In this document: positions 1-64,000 of the stretch, one piece after another
Layout of the letters: the number at the start of each line of letters is the position of its first letter
Position numbering within the stretch: the stretch's first letter is position 1
NCBI RefSeq assembly: GCF_014489635.1
Contig: NZ_CP060828.1
Span: 5,133,501 to 5,197,500 of the forward strand
Length of the DNA: 64,000 bases
Source of the DNA: Streptomyces roseirectus
Lineage (GTDB): Bacteria > Actinomycetota > Actinomycetes > Streptomycetales > Streptomycetaceae
Direction: 5' to 3'
Program-made: the position numbers and the translations under genes
The notes under the pieces: generated by a model
What the model saw: only the letters and a program-made list of their open reading frames with translations
What the model was told of the DNA's origin: nothing
The model's database searches: none

Positions 1-304
1 CCCCGGTGCGCAGCCGCTTCAGCACCAGCTCCTCGCGCCGCATCGTGTAGATCGCGGAGAGCGTCGTGTAGACGCCGAACAGCAGCGCGAACCCGATCCC
101 GGCGGGCAGCAGCACCTGCCCGACGTCGAGCCCGGTCTCCTTCAGCATCTTGTCGTCCGTGAACGCCTTCAGGCTGAACGGCAGCAGCAACGGCACCAGC
201 AGCGCCGTGACGAGCGTGCTCCTGCTCCGCACCAGCAGCGTGAACTCGGCCCGCGCGAGCGCCTTCAGCCGCCCGCCCGGCGTCGTCGTGGCGATCCCGC
301 TCAC
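1..304 (-). CDS. ABC transporter permease, partial (cut by window edge)
   Basis: N-terminal part of an ABC-2 type permease that would pair with the ATPase encoded just upstream. The visible protein starts VSGIATTTPGG, then has a basic stretch, a first membrane segment (about residues 29-45, TLVTALLVPLLLPFSL), a short outside loop and a second hydrophobic stretch before the window ends. The GTG start overlaps the ATPase stop by four bases (GTGA), so the two are translationally coupled, as in DrrA/DrrB exporters. The C-terminal two thirds are outside the window. Substrate unknown. Confidence 0.85.
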   Translation of the reverse strand, partial: MSGIATTTPGGRLKALARAEFTLLVRSRSTLVTALLVPLLLPFSLKAFTDDKMLKETGLDVGQVLLPAGIGFALLFGVYTTLSAIYTMRREELVLKRLRTG

Positions 305-1248
305 ACCGTCACCTCTTCCTTGCGCTCCGAGGCGATCCCGAGGAACGCCTCCTCCAACGAGGCCGACCGCACGTCCAGCCGCCCCAGTTCCACCCCGGCC
401 TCCCGCGCCCACACGAGCACACCGGTGGCCGCCCGCTGCAGCTCGTGCGTCCGCAGCTTCACGACGTTCCCGTCGACGGTGTGCCCGGTCACCCCGAGTT
501 CCCCGAGCGGCGGCAGATCCCCGACGAAGTACCCCGGGGGCAGCTCGAAGGAGATCCGGGACGGCTGCGAGGCGGTCACCTCGGCCGGCGTCCCGGCGAC
601 GGCGACGCTCCCGGCGTGCATGATCGCGAGCCGGTCCGCGAGCCCTTCGGCCTCCTCCAGGTAGTGCGTGGTGAGCAGCACGGTCGTCCCGGAGTCCCGC
701 AGCTCCCGCACCAACTCCCAGGTGTCGCGCCGCCCTTCGGCGTCGAGCCCGGTCGTCGGCTCGTCGAGGAACAGCACCTCGGGCTTGCCGAGCAGCGCGA
801 GCGCGAGGTCGAGCCGCCGCCGCTCACCGCCGGACAACTGCTTGACCCGGACGGTCCCTTTGGCGCCCAGCCCCACCAACTCCAGTGCCTCACCGATCGG
901 TCGGGCCCCGCTGACGCACCCCGCCCACATCCGCGCCGTCTCCATGACGGTCAACTCCGAGGGAAATCCGCCCTCTTGGAGCATGACCCCGGTCCGGGGC
1001 CGGACGGCGGCCCGCTCGGCGTACGGATCGTGCCCGAGCACGCGCACCTGACCCCCGTCCGGCCGCGCCAGCCCTTCCAGCAGTTCGACGGTCGACGTCT
1101 TGCCGGCGCCGTTGGTGCCGAGCAGCGCGAAGACCTCCCCGCGGTCGACGTGGAAGCTCACCCCCCGGACCGCCTCGAAGCCGCCCCCGTACACACGCCG
1201 GAGGTCTGTCGCCTCGATCACGTGTTCTTTCGTCCCCATGGCGTTCAT
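301..1248 (-). CDS. ABC transporter ATP-binding protein, DrrA-like
   Basis: Cytoplasmic ATPase of an ABC-2 exporter, 315 aa. Walker A GTNGAGKT is at residues 44-51, the signature LSGGE at 138-142, Walker B LFLDEP at about 159-164 and the switch histidine in TTHYLEE at about 195. The extra C-terminal about 90 residues after the nucleotide-binding domain match the DrrA/drug-resistance type. The start MNAMGTKEH has an in-frame second ATG three codons later, so the exact start is uncertain by three residues. It overlaps the permease by four bases. The upstream region (1291-1318) carries three TTGTCA/TGACAA half-sites suggesting control by a dimeric repressor. Export of a hydrophobic compound is likely from the family; the substrate cannot be read from sequence. 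Confidence 0.9.
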   Translation of the reverse strand: MNAMGTKEHVIEATDLRRVYGGGFEAVRGVSFHVDRGEVFALLGTNGAGKTSTVELLEGLARPDGGQVRVLGHDPYAERAAVRPRTGVMLQEGGFPSELTVMETARMWAGCVSGARPIGEALELVGLGAKGTVRVKQLSGGERRRLDLALALLGKPEVLFLDEPTTGLDAEGRRDTWELVRELRDSGTTVLLTTHYLEEAEGLADRLAIMHAGSVAVAGTPAEVTASQPSRISFELPPGYFVGDLPPLGELGVTGHTVDGNVVKLRTHELQRAATGVLVWAREAGVELGRLDVRSASLEEAFLGIASERKEEVTV

Positions 1249-1290
1249 GCCTTCAGCGTCTCGTGAGGGGAGGGGGTGAGGCAGTGCGCG

Positions 1291-1318
1291 TTGTCACCAC
1301 CCGGCATGACAAATGTCA
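1291..1318. promoter_or_regulatory. Candidate operator with three TGTCA half-sites upstream of the ABC ATPase
   Basis: TTGTCA at 1291-1296 faces TGACAA at 1307-1312, which abuts ATGTCA at 1313-1318; the inner TGACA-AA-TGTCA is a perfect inverted repeat. It lies about 45-70 bases before the ATPase start, where an exporter repressor (TetR or PadR type) would bind. No regulator gene is visible nearby in the window. Confidence 0.4.
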
Positions 1319-1356
1319 GAAGCGGATCACAGAGGCAGGGCGCGAGGGAACGAAAA

Positions 1357-1381
1357 TACCCCGGTCCGAATGGACCGGGGT
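1357..1381 (-). terminator. Terminator downstream of tRNA-Gly(GCC)
   Basis: A perfect 10-bp stem (accccggtcc / ggaccggggt) closes a GAAT loop. On the minus strand it is followed by TATTTTCG, giving a U-rich tail directly after the tRNA-Gly gene. Confidence 0.8.
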
Positions 1382-1391
1382 CTTAACCCTG

Positions 1392-1464
1392 AGCGGACGA
1401 CGAGGCTCGAACTCGCGACCTCAACCTTGGCAAGGTTGCGCTCTACCAACTGAGCTACGTCCGC
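1392..1464 (-). tRNA. tRNA-Gly (anticodon GCC)
   Basis: A 73-nt cloverleaf with acceptor stem GCGGACG/CGTCCGC and discriminator T. The anticodon stem is CAACC/GGTTG with loop TTGCCAA, giving GCC. The T arm contains GTTCGAGC. CCA is not encoded. A second glycine tRNA lies 80 bases upstream on the same strand. Confidence 0.95.
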
Positions 1465-1544
1465 ACTGCATCCGACCGGCTCCCACCGATCGGCGCGAGC
1501 ACCACCCTACCTGATCCACAAGCCAGACCGGTACGGCGATGCAG

Positions 1545-1616
1545 AGCGGGTGACAGGAATTGCACACTGCGCCTTCCCCCTGGAAGGGGGATGTTCTGCT
1601 ACTGAACTACACCCGC
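1545..1616 (-). tRNA. tRNA-Gly (anticodon TCC)
   Basis: A 72-nt cloverleaf with acceptor GCGGGTG/CACCCGC, anticodon stem TCCCC/GGGGA and loop CTTCCAG, giving anticodon TCC. The T loop region reads GCAATTCC. It is on the same strand as tRNA-Gly(GCC) but differs in most of the arms, so it is not a recent duplicate. CCA is not encoded. Confidence 0.93.
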
Positions 1617-1751
1617 ACAACCTGCCTGGCCTGGATTTTTCTCCCGTGCCCGGCGGCGTGCTCCAGACATTAGCCGATCGGCAGGGGGGTAACGCAAGTC
1701 GGCTGCCCCCAGGCCCTCCTGAGGGTGCGGGCGGGGGCAGCCGGCCGGTGG

Positions 1752-2069
1752 CTACTGCGCCTCGGCGAACGCCTCGTACACCTTCTTGGGGATCCGGCCC
1801 CGGGCCGGCACGTCGAACTTGTTCGCCAGGGCCCAGGCCCGGACGGCGGACGGGTCGGGGGCGACCTCCGTCTGCTTGTACGCCTTGCCCGACCGGGACC
1901 GCTTGCGGCCGGCCTCCACGTACGGCGCGAGCGCCTTACGCAGTTTCTTGGCATTGGCTTCATTCAGGTCGATCTCGTACGACTTGCCGTCGAGCCCGAA
2001 CGCGATCGTTTCCGCCGCTTCCGAGCCGTCGATGTCGTCAAAGAGAGTGACCACGACCTTCTGCGCCAC
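1752..2069 (-). CDS. lsrL: Lsr2-family nucleoid-associated protein (LsrL-like)
   Basis: A 105-aa Lsr2-type protein. The N-terminal half (about residues 1-55, MAQKVVVTLFDDIDG onward) is the dimerisation/oligomerisation domain. The C-terminal half ends in a DNA-binding domain with the AT-hook-like RGRIP motif at about residues 90-94, which inserts into the AT-rich minor groove. Lsr2 proteins are H-NS-like silencers of AT-rich, often acquired, DNA. Streptomyces usually has two copies; the one beside purS is, from memory, LsrL. The start is GTG with a GAAGGG ribosome site about 12 bases upstream. It is divergent from purS across an unusually AT-rich spacer. Confidence 0.9.
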   Translation of the reverse strand: MAQKVVVTLFDDIDGSEAAETIAFGLDGKSYEIDLNEANAKKLRKALAPYVEAGRKRSRSGKAYKQTEVAPDPSAVRAWALANKFDVPARGRIPKKVYEAFAEAQ

Positions 2070-2242
2070 GAATATCGGTCCCTTCGGCTGAAAATGCCAA
2101 TTTTTTTGTCACGGTACAGCGCCTGGTAATAAAAAGTGAAGCCGACTAAATCTCCCCGCGTGTCAGCTGCGCAATACCCGCCGGGGGCCGAACAGGGATC
2201 TTTCCCGGAACTTTTCCCGAGCGCCACAGTCCGATACCGGAT

Positions 2243-2302
2243 CGTGATGGCGATCACGTAGCTTCCTACAACTCTACCCGCGTAGAAATTTCGTACGGGT
2301 AG
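2243..2302. promoter_or_regulatory. Inverted repeats in the lsrL-purS intergenic region
   Basis: Two inverted repeats precede purS: CGTGAT-GGCG-ATCACG at 2243-2258 and CTACCCG-N15-CGGGTAG at 2274-2302. The whole 2070-2362 spacer is AT-rich for this genome and holds both divergent promoters. A role as operators for purSQL or lsrL is inference; no matching regulator is in the window. Confidence 0.35.
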
Positions 2303-2362
2303 TCTGAAGACACCTGCCGGAACAGCCGCAGGAACCCAAGCACCACACCACCGGGAGTGCCC

Positions 2363-2626
2363 GTGGCACGCGTCGTAGTCGACGTCATGCTCAAGCCGGA
2401 GATCCTCGACCCCCAGGGCCAGGCGGTGCAGCGCGCACTGCCGCGTCTGGGTTTCGACGGGATCTCGGATGTACGTCAGGGAAAGCGATTCGAACTGGAA
2501 GTTGACGGACCCGTGGACGAGGCCGCCCTCGCCCGGATCCATGATCTCGCCGAATCCTTCCTCGCCAACACGGTGATCGAGGACTTCACCGTGAAGGTCG
2601 AAGAAGTCGCGGAGGCGGCCAAGTGA
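2363..2626 (+). CDS. purS: Phosphoribosylformylglycinamidine synthase subunit PurS
   Basis: Small subunit of the bacterial three-part FGAM synthetase. It holds PurQ and PurL together in the fourth step of de novo purine synthesis. The GTG at 2363 gives 87 aa beginning [19 protein letters not shown]. It is preferred over the GTG at 2357 because GGGAG at 2353-2357 then sits five bases ahead and the product matches the family N-terminus. Features typical of PurS are the GQAVQRAL and [13 protein letters not shown] segments. The stop overlaps the purQ start (GTGA), giving translational coupling in a purS-purQ-purL operon. Confidence 0.95.
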
Positions 2627-3303
2627 CCGCTCGTATTGGCGTCGTCACATTCCCCGGCAGTCTCGACGACCGCGACACCCAGCGCGCGATCCGCCTCGCC
2701 GGCGCCGAACCCGTCGCTCTCTGGCACAAGGACAAGGATCTCCACCAGGTCGACGCCGTCGTCCTTCCCGGCGGTTTCTCCTACGGCGACTATCTCCGCG
2801 CCGGCGCGATCTCCCGTTTCTCCCCGGTGATGGAGACGGTCATCGAGCAGGCCAAGGCCGGCCTCCCGGTCCTCGGCATCTGCAACGGCTTCCAGATCCT
2901 CACGGAGGCCCACCTGCTGCCCGGCGCGATGCTCGGCAACAACCACCTGCACTTCATCTGCCGCGACCAGAAGCTGCGCGTCGAGAACGCGGGCACGGCG
3001 TGGACGTCCGACTACGCGGCGGGCCAGGAGATCCACATCCCGCTGAAGAACATGGACGGCCGCTACGTCGCGGACGAGTACACGCTCGACAAGCTGGAGG
3101 CCGAGGGCCGGGTCGTCTTCCGGTATCTCGACTTCAACCCCAACGGCTCCCTGCGGGACATCGCGGGCGTCACCAACGAGGCCGGCAACGTCGTGGGCCT
3201 CATGCCGCACCCCGAGCACGCGGTCGAACCGCTCATCGGCACCGGCCGCACCGACGGCCTCCCCTTCTTCACCTCGATCCTCAAGAAGCTGGTCAACGCA
3301 TGA
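2623..3303 (+). CDS. purQ: Phosphoribosylformylglycinamidine synthase subunit PurQ (glutaminase)
   Basis: A class I glutamine amidotransferase of 226 aa that hydrolyses glutamine and passes ammonia to PurL. The nucleophile is Cys87 in VLGICNGFQ, and the rest of the triad is His196 and Glu198 in GLMPHPEH. The oxyanion region [14 protein letters not shown] is at residues 49-62. The GTG start overlaps the purS stop, and its TGA overlaps the purL ATG. Length is normal for the small PurQ family. Confidence 0.97.
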
Positions 3304-5558
3304 GCCGCACGCCTCTGGACACGGTCGAGAACGCGGCCGCGACCCCCGACGTCGAGCTGCCCTGGGCCGAACTCGGCCTGAAGAAGGACGAGTACGAGCG
3401 CGTCGTCGAGATCCTGGGCCGCCGCCCGACCGGCGCCGAGCTCGCCATGTACTCGGTCATGTGGTCCGAGCACTGCTCGTACAAGTCCTCCAAGGTCCAC
3501 CTCCGCCAGTTCGGCGAGAAGGCCCCCCAGTCCGACGCGATGCTCGTCGGCATCGGCGAGAACGCCGGTGTCGTGGACGTCGGCCAGGGCTACGCGGTCA
3601 CCTTCAAGGTCGAGTCGCACAACCACCCCTCGTACGTCGAGCCCTACCAGGGCGCCGCGACCGGCGTCGGCGGGATCGTCCGCGACATCATCGCGATGGG
3701 CGCCCGCCCGGTCGCCGTCGTCGACCCGCTGCGCTTCGGCGCCGCCGACCACCCCGACACCAAGCGCGTCCTGCCGGGCGTCGTCGCGGGCATCGGCGGC
3801 TACGGCAACTGCCTGGGCCTGCCCAACATCGGCGGCGAGGTCGTCTTCGACGCCTGCTACCAGGGCAACCCGCTGGTCAACGCCGGTGCCATCGGCGTCA
3901 TGCGGCACGAGGACATCCACCTCGCGAAGGCGTCCGGCGCGGGCAACAAGGTCATCCTGTACGGGGCCCGCACCGGCGGCGACGGCATCGGCGGCGCGTC
4001 GATCCTCGCGTCCGAGACCTTCGACGACGCCAAGCCCTCCAAGCGGCCCGCGGTCCAGGTCGGTGACCCGTTCCAGGAGAAGCTGCTCATCGAGTGCACG
4101 CTCGAAGCCTTCGCCGAGAAGCTGGTCGTCGGCATCCAGGACCTCGGCGCGGCCGGACTCTCCTGCGCCACCAGCGAGTTGGCGTCCAACGGCTCCGGCG
4201 GCATGCGCGTCACCCTGGACGACGTCCCGCTGCGCGACTCCACCCTCTCGCCCGAGGAAATCCTCATGAGCGAGTCGCAGGAACGCATGTGCGCGGTCGT
4301 CGAGCCCGAGAAGGTGGACCGCTTCCTCGCCATCTGCGAGAAGTGGGACGTCATCGCCACGGTCATCGGCGAGGTCACCGACGGCGACCGCCTGGAGATC
4401 TTCTGGCACGGCGGCAAGATCGTCGACGTCGACCCGCGCACGGTCGCCCACGACGGCCCCGTCTACGAGCGCCCCTACGCCCGCCCCTCGTGGCAGGACG
4501 CGCTCCAGGCGGACGGCGCGGAGAAGCTGGCGCGACCGGCCGACTCCGCTGAACTGCGGGCGCAGGTACTGAAGTTGGTCGCCTCCCCCAACCAGGCGTC
4601 CAAGAGCTGGATCACCTCCCAGTACGACCACTTCGTGCAGGGCAACACGGTGCTGGCCCAGCCCGAGGACTCCGGGATGATCCGCATCGACGAGTCGACC
4701 GGCCTCGGCGTCGCGATCGCCACGGACGGCAACGGCCGCTACGCCAAGCTCGACCCGTACACCGGCGCCCAGTTGGCGCTCGCGGAGGCGTACCGCAACG
4801 TCGCGACGACGGGCGCGAAGCCGCTCGCCGTCTCCGACTGCCTCAACTTCGGCTCCCCCGAAGACCCCGCCGTCATGTGGCAGTTCGCCGAGGCCGTGCG
4901 CGGACTCGCCGACGCCTGCCAGCAGTTGGGCACGCCGGTCACGGGCGGCAACGTCTCCCTCTACAACCAGACGGGCGAGGCGGCGATCCACCCCACGCCG
5001 GTCGTCGCGGTGTTGGGCGTCATCGACGACGTCGCCCGCCGCACGCCGGTCGCCTTCCAGGAGGAGGGCCACCTGCTCTACCTCCTCGGCGACACCCGCG
5101 AGGAGTTCAGCGGTTCGGCGTGGAGCCAGGTCGTCCACGACCACCTGGGCGGCCTGCCGCCCAAGGTCGACCTGGAGCGCGAGCGGCTGCTGGCCGAGAT
5201 CCTGATCTCCGCCTCCCGCGACGGCATGATCGACTCCGCCCACGACCTCTCGGACGGCGGTCTGATCCAAGCGGTCGTGGAATCGGCCCTGTTGAGCGGC
5301 CTCGGCGCCCGGCTGGTCGTCCCGGACGGCCTGGACGCGTTCACCTTCCTCTTCTCGGAGTCGGCGGGCCGCGCGGTCGTCGCCGTCCCCCGCTCCGAAG
5401 AGCTCCGCTTCACCGACATGTGCGGCGCACGCGGCCTGCCGGCCACCCGGATCGGGGTCGTCGACGGCGAAGAGGTGGAACTCCAGGGCGAGTTCACGCT
5501 CCCGCTCGCGGAACTCCGTGAGGCCCACGAGAACACGATCCCGGCGCTGCTGGCGTAG
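3300..5558 (+). CDS. purL: Phosphoribosylformylglycinamidine synthase subunit PurL
   Basis: Large synthetase subunit of 752 aa, the usual length of the small-type PurL. It converts FGAR, ATP and ammonia to FGAM. The N-terminal signature [11 protein letters not shown] lies at about residues 54-64 and includes the catalytic His58. Two tandem AIR-synthase-type halves follow, with glycine-rich [12 protein letters not shown] and [14 protein letters not shown] segments in the first and [14 protein letters not shown] in the second. The ATG at 3300 overlaps the purQ stop by four bases. The open frame extends 100 codons further upstream inside purQ, but that part is not PurL-like. Confidence 0.97.
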
Positions 5559-5589
5559 TTCTCCGAGCACAACGATCCGAGCACAACGA

Positions 5590-5621
5590 GAGGTCCCGTC
5601 CGGCTCACCGGGCGGGACCTC
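5590..5621. terminator. Bidirectional terminator between purL and the convergent gene
   Basis: A 14-bp stem (one G-T wobble) closes a CTCA loop, 31 bases after the purL stop and 8 bases before the stop of the convergent hypothetical gene. There is no long T run, as is usual in Streptomyces. It can serve both convergent genes. Confidence 0.8.
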
Positions 5622-5629
5622 GTCGTACG

Positions 5630-6136
5630 TCAGGCCCGCCGCACCCCGGCCGCGTGCGCCCAGCCGCGCAGGTCCGCGCAGGTCGGGCCGGGCGTCGACA
5701 CGCGACCCGTGAGCGTGAGCAGGGTGTGCGCCAAGTACCGTCTCAGCACGGGGACATGGGGATAACGGACGTACACGCACAGCCGCAACGCCAGCGCGGC
5801 GGTCTCCTCGGCCTCGTCCATGAACGCGGACGGCATCCCGATCAGGAACGCGTAGTCGGCCCTGTCGGTGACCACCTCCAGGACCGCCTTCAGCGGAACG
5901 GCGTCGAGCGTCGCGACGGACAGTGAACTCCCCTCCGCCACAGCGTCCTTGACCGCCGAGTGGAACACGATCCCGGCGAACACCCCGAACACGTACTCCC
6001 CCCGCTCCACCCCCATCTTCTGGAACGTCTCCGCCCGGCTGTCCCGCCGCCACGCCTCCACATCCATCAACGGCAACAGACACCGACCCAGCCACACGCA
6101 CTCGCCCCACACCCGCTTCTCCTCTTCCCCACCCAT
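5630..6136 (-). CDS. Conserved hypothetical protein, convergent with purL
   Basis: A 168-aa cytoplasmic protein, mostly helical, without a motif I recognise. The start at 6136 (MGGEEEKRVWG) is chosen because AAGGAG lies eight bases upstream; an earlier ATG at 6160 lacks a comparable site. The middle contains GVFAGIVFHSAVKDAV and a Leu/Tyr-rich C-terminal half (PVLRRYLAHTLLTLTGR). It stands alone between purL and a divergent secreted hydrolase. No function is assigned. Confidence 0.75.
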   Translation of the reverse strand: MGGEEEKRVWGECVWLGRCLLPLMDVEAWRRDSRAETFQKMGVERGEYVFGVFAGIVFHSAVKDAVAEGSSLSVATLDAVPLKAVLEVVTDRADYAFLIGMPSAFMDEAEETAALALRLCVYVRYPHVPVLRRYLAHTLLTLTGRVSTPGPTCADLRGWAHAAGVRRA

Positions 6137-6253
6137 CAACTCCGCTCCTTCCAGGGGCAATTGTCAGGTCTCCGCACCCCTACGGAAAACCCCACCTCCA
6201 CGCCACCGGCCACCCCCATTCCTCCCCCGCCCAACTCGCCCTAACGTCCCCCC

Positions 6254-7405
6254 ATGCCAAGAACCACGCCCCTCCTCCTACGTGCCGTCCTGTTCCTTCT
6301 GGCCCTGTCCGCAACGGTGTTGACCGCACCCACCGCTTCGGCCGCCACCGTTCAGCTCGAACTGCCGCGCCCCACAGGCCAGTTCGCGGTGGGCCGGGAC
6401 ACGCTGCACCTGGTCGACGCCAGCCGGCCGGACCCCTGGGTGCCGGAGGCGGGCGCGCGGGAGTTGTTGGTGTCGCTCTCCTACCCGGCCCGTCCCGGCA
6501 CCGGCGACCCGGCCGCCTACATGACCACGGCAGAGGCCGAACGGCTCCTGAAGAACCAGGGCTACGACACCGTCGTCCCCGCCGAGACGGTCAGCGCCAC
6601 CCGCACCAACGCCCGCACCTCCGCCCGCCCGGCACCCGGCCGCTTCCCCCTCGTCCTGCTCTCCCCCGGCTTCACCCTCCCCCGCACGACCCTCACCCTC
6701 CTCTCCGAGGAGATCGCGAGCCGCGGATACGTCGTCGCAGCGGTCGACCACGCCTACGAGTCCGTGGCCACCACCTTCCCCGGCGGACGCCTCCTGCCGT
6801 GCGTGGCCTGCGAGAAGTACAAGGAGACGGGGCTGGCGAAGGTCACCGAGATCCGCGCACGCGACTTCTCTTTCGTGACGGACGAATTGACGGGGGACCA
6901 CAGCCGACACGCCACTCCCTCTCCTTACGCCGCGATGATCGACCCCCGGCGCATCGGCGTCGCAGGCCACTCCGTCGGCGGCGCGAGCGCGGTCCCCGCC
7001 ATGGCTGGTGACCCCCGCTTCCGCGCCGGCGCGAACCTGGACGGCGGTTTCTTCACCGACGTACCCGCCGCCGGCCTCGGCGCCCGCCCCTTCCTGATGC
7101 TCGGCACCCGGTCCACCCACAGCCCCGGGAACGCGACCTGGGACCTCGCCTGGCAGCGCCTCGACGGCTGGAAGCGCTGGCTGACCGTCACCGACGCCGG
7201 CCACTTCACCTTCACCGACCTCCCCGTCCTCGCCGGCCAACTCGGCATCACCGACCCCGACGCCCCTCTCCCCGGCGCCCGCTCCGGCGAGATCACCCGC
7301 GCCTACCTCGCCGCCTTCTTCGACCTCCACCTCCGCCACCTCCCCCAGCCCCTCCTGTCCGGCCCCACCCCCACACACCCAGAAGTGACCTTTCAGCACA
7401 CCTGA
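6254..7405 (+). CDS. Secreted alpha/beta hydrolase, PAF-acetylhydrolase/lipase-like
   Basis: A 383-aa secreted esterase or lipase. A Sec signal peptide covers about residues 1-30 with cleavage after TASA. The nucleophile elbow is GHSVGG at 238-243 (Ser240), following strand RIGVAG. The acid is probably the Asp in NLDGGFF (about 266) and the base the His in DAGHFTFTD. An oxyanion-type LLSPGF lies at 135-140. Two cysteines in LPCVACEK could form a disulfide. The order matches the platelet-activating-factor acetylhydrolase-like family, which cleaves short-chain or oxidised lipids. The substrate here is unknown. It appears monocistronic. Confidence 0.85.
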   Translation: MPRTTPLLLRAVLFLLALSATVLTAPTASAATVQLELPRPTGQFAVGRDTLHLVDASRPDPWVPEAGARELLVSLSYPARPGTGDPAAYMTTAEAERLLKNQGYDTVVPAETVSATRTNARTSARPAPGRFPLVLLSPGFTLPRTTLTLLSEEIASRGYVVAAVDHAYESVATTFPGGRLLPCVACEKYKETGLAKVTEIRARDFSFVTDELTGDHSRHATPSPYAAMIDPRRIGVAGHSVGGASAVPAMAGDPRFRAGANLDGGFFTDVPAAGLGARPFLMLGTRSTHSPGNATWDLAWQRLDGWKRWLTVTDAGHFTFTDLPVLAGQLGITDPDAPLPGARSGEITRAYLAAFFDLHLRHLPQPLLSGPTPTHPEVTFQHT

Positions 7406-7408
7406 CCC

Positions 7409-7424
7409 TCACTCGAACGAGTGA
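7409..7424. promoter_or_regulatory. 16-bp palindrome after the hydrolase gene
   Basis: TCACTCG-AA-CGAGTGA is a perfect inverted repeat starting four bases after the hydrolase stop codon and 83 bases before the next gene. It may be a short terminator stem or an operator for the Rpn-like gene. The evidence is the symmetry only. Confidence 0.35.
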
Positions 7425-7506
7425 TCATCACCCACATGGCGGACATTGCCCGGACAGACGGTCCTACGATCATGGCGTTCACATTGAGTAACCGCTTAGG
7501 GACGCC

Positions 7507-8469
7507 ATGGTGAGTTCACCGCACGAGGCAATGCACCGGATCATCCAGCAGGACCCCGGTGTCTTCGTCCGCGTGGCCAGGGCGAACGGGATTCCGTTCG
7601 CCGACATCGTCACCAGCAAGGAGATGCCGACCGACCTCACGGAGAACCATCCGCTGGAGCGGCGGGTGGACAGCCTGCTGCGCATCTACACCTCCGACAG
7701 CGAGAGCTACCTCCTCGCGGTGGAGGCCCAGCGCAAGAAGGACGAGGACAAGGCGGCCAGCTGGGCCTACTACCTCAGCTACCTCTACTCCAAGTACAGG
7801 ATCCCGCCGGTCCTGGTGGTCGTCTGCGAGGACCGCGCCACTGCCGAGTGGGCCGCCGGGCCGTTCGACATCGGCCCGGAGGAATGGAGCGCGCTCACTC
7901 TGCGGCCCATCGTCCTGGGCCCGGACAACGTCCCGGTCTTCACGACCCCGGAGCAGGCGGCCCGCGACATCCCGATGACCGTCCTGTCCGCGATCCTGCA
8001 CCACCGCGACCCGGAGATCCGGGCCATACTGAAAGCACTGGTGCTGGCTCTCCGGGACCTTCAGGATCGCGACGAGTCCGCAGCAGAACACTTCGTCGAA
8101 CTCACCGCTCAGGGCCTGGGCAAGGGCCCGTACGCCGACCTCTGGAGGGAACTCGTGGCCATCGACACCTCATTCTTCGTCTCCCCCCTGTCGGAGGGCA
8201 TCCGTGAGGAGGGCCGCATCGAGGGCCGGGAAGAGGGCCGGGAAGAGGGCCGGGAAGAGGGCCGGGAAGAGGGCCGTGCGGAAGCCACCGCGGAAGCCAT
8301 CCTGCACCTCCTCACCCGCCGAGGCATCGCCCTCCCCACCCCCGCCCGCGACCGCATCACCTCCTGCACCGACCTCCCCACCCTCGACCGCTGGTTCGAC
8401 CGAGCCATCACGGCCACCACGGCAGACGACGTCTTCGCCGGAGACGCCGGAGATCCCGGGGACTCCTGA
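7507..8469 (+). CDS. Rpn/PD-(D/E)XK-like nuclease family protein
   Basis: A 320-aa protein resembling the Rpn (recombination-promoting nuclease) and transposase-like PD-(D/E)XK families. The N-terminal half has the catalytic pattern: an acidic residue near 55 (RRVDSLL), then a strand SYLLAVEAQ giving Glu73-x-Gln75, and AASWAYYLSYLYSKY after it. The C-terminal part contains a charged repeat built on GREE (four exact 12-bp DNA copies at 8221-8268), a common tail in this family, followed by a helical domain. Rpn proteins are often variable in number and can act in DNA cleavage or phage defence. Streptomyces carries several paralogues and none has a settled role that I can cite. Confidence 0.75.
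   Translation: MVSSPHEAMHRIIQQDPGVFVRVARANGIPFADIVTSKEMPTDLTENHPLERRVDSLLRIYTSDSESYLLAVEAQRKKDEDKAASWAYYLSYLYSKYRIPPVLVVVCEDRATAEWAAGPFDIGPEEWSALTLRPIVLGPDNVPVFTTPEQAARDIPMTVLSAILHHRDPEIRAILKALVLALRDLQDRDESAAEHFVELTAQGLGKGPYADLWRELVAIDTSFFVSPLSEGIREEGRIEGREEGREEGREEGREEGRAEATAEAILHLLTRRGIALPTPARDRITSCTDLPTLDRWFDRAITATTADDVFAGDAGDPGDS
8221..8276 (+). repeat. 12-bp in-frame tandem repeat inside the Rpn-like gene
   Basis: Four exact copies of gagggccgggaa (8221-8268) plus a partial fifth encode an EGRE-type charged helix. The unit is a multiple of three, so gain or loss of copies changes protein length without breaking the frame. Confidence 0.95.
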
Positions 8470-8521
8470 ACCCGCGCCCACCACCCCTGCCCCCTGAGGC
8501 GAGGGGCATAGGCTCCCGCCC

Positions 8522-9310
8522 ATGCCTCCCGCCCAGAAACGCCCCCGCACGTACGACCCCGCCAGAACCCGCGCGGCGATCCTCGCGCAGCTGGCGCACC
8601 TGGACACGGCCGTGAGGAGCCTCACGGCTGAGCAGTTGGGCCGCCCGACGAGGCTCGGCGGATGGACGGTGAGGGAGCTGATCGCGCACATCGGGATGGC
8701 GGTCACGGCGGTGGACAGGGCCCTGTCGCTCCCGGAGCCGCAGGAGCGCACGGCGACGCTGCTGGACTGGCCGTTCGCGACGGCGTCGAACGCGGGGGCG
8801 ATCGACGAGTTCACGAGGAAGCTGGCGGACGAGGCCCCGGCGGACCTCGCGGCGACGGCGAGGACGTTCGCCGCGCGGCTCGACGCCCACCCCGGCACCC
8901 GCCTGGTCCAAACGAACGCGGGCGCGATGCCGCTGGCCGAGTACGTGGTCACACGCACGGTGGAGCTGATCGTCCACACGGACGACCTCAACGACGCGCT
9001 CCCGGACAAAGCCGTCCCCTACGACCGGCAGGCCCTCGCCGCGGCCACCCGCCTCCTGACCGACGCCCTGGCGAAGAAGGCCCCCGGCGGCTCCACGGAG
9101 GTCCGCGTCCCCCCGTACGCGGTCGTGCAGTGCGTCGAGGGCCCGAAGCACACGCGAGGCACCCCGCCGAACGTCGTGGAGACCGACCCGCTGACCTGGA
9201 TCAGGCTCGCGACAGGCCGTCTGAGCTGGGCGGACGCGCTCGACGGGGCCAAGCTGAGCGCCAGCGGGGAACGCGCTGACCTGACCCCCTACCTGCCGGT
9301 GATGTCGTAG
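8522..9310 (+). CDS. Maleylpyruvate isomerase N-terminal (DinB-like)/SCP2-type protein
   Basis: A 262-aa cytoplasmic protein of the actinobacterial DinB-like superfamily (TIGR03083-type). The N-terminal four-helix bundle includes LGGWTVRELIAHIGMAV (about 45-61), whose His is one of the metal ligands in mycothiol-dependent isomerases. Further candidate ligands are Glu/His in TVELIVHTDDL. The C-terminal 70 residues resemble a sterol-carrier-like domain (CVEGPKHTRGTPPN, DPLTWIRLATG). Members use mycothiol as cofactor or thiol donor. The specific substrate is unknown. It lies about 165 bases ahead of purF on the same strand. Confidence 0.8.
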   Translation: MPPAQKRPRTYDPARTRAAILAQLAHLDTAVRSLTAEQLGRPTRLGGWTVRELIAHIGMAVTAVDRALSLPEPQERTATLLDWPFATASNAGAIDEFTRKLADEAPADLAATARTFAARLDAHPGTRLVQTNAGAMPLAEYVVTRTVELIVHTDDLNDALPDKAVPYDRQALAAATRLLTDALAKKAPGGSTEVRVPPYAVVQCVEGPKHTRGTPPNVVETDPLTWIRLATGRLSWADALDGAKLSASGERADLTPYLPVMS

Positions 9311-9439
9311 GCCAGAGGGCCCCGAATGATGTGCGACACCTCACTCACCGGTACGGCAAACCGCACCGACCGAGCCGGAAAGAACCCCGCTGACCAGCGG
9401 AAACACAAACTCCGGAGACTACTGACCGGTATCCCCAAT

Positions 9440-9475
9440 TCGGACCAGTGGTCGACCTCGCCTACACTCGGAGCC
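9440..9475 (+). promoter_or_regulatory. Putative purF promoter giving a leaderless transcript
   Basis: TACACT at 9463-9468 fits a -10 hexamer, with a weak -35 near 9440. Transcription about seven bases later would begin at or next to the purF GTG at 9476. No Shine-Dalgarno sequence precedes that GTG, consistent with a leaderless mRNA. Confidence 0.45.
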
Positions 9476-11005
9476 GTGCCACGTGGTGACGGTCGACTCA
9501 GTCATGATCTGCTCCCCGGTGAGAAGGGCCCCCAGGACGCCTGCGGCGTCTTCGGAGTCTGGGCTCCCGGCGAAGAGGTCGCCAAACTCACTTACTTCGG
9601 GCTGTACGCCCTCCAGCATCGGGGCCAGGAATCCGCGGGAATCGCGGTCAGCAACGGCTCCCAGATCCTCGTCTTCAAGGACATGGGGCTCGTCTCCCAG
9701 GTCTTCGACGAGACCTCCCTCGGCTCGCTCCAGGGTCATATCGCGGTCGGTCACGCCCGCTACTCGACCACCGGAGCCTCCACCTGGGAGAACGCCCAGC
9801 CGACGTTCCGTGCCACCGCGCACGGCTCGATCGCGCTCGGCCACAACGGCAACCTGGTCAACACCGCGCAGCTCGCGGAGATGGTCGCGGACCTGCCCAA
9901 GCAGGAGGGCGGCCGTACGCCCCGCGTCGCGGCCACCAACGACACCGACCTGCTGACGGCCCTGCTCGCCGCCCAGACGGACGACGAGGGCACCCCCCTG
10001 ACCATCGAGGAGGCCGCCCACGCGGTGCTCCCGAAGGTCCGCGGCGCCTTCAGCCTCGTCTTCATGGACCAGCACACCCTCTACGCCGCCCGCGACCCGC
10101 AGGGCATCCGCCCGCTGGTCCTGGGCCGGCTGGAGCGCGGCTGGGTCGTCGCCTCGGAGACCGCGGCCCTCGACATCACGGGCGCCAGCTTCGTCCGCGA
10201 GATCGAGCCCGGCGAGTTCATCGCCATCGACGAGAACGGCCTGCGCACCTCCCGATTCGCGGACGCGAAGCCCAAGGGCTGTGTCTTCGAGTACGTCTAC
10301 CTCGCCCGCCCCGACACCGACATCGCCGGGCGGAACGTCTACGCCTCCCGCGTCCAGATGGGCCGCATGCTGGCGAAGGAGGCCCCCGTCGAGGCCGACC
10401 TCGTCATAGCGACCCCGGAGTCCGGCACCCCCGCCGCGATCGGCTACGCCGAGGCGTCCGGCATCCCCTTCGGCAACGGCCTCGTCAAGAACGCCTACGT
10501 CGGCCGGACCTTCATCCAGCCCTCGCAGACCATCCGGCAGCTCGGCATCCGCCTGAAGCTGAACCCTCTCAAGGACGTCATCAAGGGCAAGCGCCTGGTC
10601 GTCGTCGACGACTCGATCGTCCGCGGCAACACCCAGCGCGCCCTGGTCCGCATGCTCCGCGAGGCGGGCGCCGCCGAGGTGCACATCCGGATCTCCTCGC
10701 CGCCGGTCAAGTGGCCCTGCTTCTTCGGCATCGACTTCGCGACCCGCGCCGAACTCATCGCCAACGGCATGACCGTCGACGAGATCGGCACCTCGCTCGG
10801 CGCCGACTCCCTGGCGTACATCTCCATCGACGGCATGATCGAGGCGACCACCATCGCCAAGCCGAACCTCTGCCGCGCCTGCTTCGACGGCGAGTACCCG
10901 ATGGAGCTGCCGGACCCCGAGCTGCTGGGCAAGCAGCTCCTGGAGACCGAGCTGGCGGCCGGCACGGCGGCCCCGGCGGCGGTCGACGCGATCCGTCGCC
11001 CGTAA
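9476..11005 (+). CDS. purF: Amidophosphoribosyltransferase PurF
   Basis: First committed enzyme of purine synthesis (PRPP plus glutamine to phosphoribosylamine), 509 aa from the GTG at 9476. A 22-residue propeptide ends before Cys23 in QDACGVFGV, which becomes the N-terminal Cys nucleophile after processing. The PRPP motif is VVVDDSIVRGN. Cysteines in VKWPCFFGID and LCRACFDGEYP fit the Fe-S-containing Bacillus-type enzyme. The open frame runs 50 codons further upstream, but that stretch is poor in family likeness and overlaps the promoter. purM follows after 30 bases, so the two form an operon. Confidence 0.96.
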   Translation: MPRGDGRLSHDLLPGEKGPQDACGVFGVWAPGEEVAKLTYFGLYALQHRGQESAGIAVSNGSQILVFKDMGLVSQVFDETSLGSLQGHIAVGHARYSTTGASTWENAQPTFRATAHGSIALGHNGNLVNTAQLAEMVADLPKQEGGRTPRVAATNDTDLLTALLAAQTDDEGTPLTIEEAAHAVLPKVRGAFSLVFMDQHTLYAARDPQGIRPLVLGRLERGWVVASETAALDITGASFVREIEPGEFIAIDENGLRTSRFADAKPKGCVFEYVYLARPDTDIAGRNVYASRVQMGRMLAKEAPVEADLVIATPESGTPAAIGYAEASGIPFGNGLVKNAYVGRTFIQPSQTIRQLGIRLKLNPLKDVIKGKRLVVVDDSIVRGNTQRALVRMLREAGAAEVHIRISSPPVKWPCFFGIDFATRAELIANGMTVDEIGTSLGADSLAYISIDGMIEATTIAKPNLCRACFDGEYPMELPDPELLGKQLLETELAAGTAAPAAVDAIRRP

Positions 11006-11035
11006 GCCTCCGCAGGACGAAACGAAAGTCACACC

Positions 11036-12118
11036 ATGTCTGAGACCCCCGTTGTTTCCGAGGGCGGTGCCAGCTACGCCGCGGCCGGCGTCGACATCGA
11101 GGCGGGCGACCGCGCCGTAGAACTGATGAAGGAGTGGGTGAAGAAGACCCAGCGCCCCGAGGTCCTGGGCGGCCTCGGCGGCTTCGCCGGCCTCTTCGAC
11201 GCCTCCGCCCTCAAGGGCTACGACCGCCCGCTGCTCGCCTCCGCCACGGACGGCGTCGGCACCAAGGTCGACATCGCCCGCCGCCTCGGCGTCTACGACA
11301 CGATCGGCCACGACCTGGTCGCCATGGTCATGGACGACATCGTGGTCTGCGGCGCCGAGCCCCTGTTCATGACCGACTACATCTGCGTCGGCAAGGTCCA
11401 CCCCGAGCGGGTCGCCGCGATCGTCAAGGGCATCGCCGAGGGCTGCGTCCTCGCCGGTTGCGCCCTGGTCGGCGGCGAGACGGCGGAGCACCCCGGCCTG
11501 CTCGGCCCGGACGACTTCGACGTCGCCGGCGCGGGCACCGGCGTCGTCGAGGCCGACCGCCTGCTCGGCGCCGACCGGATCCGCGAGGGCGACACGGTCA
11601 TCGCGATGGCCGCGTCCGGCCTGCACTCCAACGGCTACTCGCTGGTCCGCCACGTCCTTCTGGACCGGGCGAAGCTCGACCTGGACGCGGAGATCGCGGA
11701 GCTGGGCCGCACGCTGGGCGCGGAACTCCTGGAGCCGACCAAGATCTACTCCCTGGACTGCCTCGCCCTCACGCGGACGACGGACGTCCACGCCTACTCC
11801 CACGTGACCGGCGGCGGCCTCGCGGCGAACCTGGCCCGTGTGATCCCGGACACCCTGCACGCCGTGGTCGACCGCTCGACCTGGACGCCGGGTCCGATCT
11901 TCGACCTCGTCGGCACGACCGGTCAGGTCGAACGCCTCGAACTGGAGAAGACCCTGAACATGGGCGTCGGCATGATCGCCATCGTCCCCCAGGACTCCAC
12001 TGACGTGGCCCTGACGACCTTGGCGGACCGCGGGGTGGAGTCGTGGGTCGCGGGCGAGATCACGGCCCGTGGAGACCGCACGACGGGCGCCGAGCTGGTG
12101 GGCGACTACGCGAGCTGA
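11036..12118 (+). CDS. purM: Phosphoribosylformylglycinamidine cyclo-ligase PurM
   Basis: AIR synthetase of 360 aa, closing FGAM to aminoimidazole ribotide, the step after PurSQL. Family segments are YAAAGVDIEAGDRAVELMK at the N-terminus, SATDGVGTKVDIA (about 68-80), DLVAMVMDDIVVCGAEPLFMTDY and the glycine-rich HVTGGGLAANLARV. The start codon is ATG, 30 bases after purF. A strong hairpin terminator follows the stop at 12144-12170. Confidence 0.97.
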   Translation: MSETPVVSEGGASYAAAGVDIEAGDRAVELMKEWVKKTQRPEVLGGLGGFAGLFDASALKGYDRPLLASATDGVGTKVDIARRLGVYDTIGHDLVAMVMDDIVVCGAEPLFMTDYICVGKVHPERVAAIVKGIAEGCVLAGCALVGGETAEHPGLLGPDDFDVAGAGTGVVEADRLLGADRIREGDTVIAMAASGLHSNGYSLVRHVLLDRAKLDLDAEIAELGRTLGAELLEPTKIYSLDCLALTRTTDVHAYSHVTGGGLAANLARVIPDTLHAVVDRSTWTPGPIFDLVGTTGQVERLELEKTLNMGVGMIAIVPQDSTDVALTTLADRGVESWVAGEITARGDRTTGAELVGDYAS

Positions 12119-12143
12119 GCCCCCTGCGGAGGGCAGCACAAAA

Positions 12144-12170
12144 CCCGGTCCGATGATCCCTCGGACCGGG
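12144..12170. terminator. Terminator between purM and the convergent DUF3073 gene
   Basis: A perfect 10-bp stem cccggtccga / tcggaccggg with a 7-base loop, between two convergent stop codons. No U tail. Confidence 0.75.
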
Positions 12171-12202
12171 TCGGGTGCGGCCAAACCGCCGGAAGCTAAC
12201 GC

Positions 12203-12466
12203 TTACGCGCCACGACGGTGTTGGTGTTGGGACGAGGGCGACTCGTCGTCGTCCTCGTCGTCCCCGTACAGCTCGGCGTACCGTGCGTACGGGTCATCCT
12301 GCCCATCGTCATCGTCGTCATCCTCGAACGGCTCAGCGTTCGGCGGAATATTCGATGGCGATGCGCCCAGCTCTTCGGCCAGGCGTGAGAGATCCGTCCC
12401 GCCGCTGTTGTACTTCAGCTGGCGGGCGACCTTCGCTTGCTTGGCCTTGGCCCGGCCGCGCCCCAT
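12203..12466 (-). CDS. DUF3073 family protein
   Basis: An 87-aa protein with a basic N-terminal half (MGRGRAKAKQAKVARQLKYNS) and a highly acidic tail with Asp runs (EPFEDDDDDDGQDDP and DDEDDD). The central TDLSRLAEEL segment is the conserved DUF3073 core. It is widespread and single-copy in actinomycetes. The charge split suggests nucleic-acid or ribosome association, but no role is established. It is convergent with purM; a 293-bp spacer with an AT-rich patch separates it from vdh. Confidence 0.85.
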   Translation of the reverse strand: MGRGRAKAKQAKVARQLKYNSGGTDLSRLAEELGASPSNIPPNAEPFEDDDDDDGQDDPYARYAELYGDDEDDDESPSSQHQHRRGA

Positions 12467-12759
12467 GGCTCGACCCCCTCAACGACGGGGCTCGACGGCC
12501 CCAGAGTCTTGACACGCGTTCATGATCCAGAACGGACTCTCCGTGGAGAGGCCGTCCGTAGGGCTCCCACGGTACCTGAGCCCGCACCCATACGGTACGT
12601 CGCCCGTGGCGAGCGCGTGCGCCCGGCCTCGGTGAGACATGCCGTCATGGCTGGTCAGTGGCGATTTTAACCACTTATTGGCGGGCGACCCGCCGGGAAG
12701 AGTGAGAGTTCTCTCCAACTTTCCTCCCGGCGGTACCGCGACCTTGCTCCGGGGACCTG

Positions 12760-13851
12760 CTACCAACCCCGCGCGAGAGCCCCCTCGTGCATCCGCTGCT
12801 CGGCGATCCGGTCGGCCGCGGCGGCCGGCGGAATCCCGTCCGTCTTCGCACGTGCGAATATTGCCAGCGTCGTGTCGTAGATGCCGGCCGCCTTCGCCTT
12901 GCACCGGTCGAAATCGAACCCGTGCAGCTCGTCGGCGACCTGGATGACCCCGCCCGCGTTCACGACGTAGTCCGGCGCGTAGAGGATCCCCCGGTCCGCG
13001 AGGTCCTTCTCGACGCCGGGGTGGGCGAGCTGGTTGTTGGCGGCGCCGCAGACGACGGACGCGGTGAGCACCGGCACGGTCGTGTCGTCCAGCGCCCCGC
13101 CGAGCGCGCACGGCGCGTACACGTCGAGCCCGTCGACGCGGATCAGCGCGTCGGTGTCGGCGACGGCCCGCACCCCGGGGTGCAGATCGAGCACCCGGCG
13201 CACGGCGTCCTCGCGGACATCGGTGACGACGACCTCGGCGCCCTCGGCGAGCAGATGGCCGACGAGGTGGTGGCCGACCTTCCCGACCCCGGCGATGCCG
13301 ACCCGCCGCCCGGCCAGGGAGGGGCCGCCCCACAGGTGCTGGGCGGAGGCCCGCATGCCCTGATAGACCCCGTACGCGGTGAGGATCGAGGAGTCGCCCG
13401 CGCCGCCGTTCTCGGGCGAACGCCCGGTCGTCCAGCGGCACTCGCGCGCGACGACGTCCATGTCCGCGACGTACGTGCCGACATCGCACGCGGTGACGTA
13501 CCGGCCGCCGAGCGAGGCCACGAACCGGCCGTAGGCCAGCAGCAGTTCCTCGGTCTTGTCGCGCAGCGGGTCCCCGATGATCACGGCCTTGCCGCCGCCG
13601 TGGTCGAGCCCGGCCATGGCGTTCTTGTACGACATCCCGCGCGCCAGGTTCAGCGCGTCGGCGACGGCCTCCTCCTCGGAGGCGTACGGGTAGAACCGGG
13701 TCCCGCCGAGCGCGGGGCCCAGCGCGGTCGAGTGCAGTGCGATGACGGCCTTGAGGCCGCTCTTGCGGTCCTGGCAGAGCACGACTTGCTCATGACCACC
13801 CTGATCGGAGTGGAACAGGGTGCGCAGGACGCCGTCGGATACGTCGGTCAC
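12760..13851 (-). CDS. vdh: Valine (branched-chain amino acid) dehydrogenase
   Basis: A 363-aa Glu/Leu/Phe/Val-dehydrogenase family member. It oxidatively deaminates valine to 2-oxoisovalerate with NAD, feeding branched-chain acyl-CoA precursors used for fatty acids and polyketides in Streptomyces. The substrate-site motif [13 protein letters not shown] contains the catalytic Lys. The NAD fold follows with [13 protein letters not shown]. The C-terminal [17 protein letters not shown] segment is typical. The start GTG at 13851 is chosen for GGGAG eight bases upstream and for the N-terminus VTDVSDGVL. The open frame continues far upstream but only as antisense to the next gene. Confidence 0.95.
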
Positions 13852-14070
13852 GGTGGTGACTCCCAAGTAACTAGCGGCGGTTGGGGCTGAGACCCCGTAC
13901 AGGTGGCGGGGCCTGTGGCATGAGCGTAGGGCCTTTTCGGACAGCGGAGGGGGTGTGTGGGGGATCACCCGCGGGAGGTGTACGCACGTGCGACGATTTG
14001 CACGGCTTTCGGGTTCATTCGTGACCGGTCCGGCAGGTTTTCCGATCGGCGGGCTGGGGAGGGAGCAGGC

Positions 14071-14913
14071 GTGCCCAAGGTGTCCTCGGTGACCGTCCCG
14101 TACGCGGCCTACTTGCGCGTGTACGAGCCCCTGGCCGCTTTCCCGGAGCCCGAGCGGGAGCACTGGACGCGCTACGCCCGCCGTCCGCACCGCCCGTCGT
14201 ACCAGGACGAGCTGCGCCGCTCGCTCGCCGACCTGCTGCCCACGCCGCCGGTCGCGGTGCCGGTGCACGAGAGCACCGACGCGTTCGTGATCGAGGCGAA
14301 CGGCGTGCTGTGCGTGTGCCCTTGGCGGACCCGGCTGCGCGGCTGGCAGGCGCTCGGCGACCTGGAGGGCGAACTGCCCCGCCCGCTGGTGGACGCGGTC
14401 CTGCCGGAGCTGGTGCGCAGCCAGGCGGCCCAGGACTACGACCGCTGGCGCCGCCGCAACCCCGACGCCCGCCCCTGGATCCGCACGGCGACCTGGCAGG
14501 TCCCGCTGAACTGGTTCGTGCTGGTCTCCGACGACGAGCGGCGCTGGGACAAGGGCACCGCCGACGAGCCCCCCACGCTGCGCTACCGCACCCCGATGGT
14601 CCAGGCGAGACGCCGGGTCGCGCGGGGCCTGAAGGCCCTCAGGGACGCGATCGACGAGGGCCCGCTGATCGACGGCCTGACGGACGTCGGACGCTGGCTG
14701 GAGGAGTTCCACCCGCGTTCGCTCGTCGAACTCGACTACGGCGGGCTCGTGCACACCCTGCCCGCCGGCGACCTGGAGGTCGACCACTCGGCGGCCGACG
14801 TCGCCGAGGGCATCGACGCGCTGCGGCGCGGGGACGGCGAGGCGGCGGGGGAGGCGTACGGGCGGCTCGTGGAGCGCTGGCGGGCCGTGCGCGACCGGCG
14901 CTCCGCGAACTGA
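14071..14913 (+). CDS. Conserved hypothetical protein between vdh and bldC
   Basis: A 280-aa cytoplasmic protein conserved at this position in Streptomyces as far as I recall, without a named domain. The start GTG at 14071 ([20 protein letters not shown]) follows a strong GGGGAGGGAG site; the frame is open further back to 13957 but without a ribosome site. It is rich in Arg, Trp and Tyr ([34 protein letters not shown]). No membrane segments. Function not assigned. Confidence 0.85.
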
Positions 14914-14959
14914 CCGGTCGGTCACGGGGATGTTGCAGGTAACTGATCCGTCATCAACT

Positions 14960-14973
14960 GTGACGCACGTCAC
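14960..14973. promoter_or_regulatory. Crp-like site
   Basis: GTGACGCACGTCAC is a palindrome that fits the Streptomyces Crp consensus GTG-N6-GNCAC. It lies 47 bases after the preceding gene and about 490 bases before bldC. A nearly identical site occurs at 27207-27220. Confidence 0.5.
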
Positions 14974-15183
14974 GGCTCGAACGTTGTCGAACAGCGTACG
15001 GTCTGCCGTACTTCGTCCTGAGGTTCGGAAACTGATGGGACGTTGGTCCCGATCCGGGCTTTCGTGTCAAGCGTGACAGACCGCACGTAACTGGCCCTTG
15101 CGTCCCTCGCCGCTCCTCGTGCCAAAATAGGACAAGGAGCCCGGGGGAGGCTCTGTCTCAGCATTACATGCTTTGGGGGGTCT

Positions 15184-15230
15184 TGTGACTCCTGATCATC
15201 GCTGTGACTGATCGTCACAGTGGTGTGACT
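15184..15230. promoter_or_regulatory. Triple TGTGACT repeat with inverted half-site
   Basis: TGTGACT occurs at 15184-15190, 15203-15209 and 15224-15230, with start-to-start distances of 19 and 21 bases (about two helical turns). The central copy also forms a perfect inverted repeat, CTGTGAC-N5-GTCACAG (15202-15220). This is the layout of a cooperative multi-site operator. Confidence 0.5.
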
Positions 15231-15422
15231 GTCCGCTATGGCATGGTCCATCGGCTTCCGCGGCTGATGACTACCTGGGAGGGCAATTCCATCGGTTTGG
15301 CCGACGCGGCTGGACAGATGGTGTAGTTGTAGTGCCGAGGACAAGCCGTTCGTCCTATAACCGACTCGACTCGCGTCCGCCCATTTCGGGCAACGCGGGT
15401 CAAGGTGCAGAATTTAGAGGAA

Positions 15423-15444
15423 AGAACCGAGAAGGTTCGGTTCT
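15423..15444 (+). promoter_or_regulatory. Hairpin directly ahead of the bldC ribosome site
   Basis: agaaccga / tcggttct form a perfect 8-bp stem with a 6-base loop. It ends three bases before the GAGGAGG ribosome-binding site (15448-15454) of bldC, so it could limit or protect ribosome access. Confidence 0.55.
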
Positions 15445-15460
15445 CCCGAGGAGGCCGCTC

Positions 15461-15667
15461 ATGACCGCTCGCACCCCTGATGCTGAGCCGCTGCTGACCC
15501 CGGCTGAGGTCGCCACCATGTTCCGCGTCGACCCCAAGACGGTCACGCGGTGGGCGAAGGCCGGGAAGCTCACGTCCATCCGTACGCTCGGCGGACACCG
15601 CCGTTACCGCGAGGCCGAGGTTCGCGCACTGCTTGCGGGCATTCCGCAGCAGCGCAGCGAAGCCTGA
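15461..15667 (+). CDS. bldC: Developmental transcriptional regulator BldC
   Basis: A 68-aa MerR-like DNA-binding protein consisting essentially of one winged helix-turn-helix. LLTPAEVATMFRVDPKTV (about 11-28) is the helix-turn-helix and GGHRRYRE (about 45-52) the wing. BldC binds direct repeats head-to-tail and holds Streptomyces in vegetative growth by repressing sporulation genes. The ATG at 15461 has a near-perfect GAGGAGG six bases upstream. A strong terminator with seven T follows at 15827-15867. The protein is very highly conserved, which makes the call secure. Confidence 0.97.
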   Translation: MTARTPDAEPLLTPAEVATMFRVDPKTVTRWAKAGKLTSIRTLGGHRRYREAEVRALLAGIPQQRSEA

Positions 15668-15826
15668 CGCCCACTGACCGGGCATCCCGGCGGTCCCCCC
15701 ACCGGTCGTGATGTCCACTGCTCCACCGCATCACCGCTTTATCGCAACACCGCTTCACCGCACCACAGCTCCACACGACGCGGGCCCTGCCCCAACAGGC
15801 CCCTGACCCACACCGGGTGTGTCGTC

Positions 15827-15867
15827 GATCGCGCTGGACTCCGCCGGGTCCAGCGCGATCTTTTTTT
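15827..15867 (+). terminator. Strong intrinsic terminator after bldC
   Basis: A perfect 13-bp stem (gatcgcgctggac / gtccagcgcgatc) with an 8-base loop is followed by TTTTTTT at 15861-15867. A full U tract is uncommon in this genome. Confidence 0.92.
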
Positions 15868-16069
15868 GTGCGTCGGGACATGCTCGGGCATGGGTGCAAT
15901 TGCACATATTAAATTGACCCTTTGTAGGAGGCGGGTAAGACCCCTCATCCTTCGAACAAACCTCGTGACACCCATCACACCCCCACACCCTTGCCCCCAA
16001 CCCCCGCTTCCCCTATAGGAGTTCACCCCTGCTGTATGTCTACCCGCCTGCCCGCTCGCGGACACGCGA
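15868..16069. other. AT-rich non-coding patch with promoter-like elements
   Basis: GTGCAATTGCAC (15894-15905) is a perfect 12-bp palindrome, followed by TTGACC (15914-15919), a 16-base spacer and TAAGAC (15936-15941), a plausible plus-strand promoter. No plus-strand open frame with a ribosome site follows before the tRNA-Asp region. It may drive a small RNA or be a relic. Confidence 0.4.
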
Positions 16070-16102
16070 AAGAGGCCCGCGCCCAGTGGGCGCGAGCCTC
16101 TT
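16070..16102 (-). terminator. Terminator downstream of tRNA-Asp
   Basis: A 15-bp near-perfect stem (aagaggcccgcgccc / gggcgcgagcctctt, one mismatch) with a 3-base loop starts nine bases after the tRNA 3' end on the minus strand. Confidence 0.8.
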
Positions 16103-16110
16103 CAACTATG

Positions 16111-16185
16111 CGGTCCTGACGGGATTTGAACCCGCGGCCTCCACCTTGACAGGGTGGCGAGCACTCCAAACTGCTCCACAGGACC
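16111..16185 (-). tRNA. tRNA-Asp (anticodon GTC), copy 1
   Basis: A 75-nt cloverleaf with acceptor GGTCCTG/CAGGACC and discriminator G. The anticodon stem is CCACC/GGTGG with loop CTGTCAA, giving GTC. CCA is not encoded. The sequence is identical over its whole length to the copy at 22144-22218. Confidence 0.95.
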
Positions 16186-16283
16186 AGGCTTTGCGGCTGG
16201 GGATTCGTGCTTTCCCCTGGCTGCGAAGAGGACTCTACAGGAGGTGAGTGGTCAGGTCGAACTCACCCTCTGTGAGCGCCTGA

Positions 16284-19200
16284 TCACGGTACTTCCGCGT
16301 CGATCGCCTTCACGATCCGCTTGTCCGAGACGGGGTACGCGGTGCCCAGCGCGTGCGCGAAGTAGCTCACCCGCAGCTCCTCGATCATCCACCGGATGTC
16401 GAGCACCGACGACGGCACCGGACGCCCCTTCGGCAACTGCTCCAGCAGCCAGGCGTACTCGTCCTGCATCTCGTGGACCTTCTCCATGCGGGTGGTGTCC
16501 CGCTGGACGTTGGCCGGCATCTGCTGGAGCCGCCGGTCGACCGCGACCAGGTACCGCATCAGGTCCGGCAGCCGCCGAAGCCCCGCCCGCGTCACGAAAC
16601 CGGGCCGTACGAGCCCGTCCAGCTGCGTCCTGACGTCCCGTAGGTTCGCGAGCAGCGCGGGGCTGCTGACGGCCTTCAGGCGCCGTTCGGCGGCCTGCCA
16701 GGCGGCGAGCACCTGCTGCACCGCCCCGACGGTCCGCACGGTCGTGTCGACGATCTCCGCGCGCACCTTGTCGTACAGCTTCCGGTACGACGACTCGTCC
16801 CACGCCGGGCCCCCGAAGTCACCGATCAGCTTGTCGGCGGCGGCCATCGCGCAGTCGTCGAACAGTGCCTGGATCGAACCGTGCGGATTCGCCGACAGCG
16901 CGAGCTTCTGCGCGTTGGTCAGCTTCTCGGAAGCGAACTTTGCGGGGTTGACCGGAATGTTGCGCAGGATCAGCCGCCGCGTGCCCTTCCACATCGCCTG
17001 CTGCTGCTCGGCCTCCGTGTCGAAGAGCCGGACGGAGACGGTGTCCCCGTCGTCCACCAGCGCCGGGTACGCCTTCACGGGCTGGCCGGCCCGCCGGGTC
17101 TCGAAGACGCGGCTCAGCGAGCCGATCGTCCAGTCCGTCAGGCCCTTGCGCTCCAGGGACTCGCCGCCCTCGCGCTCGGCGGTGACCGCGGCGGCCTTGG
17201 ACAGCGCCTGGCGCGCCTTCGGCTTCAGCTGGAGACGCAGCGCCTCCAGGTCCTTGTCCTCGGCGAGCTTGCGGCGCCGCTCGTCCACGATCCGGAACGT
17301 GATCCGCAGATGCTCCGGGACGCGGGCCCAGTCGAAGTCGTCCGCCTCGAAGGGGACGCCGACCATGCGCTTCAACTCCCGCGCCATGGCGGTCGTCAGG
17401 GGCTCCTGGACGGGAACCGTGCTGTCCAGGAAGCGCTTCGCGAAGTTCGGGGCCGGGACGTAGTTGCGGCGGATCGGCTTCGGGAGGGAGCGGATCAGCT
17501 CCGTCACCAACTCCTCGCGCAGGCCCGGGATCTGCCAGTCGAAGCCGTCGTCCGTGACCTGGTTGAGGACCTGGAGCGGGATGTGGACGGTCACGCCGTC
17601 CGCGTCCGCGCCGGGCTCGAACTGGTACGTCACACGGAACTTGAGCTGACCCTGGCGCCAGCTGTCGGGATAGTCCGCCTTGGTGACCGCCTCCGCCGAC
17701 TCCCGAATGAGCATCGCGCGCTCGAAGTCCAGGAACTCCGGCTGCTCGTGCCGCTTGTGCTTCCACCACGAGTCGAAGTGGGCGCCGGACACGACGTGTT
17801 CGGGCACCCGCTGGTCGTAGAAGTCGAAGAGGGTGTCGTCGTCGACGACGATGTCCCGGCGCCGGGCGCGGTGTTCTAGTTCTTCGACCTCGCTCAACAG
17901 CTTCCTGTTGTCCGCGAAGAACTTGTGGTGCGTGCGCCAGTCGCCCTCGACGAGCGCGTTGCGGATGAACAGCTCGCGGCTGACCTCGGCGTCGATCCGC
18001 CCGTAGTTGACCTTGCGCTGCGCGACGAGCGGGACGCCGTACAGCGTCACCTTCTCGTACGCCATCACCGCCGCGAGGTCCTTCTCCCAGTGCGGTTCGG
18101 AGTAGGTCCGCTTCAGCAGGTGCTCGGCGAGGGGTTCGACCCACTCGGGCTCGATGCGGGCGTTGACGCGGGCCCACAGGCGGGAGGTCTCCACCAGCTC
18201 CGCCGACATCACGAACCGCGGGGGCTTCTTGAAGAGCGCCGAGCCCGGGAAGATCGCGAACTTGGCGCCGCGGGCGCCCAGATACTCGTTCCGGCCGCCC
18301 TCCTTGCGCGGGTTGCCGGCGGCGTCCTTGGTCTCCTTCACGTCCTTCATGCCGACGTGGGAGAGGAGACCGGCGAGGAGGGAGACGTGGATGCGGTCGC
18401 CGTCCGCGTCCTGCTCGTTGAGGTGGATGCCCATCTGCTTGGCGACCGTGCGCAGTTGGGTGTAGATGTCCTGCCACTCGCGGATGCGCAGGAAGTTCAG
18501 GTACTCCTGCTTGCACATCCGGCGGAACGACGACGAGCCGCGCTCGCGCTGCTGCTCCCGCACGTACCGCCACAGGTTCAGGAACGCCAGGAAGTCGCTG
18601 GTCTCGTCCTTGAAACGGGCGTGCTGCTGGTCCGCCTGCGCCTGCTTGTCCGACGGGCGCTCGCGCGGGTCCTGGATGGACAGCGCGGCGGCTATCACCA
18701 TGACCTCGCGGGCGCAGCCGTTCTTGTCGGCCTCCAGGACCATGCGGGCGAGCCTCGGGTCCACCGGGAGCTGGGCCAGCTTGCGGCCGGTCTCCGTGAG
18801 CCGCTTGCGCGGGTCCTTCTGCGCCGGGTCCAGGGCGTTCAGCTCCTGGAGCAGCTGGACGCCGTCGCGGATGTTGCGGTGGTCCGGCGGGTCGATGAAC
18901 GGGAACTTCTCGATGTCGCCGAGGCCGGCCGCCGTCATCTGGAGGATGACCGAGGCGAGGTTCGTGCGCAGGATCTCCGCGTCCGTGAACTCCGGGCGGG
19001 TCAGGAAGTCGTCCTCGGAGTACAGGCGGATGCAGACGCCGTCGCTGGTACGGCCGCAGCGGCCCTTGCGCTGGTTCGCGCTCGCCTGGCTGACCGGCTC
19101 GATCGGCAGGCGCTGCACCTTCGTGCGGTGGCTGTAGCGGCTGATGCGGGCGAAGCCCGGGTCGATCACGTACTTGATGCCGGGGACCGTGAGGGAGGTC

Positions 19201-20261
19201 TCCGCGACGTTCGTCGCCAGAACGATCCTGCGGCCCGTGTGGGGCTGGAAGACGCGGTGCTGTTCGGCGTGCGAGAGGCGGGCGTACAGGGGGAGTACTT
19301 CCGTGAACCGGTACTTCTTCTTCTCCAGCGCGTCCGCCGTGTCCCGGATCTCCCGCTCGCCGGACAGGAAGACCAGGATGTCGCCGGGGCCCTCGCCCTG
19401 AAGTTCCTCTACGGCGTCGCAGATCGCGGTGATCTGGTCGCGGTCGGCGTCCTCGGAGTCGTCCTCCAGGAGCGGGCGGTAGCGGACCTCCACCGGGTAC
19501 GTCCGGCCGCTCACCTCGATGATCGGGGCGTCGCCGAAGTGGCGGGAGAAGCGTTCCGGGTCGATCGTCGCGGAGGTGATGACGACCTTGAGGTCGGGGC
19601 GCTTGGGGAGGAGCTGGGCGAGGTAGCCGAGCAGGAAGTCGATGTTCAGCGACCGCTCGTGCGCCTCGTCGATGATGATCGTGTCGTAGGCGCGCAGCTC
19701 GCGGTCCGTCTGGATCTCCGCGAGGAGGATGCCGTCCGTCATCAGCTTGACGAACGTCGCGTCCGGGTCGACCTGGTCGGTGAACCGGACCTTCCAGCCG
19801 ACGGCCTCGCCGAGGGGGGTGCGCAGCTCCTCGGCGACGCGTTCGGCGACCGTGCGGGCGGCGATCCGGCGGGGCTGGGTGTGGCCGATCATGCCCTTGA
19901 CGCCGCGGCCCAGCTCAAGACAGATCTTCGGGATCTGCGTCGTCTTCCCGGACCCCGTCTCGCCGGCCACGATGACGACCTGGTGGTCGCGGATGGCCGC
20001 CGCGATGTCGTCCTTCTTCTGGCTGACCGGAAGCTGCTCGGGATAGGAGACGGCCGGCACTCTTCCGGTCCGCTGGGCCATCCGTTCGGCGCACTTCTCC
20101 ACCTCCGCCCCGATCTCGGCGAGCACCGCGGTCCGGGCTTCCGGCTTCCGAATCTTCCGCGCACCCTCAAGCCTGCGGCCGAGCCGGTGCGCATCGCGCA
20201 ACGAGAGCTCGGTGAGGCGGGAAGCGAGGTTCCCGAGGGCGGGGGCAGGCTGCGTAGACAT
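16284..20261 (-). CDS. hrpA: ATP-dependent RNA helicase HrpA
   Basis: A 1325-aa DEAH-box helicase of full HrpA length. Walker A GETGSGKT is at 100-107, the DEAH box at about 198-201 in IIIDEAHERS, motif III SAT in VITSATID, and motif VI NQRKGRCGR in the second RecA domain. A helicase-associated HA2/OB region and the long C-terminal DUF3418-like extension follow. HrpA proteins act on mRNA and on collided or stalled ribosomes. The ATG at 20261 gives MSTQPAPALGN. It is flanked by tRNA genes on one side and a secreted protein gene on the other, and seems to be a single-gene unit. Confidence 0.96.
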   Translation of the reverse strand: MSTQPAPALGNLASRLTELSLRDAHRLGRRLEGARKIRKPEARTAVLAEIGAEVEKCAERMAQRTGRVPAVSYPEQLPVSQKKDDIAAAIRDHQVVIVAGETGSGKTTQIPKICLELGRGVKGMIGHTQPRRIAARTVAERVAEELRTPLGEAVGWKVRFTDQVDPDATFVKLMTDGILLAEIQTDRELRAYDTIIIDEAHERSLNIDFLLGYLAQLLPKRPDLKVVITSATIDPERFSRHFGDAPIIEVSGRTYPVEVRYRPLLEDDSEDADRDQITAICDAVEELQGEGPGDILVFLSGEREIRDTADALEKKKYRFTEVLPLYARLSHAEQHRVFQPHTGRRIVLATNVAETSLTVPGIKYVIDPGFARISRYSHRTKVQRLPIEPVSQASANQRKGRCGRTSDGVCIRLYSEDDFLTRPEFTDAEILRTNLASVILQMTAAGLGDIEKFPFIDPPDHRNIRDGVQLLQELNALDPAQKDPRKRLTETGRKLAQLPVDPRLARMVLEADKNGCAREVMVIAAALSIQDPRERPSDKQAQADQQHARFKDETSDFLAFLNLWRYVREQQRERGSSSFRRMCKQEYLNFLRIREWQDIYTQLRTVAKQMGIHLNEQDADGDRIHVSLLAGLLSHVGMKDVKETKDAAGNPRKEGGRNEYLGARGAKFAIFPGSALFKKPPRFVMSAELVETSRLWARVNARIEPEWVEPLAEHLLKRTYSEPHWEKDLAAVMAYEKVTLYGVPLVAQRKVNYGRIDAEVSRELFIRNALVEGDWRTHHKFFADNRKLLSEVEELEHRARRRDIVVDDDTLFDFYDQRVPEHVVSGAHFDSWWKHKRHEQPEFLDFERAMLIRESAEAVTKADYPDSWRQGQLKFRVTYQFEPGADADGVTVHIPLQVLNQVTDDGFDWQIPGLREELVTELIRSLPKPIRRNYVPAPNFAKRFLDSTVPVQEPLTTAMARELKRMVGVPFEADDFDWARVPEHLRITFRIVDERRRKLAEDKDLEALRLQLKPKARQALSKAAAVTAEREGGESLERKGLTDWTIGSLSRVFETRRAGQPVKAYPALVDDGDTVSVRLFDTEAEQQQAMWKGTRRLILRNIPVNPAKFASEKLTNAQKLALSANPHGSIQALFDDCAMAAADKLIGDFGGPAWDESSYRKLYDKVRAEIVDTTVRTVGAVQQVLAAWQAAERRLKAVSSPALLANLRDVRTQLDGLVRPGFVTRAGLRRLPDLMRYLVAVDRRLQQMPANVQRDTTRMEKVHEMQDEYAWLLEQLPKGRPVPSSVLDIRWMIEELRVSYFAHALGTAYPVSDKRIVKAIDAEVP

Positions 20262-20355
20262 ACGCCACCCAGGATCTCATCCTCCCGAAATCCCTGGCGA
20301 ACCCTTTTGCCCCCGACCCTTCCGCCCTCGCTCCTTCTGCCCCGCCCGGCGTCCG

Positions 20356-21978
20356 TCAGCGGACGTCCACGTAGTCCTCGGTCCCGGCTCCCACGAAATG
20401 CCGGTAGTCGGGTTCGAGGAAGACCGGCACCCAGGTGCCGTCCTGCTGGGCCCGGAACCCCTTGCTGAACGAGCCGTTCGTCCTGTTCGAGGTGACCGTC
20501 GCCATCAGATACCAGGTCTTCTTGCCCTGGGGCCGGAAGAGGATCTGCACCTTCCGTGAGCCGTACGCCTTCCACGCGGCGCCGGGCGCGCGTTCCTGGA
20601 GGACACCCCTGACGGTGATCGTGCGCCCCTTGCGCACCGGCTCCGGCGACGCGTCGGCGTTCGCGATCCGCGTGTCCACGCGGTTGCGGCGCAGGACGGC
20701 GCTCGTGGTGCCCCTGATGTCCTTCGCGGTGGAGCCCGCGTAGGACAGCCGCCAGTAGCCGTCCGTGTAGCCGGGCAGGTCCTTCACCCAGAACTGGGAG
20801 TCGAACGACGTCCGCACGGTCTTCTGGGTGCGCCAGCCGGTCTTGCCGTTCGGCGAGTACTGGACGGCGACGTCGACCGGGCCGTCGAAGTGGTTGCCGA
20901 CGGGGCGCAGGATGCCGCTCATCTCCAGCCGCGCGTACTCGTCGATCCGTGCGGTGAACTCCGTGAACCGGCTCGTCGAGGTGACCGCCACGCGGACGTC
21001 GGCGGTCGCCGTCTGCTGGATCCAGGGGTTGCGCGGGTAGTACGGGAAGCGGACCTGGTAGACGGCGGTGGCGTAGCCGTACTGGGAGAAGACGAAGCGG
21101 CCGTTCGGGTCCGTGGTCGCCTCGGACGGGTGCGAGACGCTGCTGTCTTTGTAGTCCATCTCGACGGGGACACCGGCCAGGGGCTTCCAGGTCGTGCCGC
21201 TTTGGTACTCGGCCTTGCCGGTGACGGTGTACGACTGGTTGGCGACGGGGTGGAAGCTGTTCCTGTCGAGGATGATGCGGGTGGGGGCCTGTTGGGGGTC
21301 GACGTTGACGCTGGGGGCATCGGCGTAGCCCAGGTCGCCCTGGTAGGTGGCCCAGAACCAGGTGTCGCCCGGGACCTCACTGGTTCGGGAGAACCGGCCC
21401 GCCTCGTCCGTGACCAGAGTGAACGTCCCCTGGCCCGATTTGACGTCCACGGAGGCGTCCGGGAACGGGACCGTCTCCCGGCTCCTGGGATCGCGGACGA
21501 CCATGCCGCCGCTGACCGTGACGCGCTTGTCCTCGATGGTCGGCGCGGACGGGGTCGCGGTGAAGTCCGTGAACACCGGCTGCTTCGCGTAGTGCAGGGT
21601 CCCGGCGTTCTTCTTGACCGTCGTCTCGCCCGCCGAGTTCGTCGCCTCGACGTCGATCGTGTAGTCCCCCAGCGTCTCCAGATGCACCGGCGGCGACGAC
21701 CAGACGCCCTCCCACTGGCTGACCCAGTACGTCTCCTTGAACTCGGTGACGGTCGCCACCGGCGCATCGCCCTCCGCGCTGCCCACGGGACGAAGACTCG
21801 CCTTGACCTTCTCGATCTCCCCACCGAAGTTCAGCCGCACATCGACGACCGACCAGTCGGTGGAGTGACTGCGCGCCTCCATGACCGTCGGTCCCGCCGC
21901 GTACGCCGTCCCCGGCAGCCCGATCCCGGCCAGCAGAACGGCACCGGCTGTCAGCAGCCCCTGGCTGATACGTCTCAA
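20356..21978 (-). CDS. Secreted beta-sandwich (Ig-like) protein of unknown function
   Basis: A 540-aa exported protein. The signal peptide covers about residues 1-27 (RRISQGLLTAGAVLLAGIGLPG, cleavage near TAYA). The rest is beta-rich with repeated Ig-like or carboxypeptidase-regulatory-like segments: VSGGMVVRDPRS, YTVTGKAEYQSG, LEMSGILRPVGN and ITVRGVLQERAPG each begin a domain of about 100-120 residues. No catalytic motif or anchor is visible. Similar Streptomyces proteins are annotated as secreted with unknown role; adhesion or surface display is possible. It sits just below the tRNA cluster terminator. Confidence 0.8.
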   Translation of the reverse strand: MRRISQGLLTAGAVLLAGIGLPGTAYAAGPTVMEARSHSTDWSVVDVRLNFGGEIEKVKASLRPVGSAEGDAPVATVTEFKETYWVSQWEGVWSSPPVHLETLGDYTIDVEATNSAGETTVKKNAGTLHYAKQPVFTDFTATPSAPTIEDKRVTVSGGMVVRDPRSRETVPFPDASVDVKSGQGTFTLVTDEAGRFSRTSEVPGDTWFWATYQGDLGYADAPSVNVDPQQAPTRIILDRNSFHPVANQSYTVTGKAEYQSGTTWKPLAGVPVEMDYKDSSVSHPSEATTDPNGRFVFSQYGYATAVYQVRFPYYPRNPWIQQTATADVRVAVTSTSRFTEFTARIDEYARLEMSGILRPVGNHFDGPVDVAVQYSPNGKTGWRTQKTVRTSFDSQFWVKDLPGYTDGYWRLSYAGSTAKDIRGTTSAVLRRNRVDTRIANADASPEPVRKGRTITVRGVLQERAPGAAWKAYGSRKVQILFRPQGKKTWYLMATVTSNRTNGSFSKGFRAQQDGTWVPVFLEPDYRHFVGAGTEDYVDVR

Positions 21979-22006
21979 GAAACCCCCCTAGGTTCCGGAT
22001 ACAACA

Positions 22007-22036
22007 ACACCCCCACCGGTTACCCGGTGAGGGTGT
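22007..22036 (-). terminator. Terminator of the tRNA Glu-Asp-Phe cluster
   Basis: A GC-rich stem (acaccc-c-caccgg / ccggtg-a-gggtgt, one internal mismatch) closes a TTAC loop, a few bases past the 3' end of tRNA-Phe. Confidence 0.75.
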
Positions 22037-22042
22037 GTGCTG

Positions 22043-22116
22043 TGGCTGGGGCCGGGGTCGAACCGGCGACCTACCGCTTTTCAGGCGGTCGCTCGTACCA
22101 ACTGAGCTACCCAGCC
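22043..22116 (-). tRNA. tRNA-Phe (anticodon GAA)
   Basis: A 74-nt cloverleaf with acceptor GGCTGGG/CCCAGCC and discriminator A. The anticodon stem is ACCGC/GCGGT with loop CTGAAAA, giving GAA. It is last in a Glu-Asp-Phe cluster read on the minus strand, the usual order in Streptomyces. Confidence 0.95.
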
Positions 22117-22143
22117 GAGGAGAACCAGCGAGTGGAACTCCAG

Positions 22144-22218
22144 CGGTCCTGACGGGATTTGAACCCGCGGCCTCCACCTTGACAGGGTGGCGAGCACTCC
22201 AAACTGCTCCACAGGACC
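22144..22218 (-). tRNA. tRNA-Asp (anticodon GTC), copy 2
   Basis: Identical in all 75 nt to the copy at 16111-16185, with anticodon loop CTGTCAA. It lies 27 bases upstream of tRNA-Phe and 36 bases downstream of tRNA-Glu, so it is co-transcribed. Confidence 0.95.
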
Positions 22219-22254
22219 TTGCGTTGTGCGAACAGTGTCGCACAGGGTGTTGCG

Positions 22255-22327
22255 TGCCCCCAACGGGATTCGAACCCGTGCTACCGCCTTGAAAGGGCGG
22301 CGTCCTAGGCCGCTAGACGATGAGGGC
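22255..22327 (-). tRNA. tRNA-Glu (anticodon TTC)
   Basis: A 73-nt cloverleaf with acceptor GCCCTCA/TGGGGGC (one G-T pair) and discriminator A. The anticodon stem is CCGCC/GGCGG with loop CTTTCAA, giving TTC. It is first gene of the Glu-Asp-Phe cluster. Glu-tRNA also feeds haem synthesis by the C5 route. Confidence 0.95.
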
Positions 22328-22408
22328 TATCGGCCCGCCTGGGCGCTTTGTCAGCGCGTCGGGGACGTCTGAAGCATAGGGGATGGCTGGAGGGATCGCC
22401 AAAACGGA

Positions 22409-23842
22409 TTACGAGGGGGAGGGGGACGGGGGCGCCCCGGGCTTGTTCTCCTCGGCGAGGTGGCGGCTCACCTCGGCCGTGGTCTCGCCGAGCCCGCCGA
22501 GCTTGATCTCGTCCCACGCCTGGAGCCGGCGGCTGTCGCGGTCGAAGTAGAGGATGGACGCCTCGATGGGGTCGGGGTACTTGCCCTCGACGGCGCGGAG
22601 GCCGCTTCCGCCGGTGGAGCCTTCGACGCGCAGCCGGGTGCCGTTCTTCATGACCTCGGTCTGCCGGTGGTGGAGGTGTCCGGAGAGGACGAGGGGAACC
22701 GTCCCGTCGACTTCCCGCGCGGCGTCCGGCTCGTGGACGACCGCCACATCGGCCGGCGGCCCGAGCCGCAGCGCGCCCGCGAGCCGTCGCCCGGCGGCTT
22801 CCTGGACCCCCTCCTCGCGCGCCGCGGACCGGTCCGGCGTGAACTGGGGGTCGCCGATCCCGGCGAAGCGCAGCCCGGCGAGGGTGACGCTCCGCCCGTC
22901 GTCGAGGACGTGGACGCCCCGCATCCGGGCGAGGTACCGCTGGGTGACGAGGGAGTCGTGGTTGCCGCGGACCCAGACGTACGGCGCCCCGAGGTCGGCG
23001 ATGGGGTCGAGGAACCCGTTCTCGGCGGCCGACCCGTGGTCCATCGTGTCGCCGGAGTCGACGATGACGTCCACGTCGTACTGCTCGACCAGCGAGGCGA
23101 CGATTTTCCAGCTCGCGGGGTTGAGGTGGATGTCGGAGACGTGCAGGACGCGCACGGTCGTCGGGTCGGGCCGGTAGACGGGCAGCGTCGAGGTGACGTC
23201 GTACAGCTTGGTCACGTTCGTCACGAGGCGGGCGAGTTCCTGCTGGTAGACGTCGAACTCGGTGACGATGCTGCGGGCGTCGCCGACGAGGGAGGGGGCG
23301 GAGGACAGGAGCCCGGAGAAGCGGGGTTCGAGGACCGACTCCGGTTTCCAGGTGGCGAACGCGGTGGCGCCGGACGCGGTGAGCAGGGACAGCGCGAGGC
23401 CCCCGGCCAGCAGCGCCCGGCGCGGCCGGCGGTACACCGCGAGCCCGAGCGCCGTCGCCCCCGTCACGACCGCCGCGTAGGAGCGGACCACGAGGTCGAG
23501 CGCGCCGTGCGAGACGTCGCGGGCGACCTCGTCCTGGAGCCCGGAGAGCCGTTCGGGGTGGTCGACGAGGGCCTGGGAGCGGACGGGGTCGAGCTGGTCG
23601 ACGTTGACGTCGAGGCGGACCGGCGCGGTGTGGGTGTCGAGGGCGAGCGCGCCGAGCGGCGAGACGTTGATCTTCGTGCCGCCGTCGATCGAGGGCCGCA
23701 GCGTCATCGTCGTGTCCATCGGGCCGACCGAGGTGCGGACGTTTCCGACGATCAGCAGGCCCAGCCAGGCGCCGACGAGGACGACGGCGACCATGCCGAG
23801 GGCGCCGCGCCAGCGGATCAGGGACTCCTGCAGACGGGACAT
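22409..23842 (-). CDS. Membrane-anchored metallophosphoesterase
   Basis: A 477-aa protein from the ATG at 23842. The N-terminal part has a membrane segment at about 16-34 (MVAVVLVGAWLGLLIVGNV) and two more hydrophobic stretches near 120-160. The C-terminal half is a calcineurin-like phosphoesterase with the metal-binding motifs DIHLNP, DSGDTMDHG, GNHDS, and GHLHHRQ at the end. The active domain is therefore tethered and probably extracytoplasmic. The very C-terminus is a short Pro/Ser tail. Substrate unknown. It is divergent from the metallopeptidase gene at 23928. Confidence 0.88.
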   Translation of the reverse strand: MSRLQESLIRWRGALGMVAVVLVGAWLGLLIVGNVRTSVGPMDTTMTLRPSIDGGTKINVSPLGALALDTHTAPVRLDVNVDQLDPVRSQALVDHPERLSGLQDEVARDVSHGALDLVVRSYAAVVTGATALGLAVYRRPRRALLAGGLALSLLTASGATAFATWKPESVLEPRFSGLLSSAPSLVGDARSIVTEFDVYQQELARLVTNVTKLYDVTSTLPVYRPDPTTVRVLHVSDIHLNPASWKIVASLVEQYDVDVIVDSGDTMDHGSAAENGFLDPIADLGAPYVWVRGNHDSLVTQRYLARMRGVHVLDDGRSVTLAGLRFAGIGDPQFTPDRSAAREEGVQEAAGRRLAGALRLGPPADVAVVHEPDAAREVDGTVPLVLSGHLHHRQTEVMKNGTRLRVEGSTGGSGLRAVEGKYPDPIEASILYFDRDSRRLQAWDEIKLGGLGETTAEVSRHLAEENKPGAPPSPSPS

Positions 23843-23927
23843 TGCTGCCGTATGCCCCGGTGCGCGCACGGGTATGCGGACACAACAGGGACCGGCACAG
23901 GGCTCCGGCGTACCTGACAATGGGCGT

Positions 23928-24278
23928 GTGCTGGAGATGACGCGCGAGGAGTTCGAGGAACTGGTCGCCGAAGCGCTCGACCGGATCCCCCCGGAGCTGA
24001 CGCGGCTCATGGACAACGTGGCGGTGTTCGTCGAGGACGAACCACCCGCCGACGACCCGGAGTTGCTGGGCCTGTACGAGGGGACGCCGCTGACGGACCG
24101 GGGCGAGTGGTACGCGGGCGTCCTGCCCGACCGGATCACCATCTACCGGGGTCCGACCCTGCGGATGTGCGAGACGCGGGAGGAGGTCGTCGCGGAGACC
24201 GAGGTGACCGTCGTCCACGAGATCGCGCACCACTTCGGCATCGACGACGAGCGGCTGCACGCGCTGGGCTACGGCTGA
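23928..24278 (+). CDS. Zincin-like metallopeptidase family protein
   Basis: A 116-aa protein of the small actinobacterial minimal-gluzincin family. The HExxH motif is in VVHEIAHHFGIDDERL near residue 100, with the downstream acidic residues expected as third ligand. The start is GTG at 23928 (VLEMTREEFEEL); ATG at 23937 is the alternative. No ribosome site is evident and TGACAAT lies about 10 bases upstream, so translation may be leaderless. Members are cytosolic and their substrates are not established. Confidence 0.88.
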   Translation: MLEMTREEFEELVAEALDRIPPELTRLMDNVAVFVEDEPPADDPELLGLYEGTPLTDRGEWYAGVLPDRITIYRGPTLRMCETREEVVAETEVTVVHEIAHHFGIDDERLHALGYG

Positions 24279-24345
24279 GCGCGTGTCCTCTTACGGGCGG
24301 CGGGAGTTGGAGGGGTGACTTCTTCCCCCTCACCCGGAGGCTCCC

Positions 24346-24831
24346 GTGCGCTCCTGTTCCGTTTCCGTCCGGCTGGCCGCCTCGCTGCTGGCCGTCGCCG
24401 CCGCCTCCGGCTGCATGAGTGTCGGGGACGACGGCGCGGGCGCCGGTGCCGTGAAGCCGTCCCGGTCGGCGGGCGGGCCGGGTGGCGTCGCGCCGGACGG
24501 CGGCAAGGCGGGCTCGGGCCGGTACGTGGACGGTCCGGCGCGCGAGGGCGACGGCAAGGGCCCGCACGACGGGCACGCGGACGGCACCGGCGAGCCGTCC
24601 GCGTCGCCGTCCGCGTCGGTCTCGGCGGGCGCGTCGCCGTCGGCGCCCGCCCCTAAGCCGGGGGGCGGTGGGCCGGGGCCGGGGAAGCCGGTGCCGACGC
24701 GTTCGCCGGTGCCGCAGGAGCCGCAGCCGTCGCCGGAGCAGCCGACGCCGCCGGTGGAGTCGCCGTCGCCCTCGCCGGAGCCGTCGCAGCCCGAGCCGTC
24801 GCCGTCCGCACAGGAGCCGGCACCCAGCTGA
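24346..24831 (+). CDS. Proline/serine-rich lipoprotein
   Basis: A 161-aa lipoprotein. The signal peptide runs to the lipobox AAASGC, with Cys23 as lipidated residue. The remainder is low complexity: Gly/Asp/Lys-rich (GGKAGSGRYVDGPAREGDG) and then a long Pro/Ser/Glu tail (SPEQPTPPVESPSPSPEP), as in cell-wall spanning stalks. No folded domain is visible. The GTG start is at 24346. It is flanked by the metallopeptidase and the DEAD-box helicase on the same strand. Confidence 0.75.
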   Translation: MRSCSVSVRLAASLLAVAAASGCMSVGDDGAGAGAVKPSRSAGGPGGVAPDGGKAGSGRYVDGPAREGDGKGPHDGHADGTGEPSASPSASVSAGASPSAPAPKPGGGGPGPGKPVPTRSPVPQEPQPSPEQPTPPVESPSPSPEPSQPEPSPSAQEPAPS

Positions 24832-25031
24832 CCTGCGCGGTTTGCCTAGTGGGGGGTGAGGTGCGTATGGTGGTAGATCGTTTGATCCCATTTGCCCGGC
24901 GCCAACGCAGAGCGCGCCGTGTGGCGCGTACTCTCCTTTGCCGTGGCGGACCGCATAGAGGCGGTCGTAGTGCAGAAATCACGGAGTTGACGGGCGCGTG
25001 CCGACGAGACTCCGGAAGGTTTCGCATACGC

Positions 25032-27131
25032 ATGTCCATTTCCAGTTCTGATCAGGTCGTCGAGTCGGTCGTCGAGTCCGAGGAGTTCGTCTCGGACGAG
25101 GCCGTCGAGGTCTCCGAAGACACCACCCCCGAGATCACCTTCGCCGACCTCGGTCTCCCCGAGGGTGTCGTGCGCAAGCTCGCGCAGAACGGCGTCACCA
25201 CCCCCTTCCCGATCCAGGCCGCGACCATCCCGGACGCGCTCGCGGGCAAGGACATCCTGGGCCGGGGCCGCACCGGCTCCGGCAAGACCCTCTCCTTCGG
25301 CCTGCCGACGCTGGCGCGTCTCGCCGGCGGCCAGACCGAGAAGAAGCGCCCCCGCGCCGTCATCCTCACCCCGACCCGTGAGCTGGCGATGCAGGTCGCG
25401 GACGCGCTCCAGCCCTACGGCGACGTCGTCGGCCTGAAGATGAAGGTCGTCTGCGGCGGTACGTCGATGGGTAACCAGATCTACGCCCTGGAGCGTGGCG
25501 TCGACATCCTCGTCGCCACCCCGGGCCGGCTGCGCGACATCATCAACCGGGGCGCCTGCTCCCTGGAGGACGTCGAGGTCGCCGTCCTCGACGAGGCCGA
25601 CCAGATGTCCGACCTGGGCTTCCTGCCCGAGGTCACCGAGCTGCTCGACCAGGTCCCGGCGGGCGGCCAGCGGATGCTGTTCTCCGCGACGATGGAGAAC
25701 GAGATCTCCACGCTGGTCAAGCGCTACCTCGTCGACCCGGTCTCGCACGAGGTCGACGCGGCGCAGGGCGCGGTGACGACCATGTCGCACCACATCCTCA
25801 TCGTGAAGCCCAAGGACAAGGCGCCGGTCACCGCCGCGATCGCCTCCCGCAAGGGCCGCACGATCATCTTCGTCCGCACCCAGCTCGGCGCCGACCGCGT
25901 CGCGGAGCAGCTGCGCGAGTCCGGTGTGAAGGCGGACGCGCTGCACGGCGGCATGACCCAGGGCGCGCGCACCCGCACGCTGGCCGACTTCAAGGACGGG
26001 TACGTCAACGTCCTGGTCGCCACGGACGTCGCCGCGCGCGGTATCCACGTCGACGGCATCGACCTCGTCCTGAACGTGGACCCGGCCGGCGACCACAAGG
26101 ACTACCTGCACCGGGCGGGCCGCACCGCTCGCGCGGGGCGCACCGGGACCGTCGTCTCGCTGTCCCTGCCGCACCAGCGGCGCCAGATCTTCCGGCTGAT
26201 GGAGGACGCGGGCGTCGACGCCGGGCGGCACATCATCCAGGGCGGGTCGGCGTTCGAGCCGGAGGTCGCGGAGATCACCGGCGCGCGGTCGATGACCGAG
26301 GTGCAGGCGGAGTCCGCGGGCAACGCGGCCCAGCAGGCCGAGCGTGAGGTCGCCCAGCTCACCAAGCAGCTGGAGCGGGCGCAGAAGCGGGCCGCCGAGC
26401 TGCGTGACGAGGCCGACCGGCTCGTCGCCCGGGTCGCGCGCGACCGTGGCGAGGACCCGGAGGCCGCCGTCGCCGAGGCGCAGGAGCAGGCCGTCGCCGA
26501 GGTCGCCGCCGCTGTCCAGGAGGCGGCTGCCGCCGAGGCGCGGGACGCGCGGCGTGAGCGTGAGCGGGACGACCGTGGTGGGCGCGGGTTCGAGCGCCGG
26601 GACGACCGGGGTGACCGTGGCGGGTTCCGCCGGGACCGTGAGGACCGTCCGTTCAACCGTGACCGCCGTGACGACCGCCGTGACGACCGGGGTGGCCGTG
26701 GGTTCGAGCGCCGCGAGGGCGGTTTCGAGCGCCGGGACAACGACCGTGGCTTCGAGCGGCGTGACAATGACCGTGGCGGGTTCCGTCGCGACCGCGAGGA
26801 CCGTCCGTTCAACCGTGACCGCCGTGACGACCGCGGTGGGCGTGGGTTCGAGCGTCGGGACAACGAGCGCGGTGGGTTCGAGCGCCGGGACAACGACCGT
26901 GGGTTCGAGCGGCGCGACGACCGGGGCGACCGGGGTGGCTTCCGCCGGGACGACCGTGGTGGTCACCGGGGCAGCGACCGTCCGTTCAACCGTGACCGGC
27001 GTGACGACCGTCCGGGCTTCCGCTCCGGCGGGCACGACCGGCCGTACGGGCGTCGTGACGACCACCGGGGTGCCGGTTCCGGCTCGTCCTTCCGTCGTGA
27101 CGACAAGCCGCGCTGGAAGCGCAACGGCTGA
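25032..27131 (+). CDS. DEAD-box ATP-dependent RNA helicase with RGG/RD-rich tail
   Basis: A 699-aa helicase. After an acidic leader (residues 1-35) come the Q motif (FPIQAATIP), Walker A GRTGSGKT at 79-86, DEAD in VLDEADQMSDLGF, SAT in LFSATMEN, and HRAGRTARAGRTG in the second RecA domain. Residues about 430-515 are helical and Ala/Glu-rich. The last 180 residues are low complexity, built of RRD, RGG and RDREDRPFNRDRRDD units that bind RNA. This is the CsdA/DeaD type, expected in ribosome assembly and mRNA decay, often cold-induced. The start is ATG 25032; a 200-base leader precedes it. A terminator follows at 27151. Confidence 0.94.
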   Translation: MSISSSDQVVESVVESEEFVSDEAVEVSEDTTPEITFADLGLPEGVVRKLAQNGVTTPFPIQAATIPDALAGKDILGRGRTGSGKTLSFGLPTLARLAGGQTEKKRPRAVILTPTRELAMQVADALQPYGDVVGLKMKVVCGGTSMGNQIYALERGVDILVATPGRLRDIINRGACSLEDVEVAVLDEADQMSDLGFLPEVTELLDQVPAGGQRMLFSATMENEISTLVKRYLVDPVSHEVDAAQGAVTTMSHHILIVKPKDKAPVTAAIASRKGRTIIFVRTQLGADRVAEQLRESGVKADALHGGMTQGARTRTLADFKDGYVNVLVATDVAARGIHVDGIDLVLNVDPAGDHKDYLHRAGRTARAGRTGTVVSLSLPHQRRQIFRLMEDAGVDAGRHIIQGGSAFEPEVAEITGARSMTEVQAESAGNAAQQAEREVAQLTKQLERAQKRAAELRDEADRLVARVARDRGEDPEAAVAEAQEQAVAEVAAAVQEAAAAEARDARRERERDDRGGRGFERRDDRGDRGGFRRDREDRPFNRDRRDDRRDDRGGRGFERREGGFERRDNDRGFERRDNDRGGFRRDREDRPFNRDRRDDRGGRGFERRDNERGGFERRDNDRGFERRDDRGDRGGFRRDDRGGHRGSDRPFNRDRRDDRPGFRSGGHDRPYGRRDDHRGAGSGSSFRRDDKPRWKRNG
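26570..27120 (+). repeat. Imperfect coding repeats in the helicase tail
   Basis: The motif RDREDRPFNRDRRDD occurs at least twice with a third variant (SDRPFNRDRRDDRPG), and RRDNDRG-type units are interspersed. They give an intrinsically disordered RG/RD tail. Confidence 0.85.
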
Positions 27132-27150
27132 GTGAACGTCTGAATGTCTG

Positions 27151-27184
27151 AAGGGCCCTCTCGTTTCGGCGAGGGGGCCCTTTT
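27151..27184 (+). terminator. Terminator after the DEAD-box helicase
   Basis: Stem aagggccctctcg / cgagggggccctt (one mismatch) with a TTTCGG loop, followed by TTTTCG. Confidence 0.9.
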
Positions 27185-27206
27185 CGTGCGCGCTTCTTGG
27201 CCACTT

Positions 27207-27220
27207 GTGACGCATGTCAC
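27207..27220. promoter_or_regulatory. Crp-like palindrome upstream of the APC permease
   Basis: GTGACGCATGTCAC fits GTG-N6-GNCAC and differs from the site at 14960-14973 by one base. It lies 28 bases before the permease start, next to further TGTGACATG symmetry at 27242-27250, so binding would overlap the promoter. Confidence 0.5.
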
Positions 27221-27247
27221 GTGCGATGCCAGGGCATTGCATGTGAC

Positions 27248-28765
27248 ATGACAGATGACGCGATATCCGCCGAGCGCACCTCGGAACTCACCGGTGACGA
27301 GGAGCGGTTGGCGCAGCTCGGCTACACGCAGGTCCTCGCCCGCCGTATGTCGGCGTTCTCCAACTACGCGGTGTCCTTCACGATCATCTCGGTGCTGTCG
27401 GGCTGTCTCACCCTCTACGCGTTCGGCATGAACACGGGAGGTCCGGCCGTCATCACCTGGGGCTGGGTCGCCGTCGGTCTCATGACCCTCTTCGTCGGCC
27501 TCTCGATGGCCGAGATCTGCTCGGCGTACCCCACCTCGGCGGGCCTCTACTTCTGGGCGCACCGCCTCGCGCCGGCGCGGTCGGCCGCGGCCTGGGCCTG
27601 GTTCACGGGGTGGTTCAACGTCCTGGGCCAGATCGCCGTCACCGCCGGTGTCGACTTCGGTGCCGCGTCCTTCCTGGGGGCCTATCTCAACCTGCAGTTC
27701 GGGTTCGAGGTGACGCCGGGGCGGACGATCCTGCTCTTCGCGGGGATCCTGCTGCTGCACGGGCTGCTCAACACGTTCGGCGTGCGCATCGTCGCGTTCC
27801 TCAACAGCGTCAGCGTCTGGTGGCACGTCCTCGGGGTCGCCGTCATCGTCGGCGCGCTCACCTTCGCGCCGGACCACCATCAGTCGGCGTCCTTCGTGTT
27901 CGGGGAGTTCGTCAACAACACGGGGTGGGGGAGCGGGGTGTACGTCGTCGCGCTGGGGCTGCTGATGGCGCAGTACACGTTCACCGGGTACGACGCCTCG
28001 GCGCACATGACCGAGGAGACGCACGACGCGTCCACCGCCGGGCCGCGGGGCATCGTCCGGGCCATCTGGACGTCCTGGATCGCCGGGTTCGTGCTGCTGC
28101 TCGGGTTCACCTTCGCCATCCAGGGGTACGACGCCCAGCTGGGCTCCGAGACCGGGGTGCCGCCCGCGCAGATCCTCCTCGACGCGCTCGGGGCGACCGC
28201 CGGGAAGCTGCTCCTGCTCGTCGTCATCGGCGCGCAGTTGTTCTGCGGGATGGCGTCCGTGACCGCCAACTCCCGCATGATCTACGCCTTCTCGCGGGAC
28301 GGCGCGCTGCCGTTCTCCCGGCTCTGGCGCACCGTCAGCCCCCGGACCCGGACGCCCGTCGCCGCCGTCTGGCTCGCGGCGGGCGGTGCGCTGGTCCTCG
28401 GCTTGCCGTACCTCATCAACGAGACGGCGTACGCGGCGGTGACCTCCATCGCCGTCATCGGGCTCTACATCGCGTACGTCATCCCGACGTTCCTGCGGGT
28501 GCGCAAGGGCGCCGACTTCGACCGGGGCCCCTGGCATCTCGGCCGCTGGTCCGGCGTCATCGGCGCGGTCTCCGTCACCTGGGTCCTCGCCATCACCGTC
28601 CTCTTCATGCTCCCCCAGGTCTCCCCCGTCACCTGGGAGACCTTCAACTACGCCCCCGTCGCCGTCCTCGTCGTCCTCGGCTTCGCCGCGACCTGGTGGC
28701 TGACCTCCGCCCGCCACTGGTTCCTCAACCCCGACCACACCCCCCAGGAATCCGCCGATCTCTGA
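27248..28765 (+). CDS. APC-family amino acid permease
   Basis: A 505-aa inner-membrane transporter with about 12 membrane segments, starting MTDDAISAERTSEL at 27248. The amino-acid/polyamine/GABA permease family pattern is present: SNYAVSFTIISVLSGCL in TM1, the SMAEICSAYPTSAGLYFWA segment, and GYDASAHMTEETHDA in the middle loop, typical of GABA or amine permeases of the BAT1-like group. It imports an amino acid or amine; the exact substrate cannot be read. Single-gene unit downstream of a terminator, with a Crp-like site in the promoter region. Confidence 0.9.
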   Translation: MTDDAISAERTSELTGDEERLAQLGYTQVLARRMSAFSNYAVSFTIISVLSGCLTLYAFGMNTGGPAVITWGWVAVGLMTLFVGLSMAEICSAYPTSAGLYFWAHRLAPARSAAAWAWFTGWFNVLGQIAVTAGVDFGAASFLGAYLNLQFGFEVTPGRTILLFAGILLLHGLLNTFGVRIVAFLNSVSVWWHVLGVAVIVGALTFAPDHHQSASFVFGEFVNNTGWGSGVYVVALGLLMAQYTFTGYDASAHMTEETHDASTAGPRGIVRAIWTSWIAGFVLLLGFTFAIQGYDAQLGSETGVPPAQILLDALGATAGKLLLLVVIGAQLFCGMASVTANSRMIYAFSRDGALPFSRLWRTVSPRTRTPVAAVWLAAGGALVLGLPYLINETAYAAVTSIAVIGLYIAYVIPTFLRVRKGADFDRGPWHLGRWSGVIGAVSVTWVLAITVLFMLPQVSPVTWETFNYAPVAVLVVLGFAATWWLTSARHWFLNPDHTPQESADL

Positions 28766-28855
28766 CCATTCCGCCCCCGGACACGGCCGTGTCCCCCCTA
28801 CCCGATCGGCGACACGGCCCCGGGCGGCTATGCTCGGGGTGGCAACATCAGCCTC

Positions 28856-28928
28856 GGGCCGTTAGCTCAATTGGCAGAGCAGTGGACTTTTAATCCATTG
28901 GTTGTGGGTTCGAGTCCCACACGGCCTA
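28856..28928 (+). tRNA. tRNA-Lys (anticodon TTT)
   Basis: A 73-nt cloverleaf with acceptor GGGCCGT/ACGGCCT (terminal G-T pair) and discriminator A. Anticodon stem GTGGA/TCCAT with loop CTTTTAA, giving TTT. CCA is not encoded. A terminator follows 37 bases later. Confidence 0.95.
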
Positions 28929-28964
28929 CCGAAGGCGGGCGAGGAACCCCATCGCCCCGCCGTG

Positions 28965-29003
28965 AAGCGCCCCGACCGGGTTCGACTGGTCGGGGCGCTT
29001 TGG
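28965..29003 (+). terminator. Terminator after tRNA-Lys
   Basis: A perfect 13-bp stem (aagcgccccgacc / ggtcggggcgctt) with a 10-base loop. Confidence 0.88.
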
Positions 29004-29211
29004 TGTTCGCTCGGGAAGTCCGGCTGGACGGGCCGGCTGGAAGCGGCCCGGCCCGGGGCGGCGATTCTTGTCCACTCCAGCGGCAAGGCGCATCTTCCCG
29101 GCTGCTGGCACATCGTCCCGGCCGATGTCCGGCCGCCTGTCTACGGATGGGTGCTTGATTCGCCGCCCGGGGAATGGCGCCGCTGATGCGACGCAGTAGG
29201 GGGCGGCCTTC

Positions 29212-30108
29212 CTAGTGCGCCGTCCGCTGCTGCCACGGCCCCAGTTTCTGGGGGTTGCGGATGGCCCAGATGTGGTGGATGCGGCCGGCGGTGATGTCGA
29301 AGGCGTAGACCGTGGCGACGGTGCCGTGCTGGTGGGCGAGGAGGCCGGGGAGGCCGTTGACGGGGTGTTCCTCGAAGGTGGTGAAGTGGCCGGCGTGGTG
29401 GATGATCTCGGCGTAGGCGTGGGCGATGTGGTGGGCGCCGATGAGGGGGGCGAGGTGGGTGACGGCGAGGCCGCCGCCGTCGGCTGTCGCGGTGGCGGCG
29501 GGGTCGAGGAGGGTGATCAGGGTGGTGATGTCCTTCGCCTCCCAGGCGAGCCTGAAGCGGCGGATCGTCGACGCCTGTTCGGCGGACGGGGGAGCGGGGG
29601 CGCGGGACGTGCGGATGCGGCGGCGGGCCGAGGTGGCGAGTTGGCGGCAGGCCGCGGGGGTGCGGCCGACGATCTCGGCGACCTCGGCGAAGGGGTAGCG
29701 GAAGACGTCGTGCAGGACGAACGCGACGCGCTCCGCCGGCGTCATCGTGTCGAGGACGACGAGGAAGGCCATCGTCACCGACTCGTCGAGGGTGATGCGG
29801 TCGGCCGGGTCGGCGTCGGGCGTGGGCTCGGGCAGGGGTTCCGGGAGCCACGCGCCCACGTACGTCTCCCTGCGCGCCCGTGCCGAGCCGAGCAGGTTGA
29901 GGCAGATGCGGCTCGCGACGGTCGTCAGCCACGCGCCGGGGGACTCGACGGCGTCCTGCTGCTGCCGTGACAGGGCGTACCAGCGGGCGTACGTCTCCTG
30001 GACGACGTCCTCCGCGTCGGCGAGCGAACCGAGCAGGCGGTAGCCGAGGTTGAGCAGTTTCCGCCGCTCGCTCATGATCGCGCCGAGGTCCGTTTCGTCC
30101 GTCGCCAT
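29212..30108 (-). CDS. ECF41-type RNA polymerase sigma factor (SigJ-like) with SnoaL-like tail
   Basis: A 298-aa sigma factor from the ATG at 30108. Sigma region 2 (LLNLGYRLLGSLADAEDVVQ) covers about residues 18-85 and region 4 (AFVLHDVFRYPFAEVAEIVG) about 125-180. A C-terminal SnoaL-like domain follows instead of a separate anti-sigma factor. Hallmark ECF41 motifs are visible: WLPEP between regions 2 and 4, DGGG in the tail (DGGGLA) and NPQKL near the end (consensus NPDKL). In ECF41 sigmas the tail controls activity. The usual neighbours are carboxymuconolactone decarboxylases or oxidoreductases; here it is a divergent SnoaL-LUD fusion. Both genes share the same promoter pattern, implying autoregulation. 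Confidence 0.93.
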   Translation of the reverse strand: MATDETDLGAIMSERRKLLNLGYRLLGSLADAEDVVQETYARWYALSRQQQDAVESPGAWLTTVASRICLNLLGSARARRETYVGAWLPEPLPEPTPDADPADRITLDESVTMAFLVVLDTMTPAERVAFVLHDVFRYPFAEVAEIVGRTPAACRQLATSARRRIRTSRAPAPPSAEQASTIRRFRLAWEAKDITTLITLLDPAATATADGGGLAVTHLAPLIGAHHIAHAYAEIIHHAGHFTTFEEHPVNGLPGLLAHQHGTVATVYAFDITAGRIHHIWAIRNPQKLGPWQQRTAH

Positions 30109-30144
30109 GGTCTTCCCCGTTCGTCCGTGAGCCCTCTCCCCACT

Positions 30145-30210
30145 TACGACACCGCGGGGCGCCGGATTGTGAGGGCGCCGGCTCACATTTCGCGGGGCCG
30201 CTCTGTCGTA
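30145..30210. promoter_or_regulatory. Divergent ECF-type promoters with matching elements
   Basis: Plus strand: CTCACA (30182-30187), 16 bases, TGTCGTA (30204-30210). Minus strand: CTCACA (30173-30168), 16 bases, TGTCGTA (30151-30145). The two -35-like elements are back to back. The published ECF41 consensus is TGTCACA-N16-CGTC, which is similar though not the same alignment. Predicted start sites fall about 25-30 bases before each start codon. Confidence 0.7.
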
Positions 30211-30240
30211 CCGGTGAGGACACCTACGGACGGAGACACC

Positions 30241-31299
30241 ATGAACGACTTCCAGGCCGTCGCTGACCGGGTCGAGATCGAGGCCCTGCGCGCGGAGTTC
30301 ACCGACGCGGCGATGATGCGCGACCGGGCCCGGCTCGCCGCGCTCTTCCTTCCCGACGGGGTGCTGCGGATGCCCAACATCCCCGTCGAGCAGGTCGGGC
30401 GCGCGGAAATCCTCGCCGGGGGTGAACTGCTGCAACGCCAGTGGGACTTCTTCGTCCAGAACACCCACCCCGGGACCGTCGTCCTCGACGGGGACACCGC
30501 CACCGGGCGGGCCTACATCCACGAGATCGCCCGTGCGCTCGACGGACGTCAGGGCATCAACTACGCCGTCTACCACGACCGTTACCAGCGCACCGAGGAG
30601 GGCTGGAGGTTCGCCGAGCGGGAGTACGAGGTGCGGTATCTGGACACGTCGCCGTTGACGGGAGCGGCGCCGGAGACGGACGACGGTGGTCCCGACTTCG
30701 GCGCCCCCGCGTCGGACGCCCGGCTGGAGCGGACGGCAACTGCCCTGCGCGGGAACGGTTTCGACGTCGAGATCCTGGACGACGTCGCGGCCGCGCGGGC
30801 CCGTGTGAAGGAGTTGCTGCCCGAGGGTGCGGGGGTGCTCACCGGCGCGAGTGAGACGCTGCGGCTGTCCGGGATCGACGAGGACATCAACGCCACCGGC
30901 CGCTACGACGCCGTCAGGCCCCGGCTCCTCGCCCTCGACCGCGCCGCCCAGGGCGACGAGTTCCGTCGGCTCCTCGCGAGCCCCGACTACGTCGTCAACA
31001 GCGTTGCCGCCGTCACCGAGACCGGCTCCCTCGTCCTCGCGTCCGGCAGCGGCAGCCAGCTCCCGGCCAACGCGGGCGGCGCCGGCCACCGCGTCTGGAT
31101 CATCGGCGCCCAGAAGGTCGTCCCCGACCTCCCGACGGCCCTCCGCCGCGTCGAGGAACACGCCCTCCCCCTGGAGAACGTCCGCGCCCGGGCCGCCTAC
31201 GGCCAGGACAGCGCCGTCAACCGCCTGCTCATCCTCAACGCGGAGCCGCAGGCGGGGCGGGGGCGGGTGCTGCTGCTGAGGGAGGCGGTCGGGTACTGA
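30241..31299 (+). CDS. SnoaL-like/LUD-domain fusion protein
   Basis: A 352-aa protein joining two folds. Residues about 1-140 are a SnoaL/NTF2-like cone (IEALRAEFTDAAMMRDRARLAALFLPDGVLRMP, IHEIARALDGRQGINYAVYHDRYQR). Residues about 160-352 are a LUD (LutC/YkgG) domain with GAGVLTGASETLRLSGI, SPDYVVNSVAAVTETGSLVLASGSGSQLPA and the HRVWIIGAQKVVPDL segment. LUD proteins take part in lactate or related oxidation but the fold is also found alone. The SnoaL half resembles the tail of the neighbouring ECF41 sigma factor in fold. Start ATG at 30241 with GGACGGAG upstream. Confidence 0.85.
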   Translation: MNDFQAVADRVEIEALRAEFTDAAMMRDRARLAALFLPDGVLRMPNIPVEQVGRAEILAGGELLQRQWDFFVQNTHPGTVVLDGDTATGRAYIHEIARALDGRQGINYAVYHDRYQRTEEGWRFAEREYEVRYLDTSPLTGAAPETDDGGPDFGAPASDARLERTATALRGNGFDVEILDDVAAARARVKELLPEGAGVLTGASETLRLSGIDEDINATGRYDAVRPRLLALDRAAQGDEFRRLLASPDYVVNSVAAVTETGSLVLASGSGSQLPANAGGAGHRVWIIGAQKVVPDLPTALRRVEEHALPLENVRARAAYGQDSAVNRLLILNAEPQAGRGRVLLLREAVGY

Positions 31300-31541
31300 G
31301 CGGGGGCGTCGGCGTGTCCCACCTGGGCTGGTGCTGTGAGCGTGTGGCGGCTCAAGTCCCTTCTGGTTGACCGGAATTCAGGCACTCTCCGGCGCTTTCC
31401 GGCCAAAGTCTGAGGTCTCTCTGAGGTTTTCCCGTCCCCTGGTGCCCAACAATCACAGGCAGGCGGCAACGGCGTGTGCATGCCATCCGCCTGTGACCAA
31501 GCGATTGACCAAGCGACCAGCTTCATCGAAACGGGGGACCC

Positions 31542-32198
31542 ATGAGAAACGTGCTGACGCGCACCGCGCTGCCCGTCCTGACCGCCGCGACCGTCCTGTT
31601 GACGGCGTCCGGGGCGGGTGCCGCGGCGGCGGACGACGAGCCCGTACCGGCCGACGGTACGAAGATCGTCATGAACGACGGGACGGTCGTCGGTGCCGAC
31701 GGCGAGACCGACTTCGCGTTCGAGGGGGACGAGCCGGAGGAGAGGCCGTCGAAGTCCCCGTTCGGTTCCGTCTGCCCCGAGGTGAACCAGCCGGCCACGT
31801 ACACCGTGAAGGGGAAGCCGTACTTCCTGGTCGACAAGGACGAGCCGCAGTCGACGTGGCTCCTGCCCCGGCAGTCGGTGAAGTGGGAGGTGTCGGGCTC
31901 CCACACCTTCACGTTCGACGTCACCGGCGGGTACGAGGCGGAGGCCAAGATCATCGTGGCGAAGGCCAAGGTGAAGATCGACGTCAAGGTCGGCAACTCG
32001 TGGACGTGGACCGGGTCCCAGACGGTCACCGACACGAACAGCACCAGCAAGGCGTACCGCGCCGTTCTCGGCCAGGTGGGCTGGAAGCTGACCTCGGTGA
32101 AGACCTGGTATGCGCCGCCGTGCGTCAAGAAGACCAAGACCATCGTCGTGAAGGCCCCGCGCAAGGGCGACATGTCGATCGGCCGCCAGAAGTCGTGA
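31542..32198 (+). CDS. Secreted protein of unknown function
   Basis: A 218-aa exported protein. The signal peptide covers about residues 1-28 (cleavage near GAGAAAA). The mature part contains an acidic segment, one central Cys and a Cys near the end, and a C-terminal half of alternating Thr/Ser/Val residues (WTWTGSQTVTDTNSTSKAYR) that looks like amphipathic beta-strands. This is reminiscent of aerolysin/ETX-type beta-hairpins, but the likeness is weak and no family can be claimed. The upstream leader contains the direct repeat TGACCAAGCGA twice at 12-base spacing (from about 31494). A terminator follows. Confidence 0.75.
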   Translation: MRNVLTRTALPVLTAATVLLTASGAGAAAADDEPVPADGTKIVMNDGTVVGADGETDFAFEGDEPEERPSKSPFGSVCPEVNQPATYTVKGKPYFLVDKDEPQSTWLLPRQSVKWEVSGSHTFTFDVTGGYEAEAKIIVAKAKVKIDVKVGNSWTWTGSQTVTDTNSTSKAYRAVLGQVGWKLTSVKTWYAPPCVKKTKTIVVKAPRKGDMSIGRQKS

Positions 32199-32232
32199 TC
32201 CCGGCAGGGCACGCCTGACGCCCTGGACCTCG

Positions 32233-32267
32233 AAAGCCGGCACCTCCGTGAAGGGGGTGCCGGCTTT
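32233..32267 (+). terminator. Terminator after the secreted protein
   Basis: A perfect 12-bp stem aaagccggcacc / ggtgccggcttt with an 11-base loop. Confidence 0.88.
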
Positions 32268-32300
32268 GGCGTGAACGGGGCGCGGGACCCGGAGGGAGGC

Positions 32301-32930
32301 TCAGCCCGCGTTCAGCTCCGCCAGCGGCAGCGTGTGGCTGGTCTGGAGGACCTTCGCGCGGAGGTAGCGGACGTTGTGGGGGGTCGTGAAGACGCCGGTG
32401 GGGACGCGGTTGTGGATGGTGAGGCCGAGGGTGCGGAGTTGTTCGGCCTTGTCGGGGTTGTTGGAGAGGAGGTCGAAGCCGGAGATGTCGAGGGCGGTCA
32501 GCATCTGGGCCGCCGCCGTGTAGTCGCGGCCGTCCTCGGGGAGCCCGAGCGCCTTGTTCGCCTCGTACGTGTCGAGGCCCTGGTCCTGGAGGGCGTACGC
32601 GTCGAGCTTGTTGTAGAGGCCGATGCCCCGGCCCTCCTGACGGAGGTAGAGGAGGACGCCGCCGGTTTCGGCGATGCGCTCGACGGCCTCGCGGAGCTGG
32701 GGGCCGCAGTCGCAGCGGGCGGAGCCGAAGACGTCGCCGGTGAGGCATTCGGAGTGGAGGCGGACGAGGGGCGTGCGGGTGCCGGGGTCGCCGAGGACGA
32801 CGGCGATGTGCTCCTGGCCGTCGGCGAGGCCGTGGAAGGTGACGATCTCGGCGTCGACGCCGTAGCCGTCGGCGAAGCGCAGCGGGACCCGGACACGGGA
32901 GCGCGGCGTGGCGGCGGGGAAGTCGGTCAT
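32301..32930 (-). CDS. ribA: GTP cyclohydrolase II
   Basis: A 209-aa stand-alone RibA. It opens GTP to the 2,5-diamino-pyrimidinone phosphate that starts riboflavin synthesis. Zinc cysteines are in RLHSECLTGDVFGSARCDCG. The catalytic LYLRQEGRGIGLYNK motif follows. The tyrosine in DAYALQDQ, equivalent to E. coli Tyr105, is present; replacement of this residue by Met in one S. coelicolor paralogue gives a different product, so ordinary cyclohydrolase II chemistry is expected. A palindrome related to the MarR operator lies at 32968-32987 just upstream. Confidence 0.93.
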   Translation of the reverse strand: MTDFPAATPRSRVRVPLRFADGYGVDAEIVTFHGLADGQEHIAVVLGDPGTRTPLVRLHSECLTGDVFGSARCDCGPQLREAVERIAETGGVLLYLRQEGRGIGLYNKLDAYALQDQGLDTYEANKALGLPEDGRDYTAAAQMLTALDISGFDLLSNNPDKAEQLRTLGLTIHNRVPTGVFTTPHNVRYLRAKVLQTSHTLPLAELNAG

Positions 32931-32967
32931 GCGGGTCTCCGGGGTCCGGTGCGGGTGCCATGACTAT

Positions 32968-32987
32968 CTGCTTCAGTTTTGAAGCAG
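32968..32987. promoter_or_regulatory. 20-bp palindrome upstream of ribA
   Basis: CTGCTTCA-GTTT-TGAAGCAG is a perfect inverted repeat 38 bases before the ribA start, in the expected promoter spacer. Its TTCA/TGAA core resembles the MarR-gene operator at 33593-33612, and a third partial site (GTTGAAGCAAC) is at about 33019-33030. Confidence 0.55.
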
Positions 32988-33065
32988 GTGACGGGTCCCG
33001 ACCCTACTCCTCGTTTTAAAGTTGAAGCAACAGGTTTGTGATGCATGCCCTGTGACGGCAGAGGC

Positions 33066-33581
33066 TCAGCCCTCGCACCCCGCCCCCGACGACCTCCGCC
33101 GCCACGGCACGTCCTCCCCGCCCCCCTGCTGCCCCTCCAGCGCCCCGGCGATCCGCCGGCTGATCTCCTCCAGCTGGCCCACCTGCTCCGGCGTGAGCTG
33201 GTCGAAGACCGCCGAGCGGACCGTCTCGACGTGGCCCGGCGCGATCCGCTCCAGGATGGCCAGCCCCTCGTCGGTGAGCGCGGCGATGCTCCCCCGCTTG
33301 TCCCACCGGCACTGCTCGCGCCGGACCAGACCGTCCTTTTCCAGCCGAGTCACGGCATACGTCAGACGGCTGCGCGTGATCTTCGTACGCTCGGCGAGGT
33401 CGGTCATCCGCAACTGGCGCTCGGGCTCCTCGGAGAGGTTCGCGAGGATCGAGTAGTACAGGTGCGGCATACCGGCGTCCTGCTGGAGCTGCCGGTCGAG
33501 CGTGTCCTCGAGGAGGAAGACCGCTGAGATGTACGCGCGCCACGCACGCATCTCGTCGGGGTTGAGCCAGCGGGTCGTCAT
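33066..33581 (-). CDS. MarR-family transcriptional regulator
   Basis: A 171-aa winged helix-turn-helix regulator. RMTDLAERTKITRSRLTYAVTRLEKDGLV is the recognition region (about 65-95) and WDKRGSIAALTDEGLAIL the wing. The start at 33581 (MTTRWLNPDEMRAWRA) is preferred to 33605 because a promoter with TTGGTT (33616-33611), a 17-base spacer and TACACT (33593-33588) puts the transcript start on this ATG, making it leaderless. The perfect operator lies inside that spacer, so it should repress itself. It sits between ribA and the reversed ribD, which it probably controls. Confidence 0.9.
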   Translation of the reverse strand: MTTRWLNPDEMRAWRAYISAVFLLEDTLDRQLQQDAGMPHLYYSILANLSEEPERQLRMTDLAERTKITRSRLTYAVTRLEKDGLVRREQCRWDKRGSIAALTDEGLAILERIAPGHVETVRSAVFDQLTPEQVGQLEEISRRIAGALEGQQGGGEDVPWRRRSSGAGCEG

Positions 33582-33587
33582 ACGACC

Positions 33588-33616
33588 AGTGTAAGTTTGT
33601 TTCAAACTTGAACCAA
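33588..33616. promoter_or_regulatory. MarR promoter with palindromic operator in the spacer
   Basis: AAGTTTG-TTT-CAAACTT (33593-33609) is a perfect 17-bp inverted repeat lying between a minus-strand TTGGTT and TACACT spaced 17 bases. It also lies 30 bases ahead of the divergent reductase/deaminase gene, so one protein dimer could control both directions. Confidence 0.7.
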
Positions 33617-33639
33617 GATCCCCGGGGGAGACCGCGCCG

Positions 33640-34746
33640 ATGCCCTACCCGTACGTCCTCCTCTCCGCCGCCGTCTCCCTCGACGGCTACCTCGACGACA
33701 CCGGCAAGGACCGCCTGCTGCTGTCCAGCCCGGCGGACTTCGACCGCGTCGACGAGGTGCGCGCGTCCGTGGACGCGATCCTCATCGGCGCCGGCACCAT
33801 CCGCGCCGACAACCCGCGCCTCCTGGTCAACTCCCCCGACCGCCGCGCCGCCCGCCGCGCCGAGGGCCGCCCCGAGTACCCCCTCAAGGTCACGGTCACC
33901 GCCTCCGGCGACCTCGACCCCGACGCCAACTTCTGGCACACCGGCGACAAGAAGCTCGTCTACACGACGGACGGCGGAGCGGCCCGCGCCCGCACGGCCG
34001 TCCGGGACACCGCCGACGTCGTCCCCCTCGGCCCCGAGCTGGACTGGCACCGCCTCCTCGCCGACCTGCACGCGCGCGGCGTCCGGCGGCTGATGGTCGA
34101 GGGCGGCGGCACCATCCACACCCAGCTCCTCCAGCGCGGCCTCGCGGACGAACTTCAGCTGGTGCTGGCCCCGCTGTTCGTCGGCGACCCCAAGGCACCC
34201 CGGCTCTTCGGCCCCGGCACGTACGAGCCGGGCCGCCTCACCCTCGTCGACACCCGGCAGATCGAGGACGTGGTCCTGATGACGTACCGCCCCGCCGTCA
34301 CCCCCGCCGACCACCACTGGCTCTCCCTCGCCTGCGACCTCGCCGCGCTGTGTCCGCCCTCGGAGACGGCCTTCAGCGTCGGCGCGGTGGTCGTCGCGGC
34401 CGACGGGACGGAGATCGCGCGCGGGCACTCGCGCGAGGGCGACGACACCGTCGTCCACGCGGAGGAGGCGGCCCTCGCCAAGCTGGACCCGGCGGACCCG
34501 CGGCTCGCCGGGGCGACGGTGTACTCCAGCCTGGAACCCTGCGCGCGCCGCGCCTCCCGCCCGGCGCCCTGCGCGCGGCTCATCCTCGACGCCGGGGTGC
34601 GGCGGGTCGTCACGGCGTGGATCGAACCGGACACCTTCGTCCAGGACGCGGACGGCAACGGGCTGCTGAGGGACGCGGGGGTGGAGGTGCTGCTGTTGGA
34701 CGAGTACGAGGGACGGGCGAAGGCGCCGAACGGGCACCTGCTCTGA
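33640..34746 (+). CDS. Bifunctional RibD with reversed domain order (reductase then deaminase)
   Basis: A 368-aa protein. Residues about 1-225 are a RibD C-type/DHFR-like pyrimidine reductase (AAVSLDGYLDD, LIGAGTIRADNPRLLV, LMVEGGGTIHTQL). Residues about 235-368 are a RibD-type deaminase with zinc motif HAE in TVVHAEEAAL and Cys-x8-Cys in LEPCARRASRPAPC. Normal RibD has the deaminase first; here the order is swapped. Together with the adjacent GTP cyclohydrolase II it could convert GTP to 5-amino-6-ribitylamino-uracil phosphate. No lumazine or riboflavin synthase is nearby. Start ATG at 33640 after GGGGGAG. Confidence 0.88.
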   Translation: MPYPYVLLSAAVSLDGYLDDTGKDRLLLSSPADFDRVDEVRASVDAILIGAGTIRADNPRLLVNSPDRRAARRAEGRPEYPLKVTVTASGDLDPDANFWHTGDKKLVYTTDGGAARARTAVRDTADVVPLGPELDWHRLLADLHARGVRRLMVEGGGTIHTQLLQRGLADELQLVLAPLFVGDPKAPRLFGPGTYEPGRLTLVDTRQIEDVVLMTYRPAVTPADHHWLSLACDLAALCPPSETAFSVGAVVVAADGTEIARGHSREGDDTVVHAEEAALAKLDPADPRLAGATVYSSLEPCARRASRPAPCARLILDAGVRRVVTAWIEPDTFVQDADGNGLLRDAGVEVLLLDEYEGRAKAPNGHLL

Positions 34747-34820
34747 TCAGCCGGGGGAGCCCTGACCCGCCCGGCCCACCCCAACCTGCGCACCACCCCG
34801 GTCCGGGCCACGCTGCCCAC

Positions 34821-36035
34821 ATGAGGTCAGCCAAACCCGTACTCGCCGCCGCCCTGCTGCTCGCGCTCGCCGCCTGCTCCACCACCACCCCCGAACCCCG
34901 CCGGATGGCCCGCGCCCTCCCCCCGGAGGCGTCGTTCACGCACCCGGGGGTGCTGGTGGCCAGGACGCAGCTGGACGCCGTCCGGGAGAAGGTGCACGCC
35001 GGTGAACAGCCGTGGCTGGGCGCCTACTTGGACATGAGGGACAGCAAGTACGGCTCGTACAAGTACGCCCCGGAGCCGTACGAGAGCGTCGACTGCCCCG
35101 GCGGCGACCAGCCGAACCGCCCCGCGCACGGCTGCGTGGAGGAGCGCCAGGACGCGATCGCCGCCTACACCCAGGCCCTCCTGTTCAGCGTGACCGGCAA
35201 GCCGCGGCACGCCGAGAAGGCGCGGGAGATCATGGACGCCTGGTCGGCGCGGATCAGACGGCACACCGAGGACGACGCCGGGCTCCAGACCGCGTGGGCG
35301 GGCTCGACGTGGGCGAGGGCGGCGGAGATCGTCCGGCACACGCCCGGCGGGGGCTGGCCCGAGGACCGGGTGCTGCGGTTCGAGGCGATGCTGCGCGACG
35401 CCTACCTCCCGGCCGTCACCCGGGAGGTCCCGGACTACAACGGCAACTGGGACCTCGCGATGACGGACGCGGCCATCGGCATCGGCGTCTTCACCAACGA
35501 CCACAAGGTCTTCGACCAGGCCCTGAGCCGCTTCCGGGCCCGCGTCCCCGCCTACTTCTACCTGGAGAAGGACGGCCGCATCCCGATCGCCCCCGCGAAG
35601 GCGGGCCTGGACGACCCGGCGAAGCTCACCGCGTACTGGTTCGGGCAGACGACGTTCAAGGACGGCGTCTCCCAGGAGACCTGCCGCAACTTCAAGCACG
35701 CCGGCTACTCCCTGGCCGCCGCCGCCCACATCGCGGAGACGGCGTGGCACCAGGGCGTCGACCTGTACGGCGAGACCAAGGACCGGCTGAAGGCGGCGGC
35801 CGAGCTGCACGCCCGCTACCAGGCGGGCGAGAAGGCCCCGGCGTGGCTGTGCGGCGGGAAGGTCGACCGCAACATGGGCCCCGACCTGGAGGTCCTGGTC
35901 AACCACCTGGAGGGCCGGCTCGGCGAGTCCGTCCCGGCGGCGCACCGGCTCGTGGAGCGGCACCGGCCCGCCGGCACGGACGACCTGTTCGTGGCCTGGG
36001 AGACCCTGACGCACGCCCGTAACCCGGGGGTATGA
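34821..36035 (+). CDS. Alginate-lyase-like (PL5-type) lipoprotein
   Basis: A 404-aa lipoprotein. The lipobox is ALAAC with Cys19, then a short Thr/Pro linker. The mature part is an alpha/alpha-toroid of the alginate lyase family: SFTHPGVLVARTQLDAVREKV at its start, NGNWDLAMTDAAIGIGVF in the catalytic cleft (Asn-Trp plus later His), and QETCRNFKHAGYSLAAAAHIAETAWHQG with Arg and His. Related Streptomyces proteins act on uronate-containing polysaccharides. The role here is inferred from family only. The gene is monocistronic, ahead of tRNA-fMet. Confidence 0.85.
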   Translation: MRSAKPVLAAALLLALAACSTTTPEPRRMARALPPEASFTHPGVLVARTQLDAVREKVHAGEQPWLGAYLDMRDSKYGSYKYAPEPYESVDCPGGDQPNRPAHGCVEERQDAIAAYTQALLFSVTGKPRHAEKAREIMDAWSARIRRHTEDDAGLQTAWAGSTWARAAEIVRHTPGGGWPEDRVLRFEAMLRDAYLPAVTREVPDYNGNWDLAMTDAAIGIGVFTNDHKVFDQALSRFRARVPAYFYLEKDGRIPIAPAKAGLDDPAKLTAYWFGQTTFKDGVSQETCRNFKHAGYSLAAAAHIAETAWHQGVDLYGETKDRLKAAAELHARYQAGEKAPAWLCGGKVDRNMGPDLEVLVNHLEGRLGESVPAAHRLVERHRPAGTDDLFVAWETLTHARNPGV

Positions 36036-36097
36036 CGGGGGTAGGACGGAACCGGTTTGGAGTTCCACTCGGCGTATGCCTATAGTTATCTCACCGA

Positions 36098-36171
36098 CGC
36101 GGGGTGGAGCAGCTCGGTAGCTCGCTGGGCTCATAACCCAGAGGTCGCAGGTTCAAATCCTGTCCCCGCTA
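36098..36171 (+). tRNA. Initiator tRNA-Met (fMet, anticodon CAT)
   Basis: A 74-nt cloverleaf. The first acceptor pair is C-T mismatched (CGCGGGG/CCCCGCT) and the anticodon stem carries three G-C pairs (CTGGG/CCCAG) around loop CTCATAA, both marks of the initiator. CCA is not encoded. A strong terminator follows directly. Confidence 0.96.
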
Positions 36172-36175
36172 CTGA

Positions 36176-36217
36176 AAAAGGACCGGGATCCTGGAAACAG
36201 GGTCCCGGTCCTTTTGT
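36176..36217 (+). terminator. Terminator after tRNA-fMet
   Basis: An 18-bp stem with one wobble (aaaaggaccggg.. / ..cccggtcctttt) and a GAAA loop, followed by TGTTGT. Confidence 0.92.
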
Positions 36218-36404
36218 TGTCCCCGGCGGTCACTCTGCGTATCGCGAGGTTCGCATCACCGCCCCAACTCGCCCGTTTTTCCCTACCGTTGACCCGAAAA
36301 TTCCGGGCCAGAAATGTTTGTCGATCAAGAGGAACAGCTTGGAAACGGGTACTCGGGTCGATTAACGTTCGATAACGCAGCACGGTTGTTCCAGCCGTCA
36401 TCAG

Positions 36405-36558
36405 GGGCGGCTCCGTGCGCACGCGCCGAATCCCGTAAGGGAACCGGGGAACCACCACCTTGGGGTGAATCACGCGGACGCCACCGCTCACGAGCGGCCG
36501 GTTTACGCGCGTAGGAGACCTTCCCGCTCCGAACCCGTCAGCTAACCCGGTAGGCGGC
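36405..36558 (+). promoter_or_regulatory. ydaO/yuaA-type c-di-AMP riboswitch
   Basis: The leader contains the conserved blocks of this class: CCGAATCCCGTAAGGG (from 36426), ACCGGGGAACC, CTTGGGGTGAAT (36459-36470) and the 3' block GTCAGCTAACCCGGTAGGC (36537-36555), ending just before the ribosome site of the M23 peptidase. Edges are approximate. In Streptomyces this riboswitch sits before rpfA and other cell-wall hydrolase genes and lowers expression when c-di-AMP is high. Confidence 0.9.
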
Positions 36559-36580
36559 GGAAGGAAAGGAGTGCGCCCGC

Positions 36581-37579
36581 GTGGCGAACCGGACTGCCCC
36601 AGAAGCCCCTGCCCAGCCGACCTTCGGGTTCGGCGGCTACCGCGTCGAGGAAGAGGGCCCCTGGGAGGAGTGGAACCCGACGGCCGACTCCGTCCCGGCC
36701 AAGGGCAAGCACCGGGTCGCCAGGCAGCGCGCCGGAGCCGGCGGCGGATTCGCCCGTAGCTCCACGGTCCTCGGCGTCGGCGTCATAGCCGCCGTCAGCG
36801 CGGGCGGCATGGCCAGCGCCAACACGGGCAACGCGCCCGTCTCCATCTCCGTCGACGACATCCCCGGCGTCGGCTCCCTCGTCTCCGACGACGACGACCG
36901 GACGCCCGAGGCCACGCCGATCGCCAGCATCGTCAGCGAGGCCGGGCAGGAGTCCGCCGACGCCGCCGAGGCGCTGCGCAACCGGATCATCGCGCAGGCC
37001 GAGTCGCAGGCGACGCAGGCCGAGCAGCAGGCGAAGGTGGCCGCGCAGCGCGCCGAGGCCGACGCCGCCGCGAAGGCCGCCAAGGCCGCGCAGGCCAACG
37101 TCGAAGAGGCCAAGGAAGAGGCCGACGCCGCCGCCAAGCGCAAGGCCGAGGAGGCGCGGCTCGCCGAGCTGGCCAAGCAGTACGCGCTGCCGACGTCCTC
37201 GTACACCATCACCTCGACGTTCGGGCAGTCCGGGGCGCTCTGGTCGTCCGGGTACCACACCGGGCTCGACTTCGCGGCGCCCACCGGCACGCTCCTCAAG
37301 GCTGTCCACAGCGGGACCATCATCGAGGCCGGGTACGCCGGGTCCTACGGCTACCTCACGAAGCTCAAGCTGGATGACGGCACCGAGATCTGGTACGCCC
37401 ACCAGTCGTCCATCAGCGTCAGCGTCGGCCAGCGGGTCGGGACCGGGGACGTCATCGGGCGGGTCGGGGCGACGGGGAACGTGACCGGGGCGCACCTGCA
37501 CCTGGAGGTCCACGTCAACGGGTCCGGGAGCGGGATCGACCCGGCGGCTTGGCTGCGGAGCAAGGGCCTGACGATCTGA
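36581..37579 (+). CDS. M23-family (LytM-like) cell-wall endopeptidase
   Basis: A 332-aa exported peptidase. Residues 1-55 are a charged cytoplasmic leader, followed by a membrane or signal segment (SSTVLGVGVIAAVSAGGMASA, about 60-80). Residues about 115-205 are an Ala/Glu/Lys-rich coiled coil. The C-terminal domain is a LytM zinc peptidase with HxxxD in YHTGLDF and HxH in GAHLHLEVH, so all metal ligands are present. It should cut peptide cross-links in peptidoglycan. The GTG start at 36581 follows GGAAAGGAG. Expression is under the c-di-AMP riboswitch, linking wall cutting to that nucleotide. Confidence 0.93.
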   Translation: MANRTAPEAPAQPTFGFGGYRVEEEGPWEEWNPTADSVPAKGKHRVARQRAGAGGGFARSSTVLGVGVIAAVSAGGMASANTGNAPVSISVDDIPGVGSLVSDDDDRTPEATPIASIVSEAGQESADAAEALRNRIIAQAESQATQAEQQAKVAAQRAEADAAAKAAKAAQANVEEAKEEADAAAKRKAEEARLAELAKQYALPTSSYTITSTFGQSGALWSSGYHTGLDFAAPTGTLLKAVHSGTIIEAGYAGSYGYLTKLKLDDGTEIWYAHQSSISVSVGQRVGTGDVIGRVGATGNVTGAHLHLEVHVNGSGSGIDPAAWLRSKGLTI

Positions 37580-37664
37580 GGGTGCTCGGACGGGCTCTTC
37601 GCGTGGTGAGTTCTTTGCGTGACGGGCGGAATTCGTGGGTCCGGGGCCGGTGTTGACGTAGATC

Positions 37665-38612
37665 ATGACTACTCTGCGCCCGCTCGGCTCCTCCGACCTC
37701 GAAGTCTTCCCCCTCGCCCTCGGCGGTAACGTCTTCGGCTGGACCGCCGACGAGGAGACCTCCTTCGCCGTCCTCGACGCGTACACCGCGGCGGGCGGCA
37801 ACTTCGTCGACACCGCTGACGTCTACTCGGCCTGGGTCGAGGGCAACAGCGGTGGCGAGTCCGAGACGATCATCGGCAAGTGGCTCGCCTCGCGCGGCAA
37901 CCGGGACGACGTCGTCATCGCGACCAAGGTCAGCCAGCACCCCGAGTTCCAGGGGCTGTCCGCGGACACGATCAAAGCGGCGGCGGACGCGTCCCTGAAG
38001 CGCCTCGGTACCGACCACATCGACCTCTACTACACGCACTTCGACAAGCCCGAGACGCCGGTCGAGGAGATCCTGGGCGCGCTCGACGAGTTGGTGCGGG
38101 CGGGCAAGGTGCGGCACATCGCCGCCTCCAACATCTCCCCCGAGCGGCTTCGCGAGTTCCTCGACTTCTCCGACCGCGAAGGGCTCGCCCGGTACGTCGC
38201 CGTCCAGCCCCACTACAACCTCGTCTCCCGCGACACGTACGAGGGGCCCCTCCAGGACGTCGTCTCCCACACCGGCCTCGCCGCCGTCCCCTACTTCGCC
38301 CTCGCCTCCGGCTTCCTCACCGGCAAGTACCGCCCCGGCACGACCGTCTCGGGCGCCCGTGCCGCCGGCGGCGCCGGCAAGCACCTCGACACCGAGCGGG
38401 GCCGCAAGGTCCTCGCCGCCCTCGACGAAATCGCCGCCGCGCACGACGCCGAGGTCGCCACCGTCGCCCTCGCCTGGCTCGCGGCCCAGCCGACCATCAC
38501 GGCGCCGATCGCTTCCGCCCGCACGGTCGCCCAACTCCCCGCCCTGCTCGCGGTGGGAGAGCTGGAACTGACGGAGGCGGAGATCGGGAGGCTGACGGAG
38601 GCTTCGGCGTAA
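37665..38612 (+). CDS. Aldo/keto reductase
   Basis: A 315-aa NADPH-dependent (beta/alpha)8 oxidoreductase. The catalytic tetrad is visible: Asp49 and Tyr54 in NFVDTADVYSAW, Lys88 in VIATKVS and His125 in YYTHFD. The C-terminal cofactor region contains TITAPIASARTVAQL. It belongs to the YajO/Tas-like group reducing aldehydes or ketones; the substrate is unknown. The last coding bases and stop (ggcttcggcgtaagggg) are repeated downstream, marking the start of a repeat-rich intergenic region. Confidence 0.93.
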   Translation: MTTLRPLGSSDLEVFPLALGGNVFGWTADEETSFAVLDAYTAAGGNFVDTADVYSAWVEGNSGGESETIIGKWLASRGNRDDVVIATKVSQHPEFQGLSADTIKAAADASLKRLGTDHIDLYYTHFDKPETPVEEILGALDELVRAGKVRHIAASNISPERLREFLDFSDREGLARYVAVQPHYNLVSRDTYEGPLQDVVSHTGLAAVPYFALASGFLTGKYRPGTTVSGARAAGGAGKHLDTERGRKVLAALDEIAAAHDAEVATVALAWLAAQPTITAPIASARTVAQLPALLAVGELELTEAEIGRLTEASA

Positions 38613-38690
38613 GGGGCAGCGGGGCGGGGGCTTCGGCGTAAGGGGGGAGCAGGGGGGGCTTCGGCGTGCGGGGGAGCAGACGGGGGCTTC
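38598..38690 (+). repeat. Tandem repeat of the reductase 3' end
   Basis: GGCTTCGGCGTAAGGGG at the stop codon recurs at about 38631 and, degenerate, at about 38660 and 38686, at roughly 28-30-base spacing, mixed with G runs. Confidence 0.75.
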
Positions 38691-38693
38691 GAT

Positions 38694-39005
38694 CACGTCC
38701 CGGTGAGTGGTGTACCGGCGTGGAGCCGGCGACTGGGTGGCGTCCCGCCAAGTGGTGCAGCCGCTCGGCTGTCACGGCTTCGCAGGTCGCGGCCGAGTTC
38801 CGCCCGTCGGTCCAGGGCCGGGCGGCCCCCGCCGCGCCGACCGGCTCACGCGGCGGCGCGGGCTTCGGCCGAGCCGGCGATCGCGGGGCGCTCGGCGAGC
38901 GCGCTCCGGAGGGCTCTACACCACTCGGCGGGACGCCACCGGGGCTTCGGCGCCGGGCCGCGCTTCAAGGGGGCCCGGTCCCGGTGGTGTCCCGCCGGGT
39001 GGTGT
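38694..39005. repeat. Four dispersed copies of a GTCCCGCC-AGTGGTGTA element
   Basis: Copies on the plus strand are at 38694-38714, 38736-38759 and 38983-39005; one inverted copy is at 38917-38940. The core reads GGTGGCGTCCCGCCAAGTGGTG with small changes. The inverted copy can pair with any plus copy. Confidence 0.75.
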
Positions 39006-39923
39006 GACTGTGCGGGGCCGTCGGCCTCCGCCCGGAGCCGAGGCGGCTGCCGCAGGCACGCCTGCCCAGCCGCGACGCGTGCCGTTCACCGGCATCAGCG
39101 CGCCGATGCGATCCGCCGGCCCCAGCCGGCCGCCCTGCCGAGCCACCGGTTCCACGCCGGTACGCCAGCGGGACATCACCCCGGTCCCTTCGTCGGCTTC
39201 GGCGCCGGGATTCGGCTCAGAGGGGGGCGCGGCTGAGGGGTGAGGGCGCGTGGCTCATGAGCCGGTGCCGGGCATGGCTCCTGGCGGCTTCGGCGCCTCG
39301 CTGCGGAGTTCAGGGAGTGGGGGCGCGCTTCGTGAACCGGTGCCGGGGCATCGCTTTCGGTGGCTTGGACGCCGGGTTGCGGCGCACGGGGGCGTCGAGG
39401 TGAGGGCCACGGCGGTTCGCGGGGCGGTGTCCCGGGGTGGGCTCGCCGGGGCGGCGTCGGGGGCTCGGGGGTGCCCGCCTTGCGTGGTTCGGGGCGTTGC
39501 AGGGGGCGGGGCCGTGGGCCGGGGGTGGACGGGTACGTCATGCCGGGCGCGGTTTCTGATGCTCTGGGCCCGGCGCATTTACGACCGGTTCGCGCTGGGG
39601 GCGTGCGGTCGGGAGGGGCCTCGACGCCGGGGGATTGGGCACGGGAGCCTCGTCCGTATCTGTGGCCGGAGGCCGGTTGAGGGTGCGGGCGTCGGTGCTC
39701 GGGGGCGGTTGCTTGGGCCGTCTTCGGCCACTGGGCCTCCGTCCCGCTCCGGGCCTGGCTCCTGCGGCGTCGCGCCTCGGGTCCTGGGGCGCGGCTCTGT
39801 CTTCTCGGCCCGGTCCTGGTCAGGGCCCTTCGGCTCTGTTCCCCTCCGGCGCTGACCTCTCAGGATCTGGTCCCGGGCCTTGGGCCCCCGGCTCTGTGTC
39901 CCCGCGCTGATGTCCCCAGCTCC

Positions 39924-40320
39924 GGCCTGCTCCGCGCCTGGCCTGCTCCGTTCCGGCCTGCTTCGTTCCGGCCTGCTCCGTTCCGGCCTGCTCCGCGCCT
40001 GGCCTGCTCCGTTCCGGCCTGCTCCGTTCCGGCCTGCTTCGTTCCGGCCTGCTCCGTTCCGGCCTGCTCCGCGCCTGGCCTGCTCCGTTCCGGCCTGCTT
40101 CGTTCCGGCCTGCTTCGTTCCGGCCTGCTCCGCGCCTGGCCTGCTTCGTTCCGGCCTGCTTCGTTCCGGCCTGCTTCGTTCCGGCCTGCTTCGTTCCGGC
40201 CTGCTTCGTTCCGGCCTGCTCCGCGCCTGGCCTGCTCCGCGCCTGGCCTGTTCCGTTCCGGCCTGCTTCGTTCCGGCCTGCTTCGTTCCGGCCTGCTTCG
40301 TTCCGGCCCACTCCGCGCCT
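39924..40320. repeat. 26-unit 15/16-bp minisatellite
   Basis: Nineteen 15-bp units of GGCCTGCTTCGTTCC or GGCCTGCTCCGTTCC type and seven 16-bp units of GGCCTGCTCCGCGCCT type fill 397 bp without a gap. Unit type varies along the array in a pattern expected from unequal exchange or slippage. The 16-bp units break any reading frame. Confidence 0.97.
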
Positions 40321-40763
40321 GGCCGCTTCTCGCTCCGGGCCCTTTCCGACGTCGGCTCCTGCCGTGGCCCCGTCCGGTTCAGGTTTCTTTCCGGTCCGGC
40401 CCCGACCGGGACGGTTCCCCCACTCCGGCCTCTCTCCCGGCGCGGCTTGGCCTGCGGCGTTTACCGCCTGGCTCTCTGCTCGGCTCGCCCTTGTGCCCGC
40501 CCCCCCCGCATACCCCGTCCCCGGCCTCCTCCAGCCCGGCTCTTCGCTCGGGCTCGACCTGACTCTCTCCCCGGCCTCTTCGGCTCCGGCCCCTCCAGAC
40601 TCGGTCCTGCCGCTCCCGCGCGGCTCGGTTCTTGCTCTCGGCCCAGCCCGTCTCCGGCCATGCGACCTTCTCGCTCCGGCCCCTCCCGGTCTGGCTGTTT
40701 GCCCAGCCGGCATCACTCCGCCTGCTCCAGCCCCTCGCAGCTCAGCCCGTCTCCGGCCCGCCC

Positions 40764-42083
40764 CTACGCCCGGTACCCCCCGTACTGCGGGGGATATGGC
40801 CCCGTCGGTAGGCCGTAGGCCGGGGGGTGTTGCCAGGTGGGGTGGGGGTGCCAGGGGAAGGGGGCTGGGGTGGGGGGAGTGGTGGTGTGGGCCGCGTATT
40901 CGAGGGCGGGGCGGGTGGTGGGGCGGAGGGTCCAGAGGGTGGTGAGGAGGTGGTGTTCGAGGGTGACGAAATCCGTGGGGGCGTGGCCGAGGCGGCCTCG
41001 GCGGCGGAGTTGGGCGAGGGCGGTGGCGGTGGAGGTGTACTCCGCGAGGGTCTTCGCGGCCGGTTTGCCGAGGTAGTGCGTCGCGTACTCGCGGGCGACG
41101 CGGCGAGCCCGCATGGAGGAGAGGGCGAAGGGCTCGGCGGGGGAGAGCCAGCCGGCGGCGACGTATACGGGCAGCTCTTCGCGGAGTTGCCGCAGGCCAC
41201 GTCGGCGGGTCCAGAGGACGAGCCAGGTCAGCAGCCCGAACACCGGCACCATGAAGACGCCGTAGACGACGAAGAACCCGAGCGGACCGAAGTGCGCGGA
41301 GCCGTTCCACAGGGAGTGCATCCCCATCGCGAGGACCAGCCCGGTGAGGGGGAGCAGGACCCGGCGGGCGCGCCGGCGTTCGGGCGTGAGCGCGGAGAGT
41401 CCGAAGCCGATGCCCGTGAACACCGTGAACAGGGGATGCGCGAACGGCGACATGATCACCCGCACGAAGAACGTCGCCGCCGTCACCGACGCGACCCCGC
41501 CGTCCCCGGACAACTGGTCCGTCCCGAACGCCGAGCCCAGATAGAGGATGTTCTCGGTGAACGCGAACCCCGCCGCCGTGGTCCCCGCGATGACGACGCC
41601 GTCCACCAGCCCCGTGAACTGCCGCCTGCGGAACAGGAAGACGAGCAGGACGGCGGCGGCCTTGGCCGTCTCCTCGACGACCGGCGCTATCAGCGTCGCG
41701 CCGAGCGTGTCCGCGCCGTCCGGATCGGCCGTCGTGTTCGCTATCCACTGTGTCGTGAACGTGTTCGCGAGGATCGCGATCAGCGTCGCCGCGCAGGCGC
41801 CCCACGCGAACGCGAAGACCATGTTCCGCCAGGGCGCGGGGTCCGTCCGGTCCAGCCACCTGAACGCGGTGACGAGGATCGGGACCGGGAAGACGGCCAG
41901 CCCGAGCCCCACCAACAGGCCCTGCGTGCCGGTCTGTTCACGGACGAGCGCCAGGATGATCACGCCGGAGACCGCGAGGAGGGCGATCAGGGCGGTGTAG
42001 CGGACGGCGGGGCGTTTCCACCAGCGGGGGCGCAGCTCTTGGGGGTGTGGGGCGGGCGGGGGCGGCACGGCACTGGTCGACAC
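40764..42083 (-). CDS. PrsW-family intramembrane metalloprotease
   Basis: A 439-aa membrane protein with about eight hydrophobic segments between residues 25 and 300. The conserved glu-zincin motifs are present: EExxK in APVVEETAKAA, FTEN in AGFAFTENILY, the HP pair in SPFAHPLFT and His in LAMGMHSLWNG. PrsW proteases cleave membrane anti-sigma factors in Bacillus; the target here is unknown. The last about 45 residues are a Pro/Tyr-rich tail (PHPTWQHPPAYGLPTGPYPPQYGG). It is downstream of trmB on the same strand, separated by 158 bp. Confidence 0.92.
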   Translation of the reverse strand: MSTSAVPPPPAPHPQELRPRWWKRPAVRYTALIALLAVSGVIILALVREQTGTQGLLVGLGLAVFPVPILVTAFRWLDRTDPAPWRNMVFAFAWGACAATLIAILANTFTTQWIANTTADPDGADTLGATLIAPVVEETAKAAAVLLVFLFRRRQFTGLVDGVVIAGTTAAGFAFTENILYLGSAFGTDQLSGDGGVASVTAATFFVRVIMSPFAHPLFTVFTGIGFGLSALTPERRRARRVLLPLTGLVLAMGMHSLWNGSAHFGPLGFFVVYGVFMVPVFGLLTWLVLWTRRRGLRQLREELPVYVAAGWLSPAEPFALSSMRARRVAREYATHYLGKPAAKTLAEYTSTATALAQLRRRGRLGHAPTDFVTLEHHLLTTLWTLRPTTRPALEYAAHTTTPPTPAPFPWHPHPTWQHPPAYGLPTGPYPPQYGGYRA

Positions 42084-42241
42084 GTCATTGACCCTAACGA
42101 GGGAACGGCTCCGCCGCGACGGGCCGAACGCCGGTGCGCGAGGGTGCCGTTCGCCGGGGGCGCCGCTCGCTGAGGCGCCGTTTGCTGAGGGCGCCGCCCC
42201 TCCCGGCCCTCAAGGACGCCGGTCCTCAAGGGCGTTGTTCC

Positions 42242-43072
42242 CTAAGGGCGTCGTTCCACCCGGCGGAACAGCAGGTCGTTCACCACGTGCCCCTTCTCGA
42301 TGCCCTGTGCCTCGAAACGGGTCAGCGGACGGAACTCCGGACGCGGCGCGAAACCGCCGTCCGTCCGCGTGTTCTCGAACTCCGGGTGCGCGTCGAGGAC
42401 TTCCAGCATCTGCTCCGCGTACGGCTCCCAGTCCGTCGCGCAGTGGACGACCCCGCCCGGCCGCAGCCGCGTCGCGACGAGGTCCAGGAACTCCGGCTGG
42501 ATCAGCCGCCGTTTGTGGTGCCGCTTCTTCGGCCACGGGTCCGGGAAGTAGACCCGCAGCCCGTCCAGCGCGTCCGGCTTCAGCATCTCCCGCAGCAGGA
42601 TGATCGCGTCCCCGTTGGCGACCCGGACGTTCGTCAGCCCGTTCTGCTCGGCGAGGTTCAGCAGGTTCCCCTGCCCAGGGGTGTGGACGTCCACGGCGAG
42701 CACGTTCGTCGCAGGATCAGCCGCGGCCATCTGCGCAGTCGCCTCGCCCATCCCGAACCCGATCTCCAGGACGACCGGCCGCTCGTCCCCGAACAGCTCC
42801 CGCAGATCGACGGCATGCCCGTCGATATCCAGCCCCCACCTCCCCCACAACCTCTGCAACCCCTCCGCCTGCCCCGCCGTGACCCTGCTCCGCCTCGGCT
42901 GAAAACTCCTGATCCGCCGCTCGAAGTGCGACCCCGCAGGATCCGCCTGCGGCCCATCAGGAAACCGCGGCTCCCCCCTGACCCGCCGCGCCCGCGCGAA
43001 GGCGGCGGCGACGTCGTCGGAGGACCGGTGCTCGGAGGACGGGGGCTCACTGGGATTAAGGGATTCAGACAC
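42242..43072 (-). CDS. trmB: tRNA (guanine-N7)-methyltransferase TrmB
   Basis: A 276-aa SAM-dependent enzyme forming m7G46 in tRNA. SAM motif I is VVLEIGFGMGEATAQMA (about 100-116), and the family signature VYFPDPWPKKRHHKRRL is in the second half with the catalytic Asp. The N-terminal 60 residues are a disordered Ser/Arg-rich extension longer than in E. coli TrmB. The ATG is at 43072. A long C-rich low-complexity spacer separates it from lhgO. Confidence 0.95.
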   Translation of the reverse strand: MSESLNPSEPPSSEHRSSDDVAAAFARARRVRGEPRFPDGPQADPAGSHFERRIRSFQPRRSRVTAGQAEGLQRLWGRWGLDIDGHAVDLRELFGDERPVVLEIGFGMGEATAQMAAADPATNVLAVDVHTPGQGNLLNLAEQNGLTNVRVANGDAIILLREMLKPDALDGLRVYFPDPWPKKRHHKRRLIQPEFLDLVATRLRPGGVVHCATDWEPYAEQMLEVLDAHPEFENTRTDGGFAPRPEFRPLTRFEAQGIEKGHVVNDLLFRRVERRP

Positions 43073-43320
43073 AGTGAGCCGATTTTACGGGGTGCGCCAC
43101 ATACCGGCTCGCGCAGCAGCACCTGCCGGCCTGCGAAACAGCACCTGCCGGCTCGCCCAGCCCTCTCCAGCCCGCCCGACGTTTGAGCCCGAGCCCCACC
43201 CAGAACCGCCCCCCACCCACAAGCCCCACCTCTCCACCGGCCCCAGCCCGCCCGACACTTGAGTCCAGGCCCCACCCAGGCCCGACCCCCACCCACAGCC
43301 TCCACTTCCCCACCCACCCA

Positions 43321-43464
43321 ACTCCCTCCAGCACCCCTTCCCACCCACCCCAGCCCTCTCCAGCACCCCTTACCCCACATCACCTCCCCACCCCCCCCCC
43401 CACTTCCCCACCCACTCCCTCCAGCACCCCTTCCCACCCACCCCAGCCCTCTCCAGCACCCCTT
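43321..43464. repeat. 51-bp direct repeat, 93-bp period
   Basis: The segment beginning actccctccagcacccct is repeated exactly at 43321-43371 and 43414-43464, with a C-rich linker that includes an 11-C run. Confidence 0.93.
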
Positions 43465-43472
43465 CCCACCCA

Positions 43473-43501
43473 CCCCCCCCCCCCCCCCCCCCCCCCCCCC
43501 C
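43473..43501. repeat. 29-base poly-C tract
   Basis: An uninterrupted run of 29 C, a likely slippage site and, on the other strand, a quadruplex-forming G tract. The exact length could also be a sequencing or assembly error. Confidence 0.85.
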
Positions 43502-43518
43502 GCCGGCCGGGCGCTTGC

Positions 43519-43600
43519 GCCCGAGGCCCCTTAAGGGCCGAACGGGGTCCAGGGGCAGAGCCCCTGGCGGGGTGGAAGGGGCGGAGCCCCTTCGAAGGGA
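43519..43600. repeat. Streptomyces-type GC palindrome pair
   Basis: ccaggggc-aga-gcccctgg (43549-43567) and aaggggc-gga-gcccctt (43576-43592) form two adjacent perfect hairpins 46 bases past the lhgO stop. Sequences of this style are common between Streptomyces genes and may terminate lhgO transcription. Confidence 0.65.
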
Positions 43601-43637
43601 TGGGACGGGTAGGGGCGGCGGGGGCGAGAAAACCCCG

Positions 43638-44858
43638 TCACGCGGCCCGCAGCACATCCACCGCCCGCCGAGCCACCTCCCGCCCGATCGGCAGCGAGGC
43701 CGTAGCCGCAGGGGACGGCGCGTTCAACACGTGCACAGCCCGAGCCCCCTCCTGAATCAGGAAGTCGTCCACGAGCCCCCCGTCCCGCAGGACGGCCTGA
43801 GCCCGCACCCCCGCCTCGGCCCGCACCAGATCCTCGGCCTCGACCCCCGGCAACATCCGCCGCACCGCGTCGAGGAAGGCCGCCTTGGACACGGACCGGC
43901 GTATCTCCCCGGCGCCATACCGCCAGTGCCGCCGCCCCATCCGCCAGACCCCGGGCCAGGCCAGCGTCCCGGCGAGTTCGGCCCCCCGGACGACCCCCCA
44001 CCCGTACCCCTCCCGGGCAAGCGCGGGAACGGCGTTGGGCCCGACATGGACACCCCCGTCGATCCCCCGGGTCAGATGCACCCCGAGGAACGGAAACGCC
44101 GGATCGGGCACGGGATACACGAGCCCCCGCACGAGGGAGGTCCGCGTCAGCGAGTAGTACTCCCCCCGGAACGGCACGATCCGCACGGACGGTTCGTCCC
44201 CCACGAGCCGGGCGAGCGAGTCGCAGTACAGCCCGGCGCAGTTGACGAGCACGCGCCCCCGCACGACGTCCCCACGCGAGGTCTGGACGGCGACCCCGAG
44301 GTCGGCCCGCCGATCGGCACGGACGACCTCGGCCCCGTACCGCACCTCCGCCCCGGACGCCTCCGCGAGGACCCGAGCGACCCCGGCGTAGTCACAGATC
44401 CCGGTGGTCCCGACATGGATCGCCGCGAGCCCCCGCACCTCGGGCTCGTACTCCTGGATCTGCGCGCCCCCGAGTTCCCGCACGGAGATCCCGTTCTCCC
44501 GCCCGCGCTGCACGAGCGCGTGCAGCCGGGGCAACTCGGCCCGGTCGGTCGCGACGATCAGCTTCCCGGTGACCTCGTGCGCCACCCCGTACTCGGCGCA
44601 GAACTTGACCATCTCGGCCCCGCCCTGCACGGCGAACCGCGCCTTCAGCGACCCGGGCCGGTAGTAGATCCCGCTGTGGATGACCCCGCTGTTGCGCCCG
44701 GTCTGGTGCCGCGCGGGCCCGTCCTCCTTCTCCAGGACGACGACCCGCGTCCCGGGGGCGGCGCGACCGACGGCGTACGCGGTGGCGAGCCCGACGATCC
44801 CCCCACCGACGACGAGCACATCACAGTCGTACGAACCCCCACGGGCCACGAGCACCAC
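43638..44858 (-). CDS. lhgO: L-2-hydroxyglutarate oxidase LhgO
   Basis: A 406-aa FAD-dependent oxidase of the DAO fold. The FAD motif is VLVVGGGIVGLATAYAV (about 15-31), followed by VVLEKEDGPARHQTGRNSGVIHSGIYY, whose HQTGRNSGVIH block is diagnostic of L-2-hydroxyglutarate oxidases. A VNCAGLYCDSLARL segment and the C-terminal NAPSPAATASLPIGREVA complete the fold. It oxidises L-2-hydroxyglutarate, a side product, to 2-oxoglutarate. It appears to be transcribed alone, downstream of the NsdA-like regulator gene on the same strand. Confidence 0.93.
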   Translation of the reverse strand: MVLVARGGSYDCDVLVVGGGIVGLATAYAVGRAAPGTRVVVLEKEDGPARHQTGRNSGVIHSGIYYRPGSLKARFAVQGGAEMVKFCAEYGVAHEVTGKLIVATDRAELPRLHALVQRGRENGISVRELGGAQIQEYEPEVRGLAAIHVGTTGICDYAGVARVLAEASGAEVRYGAEVVRADRRADLGVAVQTSRGDVVRGRVLVNCAGLYCDSLARLVGDEPSVRIVPFRGEYYSLTRTSLVRGLVYPVPDPAFPFLGVHLTRGIDGGVHVGPNAVPALAREGYGWGVVRGAELAGTLAWPGVWRMGRRHWRYGAGEIRRSVSKAAFLDAVRRMLPGVEAEDLVRAEAGVRAQAVLRDGGLVDDFLIQEGARAVHVLNAPSPAATASLPIGREVARRAVDVLRAA

Positions 44859-44905
44859 CTCCGCCTCCGATAGTGCACTGCGCCACTGACAACGCCTTCA
44901 AACGT

Positions 44906-46330
44906 CTACGCCGGAGTCATCAGCAACGGCCGGGCCCGCTCCCGCAGCTCGACCACCCGGGGCTCGTCCCCGTACGGCTCCAGCCGGTGCAGGAGGTCCT
45001 TGACGTACTCGGTGGTCCGCGCGGACGAGATCCGCCCGGCGACCTCCACGGCCCGCACCCCCTGCTCGCAGGCCGCGTCGAGGTTCCCGGACTCCAGCTC
45101 GGCGACGGCGGAGACGACGAGCCGCAGCCCGTGCGAGCGCACGAACTCCTCGGTGGGCGAGGACAGCGCCTGCTCGGTGAACCGGCGCACCTGGCGCGGC
45201 GCCTTGAGATCGCGGTAGCACTCGGCGGCGTCGGCGGCGAACCGGTCGTAGGAGTAGAAGCCGAGCCAGGAGGGGTCGCTGTCGCCGTCCCGCGCGCGCT
45301 CCAGCCAGCCCTCGGCGGCGCGCAGGGCGGCCCCGGCGGCGTGCGCGTCCCCCGCGCGGGCGTGCGCGCGTGCCTCGACGAGGCGGAAGAAGCTCATGGT
45401 GCGGGCGGTGGCGAGGCCCCGGTTGCGTTCGAGGGCGGCCTGCGCGAGGTCGACGCCCTCGTCCCCGAAGCCCCGGTAGGTGGCCTGGAGGGACATGGAC
45501 GCGAGGACGTACCCGCCGAGCGGGACGTCGGCCGCCGCGCGCGCGAGGCGCAGCGCCTGGATGTAGTACCGCTGGGCGGCCTCCTGCTGGCCGGTGTCGA
45601 AGGCCATCCACCCGGCGAGGCGGGTGAGTTCGGCGGTGGCCCCGAAGAGCGCGCGCCCGACCTCGTCGGAATAGGCGCCGAGCAGCAGCGGGGCCGCCTC
45701 GACGCGCAGGCACTCGGGCACCATGGACGAACGCCAGTCGCCGCCGCCGTACTTGGAGTCCCAGCGGCGCGCGTCCTCGGCGGCCTCGCGGAGTTTGCGG
45801 ACGTCGCTGTGGCCGACTCTGACCGGTGCGCCCGCCCCGTCGGCGAGGGGTGCCTCGCGCGCGACGGTGCTGTCGGCCGGGGTTATCAGCCACCGGGAGG
45901 CGGGTGTCGCGTACGCGCTGACGGCGAACGACCCCGCGAGGGACTGCCAGATGCCCCCGGTGCCCGCGCGGCGGCCGGCGAGGTCGAGCCGGTACAGCTC
46001 GGTCGCGGAGCGGACGGCCTGGCCGACGTCCCGGGGGAACGCGAGGCCCACTTCGGGCGCGGGGTCGGCGTCGGCGAGGCCGATCTCGTGCAGCGGGACG
46101 GGCCGGCCGAGTTTCTGGCCGATCGCGGCGGCGATCAGGTGGGGCGCGGCGCCCTGCGGGACCATGCCCTTCGACACCCAGCGCGCCACAGAGGTCTTGT
46201 CGTAGCGCAGCGTCAACCCGCGTTGTGCGCCGAGGTCGTTGACACGCCGCGCGAGCCCCGCGTTGCTGATTCCCGCGAGGGCGAGAACGGCGCCGAGTTT
46301 TTCGTTCGGCCCGCGTTGCTCCCTGGACAT
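44906..46330 (-). CDS. NsdA-like sporulation-associated regulator (TPR protein)
   Basis: A 474-aa protein from the ATG at 46330 ([32 protein letters not shown]), with GAGGGG seven bases upstream. The N-terminus has a helix-turn-helix-like [21 protein letters not shown], and the rest is helical repeats resembling TPRs ([46 protein letters not shown]). This architecture matches NsdA and its paralogue annotated as sporulation-associated in Streptomyces (from memory SCO5582 and SCO4114), which affect development and antibiotic production. Assignment to the SCO4114-type paralogue rests on gene order. Confidence 0.83.
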
Positions 46331-47084
46331 TGCGCCACCCCTCGACACAGACGGCTGCCGCGCTGGCATAACCACGCGGCATTCGTAAACCCAGCGTAGT
46401 TCGCCGCATCCCAAGCGTTAAGAGGCATTGTTCCGGTTGGCGGGATTGTTGCCCGTACGGAAGTGCGGGCTCCGTAGCGGTCCGTCGCGATGTGCTCCCG
46501 CTGTGTGGCCGTGCGCCTGCGTGTGCGCTCTTCTCCGGCCACCCCGGGAGCGCTTCGATGGATGGTGCGTGGGTCGGCCCGCTGTACTGGATCCAGTGGG
46601 CTGGGGGACACCGCCGCCTACATCCCCGCGGGCGGCGGAACGGTCCGGGGGGCGAACCCCGCCTCCCGGATCGCGCGCTCGCACAGGGTCGTGCGGGCTG
46701 TGTACGGAGCGTGTGCGCGGCTTTTCCAACAGCCGTGCGCACGCTGCGAGTTCGGCTGCGTATTTGGCCGAAAAACGCCCCTAGGAACGCCGGGTGATCA
46801 AGCCCCCGACCATGGGAATCGAGGGCGCACAGGGCGTTCGGGGGGAGCGTATCGGGGGCGCATTCACGTCGCGGGCGCGGGGGCGCACGCGGGAGCGCGT
46901 ACCGGGTGTGTGCCCTGGTGCGTGCGAGGTGCCCGCGGGTACCCACCTCGGCAACGGCACGCGCGCACAGGCGCGTTGCCCGGCCTCTCAGGCGATCTGC
47001 CTTCCCTCATGGGCGCGTTCTTCGTGGCAGCATGGTGACCGGTTCGTGCGGTGCACCGGTTGTCCACAGCCTGTGGAGGCGTCG
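46331..47084. other. 754-bp divergent non-coding region
   Basis: No open frame here has a ribosome site and family likeness; the long frames are GC shadows. It holds the divergent promoters. Two palindromic ACCGGT boxes (47038-47043 and 47055-47060) sit 17 bases apart just before the asparagine-synthase-like gene, followed by TCCACA-GCC-TGTGGA (47063-47077). Confidence 0.6.
47063..47079 (+). promoter_or_regulatory. Inverted repeat overlapping the ribosome site
   Basis: TCCACA-GCC-TGTGGA forms a perfect 6-bp stem whose right arm covers the first bases of the GGAGG ribosome site (47075-47079) of the asparagine-synthase-like gene. Folding of the mRNA would hide the site. Confidence 0.5.
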
Positions 47085-49190
47085 ATGCGGTGGTTGGTGG
47101 GTTGGAGCATGACCGCCGCGGGGTCCGCCCCGGGCTTCGGCGACCCCTACGGCGGTTACGACGGCGGCGGCGCCGTCGGCCTGGACGGCGAGGTCGTCCA
47201 GCCGGTCGGCTCGCAGCTCCTGTGGGGCGACCCCGACCCCCTGTGGGCCGTCGGCGACTGGCGCCCCGACGAGATCCGCGTCGTCCGCGTCGACGCGCGC
47301 ACCAGGATCGCCGTCCTGGGCCTGTGCGGGGCCAGCGACGAGCAGTTGCGCATCGGGCTGCTGACGGCGCGCGGGGGCGCCCTGCGCCACCTCACCACCT
47401 GGCCCGGCAGCTACACGGCCGTCGTCCAGGTCGACCGCCGCGTCACCGTCTGCGGCGACCTCGCGGGCGCGCGCCCGGTGTTCCACACGCCCTGGGCGGG
47501 CGGGACGGCGTACGCGACGGCCGCGCTGCCGCTCGCCGACCTCGTCGAGGCCAACCTCGACTTCGGGCACCTCGCCGCGCTGCTCGCCGCCCCCGACGTA
47601 CCGGCCGCCCTCCTCGATTCGACGCCCTACGACGGTGTCCGCCGGGTGCCCCCGGGGCACGCGCTGGTGCTGCGCGCGGGCGCGCGTGAGGTCGTCGGGT
47701 ACGAGCCGGTCGCCTCCCTCGCCGTCGCCGCCGCCCCCATGGATTCGGACAGCGCCGTCGAGGGCGTGCGGGACGCGCTCGTCGAGGCCGTCCGGACGCG
47801 GCTGTCGGCACCCCGGCACGTGCCCGACATGGACCCCGGTCCCGTCCCCGGCATGGGGCCCGCCGAGCGGCGTGCCGCGCGCGGGATGCCCGTCCCCGGC
47901 ATCGGCGCGGACCTCACGGGCGGGCCCGCGTCCGGCACGCTCGCCCTCCTCGCCGCCGGCCTGCCCGGCATGCCGGGGACGCTGCTCGGTCACGGCACCG
48001 GCGCGGGCGAGCGCCTGCTCGCGGTCACCTTCAACGACCTCACGTCCCGGCGTCAGCAGGAGGAGCTGGAGCGCGCCGGCGAACTCGCCGCGAACCCCCG
48101 CCTCCACCACGTCGTCGTCACCGGCGACGCCGACATGCTCCCCTACGCGGCCCTGGACGGCCCTCTGACGGACGAACCCGGCCCCTCCCTCGTCCTGGCC
48201 GCCCGGCACCGCGCCCGCCTCGCAGCGGGCAGCGCCGACCACTTCACGGGGCACGGGGCCCGGCAGGCGCTCGACGCGAACCCCGCCCGCCTCGCGGACC
48301 TCCTCATGGACCGCAAACGCCGTCACCTCGTCCGGCCCGTCGCCGCGCTGACCAAGGCGGACGGCTCCGTCCTCGTGCCCGCGCGCGTGTACGGCGCCGC
48401 CCGCCGCCTCGCGCGCACGCCCTACGCCGCCGGTCTCGAATCCCTGGCCGACCGTCTCCTGTCCCGCCGCTTCGAGGACGTCCCCGGAGCCGTCGGGGCA
48501 TCCCTGGCCGCGCTGACCTGGGCCCCCGCCGGGCCCGCCGCCCGCTGGCTCACCGGCGAGGCCCTTGCTGAAGTATCGGTTCGCCTCCAGTCCGCCACGT
48601 CCCGTTCCGGCGCGGGCGGGCCCGGACAGAGACCCGGCGACCACCGTGCCCGCGCCGCCCTCGCCCGCCACGCCTCCGACCTCCGCGTCCTGGAACAGGC
48701 CACCGAGATCCGCTCCCAGCGGCTCCACGCGCCCTTCCTCGACAACCAGGTCGTACGCGCCTGCCAGGCGCTACCGGAAACGTTGCGCGTACAGCCGGGC
48801 GCACGCGCCTCGATCCTGCGCCGGGTCCTCAAAGCCTCCGGCGTGGGCGAGCTGCCCCCCGGCTGGGGCACCCCCACACCGGGCTCCGCCACCGCGACGG
48901 CCCGCGCGGGCCTGAGATCCGCCACGGGAAGCGTCCTCTCCCTCTTCGAGACACCCCTGCTCGCCGAGGCCGGACTGGTCGAGGCACGAGTCGTCCGCAA
49001 GGCGGTCCGCGACGCCGCCGCAGGCGAGCCGCTGCCCCTGGCCGGACTCGCCGACCTCGTCTCCCTGGAACTGTGGCTGCGGCGGCTGCTGGCGCGACGG
49101 GGGACGTGTTGGACGGGGACACCCGCGCGTGCGCGCGCGGTGCCTGCGGGGATCGCGCCGAGGCGGGGGGCGTTGTCGTCCGGGGGGTGA
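47085..49190 (+). CDS. Asparagine-synthase-like protein
   Basis: A 701-aa protein with asparagine synthetase-type layout: an N-terminal Ntn-like domain (residues about 1-210; ARTRIAVLGLCGAS, GDLAGARPVFHTPW) and a C-terminal ATP-pyrophosphatase-like domain. The start is MRWLVGW, so the catalytic Cys2 of glutamine-dependent enzymes is missing. The PP-loop, normally SGGxDS, reads TGGPASGT, so normal ATP use is doubtful. Long Pro/Met/Gly inserts interrupt the middle. Similar non-canonical proteins are conserved in Streptomyces at this locus by recall. A regulatory or amide-forming role is possible, but no substrate can be named. Confidence 0.78.
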   Translation: MRWLVGWSMTAAGSAPGFGDPYGGYDGGGAVGLDGEVVQPVGSQLLWGDPDPLWAVGDWRPDEIRVVRVDARTRIAVLGLCGASDEQLRIGLLTARGGALRHLTTWPGSYTAVVQVDRRVTVCGDLAGARPVFHTPWAGGTAYATAALPLADLVEANLDFGHLAALLAAPDVPAALLDSTPYDGVRRVPPGHALVLRAGAREVVGYEPVASLAVAAAPMDSDSAVEGVRDALVEAVRTRLSAPRHVPDMDPGPVPGMGPAERRAARGMPVPGIGADLTGGPASGTLALLAAGLPGMPGTLLGHGTGAGERLLAVTFNDLTSRRQQEELERAGELAANPRLHHVVVTGDADMLPYAALDGPLTDEPGPSLVLAARHRARLAAGSADHFTGHGARQALDANPARLADLLMDRKRRHLVRPVAALTKADGSVLVPARVYGAARRLARTPYAAGLESLADRLLSRRFEDVPGAVGASLAALTWAPAGPAARWLTGEALAEVSVRLQSATSRSGAGGPGQRPGDHRARAALARHASDLRVLEQATEIRSQRLHAPFLDNQVVRACQALPETLRVQPGARASILRRVLKASGVGELPPGWGTPTPGSATATARAGLRSATGSVLSLFETPLLAEAGLVEARVVRKAVRDAAAGEPLPLAGLADLVSLELWLRRLLARRGTCWTGTPARARAVPAGIAPRRGALSSGG

Positions 49191-49207
49191 GCGGGCAGGG
49201 CCCTCGA

Positions 49208-49414
49208 TCAGGCGCTGAACTCTCCCGTCTTCACGCCCGTGAGGAAGGTTGCGAAGGCGGTGGCGTGGACGCTCAGGGCCGGGCCCGCCGGGTTCTTCGA
49301 GTCGCGGAGCGGGACCGTGCCGTGGATGGCGGCGAGGTTCGTGGCGACCTCGACGCACTGGCCGCCGTTCTCGCTGTACGAGGAGGTGATCCAGTGAGGC
49401 TGTTCGGTGTTCAC
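49208..49414 (-). CDS. DUF397 family small acidic protein
   Basis: A 68-aa protein matching the DUF397 pattern WITSSYSENGGQCVEVA and VPLRDSKNPAGPALSV. These proteins almost always follow an XRE regulator gene in Streptomyces and act together with it; BldB is a distant relative. A similar XRE-DUF397 pair in S. coelicolor has been described as toxin-antitoxin-like. The GTG start overlaps the stop of the XRE gene by four bases. Confidence 0.93.
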   Translation of the reverse strand: MNTEQPHWITSSYSENGGQCVEVATNLAAIHGTVPLRDSKNPAGPALSVHATAFATFLTGVKTGEFSA

Positions 49415-50298
49415 GGGGTGCCCTTTCGCAACTCTCTGATCATGGCCACGGAATCCGTTTGGGAAAGCGCTTCGGCCTGTAGCTGATAGTAGGCCGTCAA
49501 CAGGGGGACGACGTAGGTGTTGTCCCGCTCAAGATGGCCTCGCAGGGCGGACTCGGCGTACGCCACGAGTGTCCGGTCCGGCATGGTCAGCAGAGTGATC
49601 GGCAGGCTGACCGGCCGGTGCTCGCCCATGTCGAAGAGGGCGATCTGGAGATGGGTGTTCTTCAGCTCCGCGAACTCCAGCAGCCGATCCAACTGGGCCT
49701 TCATGACCCTGGGGTCACCCATGGGCCGACGGAGGCAACTCTCGTCCAGCACCGCGAAGATCTGCGGCGCGGGAAGCCGGAGCAGCGACGCCTGCCGTTG
49801 CGCGATGAGCGCGATCCGCTCCTCTGCCTGCGCACTTGTGATCACTCCCCGCTTCACGGCACTCCACGCGGAGACCTCCGCGTACTCAGGTGCCTGGAGC
49901 AGGCCGGGGATGACCCCTACCTCGTACAGCCGGATCTCGGCGGCCTTCGCCTCATGCGAGACCATCTGCGGGAACCCCTCCAGCAGCCCCCCGTTGTTCA
50001 TCTGCCGCCACCGACGTTCGAACATGTCCCCGGTCCCCAGGGCCCTGTCCATCAGTCGGGCCACTTGAAGAGTCGGCTTCTTGCGGGCGGTCTCCACGGC
50101 GGACATGTGCGAGCTGGAGAACCCCGCGCGGTCCGCCACCTCCTCCTGCGTGAGCCCCTGTTCCTCACGCACCTTGCGGAGTTGCGCCCCGAACTCGGCG
50201 TGCGGGGAACTGTCGGGGTCCAGTTTCTTGCGGTTCAACGGCGGAGTACCAACCTTCCGATCCGGTGGGCCAGTTGAAGGCTCCGGTGGCTCGACCAC
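49411..50298 (-). CDS. XRE-family regulator with DUF5753 domain (WhiJ-like)
   Basis: A 295-aa regulator. The helix-turn-helix (about 35-90) includes LRKVREEQGLTQEEVADRAGFSSSHMSAVE. The C-terminal DUF5753 region contains EIRLYEVGVIPGLLQAPEYAEV and DESCLRRPMGDPRVMKAQLDRLLEFAELKNTHLQI. Such proteins work with DUF397 partners, sometimes with an AbaA-type ATPase, in developmental switches. The exact 18-bp palindrome at 50353-50370, about 55 bases upstream, is a likely autoregulatory operator. The gene pair marks the start of an accessory block. Confidence 0.92.
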   Translation of the reverse strand: MVEPPEPSTGPPDRKVGTPPLNRKKLDPDSSPHAEFGAQLRKVREEQGLTQEEVADRAGFSSSHMSAVETARKKPTLQVARLMDRALGTGDMFERRWRQMNNGGLLEGFPQMVSHEAKAAEIRLYEVGVIPGLLQAPEYAEVSAWSAVKRGVITSAQAEERIALIAQRQASLLRLPAPQIFAVLDESCLRRPMGDPRVMKAQLDRLLEFAELKNTHLQIALFDMGEHRPVSLPITLLTMPDRTLVAYAESALRGHLERDNTYVVPLLTAYYQLQAEALSQTDSVAMIRELRKGTP

Positions 50299-50352
50299 TC
50301 CGAAGAAGCCTGCCCTGCACGGGGGTTGTAGCTCTCAAGTACTACGGGGGAG

Positions 50353-50370
50353 TTCATCCTTAAGGATGAA
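50353..50370. promoter_or_regulatory. 18-bp perfect palindrome upstream of the XRE gene
   Basis: TTCATCCTTAAGGATGAA is fully self-complementary. It lies 55 bases before the XRE start and 159 bases before the divergent small gene. A second palindrome, TGTGATCACA, is at 50415-50424. Confidence 0.6.
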
Positions 50371-50442
50371 ACCTCGGAATTCTCTTCTCCAGTTGTGGAC
50401 CTTGCCCTACGGTCTGTGATCACAACTACCCACAACGCGAAA

Positions 50443-50480
50443 GCGCCCCGAAGGATCGCGGCAACGATCCGACGGGGCTA
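50443..50480. terminator. Nested hairpin between divergent genes
   Basis: gccccg (50445-50450) pairs with cggggc (50473-50478) around an inner stem ggatcg/cgatcc (50453-50470) with a CGGCAA loop. It lies upstream of both flanking genes, so it may be a leader structure rather than a terminator. Confidence 0.4.
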
Positions 50481-50528
50481 GCTGAAGCAGCTCCGTAGAA
50501 AGCTGAATCAACCTTGCGCGATTTTATC

Positions 50529-50879
50529 GTGCGCGCCCTTTCGTGCGCCCTCCGCGTCCTCATGCCCCGTCGCCGTCCCGGCCGTCACAGCGCCGCGCAC
50601 CTCACGGCCACGGCCCCCGCGACCCCCGTCATCCCGGAAAGCCCCTGGTCCCGTCCCTGGACCAGCCCCAGCAAGGAAGAAGCCGCGGAGATCTTCCGCC
50701 GCCAGGCCGAGGCCGACAACGCCCGCCGCCTCCGCGAACACCACCTCCAACGAGAACGCCGCCATGCCGCCGCGCTGGCCACCCTGGGCGTCGACTACCC
50801 GTACACGTACGAGGGCGCCCCGTTCACGGAGTTCCCGGGGTACGGCGGGCCCGGCGGCGGCTGGGCCCGGCCCGCTTGA
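50529..50879 (+). CDS. Small hypothetical protein of XRE-DUF397 clusters
   Basis: A 116-aa protein, basic at the start (VRALSCALRVLMPRRRPGRHSAA), then Pro/Ala-rich and ending Tyr/Gly-rich (GVDYPYTYEGAPFTEFPGYGGPGGG). Similar small proteins with a PRRRPGRHSA-like start and a WTSPSKEEA-like middle accompany XRE-DUF397 loci in Streptomyces, to my recollection. The start is uncertain: GTG at 50529 is used here; TTG at 50514 is in frame. No Shine-Dalgarno sequence is clear. Function unknown. Confidence 0.6.
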   Translation: MRALSCALRVLMPRRRPGRHSAAHLTATAPATPVIPESPWSRPWTSPSKEEAAEIFRRQAEADNARRLREHHLQRERRHAAALATLGVDYPYTYEGAPFTEFPGYGGPGGGWARPA

Positions 50880-50907
50880 CGTCCGCCGGGGCGGGGAGCT
50901 CAGACGG

Positions 50908-51354
50908 TCAGCTCCCCGCCAGCGCCCTCCCCGCCGCCGCGACGAGCTCGTCCGTCGCCGTGATCGCCGCCTCCCGGCGCGCCGCGAGCCCTTCCAGATC
51001 AGGGGAGTTGCGCAGTTCGACCGCCGCGAGGACCGCCTTGCGCGCCGGCTCGGAGAGGGACGGCTCCAGGACGGAGACGGAGACCAGCGGGGCCGTCAGC
51101 GCGGACCTCGTCGACTGGGACGTCGTCCGCGCCGCCCGCAGCGCCTCGTCACCGGCGCCGCGCAGCCGCAGCTCCTCCCGGTACCACAGCGCCCTGCGAT
51201 GATCCCCCAACGCCGCCACCAGCTCCCCGAGCGCCACCCGCAACGCCTCCTCCCTCCGCTCCGCCCGCGCCGCCCTCTCCCCGCGCCGCTGCAGAACCCC
51301 GGCCAGCAGGCCACCGAGCAACGTACCGGCCACGGCTATGACGCTGGACCACAT
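50908..51354 (-). CDS. KilB-like single-pass membrane protein
   Basis: A 148-aa protein from the ATG at 51354, with AGGAGG eight bases upstream. Residues 3-22 form a membrane segment (SSVIAVAGTLLGGLLAGVLQ), followed by a charged helical cytoplasmic part (RGERAARAERREEALRVALGELVAAL). This layout is that of short Streptomyces proteins annotated as KilB-like, related by name to plasmid spread genes. No transfer or plasmid genes are nearby, so the name carries no function. It is downstream of the ABC operon. Confidence 0.75.
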   Translation of the reverse strand: MWSSVIAVAGTLLGGLLAGVLQRRGERAARAERREEALRVALGELVAALGDHRRALWYREELRLRGAGDEALRAARTTSQSTRSALTAPLVSVSVLEPSLSEPARKAVLAAVELRNSPDLEGLAARREAAITATDELVAAAGRALAGS

Positions 51355-51444
51355 GGTGATGCCTCCTGGGGTGAACGTCCGTACAGAGCAGTCCAGTTTC
51401 ACCACCCACCCGCCCCGACCACACCCCCTGCCCGGCCTCACCCA

Positions 51445-52380
51445 TCAACCCACATCCCGCCGAACAAACCGCCACACGGCAACCGCCACCACCGGCACGA
51501 CATAACAAGCCAGCCCCAGGAACGCCACCCCCGCAGGCGTCCCCTCCCGCATCGCGAGGCACGCGAGGTCGCCGGTGCAGTCCGTCTTCTCCGTGGCCAT
51601 CAACAGTCGTTCGTCGAGGACGGCGAAGGCGATCCCGGAGAGGTGGAACTCGGCGAGGGACGGCAGGTAGTCCTGGAGGAGGGCCCCGGCGGCGACGAGG
51701 TACGCGAGGGCGAGCCCGAGGGCCTGGCCGGGGTGGCGCAGCAGCATGCCGAGCCCGTACCCGAGGAGCCCGGTGAGCCCGACGAAGGCTGCGCCCCGCA
51801 GGACGATGACGGCCAGCACACCCCAGAAGTGGACGTCCGTCCCCTCCAGACTCCCCCGGAACCGGGCCACGACCAGCAGCAACGGCACGAGCAGCACCGC
51901 CGACAGTACGGTCACCCCCGCCGAGACCGCCGCCACCAGCCCACCCCGGACCACGAAGAACCGCACCCGACGCGGCTCGGCCGCCGTCAACGTCAGCATC
52001 ACTCGCGTCGCCCAGTCCCGGCTCCCGCTGAACACCCCGAGGACGAGCGCGGCGACCGCGAGCGCGGTGCACACCGAACGCAGGTCCACGAAAGACGCCT
52101 TGGCCATCTGATACCGGGGATCGTCGTAGAAGAAGCCCGGCGAGAGGGGTTCCGCGTTGGCCAACCCCGCCATCTGCGCGGTGTACCGGCGATGTGCTTC
52201 GGCGGCGTCCCGCCAAGCCCCGGCGATATCGGTGTCGTTGGAGAAGAACGCCAGCACGGCGAACCCCACCAGCAGCAACGGCAATGCGTACAAGGTGAGT
52301 CGGACAGCCCGTGGGCTCAACAACCGCCGCAGCTCAGCCCGCAGGAGCCGAGGAAGAGGCACAGAAGCGTACGAGTTCAT
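51445..52380 (-). CDS. ABC-2 type permease, second copy
   Basis: A 311-aa membrane protein with six predicted segments. The large outside loop after TM1 holds FFYDDPRYQMAK; DWATRVMLTLTAAEPRR follows TM2. Before the last segment is DCTGDLAC, a Cys-x5-Cys loop. The neighbouring permease has the same blocks (FFYDDPRY, DWASRIMLTLAAAEPRR, ECFAGPGC), so the two are diverged tandem duplicates that probably form a heterodimer. The ATG overlaps the upstream stop by one base (TGATG). It is last in the operon. Confidence 0.88.
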   Translation of the reverse strand: MNSYASVPLPRLLRAELRRLLSPRAVRLTLYALPLLLVGFAVLAFFSNDTDIAGAWRDAAEAHRRYTAQMAGLANAEPLSPGFFYDDPRYQMAKASFVDLRSVCTALAVAALVLGVFSGSRDWATRVMLTLTAAEPRRVRFFVVRGGLVAAVSAGVTVLSAVLLVPLLLVVARFRGSLEGTDVHFWGVLAVIVLRGAAFVGLTGLLGYGLGMLLRHPGQALGLALAYLVAAGALLQDYLPSLAEFHLSGIAFAVLDERLLMATEKTDCTGDLACLAMREGTPAGVAFLGLACYVVPVVAVAVWRFVRRDVG

Positions 52381-53348
52381 CAGCCGATGTCCGTCCGTGT
52401 GGACCGCCACAGCGCGAGCGCGAGGATCGGTACGAGATAGATCAGCACCCCCAACAGCCCATCCACGATGGTCAGATCGACATGGACGGCCTCACACCCC
52501 GGCCCCGCGAAACACTCCGACCGCGCCAGCGGGATCACCGGCCTCTCGTTGAGCACCGCGTGCACCAGACCCCCCATGTCGTACTCGGCCAACCGCGGAC
52601 CCCGCCCCGCGAAGAGCCGGTCCGCGCTCGCGAGGTACAGGAACGCGACGGCGAGCGCGGTCGAGGTGCGGCGCGTGAGCATCGCGAGGGAGTACCCCAG
52701 CAGCGCGAGGACGCCGACGAGGAGGACACCGCGCACGTAGATGCCGGCGAGGACGTTCCAGAACGTGCCGTCGAGCCCGGACAGCCCGTTCGTCGTCCAC
52801 GCGGCCAGCAGCAACAAGGGCACAACCAATGCCCCCGCGACGGCAGTTGCCGCCATCGACAACCCCGTCACGAGCAGCGCCCGCGTCCCGAACAACCGCC
52901 CCCTGCGCGGCTCCGCCGCCGCCAGCGTCAGCATGATCCGCGACGCCCAGTCCGAGCCGCCCGCGAAGATCCCGAACAGCACGGCCGCCGCCGCGAGCGC
53001 GGTGACGAGGGTACGGAGATCGCCGTACGCCAGCGGCTCCATGAGGTAGCGGGGGTCGTCGTAGAAAAAGCGGGGCGTGATGGCGGCGTTGGTGGGCAGG
53101 TCGTAGCGTGCCGCGTCCTCCTGGAACCGCGTGAACCTCTCATCCGCCGTACGCCACGCGGCACTTGTGTCGCCGTCGTGCAGGAGGAGCTTGGAGAGGC
53201 CGAAGAGGAGAACGGCGACGGGGAGAAGGGCCGCGGTCAGGCGTGCGGCTCGGGGCGCGGCGAGTCGGTGGAACTCGGAGGAAAGGAGATAAAGCCAGGG
53301 AAGGGGACGGGTACGGGAAATTGGAAGTTCCTCTGCTTTAACTCGCAT
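52380..53348 (-). CDS. ABC-2 type permease, first copy
   Basis: A 322-aa membrane protein starting MRVKAEELPISRTRP at 53348, overlapping the ATPase gene by 11 bases. It has about six membrane segments, the shared FFYDDPRY loop and the Cys-x5-Cys motif ECFAGPGC before the last segment. Codon use and GC content are close to the host. It pairs with the following permease and the upstream ATPase as one exporter or immunity pump. Confidence 0.88.
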   Translation of the reverse strand: MRVKAEELPISRTRPLPWLYLLSSEFHRLAAPRAARLTAALLPVAVLLFGLSKLLLHDGDTSAAWRTADERFTRFQEDAARYDLPTNAAITPRFFYDDPRYLMEPLAYGDLRTLVTALAAAAVLFGIFAGGSDWASRIMLTLAAAEPRRGRLFGTRALLVTGLSMAATAVAGALVVPLLLLAAWTTNGLSGLDGTFWNVLAGIYVRGVLLVGVLALLGYSLAMLTRRTSTALAVAFLYLASADRLFAGRGPRLAEYDMGGLVHAVLNERPVIPLARSECFAGPGCEAVHVDLTIVDGLLGVLIYLVPILALALWRSTRTDIG

Positions 53349-54318
53349 GAGGGCGCCCCCTAGTCGACAGTTTATTCGTGTCAACTATCTGTGCTCGCTC
53401 TTCGTCCGCCTTCCGTACTGCCTCGATGTAAGCGTCCTCCAGTGAAGCTTTCTCTCGGCGAATTTCATCCGGAAAGACTCCGTGCTCGGCAAGTACCCGA
53501 AGCACCTCAGAGCTAGGACCAGAAGTGCTGACATGCAGTTCTGAACCTGCTGCCGGAATTACCGAGTAGCCGTGTGCATCAAGGAGTTCTCGCGCAGATG
53601 AAACTTCCGGACCTCGCAGCACCGTCCGCGCCGGCCCTCGCGCGAGCAGCGTCTCGACACTGTCATCACAGATCACCCGGCCGTGTCTGACGATCGTCAC
53701 TCTGTCGCAGACCAGTTCAACCTCGGCGAGGATGTGTGACGACACCACGACCGTCATCTCTCGCTCTCTCTGTAACCGCACCAGCAACTCTCGCATGTCC
53801 CGGACTGCTTCGGGATCGAGCCCGTTCATAGGCTCGTCGAGAACGAGAAGTTCGGGTGAGGGCAGCAACGCGGCAGCGACCCCCAGACGCTGCTTCATGC
53901 CGAGCGAGTAGCCGGAGTATGACCGATGCGCGGCCTCCGCGAGCCCGACCAGGTCAAGGACTTCGTCCACCAACCTCTTTTTCACGCCGTGTAGTTCACC
54001 GAGCAGCCGAAGATTGTGGTGCCCGGTGAGTGACGGAGTGAACGCCGGCCCTTCGATGATCGCTCCCATCTTCCGCGCCACGAACCGCTGGTCACGCGGA
54101 AGGTCATGCCCGAAGGCGCGCAACGTGCCTTGATCGGCCCGCACTAACCCCAGCAGGACCTTCAACGCAGTCGTCTTACCAGATCCGTTGGGCCCTAGCA
54201 GCCCGACCAGCGATCCGCGAGGGATGGTCATGGAGAATCCATCCAACGCTGTCTGGCGGCCCCCGCGAGGCGTCCGGAACTTTTTGACGACTCCGTCGAA
54301 CCGAACCAACTCACTCAC
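53338..54318 (-). CDS. ABC transporter ATP-binding protein (bacitracin/lantibiotic-immunity type)
   Basis: A 326-aa ATPase. Walker A GPNGSGKT is at about 42-49, the signature reads YSLGMKQRLG (about 137-146) and Walker B LLVLDEPMNGLDP. The LGMKQRL signature is typical of BcrA/LanF-type ATPases that protect against or export peptides. The GTG start overlaps the lipoprotein stop by four bases. DNA from about 53350 onward is noticeably less GC-rich than its surroundings, suggesting transfer. Confidence 0.92.
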   Translation of the reverse strand: MSELVRFDGVVKKFRTPRGGRQTALDGFSMTIPRGSLVGLLGPNGSGKTTALKVLLGLVRADQGTLRAFGHDLPRDQRFVARKMGAIIEGPAFTPSLTGHHNLRLLGELHGVKKRLVDEVLDLVGLAEAAHRSYSGYSLGMKQRLGVAAALLPSPELLVLDEPMNGLDPEAVRDMRELLVRLQREREMTVVVSSHILAEVELVCDRVTIVRHGRVICDDSVETLLARGPARTVLRGPEVSSARELLDAHGYSVIPAAGSELHVSTSGPSSEVLRVLAEHGVFPDEIRREKASLEDAYIEAVRKADEERAQIVDTNKLSTRGRPHAS

Positions 54319-54830
54319 TGCTGGACCTTCCCGGCTGTAGGCGAAGAATACGCGACTGCGCAGTAGCCTGTCCGGTTTCCCTCAGCCCATGACTGCTTGT
54401 CATACGCCATGAGATACAGAGCGATCCGTGTGCCTCGTGCCGCTGCTACGACCGGTTCAAGAGTGGGTTCACAGGCGGTTCGTGTCTGATTTACCAGCTC
54501 TTGTTGGCCTGGGTAAGGGGATTTCGCGTCACCTTTGAGGACTATTTTTGAAACGATTTCCAATAGGTGTGGGTCGGTGCAGTCGACGGTGCCGATCTGC
54601 TGACTTGCGGTCACTTCTCCCCAGTAGTTGGAACACGTGCCGACTGCGAGCTTGCTGTATGACACGGGCTTCCCCTGAGGCAAGTTCTTGCCCATTGCTT
54701 CGAAGGGGTTCTGCGTCTGCGTCCCGTGTTCTTCCTTCTCATCGTGCCCGGAGTCAGTTGTGGCGCACCCGGTGAGAAACACCGCAGTGATGAGGGCCGC
54801 GCCCAGGCGGACATGAAAATTGTGCGCCAT
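54315..54830 (-). CDS. Lipoprotein with septum-formation-like domain
   Basis: A 171-aa lipoprotein. The lipobox is FLTGC with Cys22 lipidated. The mature part carries the pattern VGTCSNYWGEVTASQQIGTVDCTDPHLLEIV and later CEPTLEPVV and GYCAVAYSS, resembling the actinobacterial septum-formation-type domain with conserved Cys pairs. It is the first gene of the ABC operon, translationally coupled to the ATPase. A substrate-capture or immunity lipoprotein is the likely role. Confidence 0.82.
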   Translation of the reverse strand: MAHNFHVRLGAALITAVFLTGCATTDSGHDEKEEHGTQTQNPFEAMGKNLPQGKPVSYSKLAVGTCSNYWGEVTASQQIGTVDCTDPHLLEIVSKIVLKGDAKSPYPGQQELVNQTRTACEPTLEPVVAAARGTRIALYLMAYDKQSWAEGNRTGYCAVAYSSPTAGKVQQ

Positions 54831-54858
54831 GTTGCTCGCCTTCGTTGGAGGAATGGAG

Positions 54859-54900
54859 CCGCCTGGGCGGGACCGGAACTCCGGTCCCGCCCAGGCGGCG
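54859..54900. terminator. Perfect 20-bp hairpin between the secreted protein and ABC operon
   Basis: The arms 54859-54878 and 54881-54900 are exact reverse complements with only AC between them. There is no U tract, so it fits an attenuator or an mRNA end stabiliser. It lies 19-60 bases after the secreted-protein stop and 29 bases before the lipoprotein start. Confidence 0.8.
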
Positions 54901-54918
54901 GACTGCCTTCGTAATGGG

Positions 54919-55233
54919 TCAGCAGATCCTTGTGCCGTAGTAAGTGTCCCTGGTGTCACCGTCGTCGCCACCGTTGTTGTCAGCCCACCAGTCGACGACC
55001 AGGTTGCCACCCGTGTTGGCTATGGCTCCCACGTAGTGGTTACCCGTGTCATGGCTGTGACCCGACGCTCTACTCGGAGCCTCAGCCCCAGGGTTGCCGT
55101 TGATGGTGATGGTGCCCCAGGTGCAGCGGGTGTCCGCGTGAGCGGTTGAGGCGGTCCCCCCCAGGACCAGGAGACCCGCGCATGCGGCAGTAGCGGTTCC
55201 CAGCGCGCTGAGGCGGCGAACGTTCTTCTTCAC
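54919..55233 (-). CDS. Small secreted protein with terminal cysteines
   Basis: A 104-aa precursor. The signal peptide covers residues 1-33 (cleavage after STAHA). The mature product is about 71 residues, starts DTRC and ends GTRIC, with only these two cysteines, so an end-to-end disulfide is possible. The middle is polar with GHSHDTGNHYVGAIANTGGNLVVDWW. I recognise no family; lactococcin-972-like proteins are of similar size and gene context but lack this pattern. GTG start with GGGAGGGA upstream. It is first in the block before the hairpin and ABC genes. Confidence 0.78.
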   Translation of the reverse strand: MKKNVRRLSALGTATAACAGLLVLGGTASTAHADTRCTWGTITINGNPGAEAPSRASGHSHDTGNHYVGAIANTGGNLVVDWWADNNGGDDGDTRDTYYGTRIC

Positions 55234-55981
55234 GACTGTTCCCTCCCACTAGAACGATTCAATCAGTGGTGCGGGGCAACACTCACAGGCAGGGAAAACG
55301 TAAAGCAAGGCAGTTCTGCGGCGTGGCTGAAACAGTGGACCATGTGAAGTCCTGGCTCAGGAGCCCTAATTGTGGTCTGGACTTGACGGCCCGTCATTAA
55401 ATAGTTCCGCCTTTGATGTAAATGAGGGCGACTTTGTCTTATTTGTCGGGCTGGAATCCTGGTTGCGAGTGATGCCATCCACTTTCATGACTGCGCAAGT
55501 ATGCAAAAGAGGCTCTTCCTGTAATGGCGTGATCACGATCCTTGGAATCAGGGTCTCCGAACCGCTGGAAGGCTGGATAGTGTTTTCTCGGACAGGGCTG
55601 TCTGCATCGGGGTTCGCCTCCGCCTCGGCGAAGCCGCTTGTCCAACGGAGGGGTACTTGGTCGGCCGAGCGCGGTCTGCGGGACTGGATACCTGCCGTGG
55701 TTCTGTTGCGCTTGAGCCGAGACCTATTTGCGCCTGTTCAGTAGGAACGAGACGTTTGCCGTGAGGCTCGCAAGGTCGCTGCCCAGAGCGTCGGTTTTGC
55801 CTGTGGCAGGGTCCTAGCAGTGCTCTGATGGCCGTTGCCCTGAACGGCATCACGGCCCAGACCGACCTCTGTTACGGAGGTCGTGACCTCACCTGTATTC
55901 CTGGCGCACGCTGCCGCGTCGTAGTACCTGGCATTGGCCACGTGCTGTGGATCCGCGTCTATCGGGTCCGAGCTGTATTGC
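55234..55981. other. Lower-GC non-coding stretch at the island edge
   Basis: 748 bases with clearly less GC than the flanks and in-frame stops in all frames at short range. A 124-codon plus-strand frame (55370-55744) has no ribosome site or family likeness. The motif GACCTC-N7-GAGGTC-N2-GACCTC lies at 55864-55890. It may be a decayed remnant of transferred DNA. Confidence 0.6.
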
Positions 55982-57808
55982 TCACGAACACCGGAACCGC
56001 GACTCCGCCCAGTCCACCAACGCCAGTTCGTCGAACGGCGTGTGCGGCTCCACCACGAGCCGGACGGTCTTGCGCCCCCGCAGATCGACATGCACAGGCA
56101 CCGCCGCGTCGCCGTTCTTCACGAGCCCGGAGCGCCACAGGCGGACCCCGTCGGCGTAGACGGCGAAGTGGGCCTGGCCGAGGCGGAGGGTGGAGTCGTC
56201 GATGCCGACGAGGGCGTCGTAGGAGGTGCACGTGCGGTTGAGGTCGACGGTGACGGAGGACCCCGCGCGCACGGTCACCCCGCTGTAGGGCTGCCCGGCG
56301 ATGGAGAGGTTGTCCCGCTGCCAGACCCAACTGCTCTCGAAGAGCCGGATCTCGGGCCCGGTTCCGTCGCCGTTGGTGTCGTACGTCAGCTCGTTGAGCG
56401 GATAGACGGCGGGGGCGGGCGGCGGCGGAGTGGGTGAAGGCGTGGGGGTGGGGGTGGGCGTAGGTGCAGGGGTGGGAGTCGGCGTCGGCTTGGGACTCGG
56501 CCGCACCGGAACCGGCTTCACCGGCACGGGAGTTGGCGTCGGCGTAGGCGTCGGAGTCGGCTCCACGACCGGCACCACCACCTCCGGCTCCTCCGAAGGA
56601 GACGGCGAAGGCGACGGCGTCGGCGTGACCTCCTCCCGCACCACCGGCGCCGAAGAGGGCGCCGGCGCCGCGGGCGTCTTCTCCGCGCTGTCGTTGCCCA
56701 CCAGCGCCAAGGCCACCGCCGCGGCGGCCACCGCCACCACCCCCGCCGCGATCCCCGCCTTCACCGGCGCCCCCAGCCCCTCGGAAGCCGCGGCCCCACC
56801 GGAGGACGCCCCACCGTTCGCGGCGGCAGCCGCACCACCCACACCAGCGGCCCCCGCTCCCACGCCACCCGCGATGAGCGCGGCGGCCTTCGCGTACCCG
56901 GCCGCCCCGAACCACCCGATGACCGCGACCGGCACGACCGCCGGGATCCCGCTGGCCACTTCCTCGATCTGGAGCGCCGCCAGCCGGCACTTCGCGCACT
57001 CCTCCAGATGCTTGCGCAGCCCCCGCTCGGCCCGCGTCCGCAACCGTTTGCGCGCGTACGTCCCGAGCTGGTCGGCGTACTGGCTGCACTCCTCGTCGGA
57101 GGTCAGCGTCGCCGACACGTGCGCCTGGAGATACGCCTGCTTCAGCCCCTCCCGGGCCCGCGACGCCAGCACCCGCGTCCCGTTGGCGTCCAGCCCGAAC
57201 AGCGTCGCGACCTCGCTCGGCGACTCGTCCTCGACCTCGGTGTGCCACAGCACCGCCTGCCACCGCTCGGGCAGCGACCGGAACGCCTGCATCGCCATCG
57301 ACTGCTCGGCCTCGTGCATGGCCCGCACGTCCGCGCCGAGTTCCAGCGTGTCGTCGTCCCCGCCCTCGGAACGCCCCGCCGCCTGCGCCGCGAACACCGC
57401 GAAGTCGTCGACCAGTTGCTCACGCTTCGCCGACTGGATCCACTGCGCGGCGACCCGCCGCACGGACGTCAGCAGATAGGCGCGGACGGCGTGCTCGGGC
57501 CCGGAACCGCCCCGCACGGCCTGGAGCATCCGCGCGAACACCTCGGCCGTGAGGTCGTCGGCGGTGTGCCCGTCGCGGCAGCAGGTGCGCGCGTACCGGC
57601 GCACGGCGTCGGCGTGCCGGCGGTACAGCTCCTCGTACGCGGAGTCGTCCCCGGCGCGCATCGAGCCGATCAGCTCGGCGTCGGCCGGCGGCAGCTCCCT
57701 GAGCGGCGGCAGGACGCCCTCGTCCCGCCGGTCCCGCTGACTGGGCACCTGCGGCGAGGCCAGCGCCTCACCGTCGTCCAGTGACTCGTCCCGCCCGTCA
57801 ACACTCAT
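55982..57808 (-). CDS. ECF sigma factor fused to zinc-finger, membrane anchor and NPCBM domain
   Basis: A 608-aa protein. Sigma region 2 is at about 45-110 (YEELYRRHADAVRRYARTCC, DDLTAEVFARMLQA) and region 4 at about 180-235 (FRSLPERWQAVLWHTEVE, EVATLFGLDANGTRVL). A zinc-binding anti-sigma-like motif HLEECAKC follows near 270, then two hydrophobic stretches with a membrane segment (VKAGIAAGVVAVAAAAVALAL, about 350-370). A Thr/Pro-repeat stalk runs from about 400 to 480 and an extracellular NPCBM-like carbohydrate-binding domain ends the protein (FAVYADGVRLWRSGLV, VDLRGRKTVRLVVE). The layout fits the ECF52-type group, a membrane-tethered sigma factor sensing a surface sugar. Confidence 0.9.
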   Translation of the reverse strand: MSVDGRDESLDDGEALASPQVPSQRDRRDEGVLPPLRELPPADAELIGSMRAGDDSAYEELYRRHADAVRRYARTCCRDGHTADDLTAEVFARMLQAVRGGSGPEHAVRAYLLTSVRRVAAQWIQSAKREQLVDDFAVFAAQAAGRSEGGDDDTLELGADVRAMHEAEQSMAMQAFRSLPERWQAVLWHTEVEDESPSEVATLFGLDANGTRVLASRAREGLKQAYLQAHVSATLTSDEECSQYADQLGTYARKRLRTRAERGLRKHLEECAKCRLAALQIEEVASGIPAVVPVAVIGWFGAAGYAKAAALIAGGVGAGAAGVGGAAAAANGGASSGGAAASEGLGAPVKAGIAAGVVAVAAAAVALALVGNDSAEKTPAAPAPSSAPVVREEVTPTPSPSPSPSEEPEVVVPVVEPTPTPTPTPTPVPVKPVPVRPSPKPTPTPTPAPTPTPTPTPSPTPPPPAPAVYPLNELTYDTNGDGTGPEIRLFESSWVWQRDNLSIAGQPYSGVTVRAGSSVTVDLNRTCTSYDALVGIDDSTLRLGQAHFAVYADGVRLWRSGLVKNGDAAVPVHVDLRGRKTVRLVVEPHTPFDELALVDWAESRFRCS

Positions 57809-57976
57809 CGCGGAAAGCCCCCGCCGCCAGCCCGTACAGTCCCGAACACCGGCCTAGCGTGCCATACCCGCATGAACCCGGACTCCCCTCGGAAACCTCT
57901 TCCACCCGTCCGTGGCCGTGGCCCGCTCCCCTGTACTAGAACCGGCCCGCCGAAGAATCACCTTTTCGAGTCACAG

Positions 57977-58006
57977 CCCCCGTACCTCTCGAAAGAGGTA
58001 CGGGGG
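57977..58006 (-). terminator. Terminator after atrA
   Basis: A perfect 13-bp stem CCCCCGTACCTCT / AGAGGTACGGGGG with a CGAA loop, starting 19 bases past the atrA stop codon. Confidence 0.88.
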
Positions 58007-58025
58007 CCGCACGGACCCGCACCCG

Positions 58026-58769
58026 CTACAGCGAACTGGGCCGGGACCTCAACCCCTCCAGCAGGATGTCCAGCAGCCGGGCCGAAGCCGCCGCCTGCTG
58101 CACCGCGTCCGGCAGGGACGGCGCCGCCGTCGCGATCACCAGCAGCACGTCGGACACGGACACGTCCGCCCGCAGCTCACCTGCGGCCCGAGCCCGGTCG
58201 ACCAGCTGCCCGACGACATCGAGCAGCGCGGCCACCCCGGGATCGTCCAGCGGCGAGACCGGCACCTCCTCGGGCACCAGCCGCAGCTCCCCGCCTCCCG
58301 GCTGGGACCGCTGCTGGGGCACCCGCGCCTCCTCCTCCGCGACCCCCACCCGCAGCACCTGCGGCGGCAGCAGCCGCCCCGCGCCGGAGGCGACGGACGT
58401 GCGGAGGAACCGCGAGAGCGCGGACCAGGGCTCGTCCTCCTGACCCAGCGCGGCCCGCGCCTGCTCGGTCAGCCGGGACGTCTCCTCCTCGGCTATGCGC
58501 CGGACCAGGACGTCCTTGCTGGGGAAACGCCGGTACACCGTGCCCACCCCCACGCGGGCCCGGCGTGCGACGTCTTCCATGGGAGCCCCGTAACCGAGCT
58601 CCCCGAACACCTCGCGGGCGGCCCGCAGAACGTGTTCGAGATTGCGCTGTGCGTCCACGCGCAACGGCGTCGTCCGCGAGGATTCCCCGCGTCCGCGCGT
58701 CGCCGCGCTCATCATGGCGCCGCCCGCGAGAGCGGACGCCGTAGACCATTGCGAGTCCTGAATGTGCAT
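58026..58769 (-). CDS. atrA: TetR-family regulator AtrA
   Basis: A 247-aa TetR regulator. The start ATG at 58769 gives MHIQDSQWSTAS; GGGGGAT lies about seven bases upstream. The DNA-binding domain is very characteristic: LRVDAQRNLEHVLRAAREVFGELGYGAPMEDVARRARVGVGTVYRRFPSKDVLV (quoted here in pieces: AAREVFGELGYG, VGVGTVYRRFPSK). AtrA activates actinorhodin and streptomycin pathway activators and controls N-acetylglucosamine uptake in Streptomyces. The position beside an NDH-2 gene matches S. coelicolor gene order as I recall it. Confidence 0.92.
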   Translation of the reverse strand: MHIQDSQWSTASALAGGAMMSAATRGRGESSRTTPLRVDAQRNLEHVLRAAREVFGELGYGAPMEDVARRARVGVGTVYRRFPSKDVLVRRIAEEETSRLTEQARAALGQEDEPWSALSRFLRTSVASGAGRLLPPQVLRVGVAEEEARVPQQRSQPGGGELRLVPEEVPVSPLDDPGVAALLDVVGQLVDRARAAGELRADVSVSDVLLVIATAAPSLPDAVQQAAASARLLDILLEGLRSRPSSL

Positions 58770-59208
58770 CAATGATCCCCCGGTAAATGTCGTCTCCCCC
58801 CGGAGACTTTCCCCGCCATTGAATGCCGGGGCGTGTGGAACCCGGGGCAGCGTGCCCGCCCCCGCGTGTCGCGGGTCCGGCGGAACACCTCCCCCCTCGG
58901 GCGGCCGACCGCCGCGCCCCGTCCCCGACGGACACGCACCGGACAGGCATCCCTACACCCCGTCGACACACGAACATAGTTGAGCGGCAGTCAATTCAGA
59001 AGAGGCACGTTCCGCGTGGAGGGCCGCCCGAACGGAGTACACGGGGTGTGTATCCGGCGCGCACACCCCTGTTCACCCCGGCGCACCTCCTCTGACCTGC
59101 ACGCCTGGCGCGCGTACGACAGCCCTGGCAGGCCCCGGCCACACCGGGGCGCGCGCCCCGCTGCGCGCCGGGACTGTGGACAAACTCCGGCGCCCGGTGC
59201 GTCATGGG
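58770..59208. other. Divergent atrA-NDH-2 intergenic region
   Basis: 439 bases without a gene. GGGGTGTG-N11-CACACCCC (59043-59069) is a perfect inverted repeat and a candidate operator for the NADH dehydrogenase gene. A TTGAGC/TCAATTC promoter-like segment lies at about 58980-59000. Confidence 0.55.
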
Positions 59209-60615
59209 GTGGTGAAGGAACGTGTGCGCATTCTCGTTGTCGGCGGCGGCTACGTCGGGATGTATACGGCACTGCGACTCCAGCGGAAGCTGAGGCATGA
59301 ACTGAGGCGCGGGGAGGCCGAGATCACCGTCGTCACCCCCGACCCGTACATGACCTATCAGCCGTTCCTCCCGGAGGCCGCGGCCGGCTCGATCTCCCCC
59401 CGGCACGTCGTCGTCCCCCTGCGCCGCGTCCTGCCGCACTGCCGCGTCGTCATCGGCGAGGTCACCGCCGTCACCCACGCCGAGCGCACCGCCACCCTGA
59501 CCACCCTCGCCACCGCCGAGGAGGGCACCGGACCCCGTCAACTGCCGTACGACGAACTGGTCCTGGCGCCCGGCTCCGTCTCCCGCACCCTCCCCGTCCC
59601 CGGCCTCGCCGAGCACGCCATCGGCTTCAAGACCGTCGAGGAGGCCATCGGCCTGCGCAACCACGTCATCGAGCAGATGGACATCGCCTCCTCCACCCGC
59701 GACCCCGCCGTCCGCGACGCCGCCCTCACCTTCGTCTTCGTCGGCGGCGGCTACGCGGGCGTCGAAGCCCTCGGCGAACTGGAGGACATGGCCCGCTACG
59801 CCTCCCGCTACTACCACAACGTCACCCCGGACGACATGAAGTGGATCCTCGTCGAGGCGTCCGACCGCATCCTCCCCGAGGTCGGCCCCGACCTCGGCCG
59901 CTACACGATCAGCGCACTGCGCAGCCGCAACATCGACCTCCGCCTGAACACCCGCCTCGACTCCTGCCTCCACCGCACCGCCGTCCTCAGCGACGGCTCC
60001 CGCTTCCCCACGCGGACGATCGTCTGGACCGCCGGCGTCAAACCGCACCCCCTGCTCGCCGCGACCGACCTCCCCCGCACCGACCGGGGACGCCTCACCT
60101 GCACCCCCGAGCTGACCATCGAGGGCACCACGCACGCGTGGGCCGCCGGAGACGCCGCCGCCGTCCCCGACACCACCGCCGCCCCCGGCACCCACACCGC
60201 CCCCAACGCCCAGCACGCCGTCCGCCAGGCCAAGACCCTCGCCGACAACCTCGTCCGCTCCCTGCACGGCCGGCCCCTCACGCCCTACGCGCACGCGTAC
60301 GCCGGCTCGGTCGCCTCCCTGGGCTTCCACAAGGGCGTCGCGCACGTGTACGGGCGCCGGTTCAAGGGCTACCCCGCGTGGTTCATGCACCGCGCCTACC
60401 ACCTCAGCCGCGTCCCCACCTTCAACCGCAAGGCGCGCGTGCTCGCCGAATGGACCCTCTCCGGGCTCTTCAAACGGGAGATCGTCTCCCTCGGCTCCCT
60501 CGAACATCCGCGCGCGGAGTTCGAACTGGCCGCCGGTGGAAAGCCTTCAGATGAACACACCGGTCCACACCGGGAATCCGGTCACCAGGACGACGAGGAC
60601 AACCCGAAGGAGTAG
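59209..60615 (+). CDS. Type II NADH dehydrogenase (NDH-2)
   Basis: A 468-aa FAD enzyme of the respiratory chain, peripheral on the inner membrane. It passes electrons from NADH to menaquinone without proton pumping. The FAD motif is RILVVGGGYVGMYTAL near the start, the NADH motif TFVFVGGGYAGVEALGEL in the middle and the second FAD contact HAWAAGDAAAVPD. The C-terminal part is a charged tail (SGHQDDEDNPKE). The start is uncertain: in-frame GTG codons are at 59176, 59209 and 59212 and none has a clear ribosome site. It is divergent from atrA. Confidence 0.92.
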   Translation: MVKERVRILVVGGGYVGMYTALRLQRKLRHELRRGEAEITVVTPDPYMTYQPFLPEAAAGSISPRHVVVPLRRVLPHCRVVIGEVTAVTHAERTATLTTLATAEEGTGPRQLPYDELVLAPGSVSRTLPVPGLAEHAIGFKTVEEAIGLRNHVIEQMDIASSTRDPAVRDAALTFVFVGGGYAGVEALGELEDMARYASRYYHNVTPDDMKWILVEASDRILPEVGPDLGRYTISALRSRNIDLRLNTRLDSCLHRTAVLSDGSRFPTRTIVWTAGVKPHPLLAATDLPRTDRGRLTCTPELTIEGTTHAWAAGDAAAVPDTTAAPGTHTAPNAQHAVRQAKTLADNLVRSLHGRPLTPYAHAYAGSVASLGFHKGVAHVYGRRFKGYPAWFMHRAYHLSRVPTFNRKARVLAEWTLSGLFKREIVSLGSLEHPRAEFELAAGGKPSDEHTGPHRESGHQDDEDNPKE

Positions 60616-60806
60616 TCCTCACCCGATCCAGGAACTCCGCCGCACGCCCCGGCGTCGAACGAATACCGGGCCCGGCGCCCGCACTGCCAGACTGCAACCC
60701 CGACGACCTCCCACCGACCTCTGTCCCACAGGCGGCACACGGCGCGTCCCCCCGCCGCACGGCCGCCCCGGAGCCGGCCGACCACCACTACACGAGGCAA
60801 GGATTC

Positions 60807-62462
60807 GTGAACTTCACGCGCTGGAGCGCCCGGCTCCCCGGAACGCAGCGCCGCGCCGCCGCGCGGGCCGAACACCCGCACGCCACCACCACCGACCGGC
60901 GAGGCGAGGGCTCCGTCCCCGCGGCCCGCGCCGAACACCTCACCGACCCCGACGAGCCGCCCGCCCGCCAGCCCGTCGACACCCTCCCCGTCCGTGAGGT
61001 CCTCGACCGCGTCCCCGCCCTGGTCGCCCTCGTCCACGGCCCCGACCACCGCCTCGCCTACGTCAACGACGCGTACGCCGCCGCCTTCGGCACCCGCGCG
61101 CCCGGCGAACCCGCCGCCGAGACCCTGCCCGAACTCTCCGAACTCGGCCTGCTCCCCCTTCTCGACCAGGCCCTGCGCAGCGGCCGCCCGCGCACCCTCA
61201 AGTCCCGCAAGGCGCCCGACGGCCGCTCCTACACGTTCACCTGCACCCCGGTCGCCGAGGGCGACGGCGGCGAGAAGGACGCCGTCCTGATCTTCGCCGT
61301 CGACGTCACCGACCACGCCGAGGCCGCCGAGCGCCTGCGCGCCAGCGAACGCCGCCAGCGCGAGACCGCCGTCACCCTCCAGCGCTCCCTCCTCCCCCAG
61401 GAGCTCGAACAACCCGACGACCTGCGCATCGCCGCCGTCTACCACCCCGGCGGCACCGAGGCGGCCGTCGGCGGCGACTGGTACGACGTCATCACCCTCG
61501 GCGGCGGCCGCACCGCCCTCGTCATCGGCGACGTGATGGGCAGAGGCGTGCGCGCGGCGGCCGTCATGGGCCAGCTGCGCACCGCCGTCCGCGCGTACGC
61601 GCGCATGGACCTCCCCCCGCACGAGATCCTGCAACTCCTCGACGGCCTCGCCTCCGAGATCGACGCCAACCAGATCGCCACCTGCGTCTACGCCGTCCAC
61701 GACCCCAACGAGGGCCGCCTCGTCTACGCCTCCGCCGGCCACCTCCCGATCCTCGTCCGCGACGAGTCGGGCACCGTCACCCGCGCCCCCGAACCCACGG
61801 GCCCCCCGCTCGGCACCGGCGGCCTCATGCACTCCTCGACGTCCATCCCCCTGGGCCCCGGCTCGACGGCCGTCCTCTACACCGACGGCCTGGTCGAACG
61901 CCGGGACGCCGACCTCGACGAGGGCATCGAGGCCCTGGAACACGCCCTCTCCGGCGCCACGGGCACCCCCCAGGTCGTCTGCGACCGCCTCGTCCGCTCG
62001 GCGGGCGTGACCGCCGACCACGACGACGACGTCGCCGTCCTCGTCCTCCAGCACCCCAGCCGCACCGGCCCCGAACGCGAACTCTTCCGCAACGCCGCCC
62101 TCGAACTCCTCGGCGGCGTCGAAGCGGCCCCCCGCGCGCGTGCCTTCGCCTCCGGCGTCCTCACCAGCTGGCGCTTCCCCCCGGACCTCCACGACCACGG
62201 CGTCCTGGCGGCCAGCGAACTGGTCGCCAACTCCCTCCAACACGGCACCCCGCCCATGCGCCTGCGCCTGCGCCGCACCGACCGCCGCCTCATCATCGAA
62301 GTCACCGACGGCGACGACCACCTCCCCCGCCGCCGCCAAGCCGACCCCGCCGACGAATCCGGCCGCGGCATCGCCATCATCGCCTCCCTCGCCACCACCT
62401 GGGGCGCCCGCCGCACCCCGGGCGGCGGCAAGGCGGTCTGGTGCGAGTTCGCCCTGCCGTAG
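60807..62462 (+). CDS. PAS-PP2C (RsbU-like) phosphatase with C-terminal histidine-kinase-like ATPase domain
   Basis: A 551-aa signalling protein. The N-terminal 55 residues are disordered. A PAS domain covers about 60-170 (VPALVALVHGPDHRLAYVND, IFAVDVTDHAEAAERLRASE). The SpoIIE/RsbU-type PP2C phosphatase runs from about 190 to 415 with the metal motifs GGDWYDV and GDVMGRG, then DDDVAVLVL. A HATPase of RsbW type ends the protein (ASELVANSLQH, GRGIAIIASLA). Such proteins act in partner-switching control of sigma factors in Streptomyces. GTG start at 60807. A terminator follows at 62472. Confidence 0.93.
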   Translation: MNFTRWSARLPGTQRRAAARAEHPHATTTDRRGEGSVPAARAEHLTDPDEPPARQPVDTLPVREVLDRVPALVALVHGPDHRLAYVNDAYAAAFGTRAPGEPAAETLPELSELGLLPLLDQALRSGRPRTLKSRKAPDGRSYTFTCTPVAEGDGGEKDAVLIFAVDVTDHAEAAERLRASERRQRETAVTLQRSLLPQELEQPDDLRIAAVYHPGGTEAAVGGDWYDVITLGGGRTALVIGDVMGRGVRAAAVMGQLRTAVRAYARMDLPPHEILQLLDGLASEIDANQIATCVYAVHDPNEGRLVYASAGHLPILVRDESGTVTRAPEPTGPPLGTGGLMHSSTSIPLGPGSTAVLYTDGLVERRDADLDEGIEALEHALSGATGTPQVVCDRLVRSAGVTADHDDDVAVLVLQHPSRTGPERELFRNAALELLGGVEAAPRARAFASGVLTSWRFPPDLHDHGVLAASELVANSLQHGTPPMRLRLRRTDRRLIIEVTDGDDHLPRRRQADPADESGRGIAIIASLATTWGARRTPGGGKAVWCEFALP

Positions 62463-62471
62463 GACACGGGG

Positions 62472-62503
62472 AAGGGCCGCCGCAGGGAATGCGACGGCCC
62501 TTT
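62472..62503. terminator. Terminator between convergent phosphatase and MFS genes
   Basis: A near-perfect 13-bp stem aagggccgccgca / tgcgacggcccttt (one mismatch) with a short loop, ten bases after the phosphatase stop. Confidence 0.85.
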
Positions 62504-62551
62504 CGGACAGGGGGGTGGGCCGCGAGGCGCCGGCCGGCACCCTCGTCCCCG

Positions 62552-63829
62552 TCAGGCGTTGACGGACTCCGCCGGGGTCCCGCCCCGTGCGACCACGCGG
62601 TTTCGGGTGAGCCAGGGCCGGTCCTGGGTGGGGGTCAGGTGGCGGCCGAGCCTCAGGGCGAGCCAGGTGATGCCCAGGGAGAAGAGGAGGAAGGTCACGA
62701 TGTAGGGGGCGTGGAGGGAGGCTCCCATGGGGCCGCCGAGGGCGGGGCCGAGGGCCAGGGCGAGTTGTTTCACCAGGGCGAACGCCGAGTTGTACTGGCC
62801 GGCGAGGCCGGTCGGCGCGAGGTCCGCGACCAGCGGGGCGACCGTCGGGGCCAGCATCGACTCGCCGAGCCCGAACAGCGCGTAGGTCGACACGAACGCG
62901 GCCGTCGCCACCTCGGGGCTCGCGTGACCGAGGCCCGCGAAACCGGCCACCACCCACGCGACGGCCCAGATCAGCCCGACGCCCGCGATGACCCGCGACC
63001 GGCGCCGCCGCTCCACGAAACGCAGGATCGCGAACTGCGCGACGACGATCACCGCGGTGTTCGCCGCGAGCGCCGTCCCCAGCGCCGACGGCGAGATCCC
63101 GGCCGCCTCCACGCCGTACGCGCTCAGCCCCGACTCGAACTGGCCGTAGCAGGCGAAGAAGAGGACGAAGCCCAGGACCGACAGCTGCACCATCGCCCGG
63201 TTGCTCATCAGCTCGCGCCAGCTCGCCCGCGCCGACCGGGGCGCGTCCGTCACCCGCGGGGCGTGCGGCACCCGGACCGTCGCCATCAGCACGACCAGCA
63301 GCAGGAACATCGCCGCCTCGATCGAGAACAGCAGCACGAACGACGACGCCTTCGAGGTGTCGACCAGATGCCCGCCGATCAGCCCGCCGACGCCCAGACC
63401 CAGGTTCTGCAGGAAGAACTGCGTGGCGAACGCCCGCGACCGCGTCTCGGTCGTCGAGCAGTCCACGATCATCGTCGCGAGCGCCGGCGACATCACGGCC
63501 TGCCCCGCGCCGAGCAGCGAGGCCGCGGCCAGGACGGCGACGGCGTTCGCGGCGAGACCGAGCGCCAGGGCACCGAAGGCGGCGGCGACCAGGGCGACGA
63601 GCAGCACCGGCAGCGGGCCACGCCGCACGATCGCCCGACCGGCGAGCGGCAGCACGATCAGCGCGGCCACGGCGAAGACGGCGAGCACGAGCCCCGCCGT
63701 CACCGCCCCGAGCCCCCGCACCTGCGCCACGTAGACGTACAGGTAGGGGACGGTGAAGCCGAGCCCGAACGCGCTGAGTGCGTTGCCCACGTGGATCCGG
63801 CGCATCGCCGCGCCCTTCTCCCTGGTCAC
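62552..63829 (-). CDS. MFS transporter
   Basis: A 425-aa major facilitator protein with 12 predicted membrane segments. The start GTG at 63829 (VTREKGAAMRRIHVGNALSAFG) has GAGAGG five bases upstream and is preferred to earlier starts. The N-half contains GRAIVRRGPLPVL after TM2, the usual motif A position. Later loops are GAGQAVMSPALATMIVD and FGLGESMLAPTVAPLV. It is a drug/metabolite exporter type (DHA1-like). It is divergent from a MarR-type regulator gene with an inverted repeat between them. Confidence 0.9.
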   Translation of the reverse strand: MTREKGAAMRRIHVGNALSAFGLGFTVPYLYVYVAQVRGLGAVTAGLVLAVFAVAALIVLPLAGRAIVRRGPLPVLLVALVAAAFGALALGLAANAVAVLAAASLLGAGQAVMSPALATMIVDCSTTETRSRAFATQFFLQNLGLGVGGLIGGHLVDTSKASSFVLLFSIEAAMFLLLVVLMATVRVPHAPRVTDAPRSARASWRELMSNRAMVQLSVLGFVLFFACYGQFESGLSAYGVEAAGISPSALGTALAANTAVIVVAQFAILRFVERRRRSRVIAGVGLIWAVAWVVAGFAGLGHASPEVATAAFVSTYALFGLGESMLAPTVAPLVADLAPTGLAGQYNSAFALVKQLALALGPALGGPMGASLHAPYIVTFLLFSLGITWLALRLGRHLTPTQDRPWLTRNRVVARGGTPAESVNA

Positions 63830-63847
63830 GTTCACCTCTCTCAGATG

Positions 63848-63872
63848 GTTGCTAGGTCCAGCACTTAGCAAC
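63848..63872. promoter_or_regulatory. Inverted repeat between MFS and MarR genes
   Basis: GTTGCTA-N11-TAGCAAC is a perfect inverted repeat 19 bases before the MFS start; an additional AT-rich CTTCGAAG/CTCGAAG pair lies at 63879-63917. It is the expected position of a MarR operator. Confidence 0.6.
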
Positions 63873-63956
63873 AAAGACTTCGAAGATAAAATTTCGAGCT
63901 AAACTGTACACCTCGAAGAACTTGAACGCCAACAGCCCCATGCGATACTGACCGGC

Positions 63957-64000
63957 ATGGGCGACCACCCCGACACCCCCGGCGAACCGACGCTCGACGA
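63957..64000 (+). CDS. Start of a MarR-type regulator gene (cut by window edge)
   Basis: Only 14 codons are visible (MGDHPDTPGEPTLD). The upstream -10-like GATACT (about 63944) and the divergent MFS gene suggest a MarR-family regulator, by analogy with S. coelicolor gene order from memory. The family cannot be shown from the sequence here. Confidence 0.45.
   Translation, partial: MGDHPDTPGEPTLD

Follow-up and report, generated by a model that had tools for sequence, protein, structure and literature searches.

A mobile five-gene block in Streptomyces

A five-gene block that encodes a small, predicted secreted protein (sec), a lipoprotein and an ABC transporter with two permeases is a real conserved unit in Streptomyces, beyond what chance would produce. 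By analogy with the self-protection of lantibiotic producers, it is quite possible that sec is an unmodified secreted bacteriocin-like protein accompanied by LanI/LanFEG-like immunity. The block lies within the window, that is, the whole 64,000-nucleotide stretch of the Streptomyces roseirectus chromosome (a single contig of 9.95 Mb) that was analysed here. It is encoded on the minus strand and runs from 55233 to 51445 in the order precursor, lipoprotein, ATPase, permease A and permease B:

54919..55233, minus strand: secreted precursor (sec), 104 aa, GTG start
55135-55233, minus strand: predicted signal peptide of sec
54922-55134, minus strand: predicted mature sec protein, 71 aa, Cys 4 and 71
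54858..54899, minus strand: 19-bp hairpin between the sec stop and the lipoprotein start (folding compared with shuffles)
54315..54830, minus strand: lipoprotein, 171 aa, lipobox Cys22, Septum_form domain
53338..54318, minus strand: ABC ATPase of the LanF/DrrA type, PF00005, nearest NCBIfam model TIGR03740
52380..53348, minus strand: permease A, FFYDDPRY motif, two invariant Cys
51445..52380, minus strand: permease B, paralogue of permease A

The last four genes are coupled by overlaps, just as an earlier reading of this DNA from the sequence alone (the sequence-only reading) had described: GTGA joins lipoprotein and ATPase, 11 bp (53338-53348) are shared by ATPase and permease A, and TGATG links the two permeases.

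Several other features lie close to the block. Just upstream of it, an ORF at 55982-57808 (minus strand) fuses an ECF-type sigma factor with a Pro/Thr-rich stretch and a C-terminal NPCBM domain. A regulator pair (HTH/DUF5753 and DUF397) is located at 49208-50298 (minus strand); such pairs also occur near the cassette in genomes G383 and G177, but the source genome has 62 DUF397 matches. The ORF at 46794-49190 (plus strand) carries an asparagine-synthase domain (PF00733, 3.7e-9) and gives the impression of a lasso-peptide cyclase; no lasso partner was found among the neighbouring ORFs scanned. At the locus of McG3 (L016), the start of a 1616-aa ORF lies upstream of the cassette at a distance of about 7.4 kb; its N-terminus gives the impression of a possible polymorphic toxin.

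The block recurs with unrelated flanks

Among 392 Streptomyces genomes, we detected the sec gene or a remnant of it in six, the pump (counted as permease B hits) in seven and both in six. The sec search itself gave seven hits, from which genome G137 was dropped as a signal-peptide match. With the source genome left out, sec and pump share five of 391 genomes (hypergeometric P = 8e-11). The permease pair was found in 7 of 394 genomes drawn from the family of the source; two of these seven were new, and both have a full sec gene.

We compared 11 distinct Streptomyces loci. The order sec-lipoprotein-ATPase-permease A-permease B is identical in ten of them (the source and nine others with some sec left), and G177 has the pump alone. 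This neighbourhood comparison supports the earlier proposal that sec, the lipoprotein and the heterodimeric ABC transporter form one cassette. In blastn comparisons of all locus pairs (pieces of at least 150 bases, E<=1e-10, 2.7-11 kb of flank per side), similarity was confined to the block; no listed piece extended more than about 0.35 kb beyond it, and the called flanking ORFs differ between loci. McG3 and S. microflavus have 4.1 kb in common at 95.7%, with no further listed flank piece. Since the block recurs with unrelated flanks across the 11 Streptomyces loci, we conclude that it moves as a unit. In nine of the 11 loci, sec distances could be shown to track those of the lipoprotein, the ATPase and the permeases, with Mantel r of 0.77, 0.63 and 0.75, values that were reached by 7, 12 and 11 of 5000 permutations, respectively.

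A hairpin separates sec from the pump genes

In the source, the stretch between sec and the lipoprotein gene folds at -52.7 kcal/mol (z -5.8). A long hairpin lies at the same site in nine other Streptomyces loci, and in G177 one precedes the lipoprotein gene; stem sequences are not the same from one lineage to another. In each of the 11 loci, the stretch is more stable than its shuffled versions are on average (z -1.75 to -7.5). G383 gives the weakest signal, with 9 of 200 shuffles reaching its value (8 for S. microflavus). The hairpin is likely a terminator/attenuator or an mRNA-stabilising element that protects the 3' end. As no T run lies downstream of it, its part in attenuation or 3'-end protection is one that we infer.

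Sec is damaged repeatedly and the pump mostly stays open

The sec ORF is whole and has a signal-peptide-like start in seven loci (the source, G210, G383, G331, L014, L016 and G1079). The S. zagrosensis (L017), S. avidinii (G039) and G340 copies are without the 5' end. G039 retains an in-frame start and might still make a sec product. Sec is gone in G177, where a hairpin and promoter-side sequence matching that of G331 persist (local score of 38 for the promoter side versus 28 for the best of 500 shuffles). The pump ORFs are open in ten of the 11 loci, the exception being G340 with a frameshifted permease B. That is, sec is gone or 5'-truncated in four of the 11 loci, and the pump is open in three of those four. 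Judged from these sequences, a damaged sec beside an open pump is the pattern that would be expected if a toxin were lost and its immunity kept. One report on E. coli bacteriocin plasmids describes immunity genes without a toxin gene or beside a degraded one (PMC12546727).

Sec accounts for 8.5% of the coding length but carries four of the five lesions (P 2.4e-4); the count in this test is small, sec sits at one edge of the unit, and assembly errors are possible. For the pump genes, the 16 dN/dS values between intact loci range over 0.14-0.42, and 26 of the 28 values from pairs that include a locus without intact sec lie at 0.16-0.37, which gives no date for the sec losses. The two outliers are 0.77 (lipoprotein of S. 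zagrosensis versus McG3, 20 changes) and 0.41 (the broken permease B of G340).

Sec and pump outside Streptomyces

A similar block exists in Ornithinimicrobium murale (L020), which belongs to the order Micrococcales (Streptomyces to Kitasatosporales). Here, genes for a lipoprotein, an ATPase and a single permease come after a frame-broken sec homologue, and behind them is an ORF that carries an integrase core domain. In a profile alignment the permease matched the Streptomyces pair (probability 97.4%, E 1.4e-11, 27% identity), with which it has the FF-DPRY (FFxDPRY) and GSDW motifs and the Cys pair in common. The lipoprotein gave a weak profile match to its Streptomyces counterpart (53%, E 1.3e-4) and no match in Pfam. 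The association is therefore either old or was transferred between orders.

Within the Streptosporangiaceae, the family of Nonomuraea spiralis, a search at E<=0.001 detected sec in 6 of 150 genomes, with two of the six matches weak, and sec occurs in 4 of the 16 genomes of one genus. None of eight loci from seven genomes has a lipoprotein or permease homologue near sec (about 5-10 kb per side, 0.9 kb downstream in L054), and in three of the eight, ABC ATPase-like matches lie kilobases away from it. In L021 and L057, the sec member seems to be broken or is without a clear start. The sequence-only reading had named, as evidence against its proposal, sec homologues that mostly occur without the ABC genes; outside Streptomyces this is what we found, in all eight Streptosporangiaceae loci examined. 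A producer of sec thus need not have such a pump. Either these species rely on other protection or are insensitive, or they use the protein differently.

It had also been suggested that the pump transports sec or serves to resist it. The latter fits better: sec comes with a predicted signal peptide of its own, and three of the four sec-damaged loci have open pump ORFs. Gene order and co-inheritance would suit an ABC transporter that exports or matures sec. Such a role is nevertheless highly improbable, given the signal peptide, the conservation of the pump in three loci without intact sec and the Streptosporangiaceae loci L019, L054, L055 and L056, where sec shows a signal-peptide-like start with no permease nearby.

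The predicted secreted protein has conserved cysteines and an Asp/Gly loop

Reading the A-x-A site places the predicted mature start of sec at D34. The resulting 71-aa protein has a predicted mass of 7.5 kDa (on average 7494.8 Da if one disulfide forms, 7496.8 Da when reduced), a pI of 4.6, a net charge of about -5 and no Cys besides 4 and 71, in agreement with the earlier description of a signal-peptide precursor with a mature form of about 71 residues and exactly two Cys, at position 4 and at the end. In HMM searches, the precursor reached the cut-off of no model in Pfam or NCBIfam, and the earlier statement that the protein fits no recognised family stands. One search returned ten relatives at E<=0.01, and with a profile of these ten, at least 50 proteins scored E<=0.1; the listed ones for which an organism is named come from Streptomyces, Streptosporangium, Nonomuraea, Micromonospora and Kitasatospora. 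We aligned 44 sequences, namely 43 of the 50 listed relatives and the window protein. Invariant in all 44 mature proteins are Cys 4, Cys 71, D52, N53, G55, G56, G59 and D63, and nearly invariant are H26, H28, H33, Y34, W49, D58 and D60. Several distinct members of the family occur per Streptosporangium species (L054, L055, L065; P0020, P0027, P0030, P0031), and four listed Streptosporangium proteins, on contigs of identical 10,339-base size and with adjacent locus tags, suggest a tandem array.

AlphaFold2 modelled sec as a five-strand beta protein (pLDDT 87, pTM 0.73). The fold has no convincing match in the PDB, and neither sequence nor fold convincingly matches a known bacteriocin. Among 45 mature proteins parsed from the 50 listed relatives, 44 are negatively charged (median -4; one parse is a fragment), unlike most membrane-active bacteriocins, which are not acidic. 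A Pfam search with 44 members listed 12 families at E<=1, among which PF09683 and any inhibitor family were absent.

The Asp/Gly loop suggests, at the level of sequence, that sec may bind calcium or another metal. Sec could accordingly be a non-toxic ligand, chelator or envelope factor, for example one that binds calcium or metal via its conserved His and Asp/Gly loops. In that case, the ABC transporter and the lipoprotein would sense it or manage the envelope component to which it binds. The (nearly) invariant GH-H-G-HY and ADN-GG-DGDT-D residues and the acidic charge are consistent with such a function, as are the several distinct members in single Streptosporangium species and the Streptosporangiaceae loci examined, which have no lipoprotein or permease homologue nearby. 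However, if the pump served sec, one would less expect sec to be lost repeatedly and the pump ORFs to remain, and the mobile, patchy distribution better suits conflict genes. We therefore consider a ligand or chelator unlikely.

Lipoprotein, ATPase and permeases

The sequence-only reading had recognised a lipoprotein, a BcrA/LanF-type ATPase and two paralogous permeases, and our searches agree through the lipobox, PF00005 and the cross-matches between the permeases. The lipobox of the lipoprotein (LTGCAT, with C22) contains the residues GCAT that are invariant in ten of ten aligned lipoproteins, and the protein matches Septum_form (PF13845) at 7.2e-11 and 42.5 bits against a cut-off of 25 (34.6 bits for the S. 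microflavus relative). The ATPase reaches 97.6 bits with PF00005 (gathering score 25). Its best NCBIfam hit is the lantibiotic protection ATPase TIGR03740, at 195.8 bits below the cut-off of 309.75, and the DrrA model scores 191.6 bits, likewise under its cut-off. Permease A carries FFYDDPRY in the predicted first extracellular loop and two invariant Cys ahead of the final hydrophobic segment. In tblastn, either permease finds the locus of the other at about 37-47% identity (42% in the source genome). Neither has an NCBIfam match at E<=1 or any match above the Pfam cut-off; permease A gives one TRP match of 12.3 bits, below cut-off.

The ATPase thus resembles drug exporters such as DrrA, as would be expected if lipoprotein and pump were a resistance or efflux unit for another compound, with sec, for example an enzyme or a protease inhibitor, as a loosely coupled passenger. 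The two halves do occur apart (the pump alone in G177, sec alone in the Streptosporangiaceae loci examined), and one listed sec relative has a source name beginning 'Peptidase inhibitor f'. Yet sec and pump are linked in ten of the 11 Streptomyces loci and in another order, their divergence is correlated, and no inhibitor family is among the 12 Pfam families listed for the 44 members. A passenger role of this kind is quite unlikely in our view.

Comparison with known systems

The closest known system is LanI with LanFEG (NisI/NisFEG; MlbQ is the LanI counterpart for NAI-107). Two reports describe a lipoprotein, one ATPase and two permeases that are encoded with a small secreted product, and lantibiotic producers in which LanI binds at the surface and LanFEG expels (PMC4828448, PMC5786555). 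The block likewise encodes a lipoprotein, an ATPase and two permeases together with a small secreted product, and the best NCBIfam hit of its ATPase is a lantibiotic-protection model. However, the ATPase stays below the cut-off of that model, the permeases match neither LanE/LanG nor any other NCBIfam or Pfam permease family, the lipoprotein belongs to the Septum_form family, unlike LanI, and the product is, unlike lantibiotics, a predicted unmodified, folded 71-aa protein that has two Cys and is made with a signal peptide. No lantibiotic family in Pfam or NCBIfam matched the precursor, and the conserved block of the 11 loci, which comprises five genes only, is devoid of modification or leader-processing genes.

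In the lactococcin 972 system (lcn972-orf2-orf3), a small unmodified bacteriocin is followed by putative ABC immunity genes, according to one report (PMC4055356). The block shares this arrangement, with a small, predicted unmodified product ahead of putative ABC immunity genes, but has a lipoprotein and two permeases where that system has two genes. Membership of sec in the lactococcin 972 family was rejected: PF09683 is absent from the 12 families that the 44 members gave at E<=1, and Lcn972 is described as having no Cys (PMC8538875), whereas Cys 4 and 71 are invariant in 44 sequences. Since the defining features of both systems were tested and not found in it, we did not file the block as LanFEG or lactococcin 972. 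The umbrella toxin particles of Streptomyces, like the predicted sec protein, are secreted Streptomyces products and are reported to be antibacterial, but they are protein complexes (PMC11062931), in contrast to one small secreted protein with a pump.

Discussion

The lipoprotein and ABC transporter are likely to confer immunity, and sec would consequently be an unmodified bacteriocin. Its precursor would leave the cell by its own signal peptide and not via the pump, fold into a small, acidic beta structure that a disulfide between Cys4 and Cys71 closes, and act on the envelope of sensitive relatives. In the producer, the lipoprotein would catch sec on the surface of the membrane, and the ATPase, together with permeases A and B, would expel it, as LanI/LanFEG do for lantibiotics. 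The hairpin may keep sec transcripts more abundant than pump transcripts. Several observations speak against a bacteriocin: the Streptosporangiaceae sec genes without a lipoprotein or permease homologue nearby, the acidic nature of the protein, its failure to match a known bacteriocin convincingly in sequence or fold, and the broken permease B of G340.

More tentatively, sec might represent a new class of bacteriocin: an acidic, disulfide-closed beta protein with a metal loop and its own signal peptide, encoded in a discrete cassette that moves between actinobacteria. The cassette would bring its own LanI/LanFEG-like immunity, which would use permeases of an undescribed family, and would have been disarmed repeatedly to leave immunity-only cheaters.

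The permease family found here is matched by no Pfam or NCBIfam model. The weapons of Streptomyces are known mostly as small molecules; if our interpretation is true, an unmodified secreted protein bacteriocin would be added to them. Strains with the whole unit, strains that lost sec and strains without the unit would then take the roles of producer, immune and sensitive.
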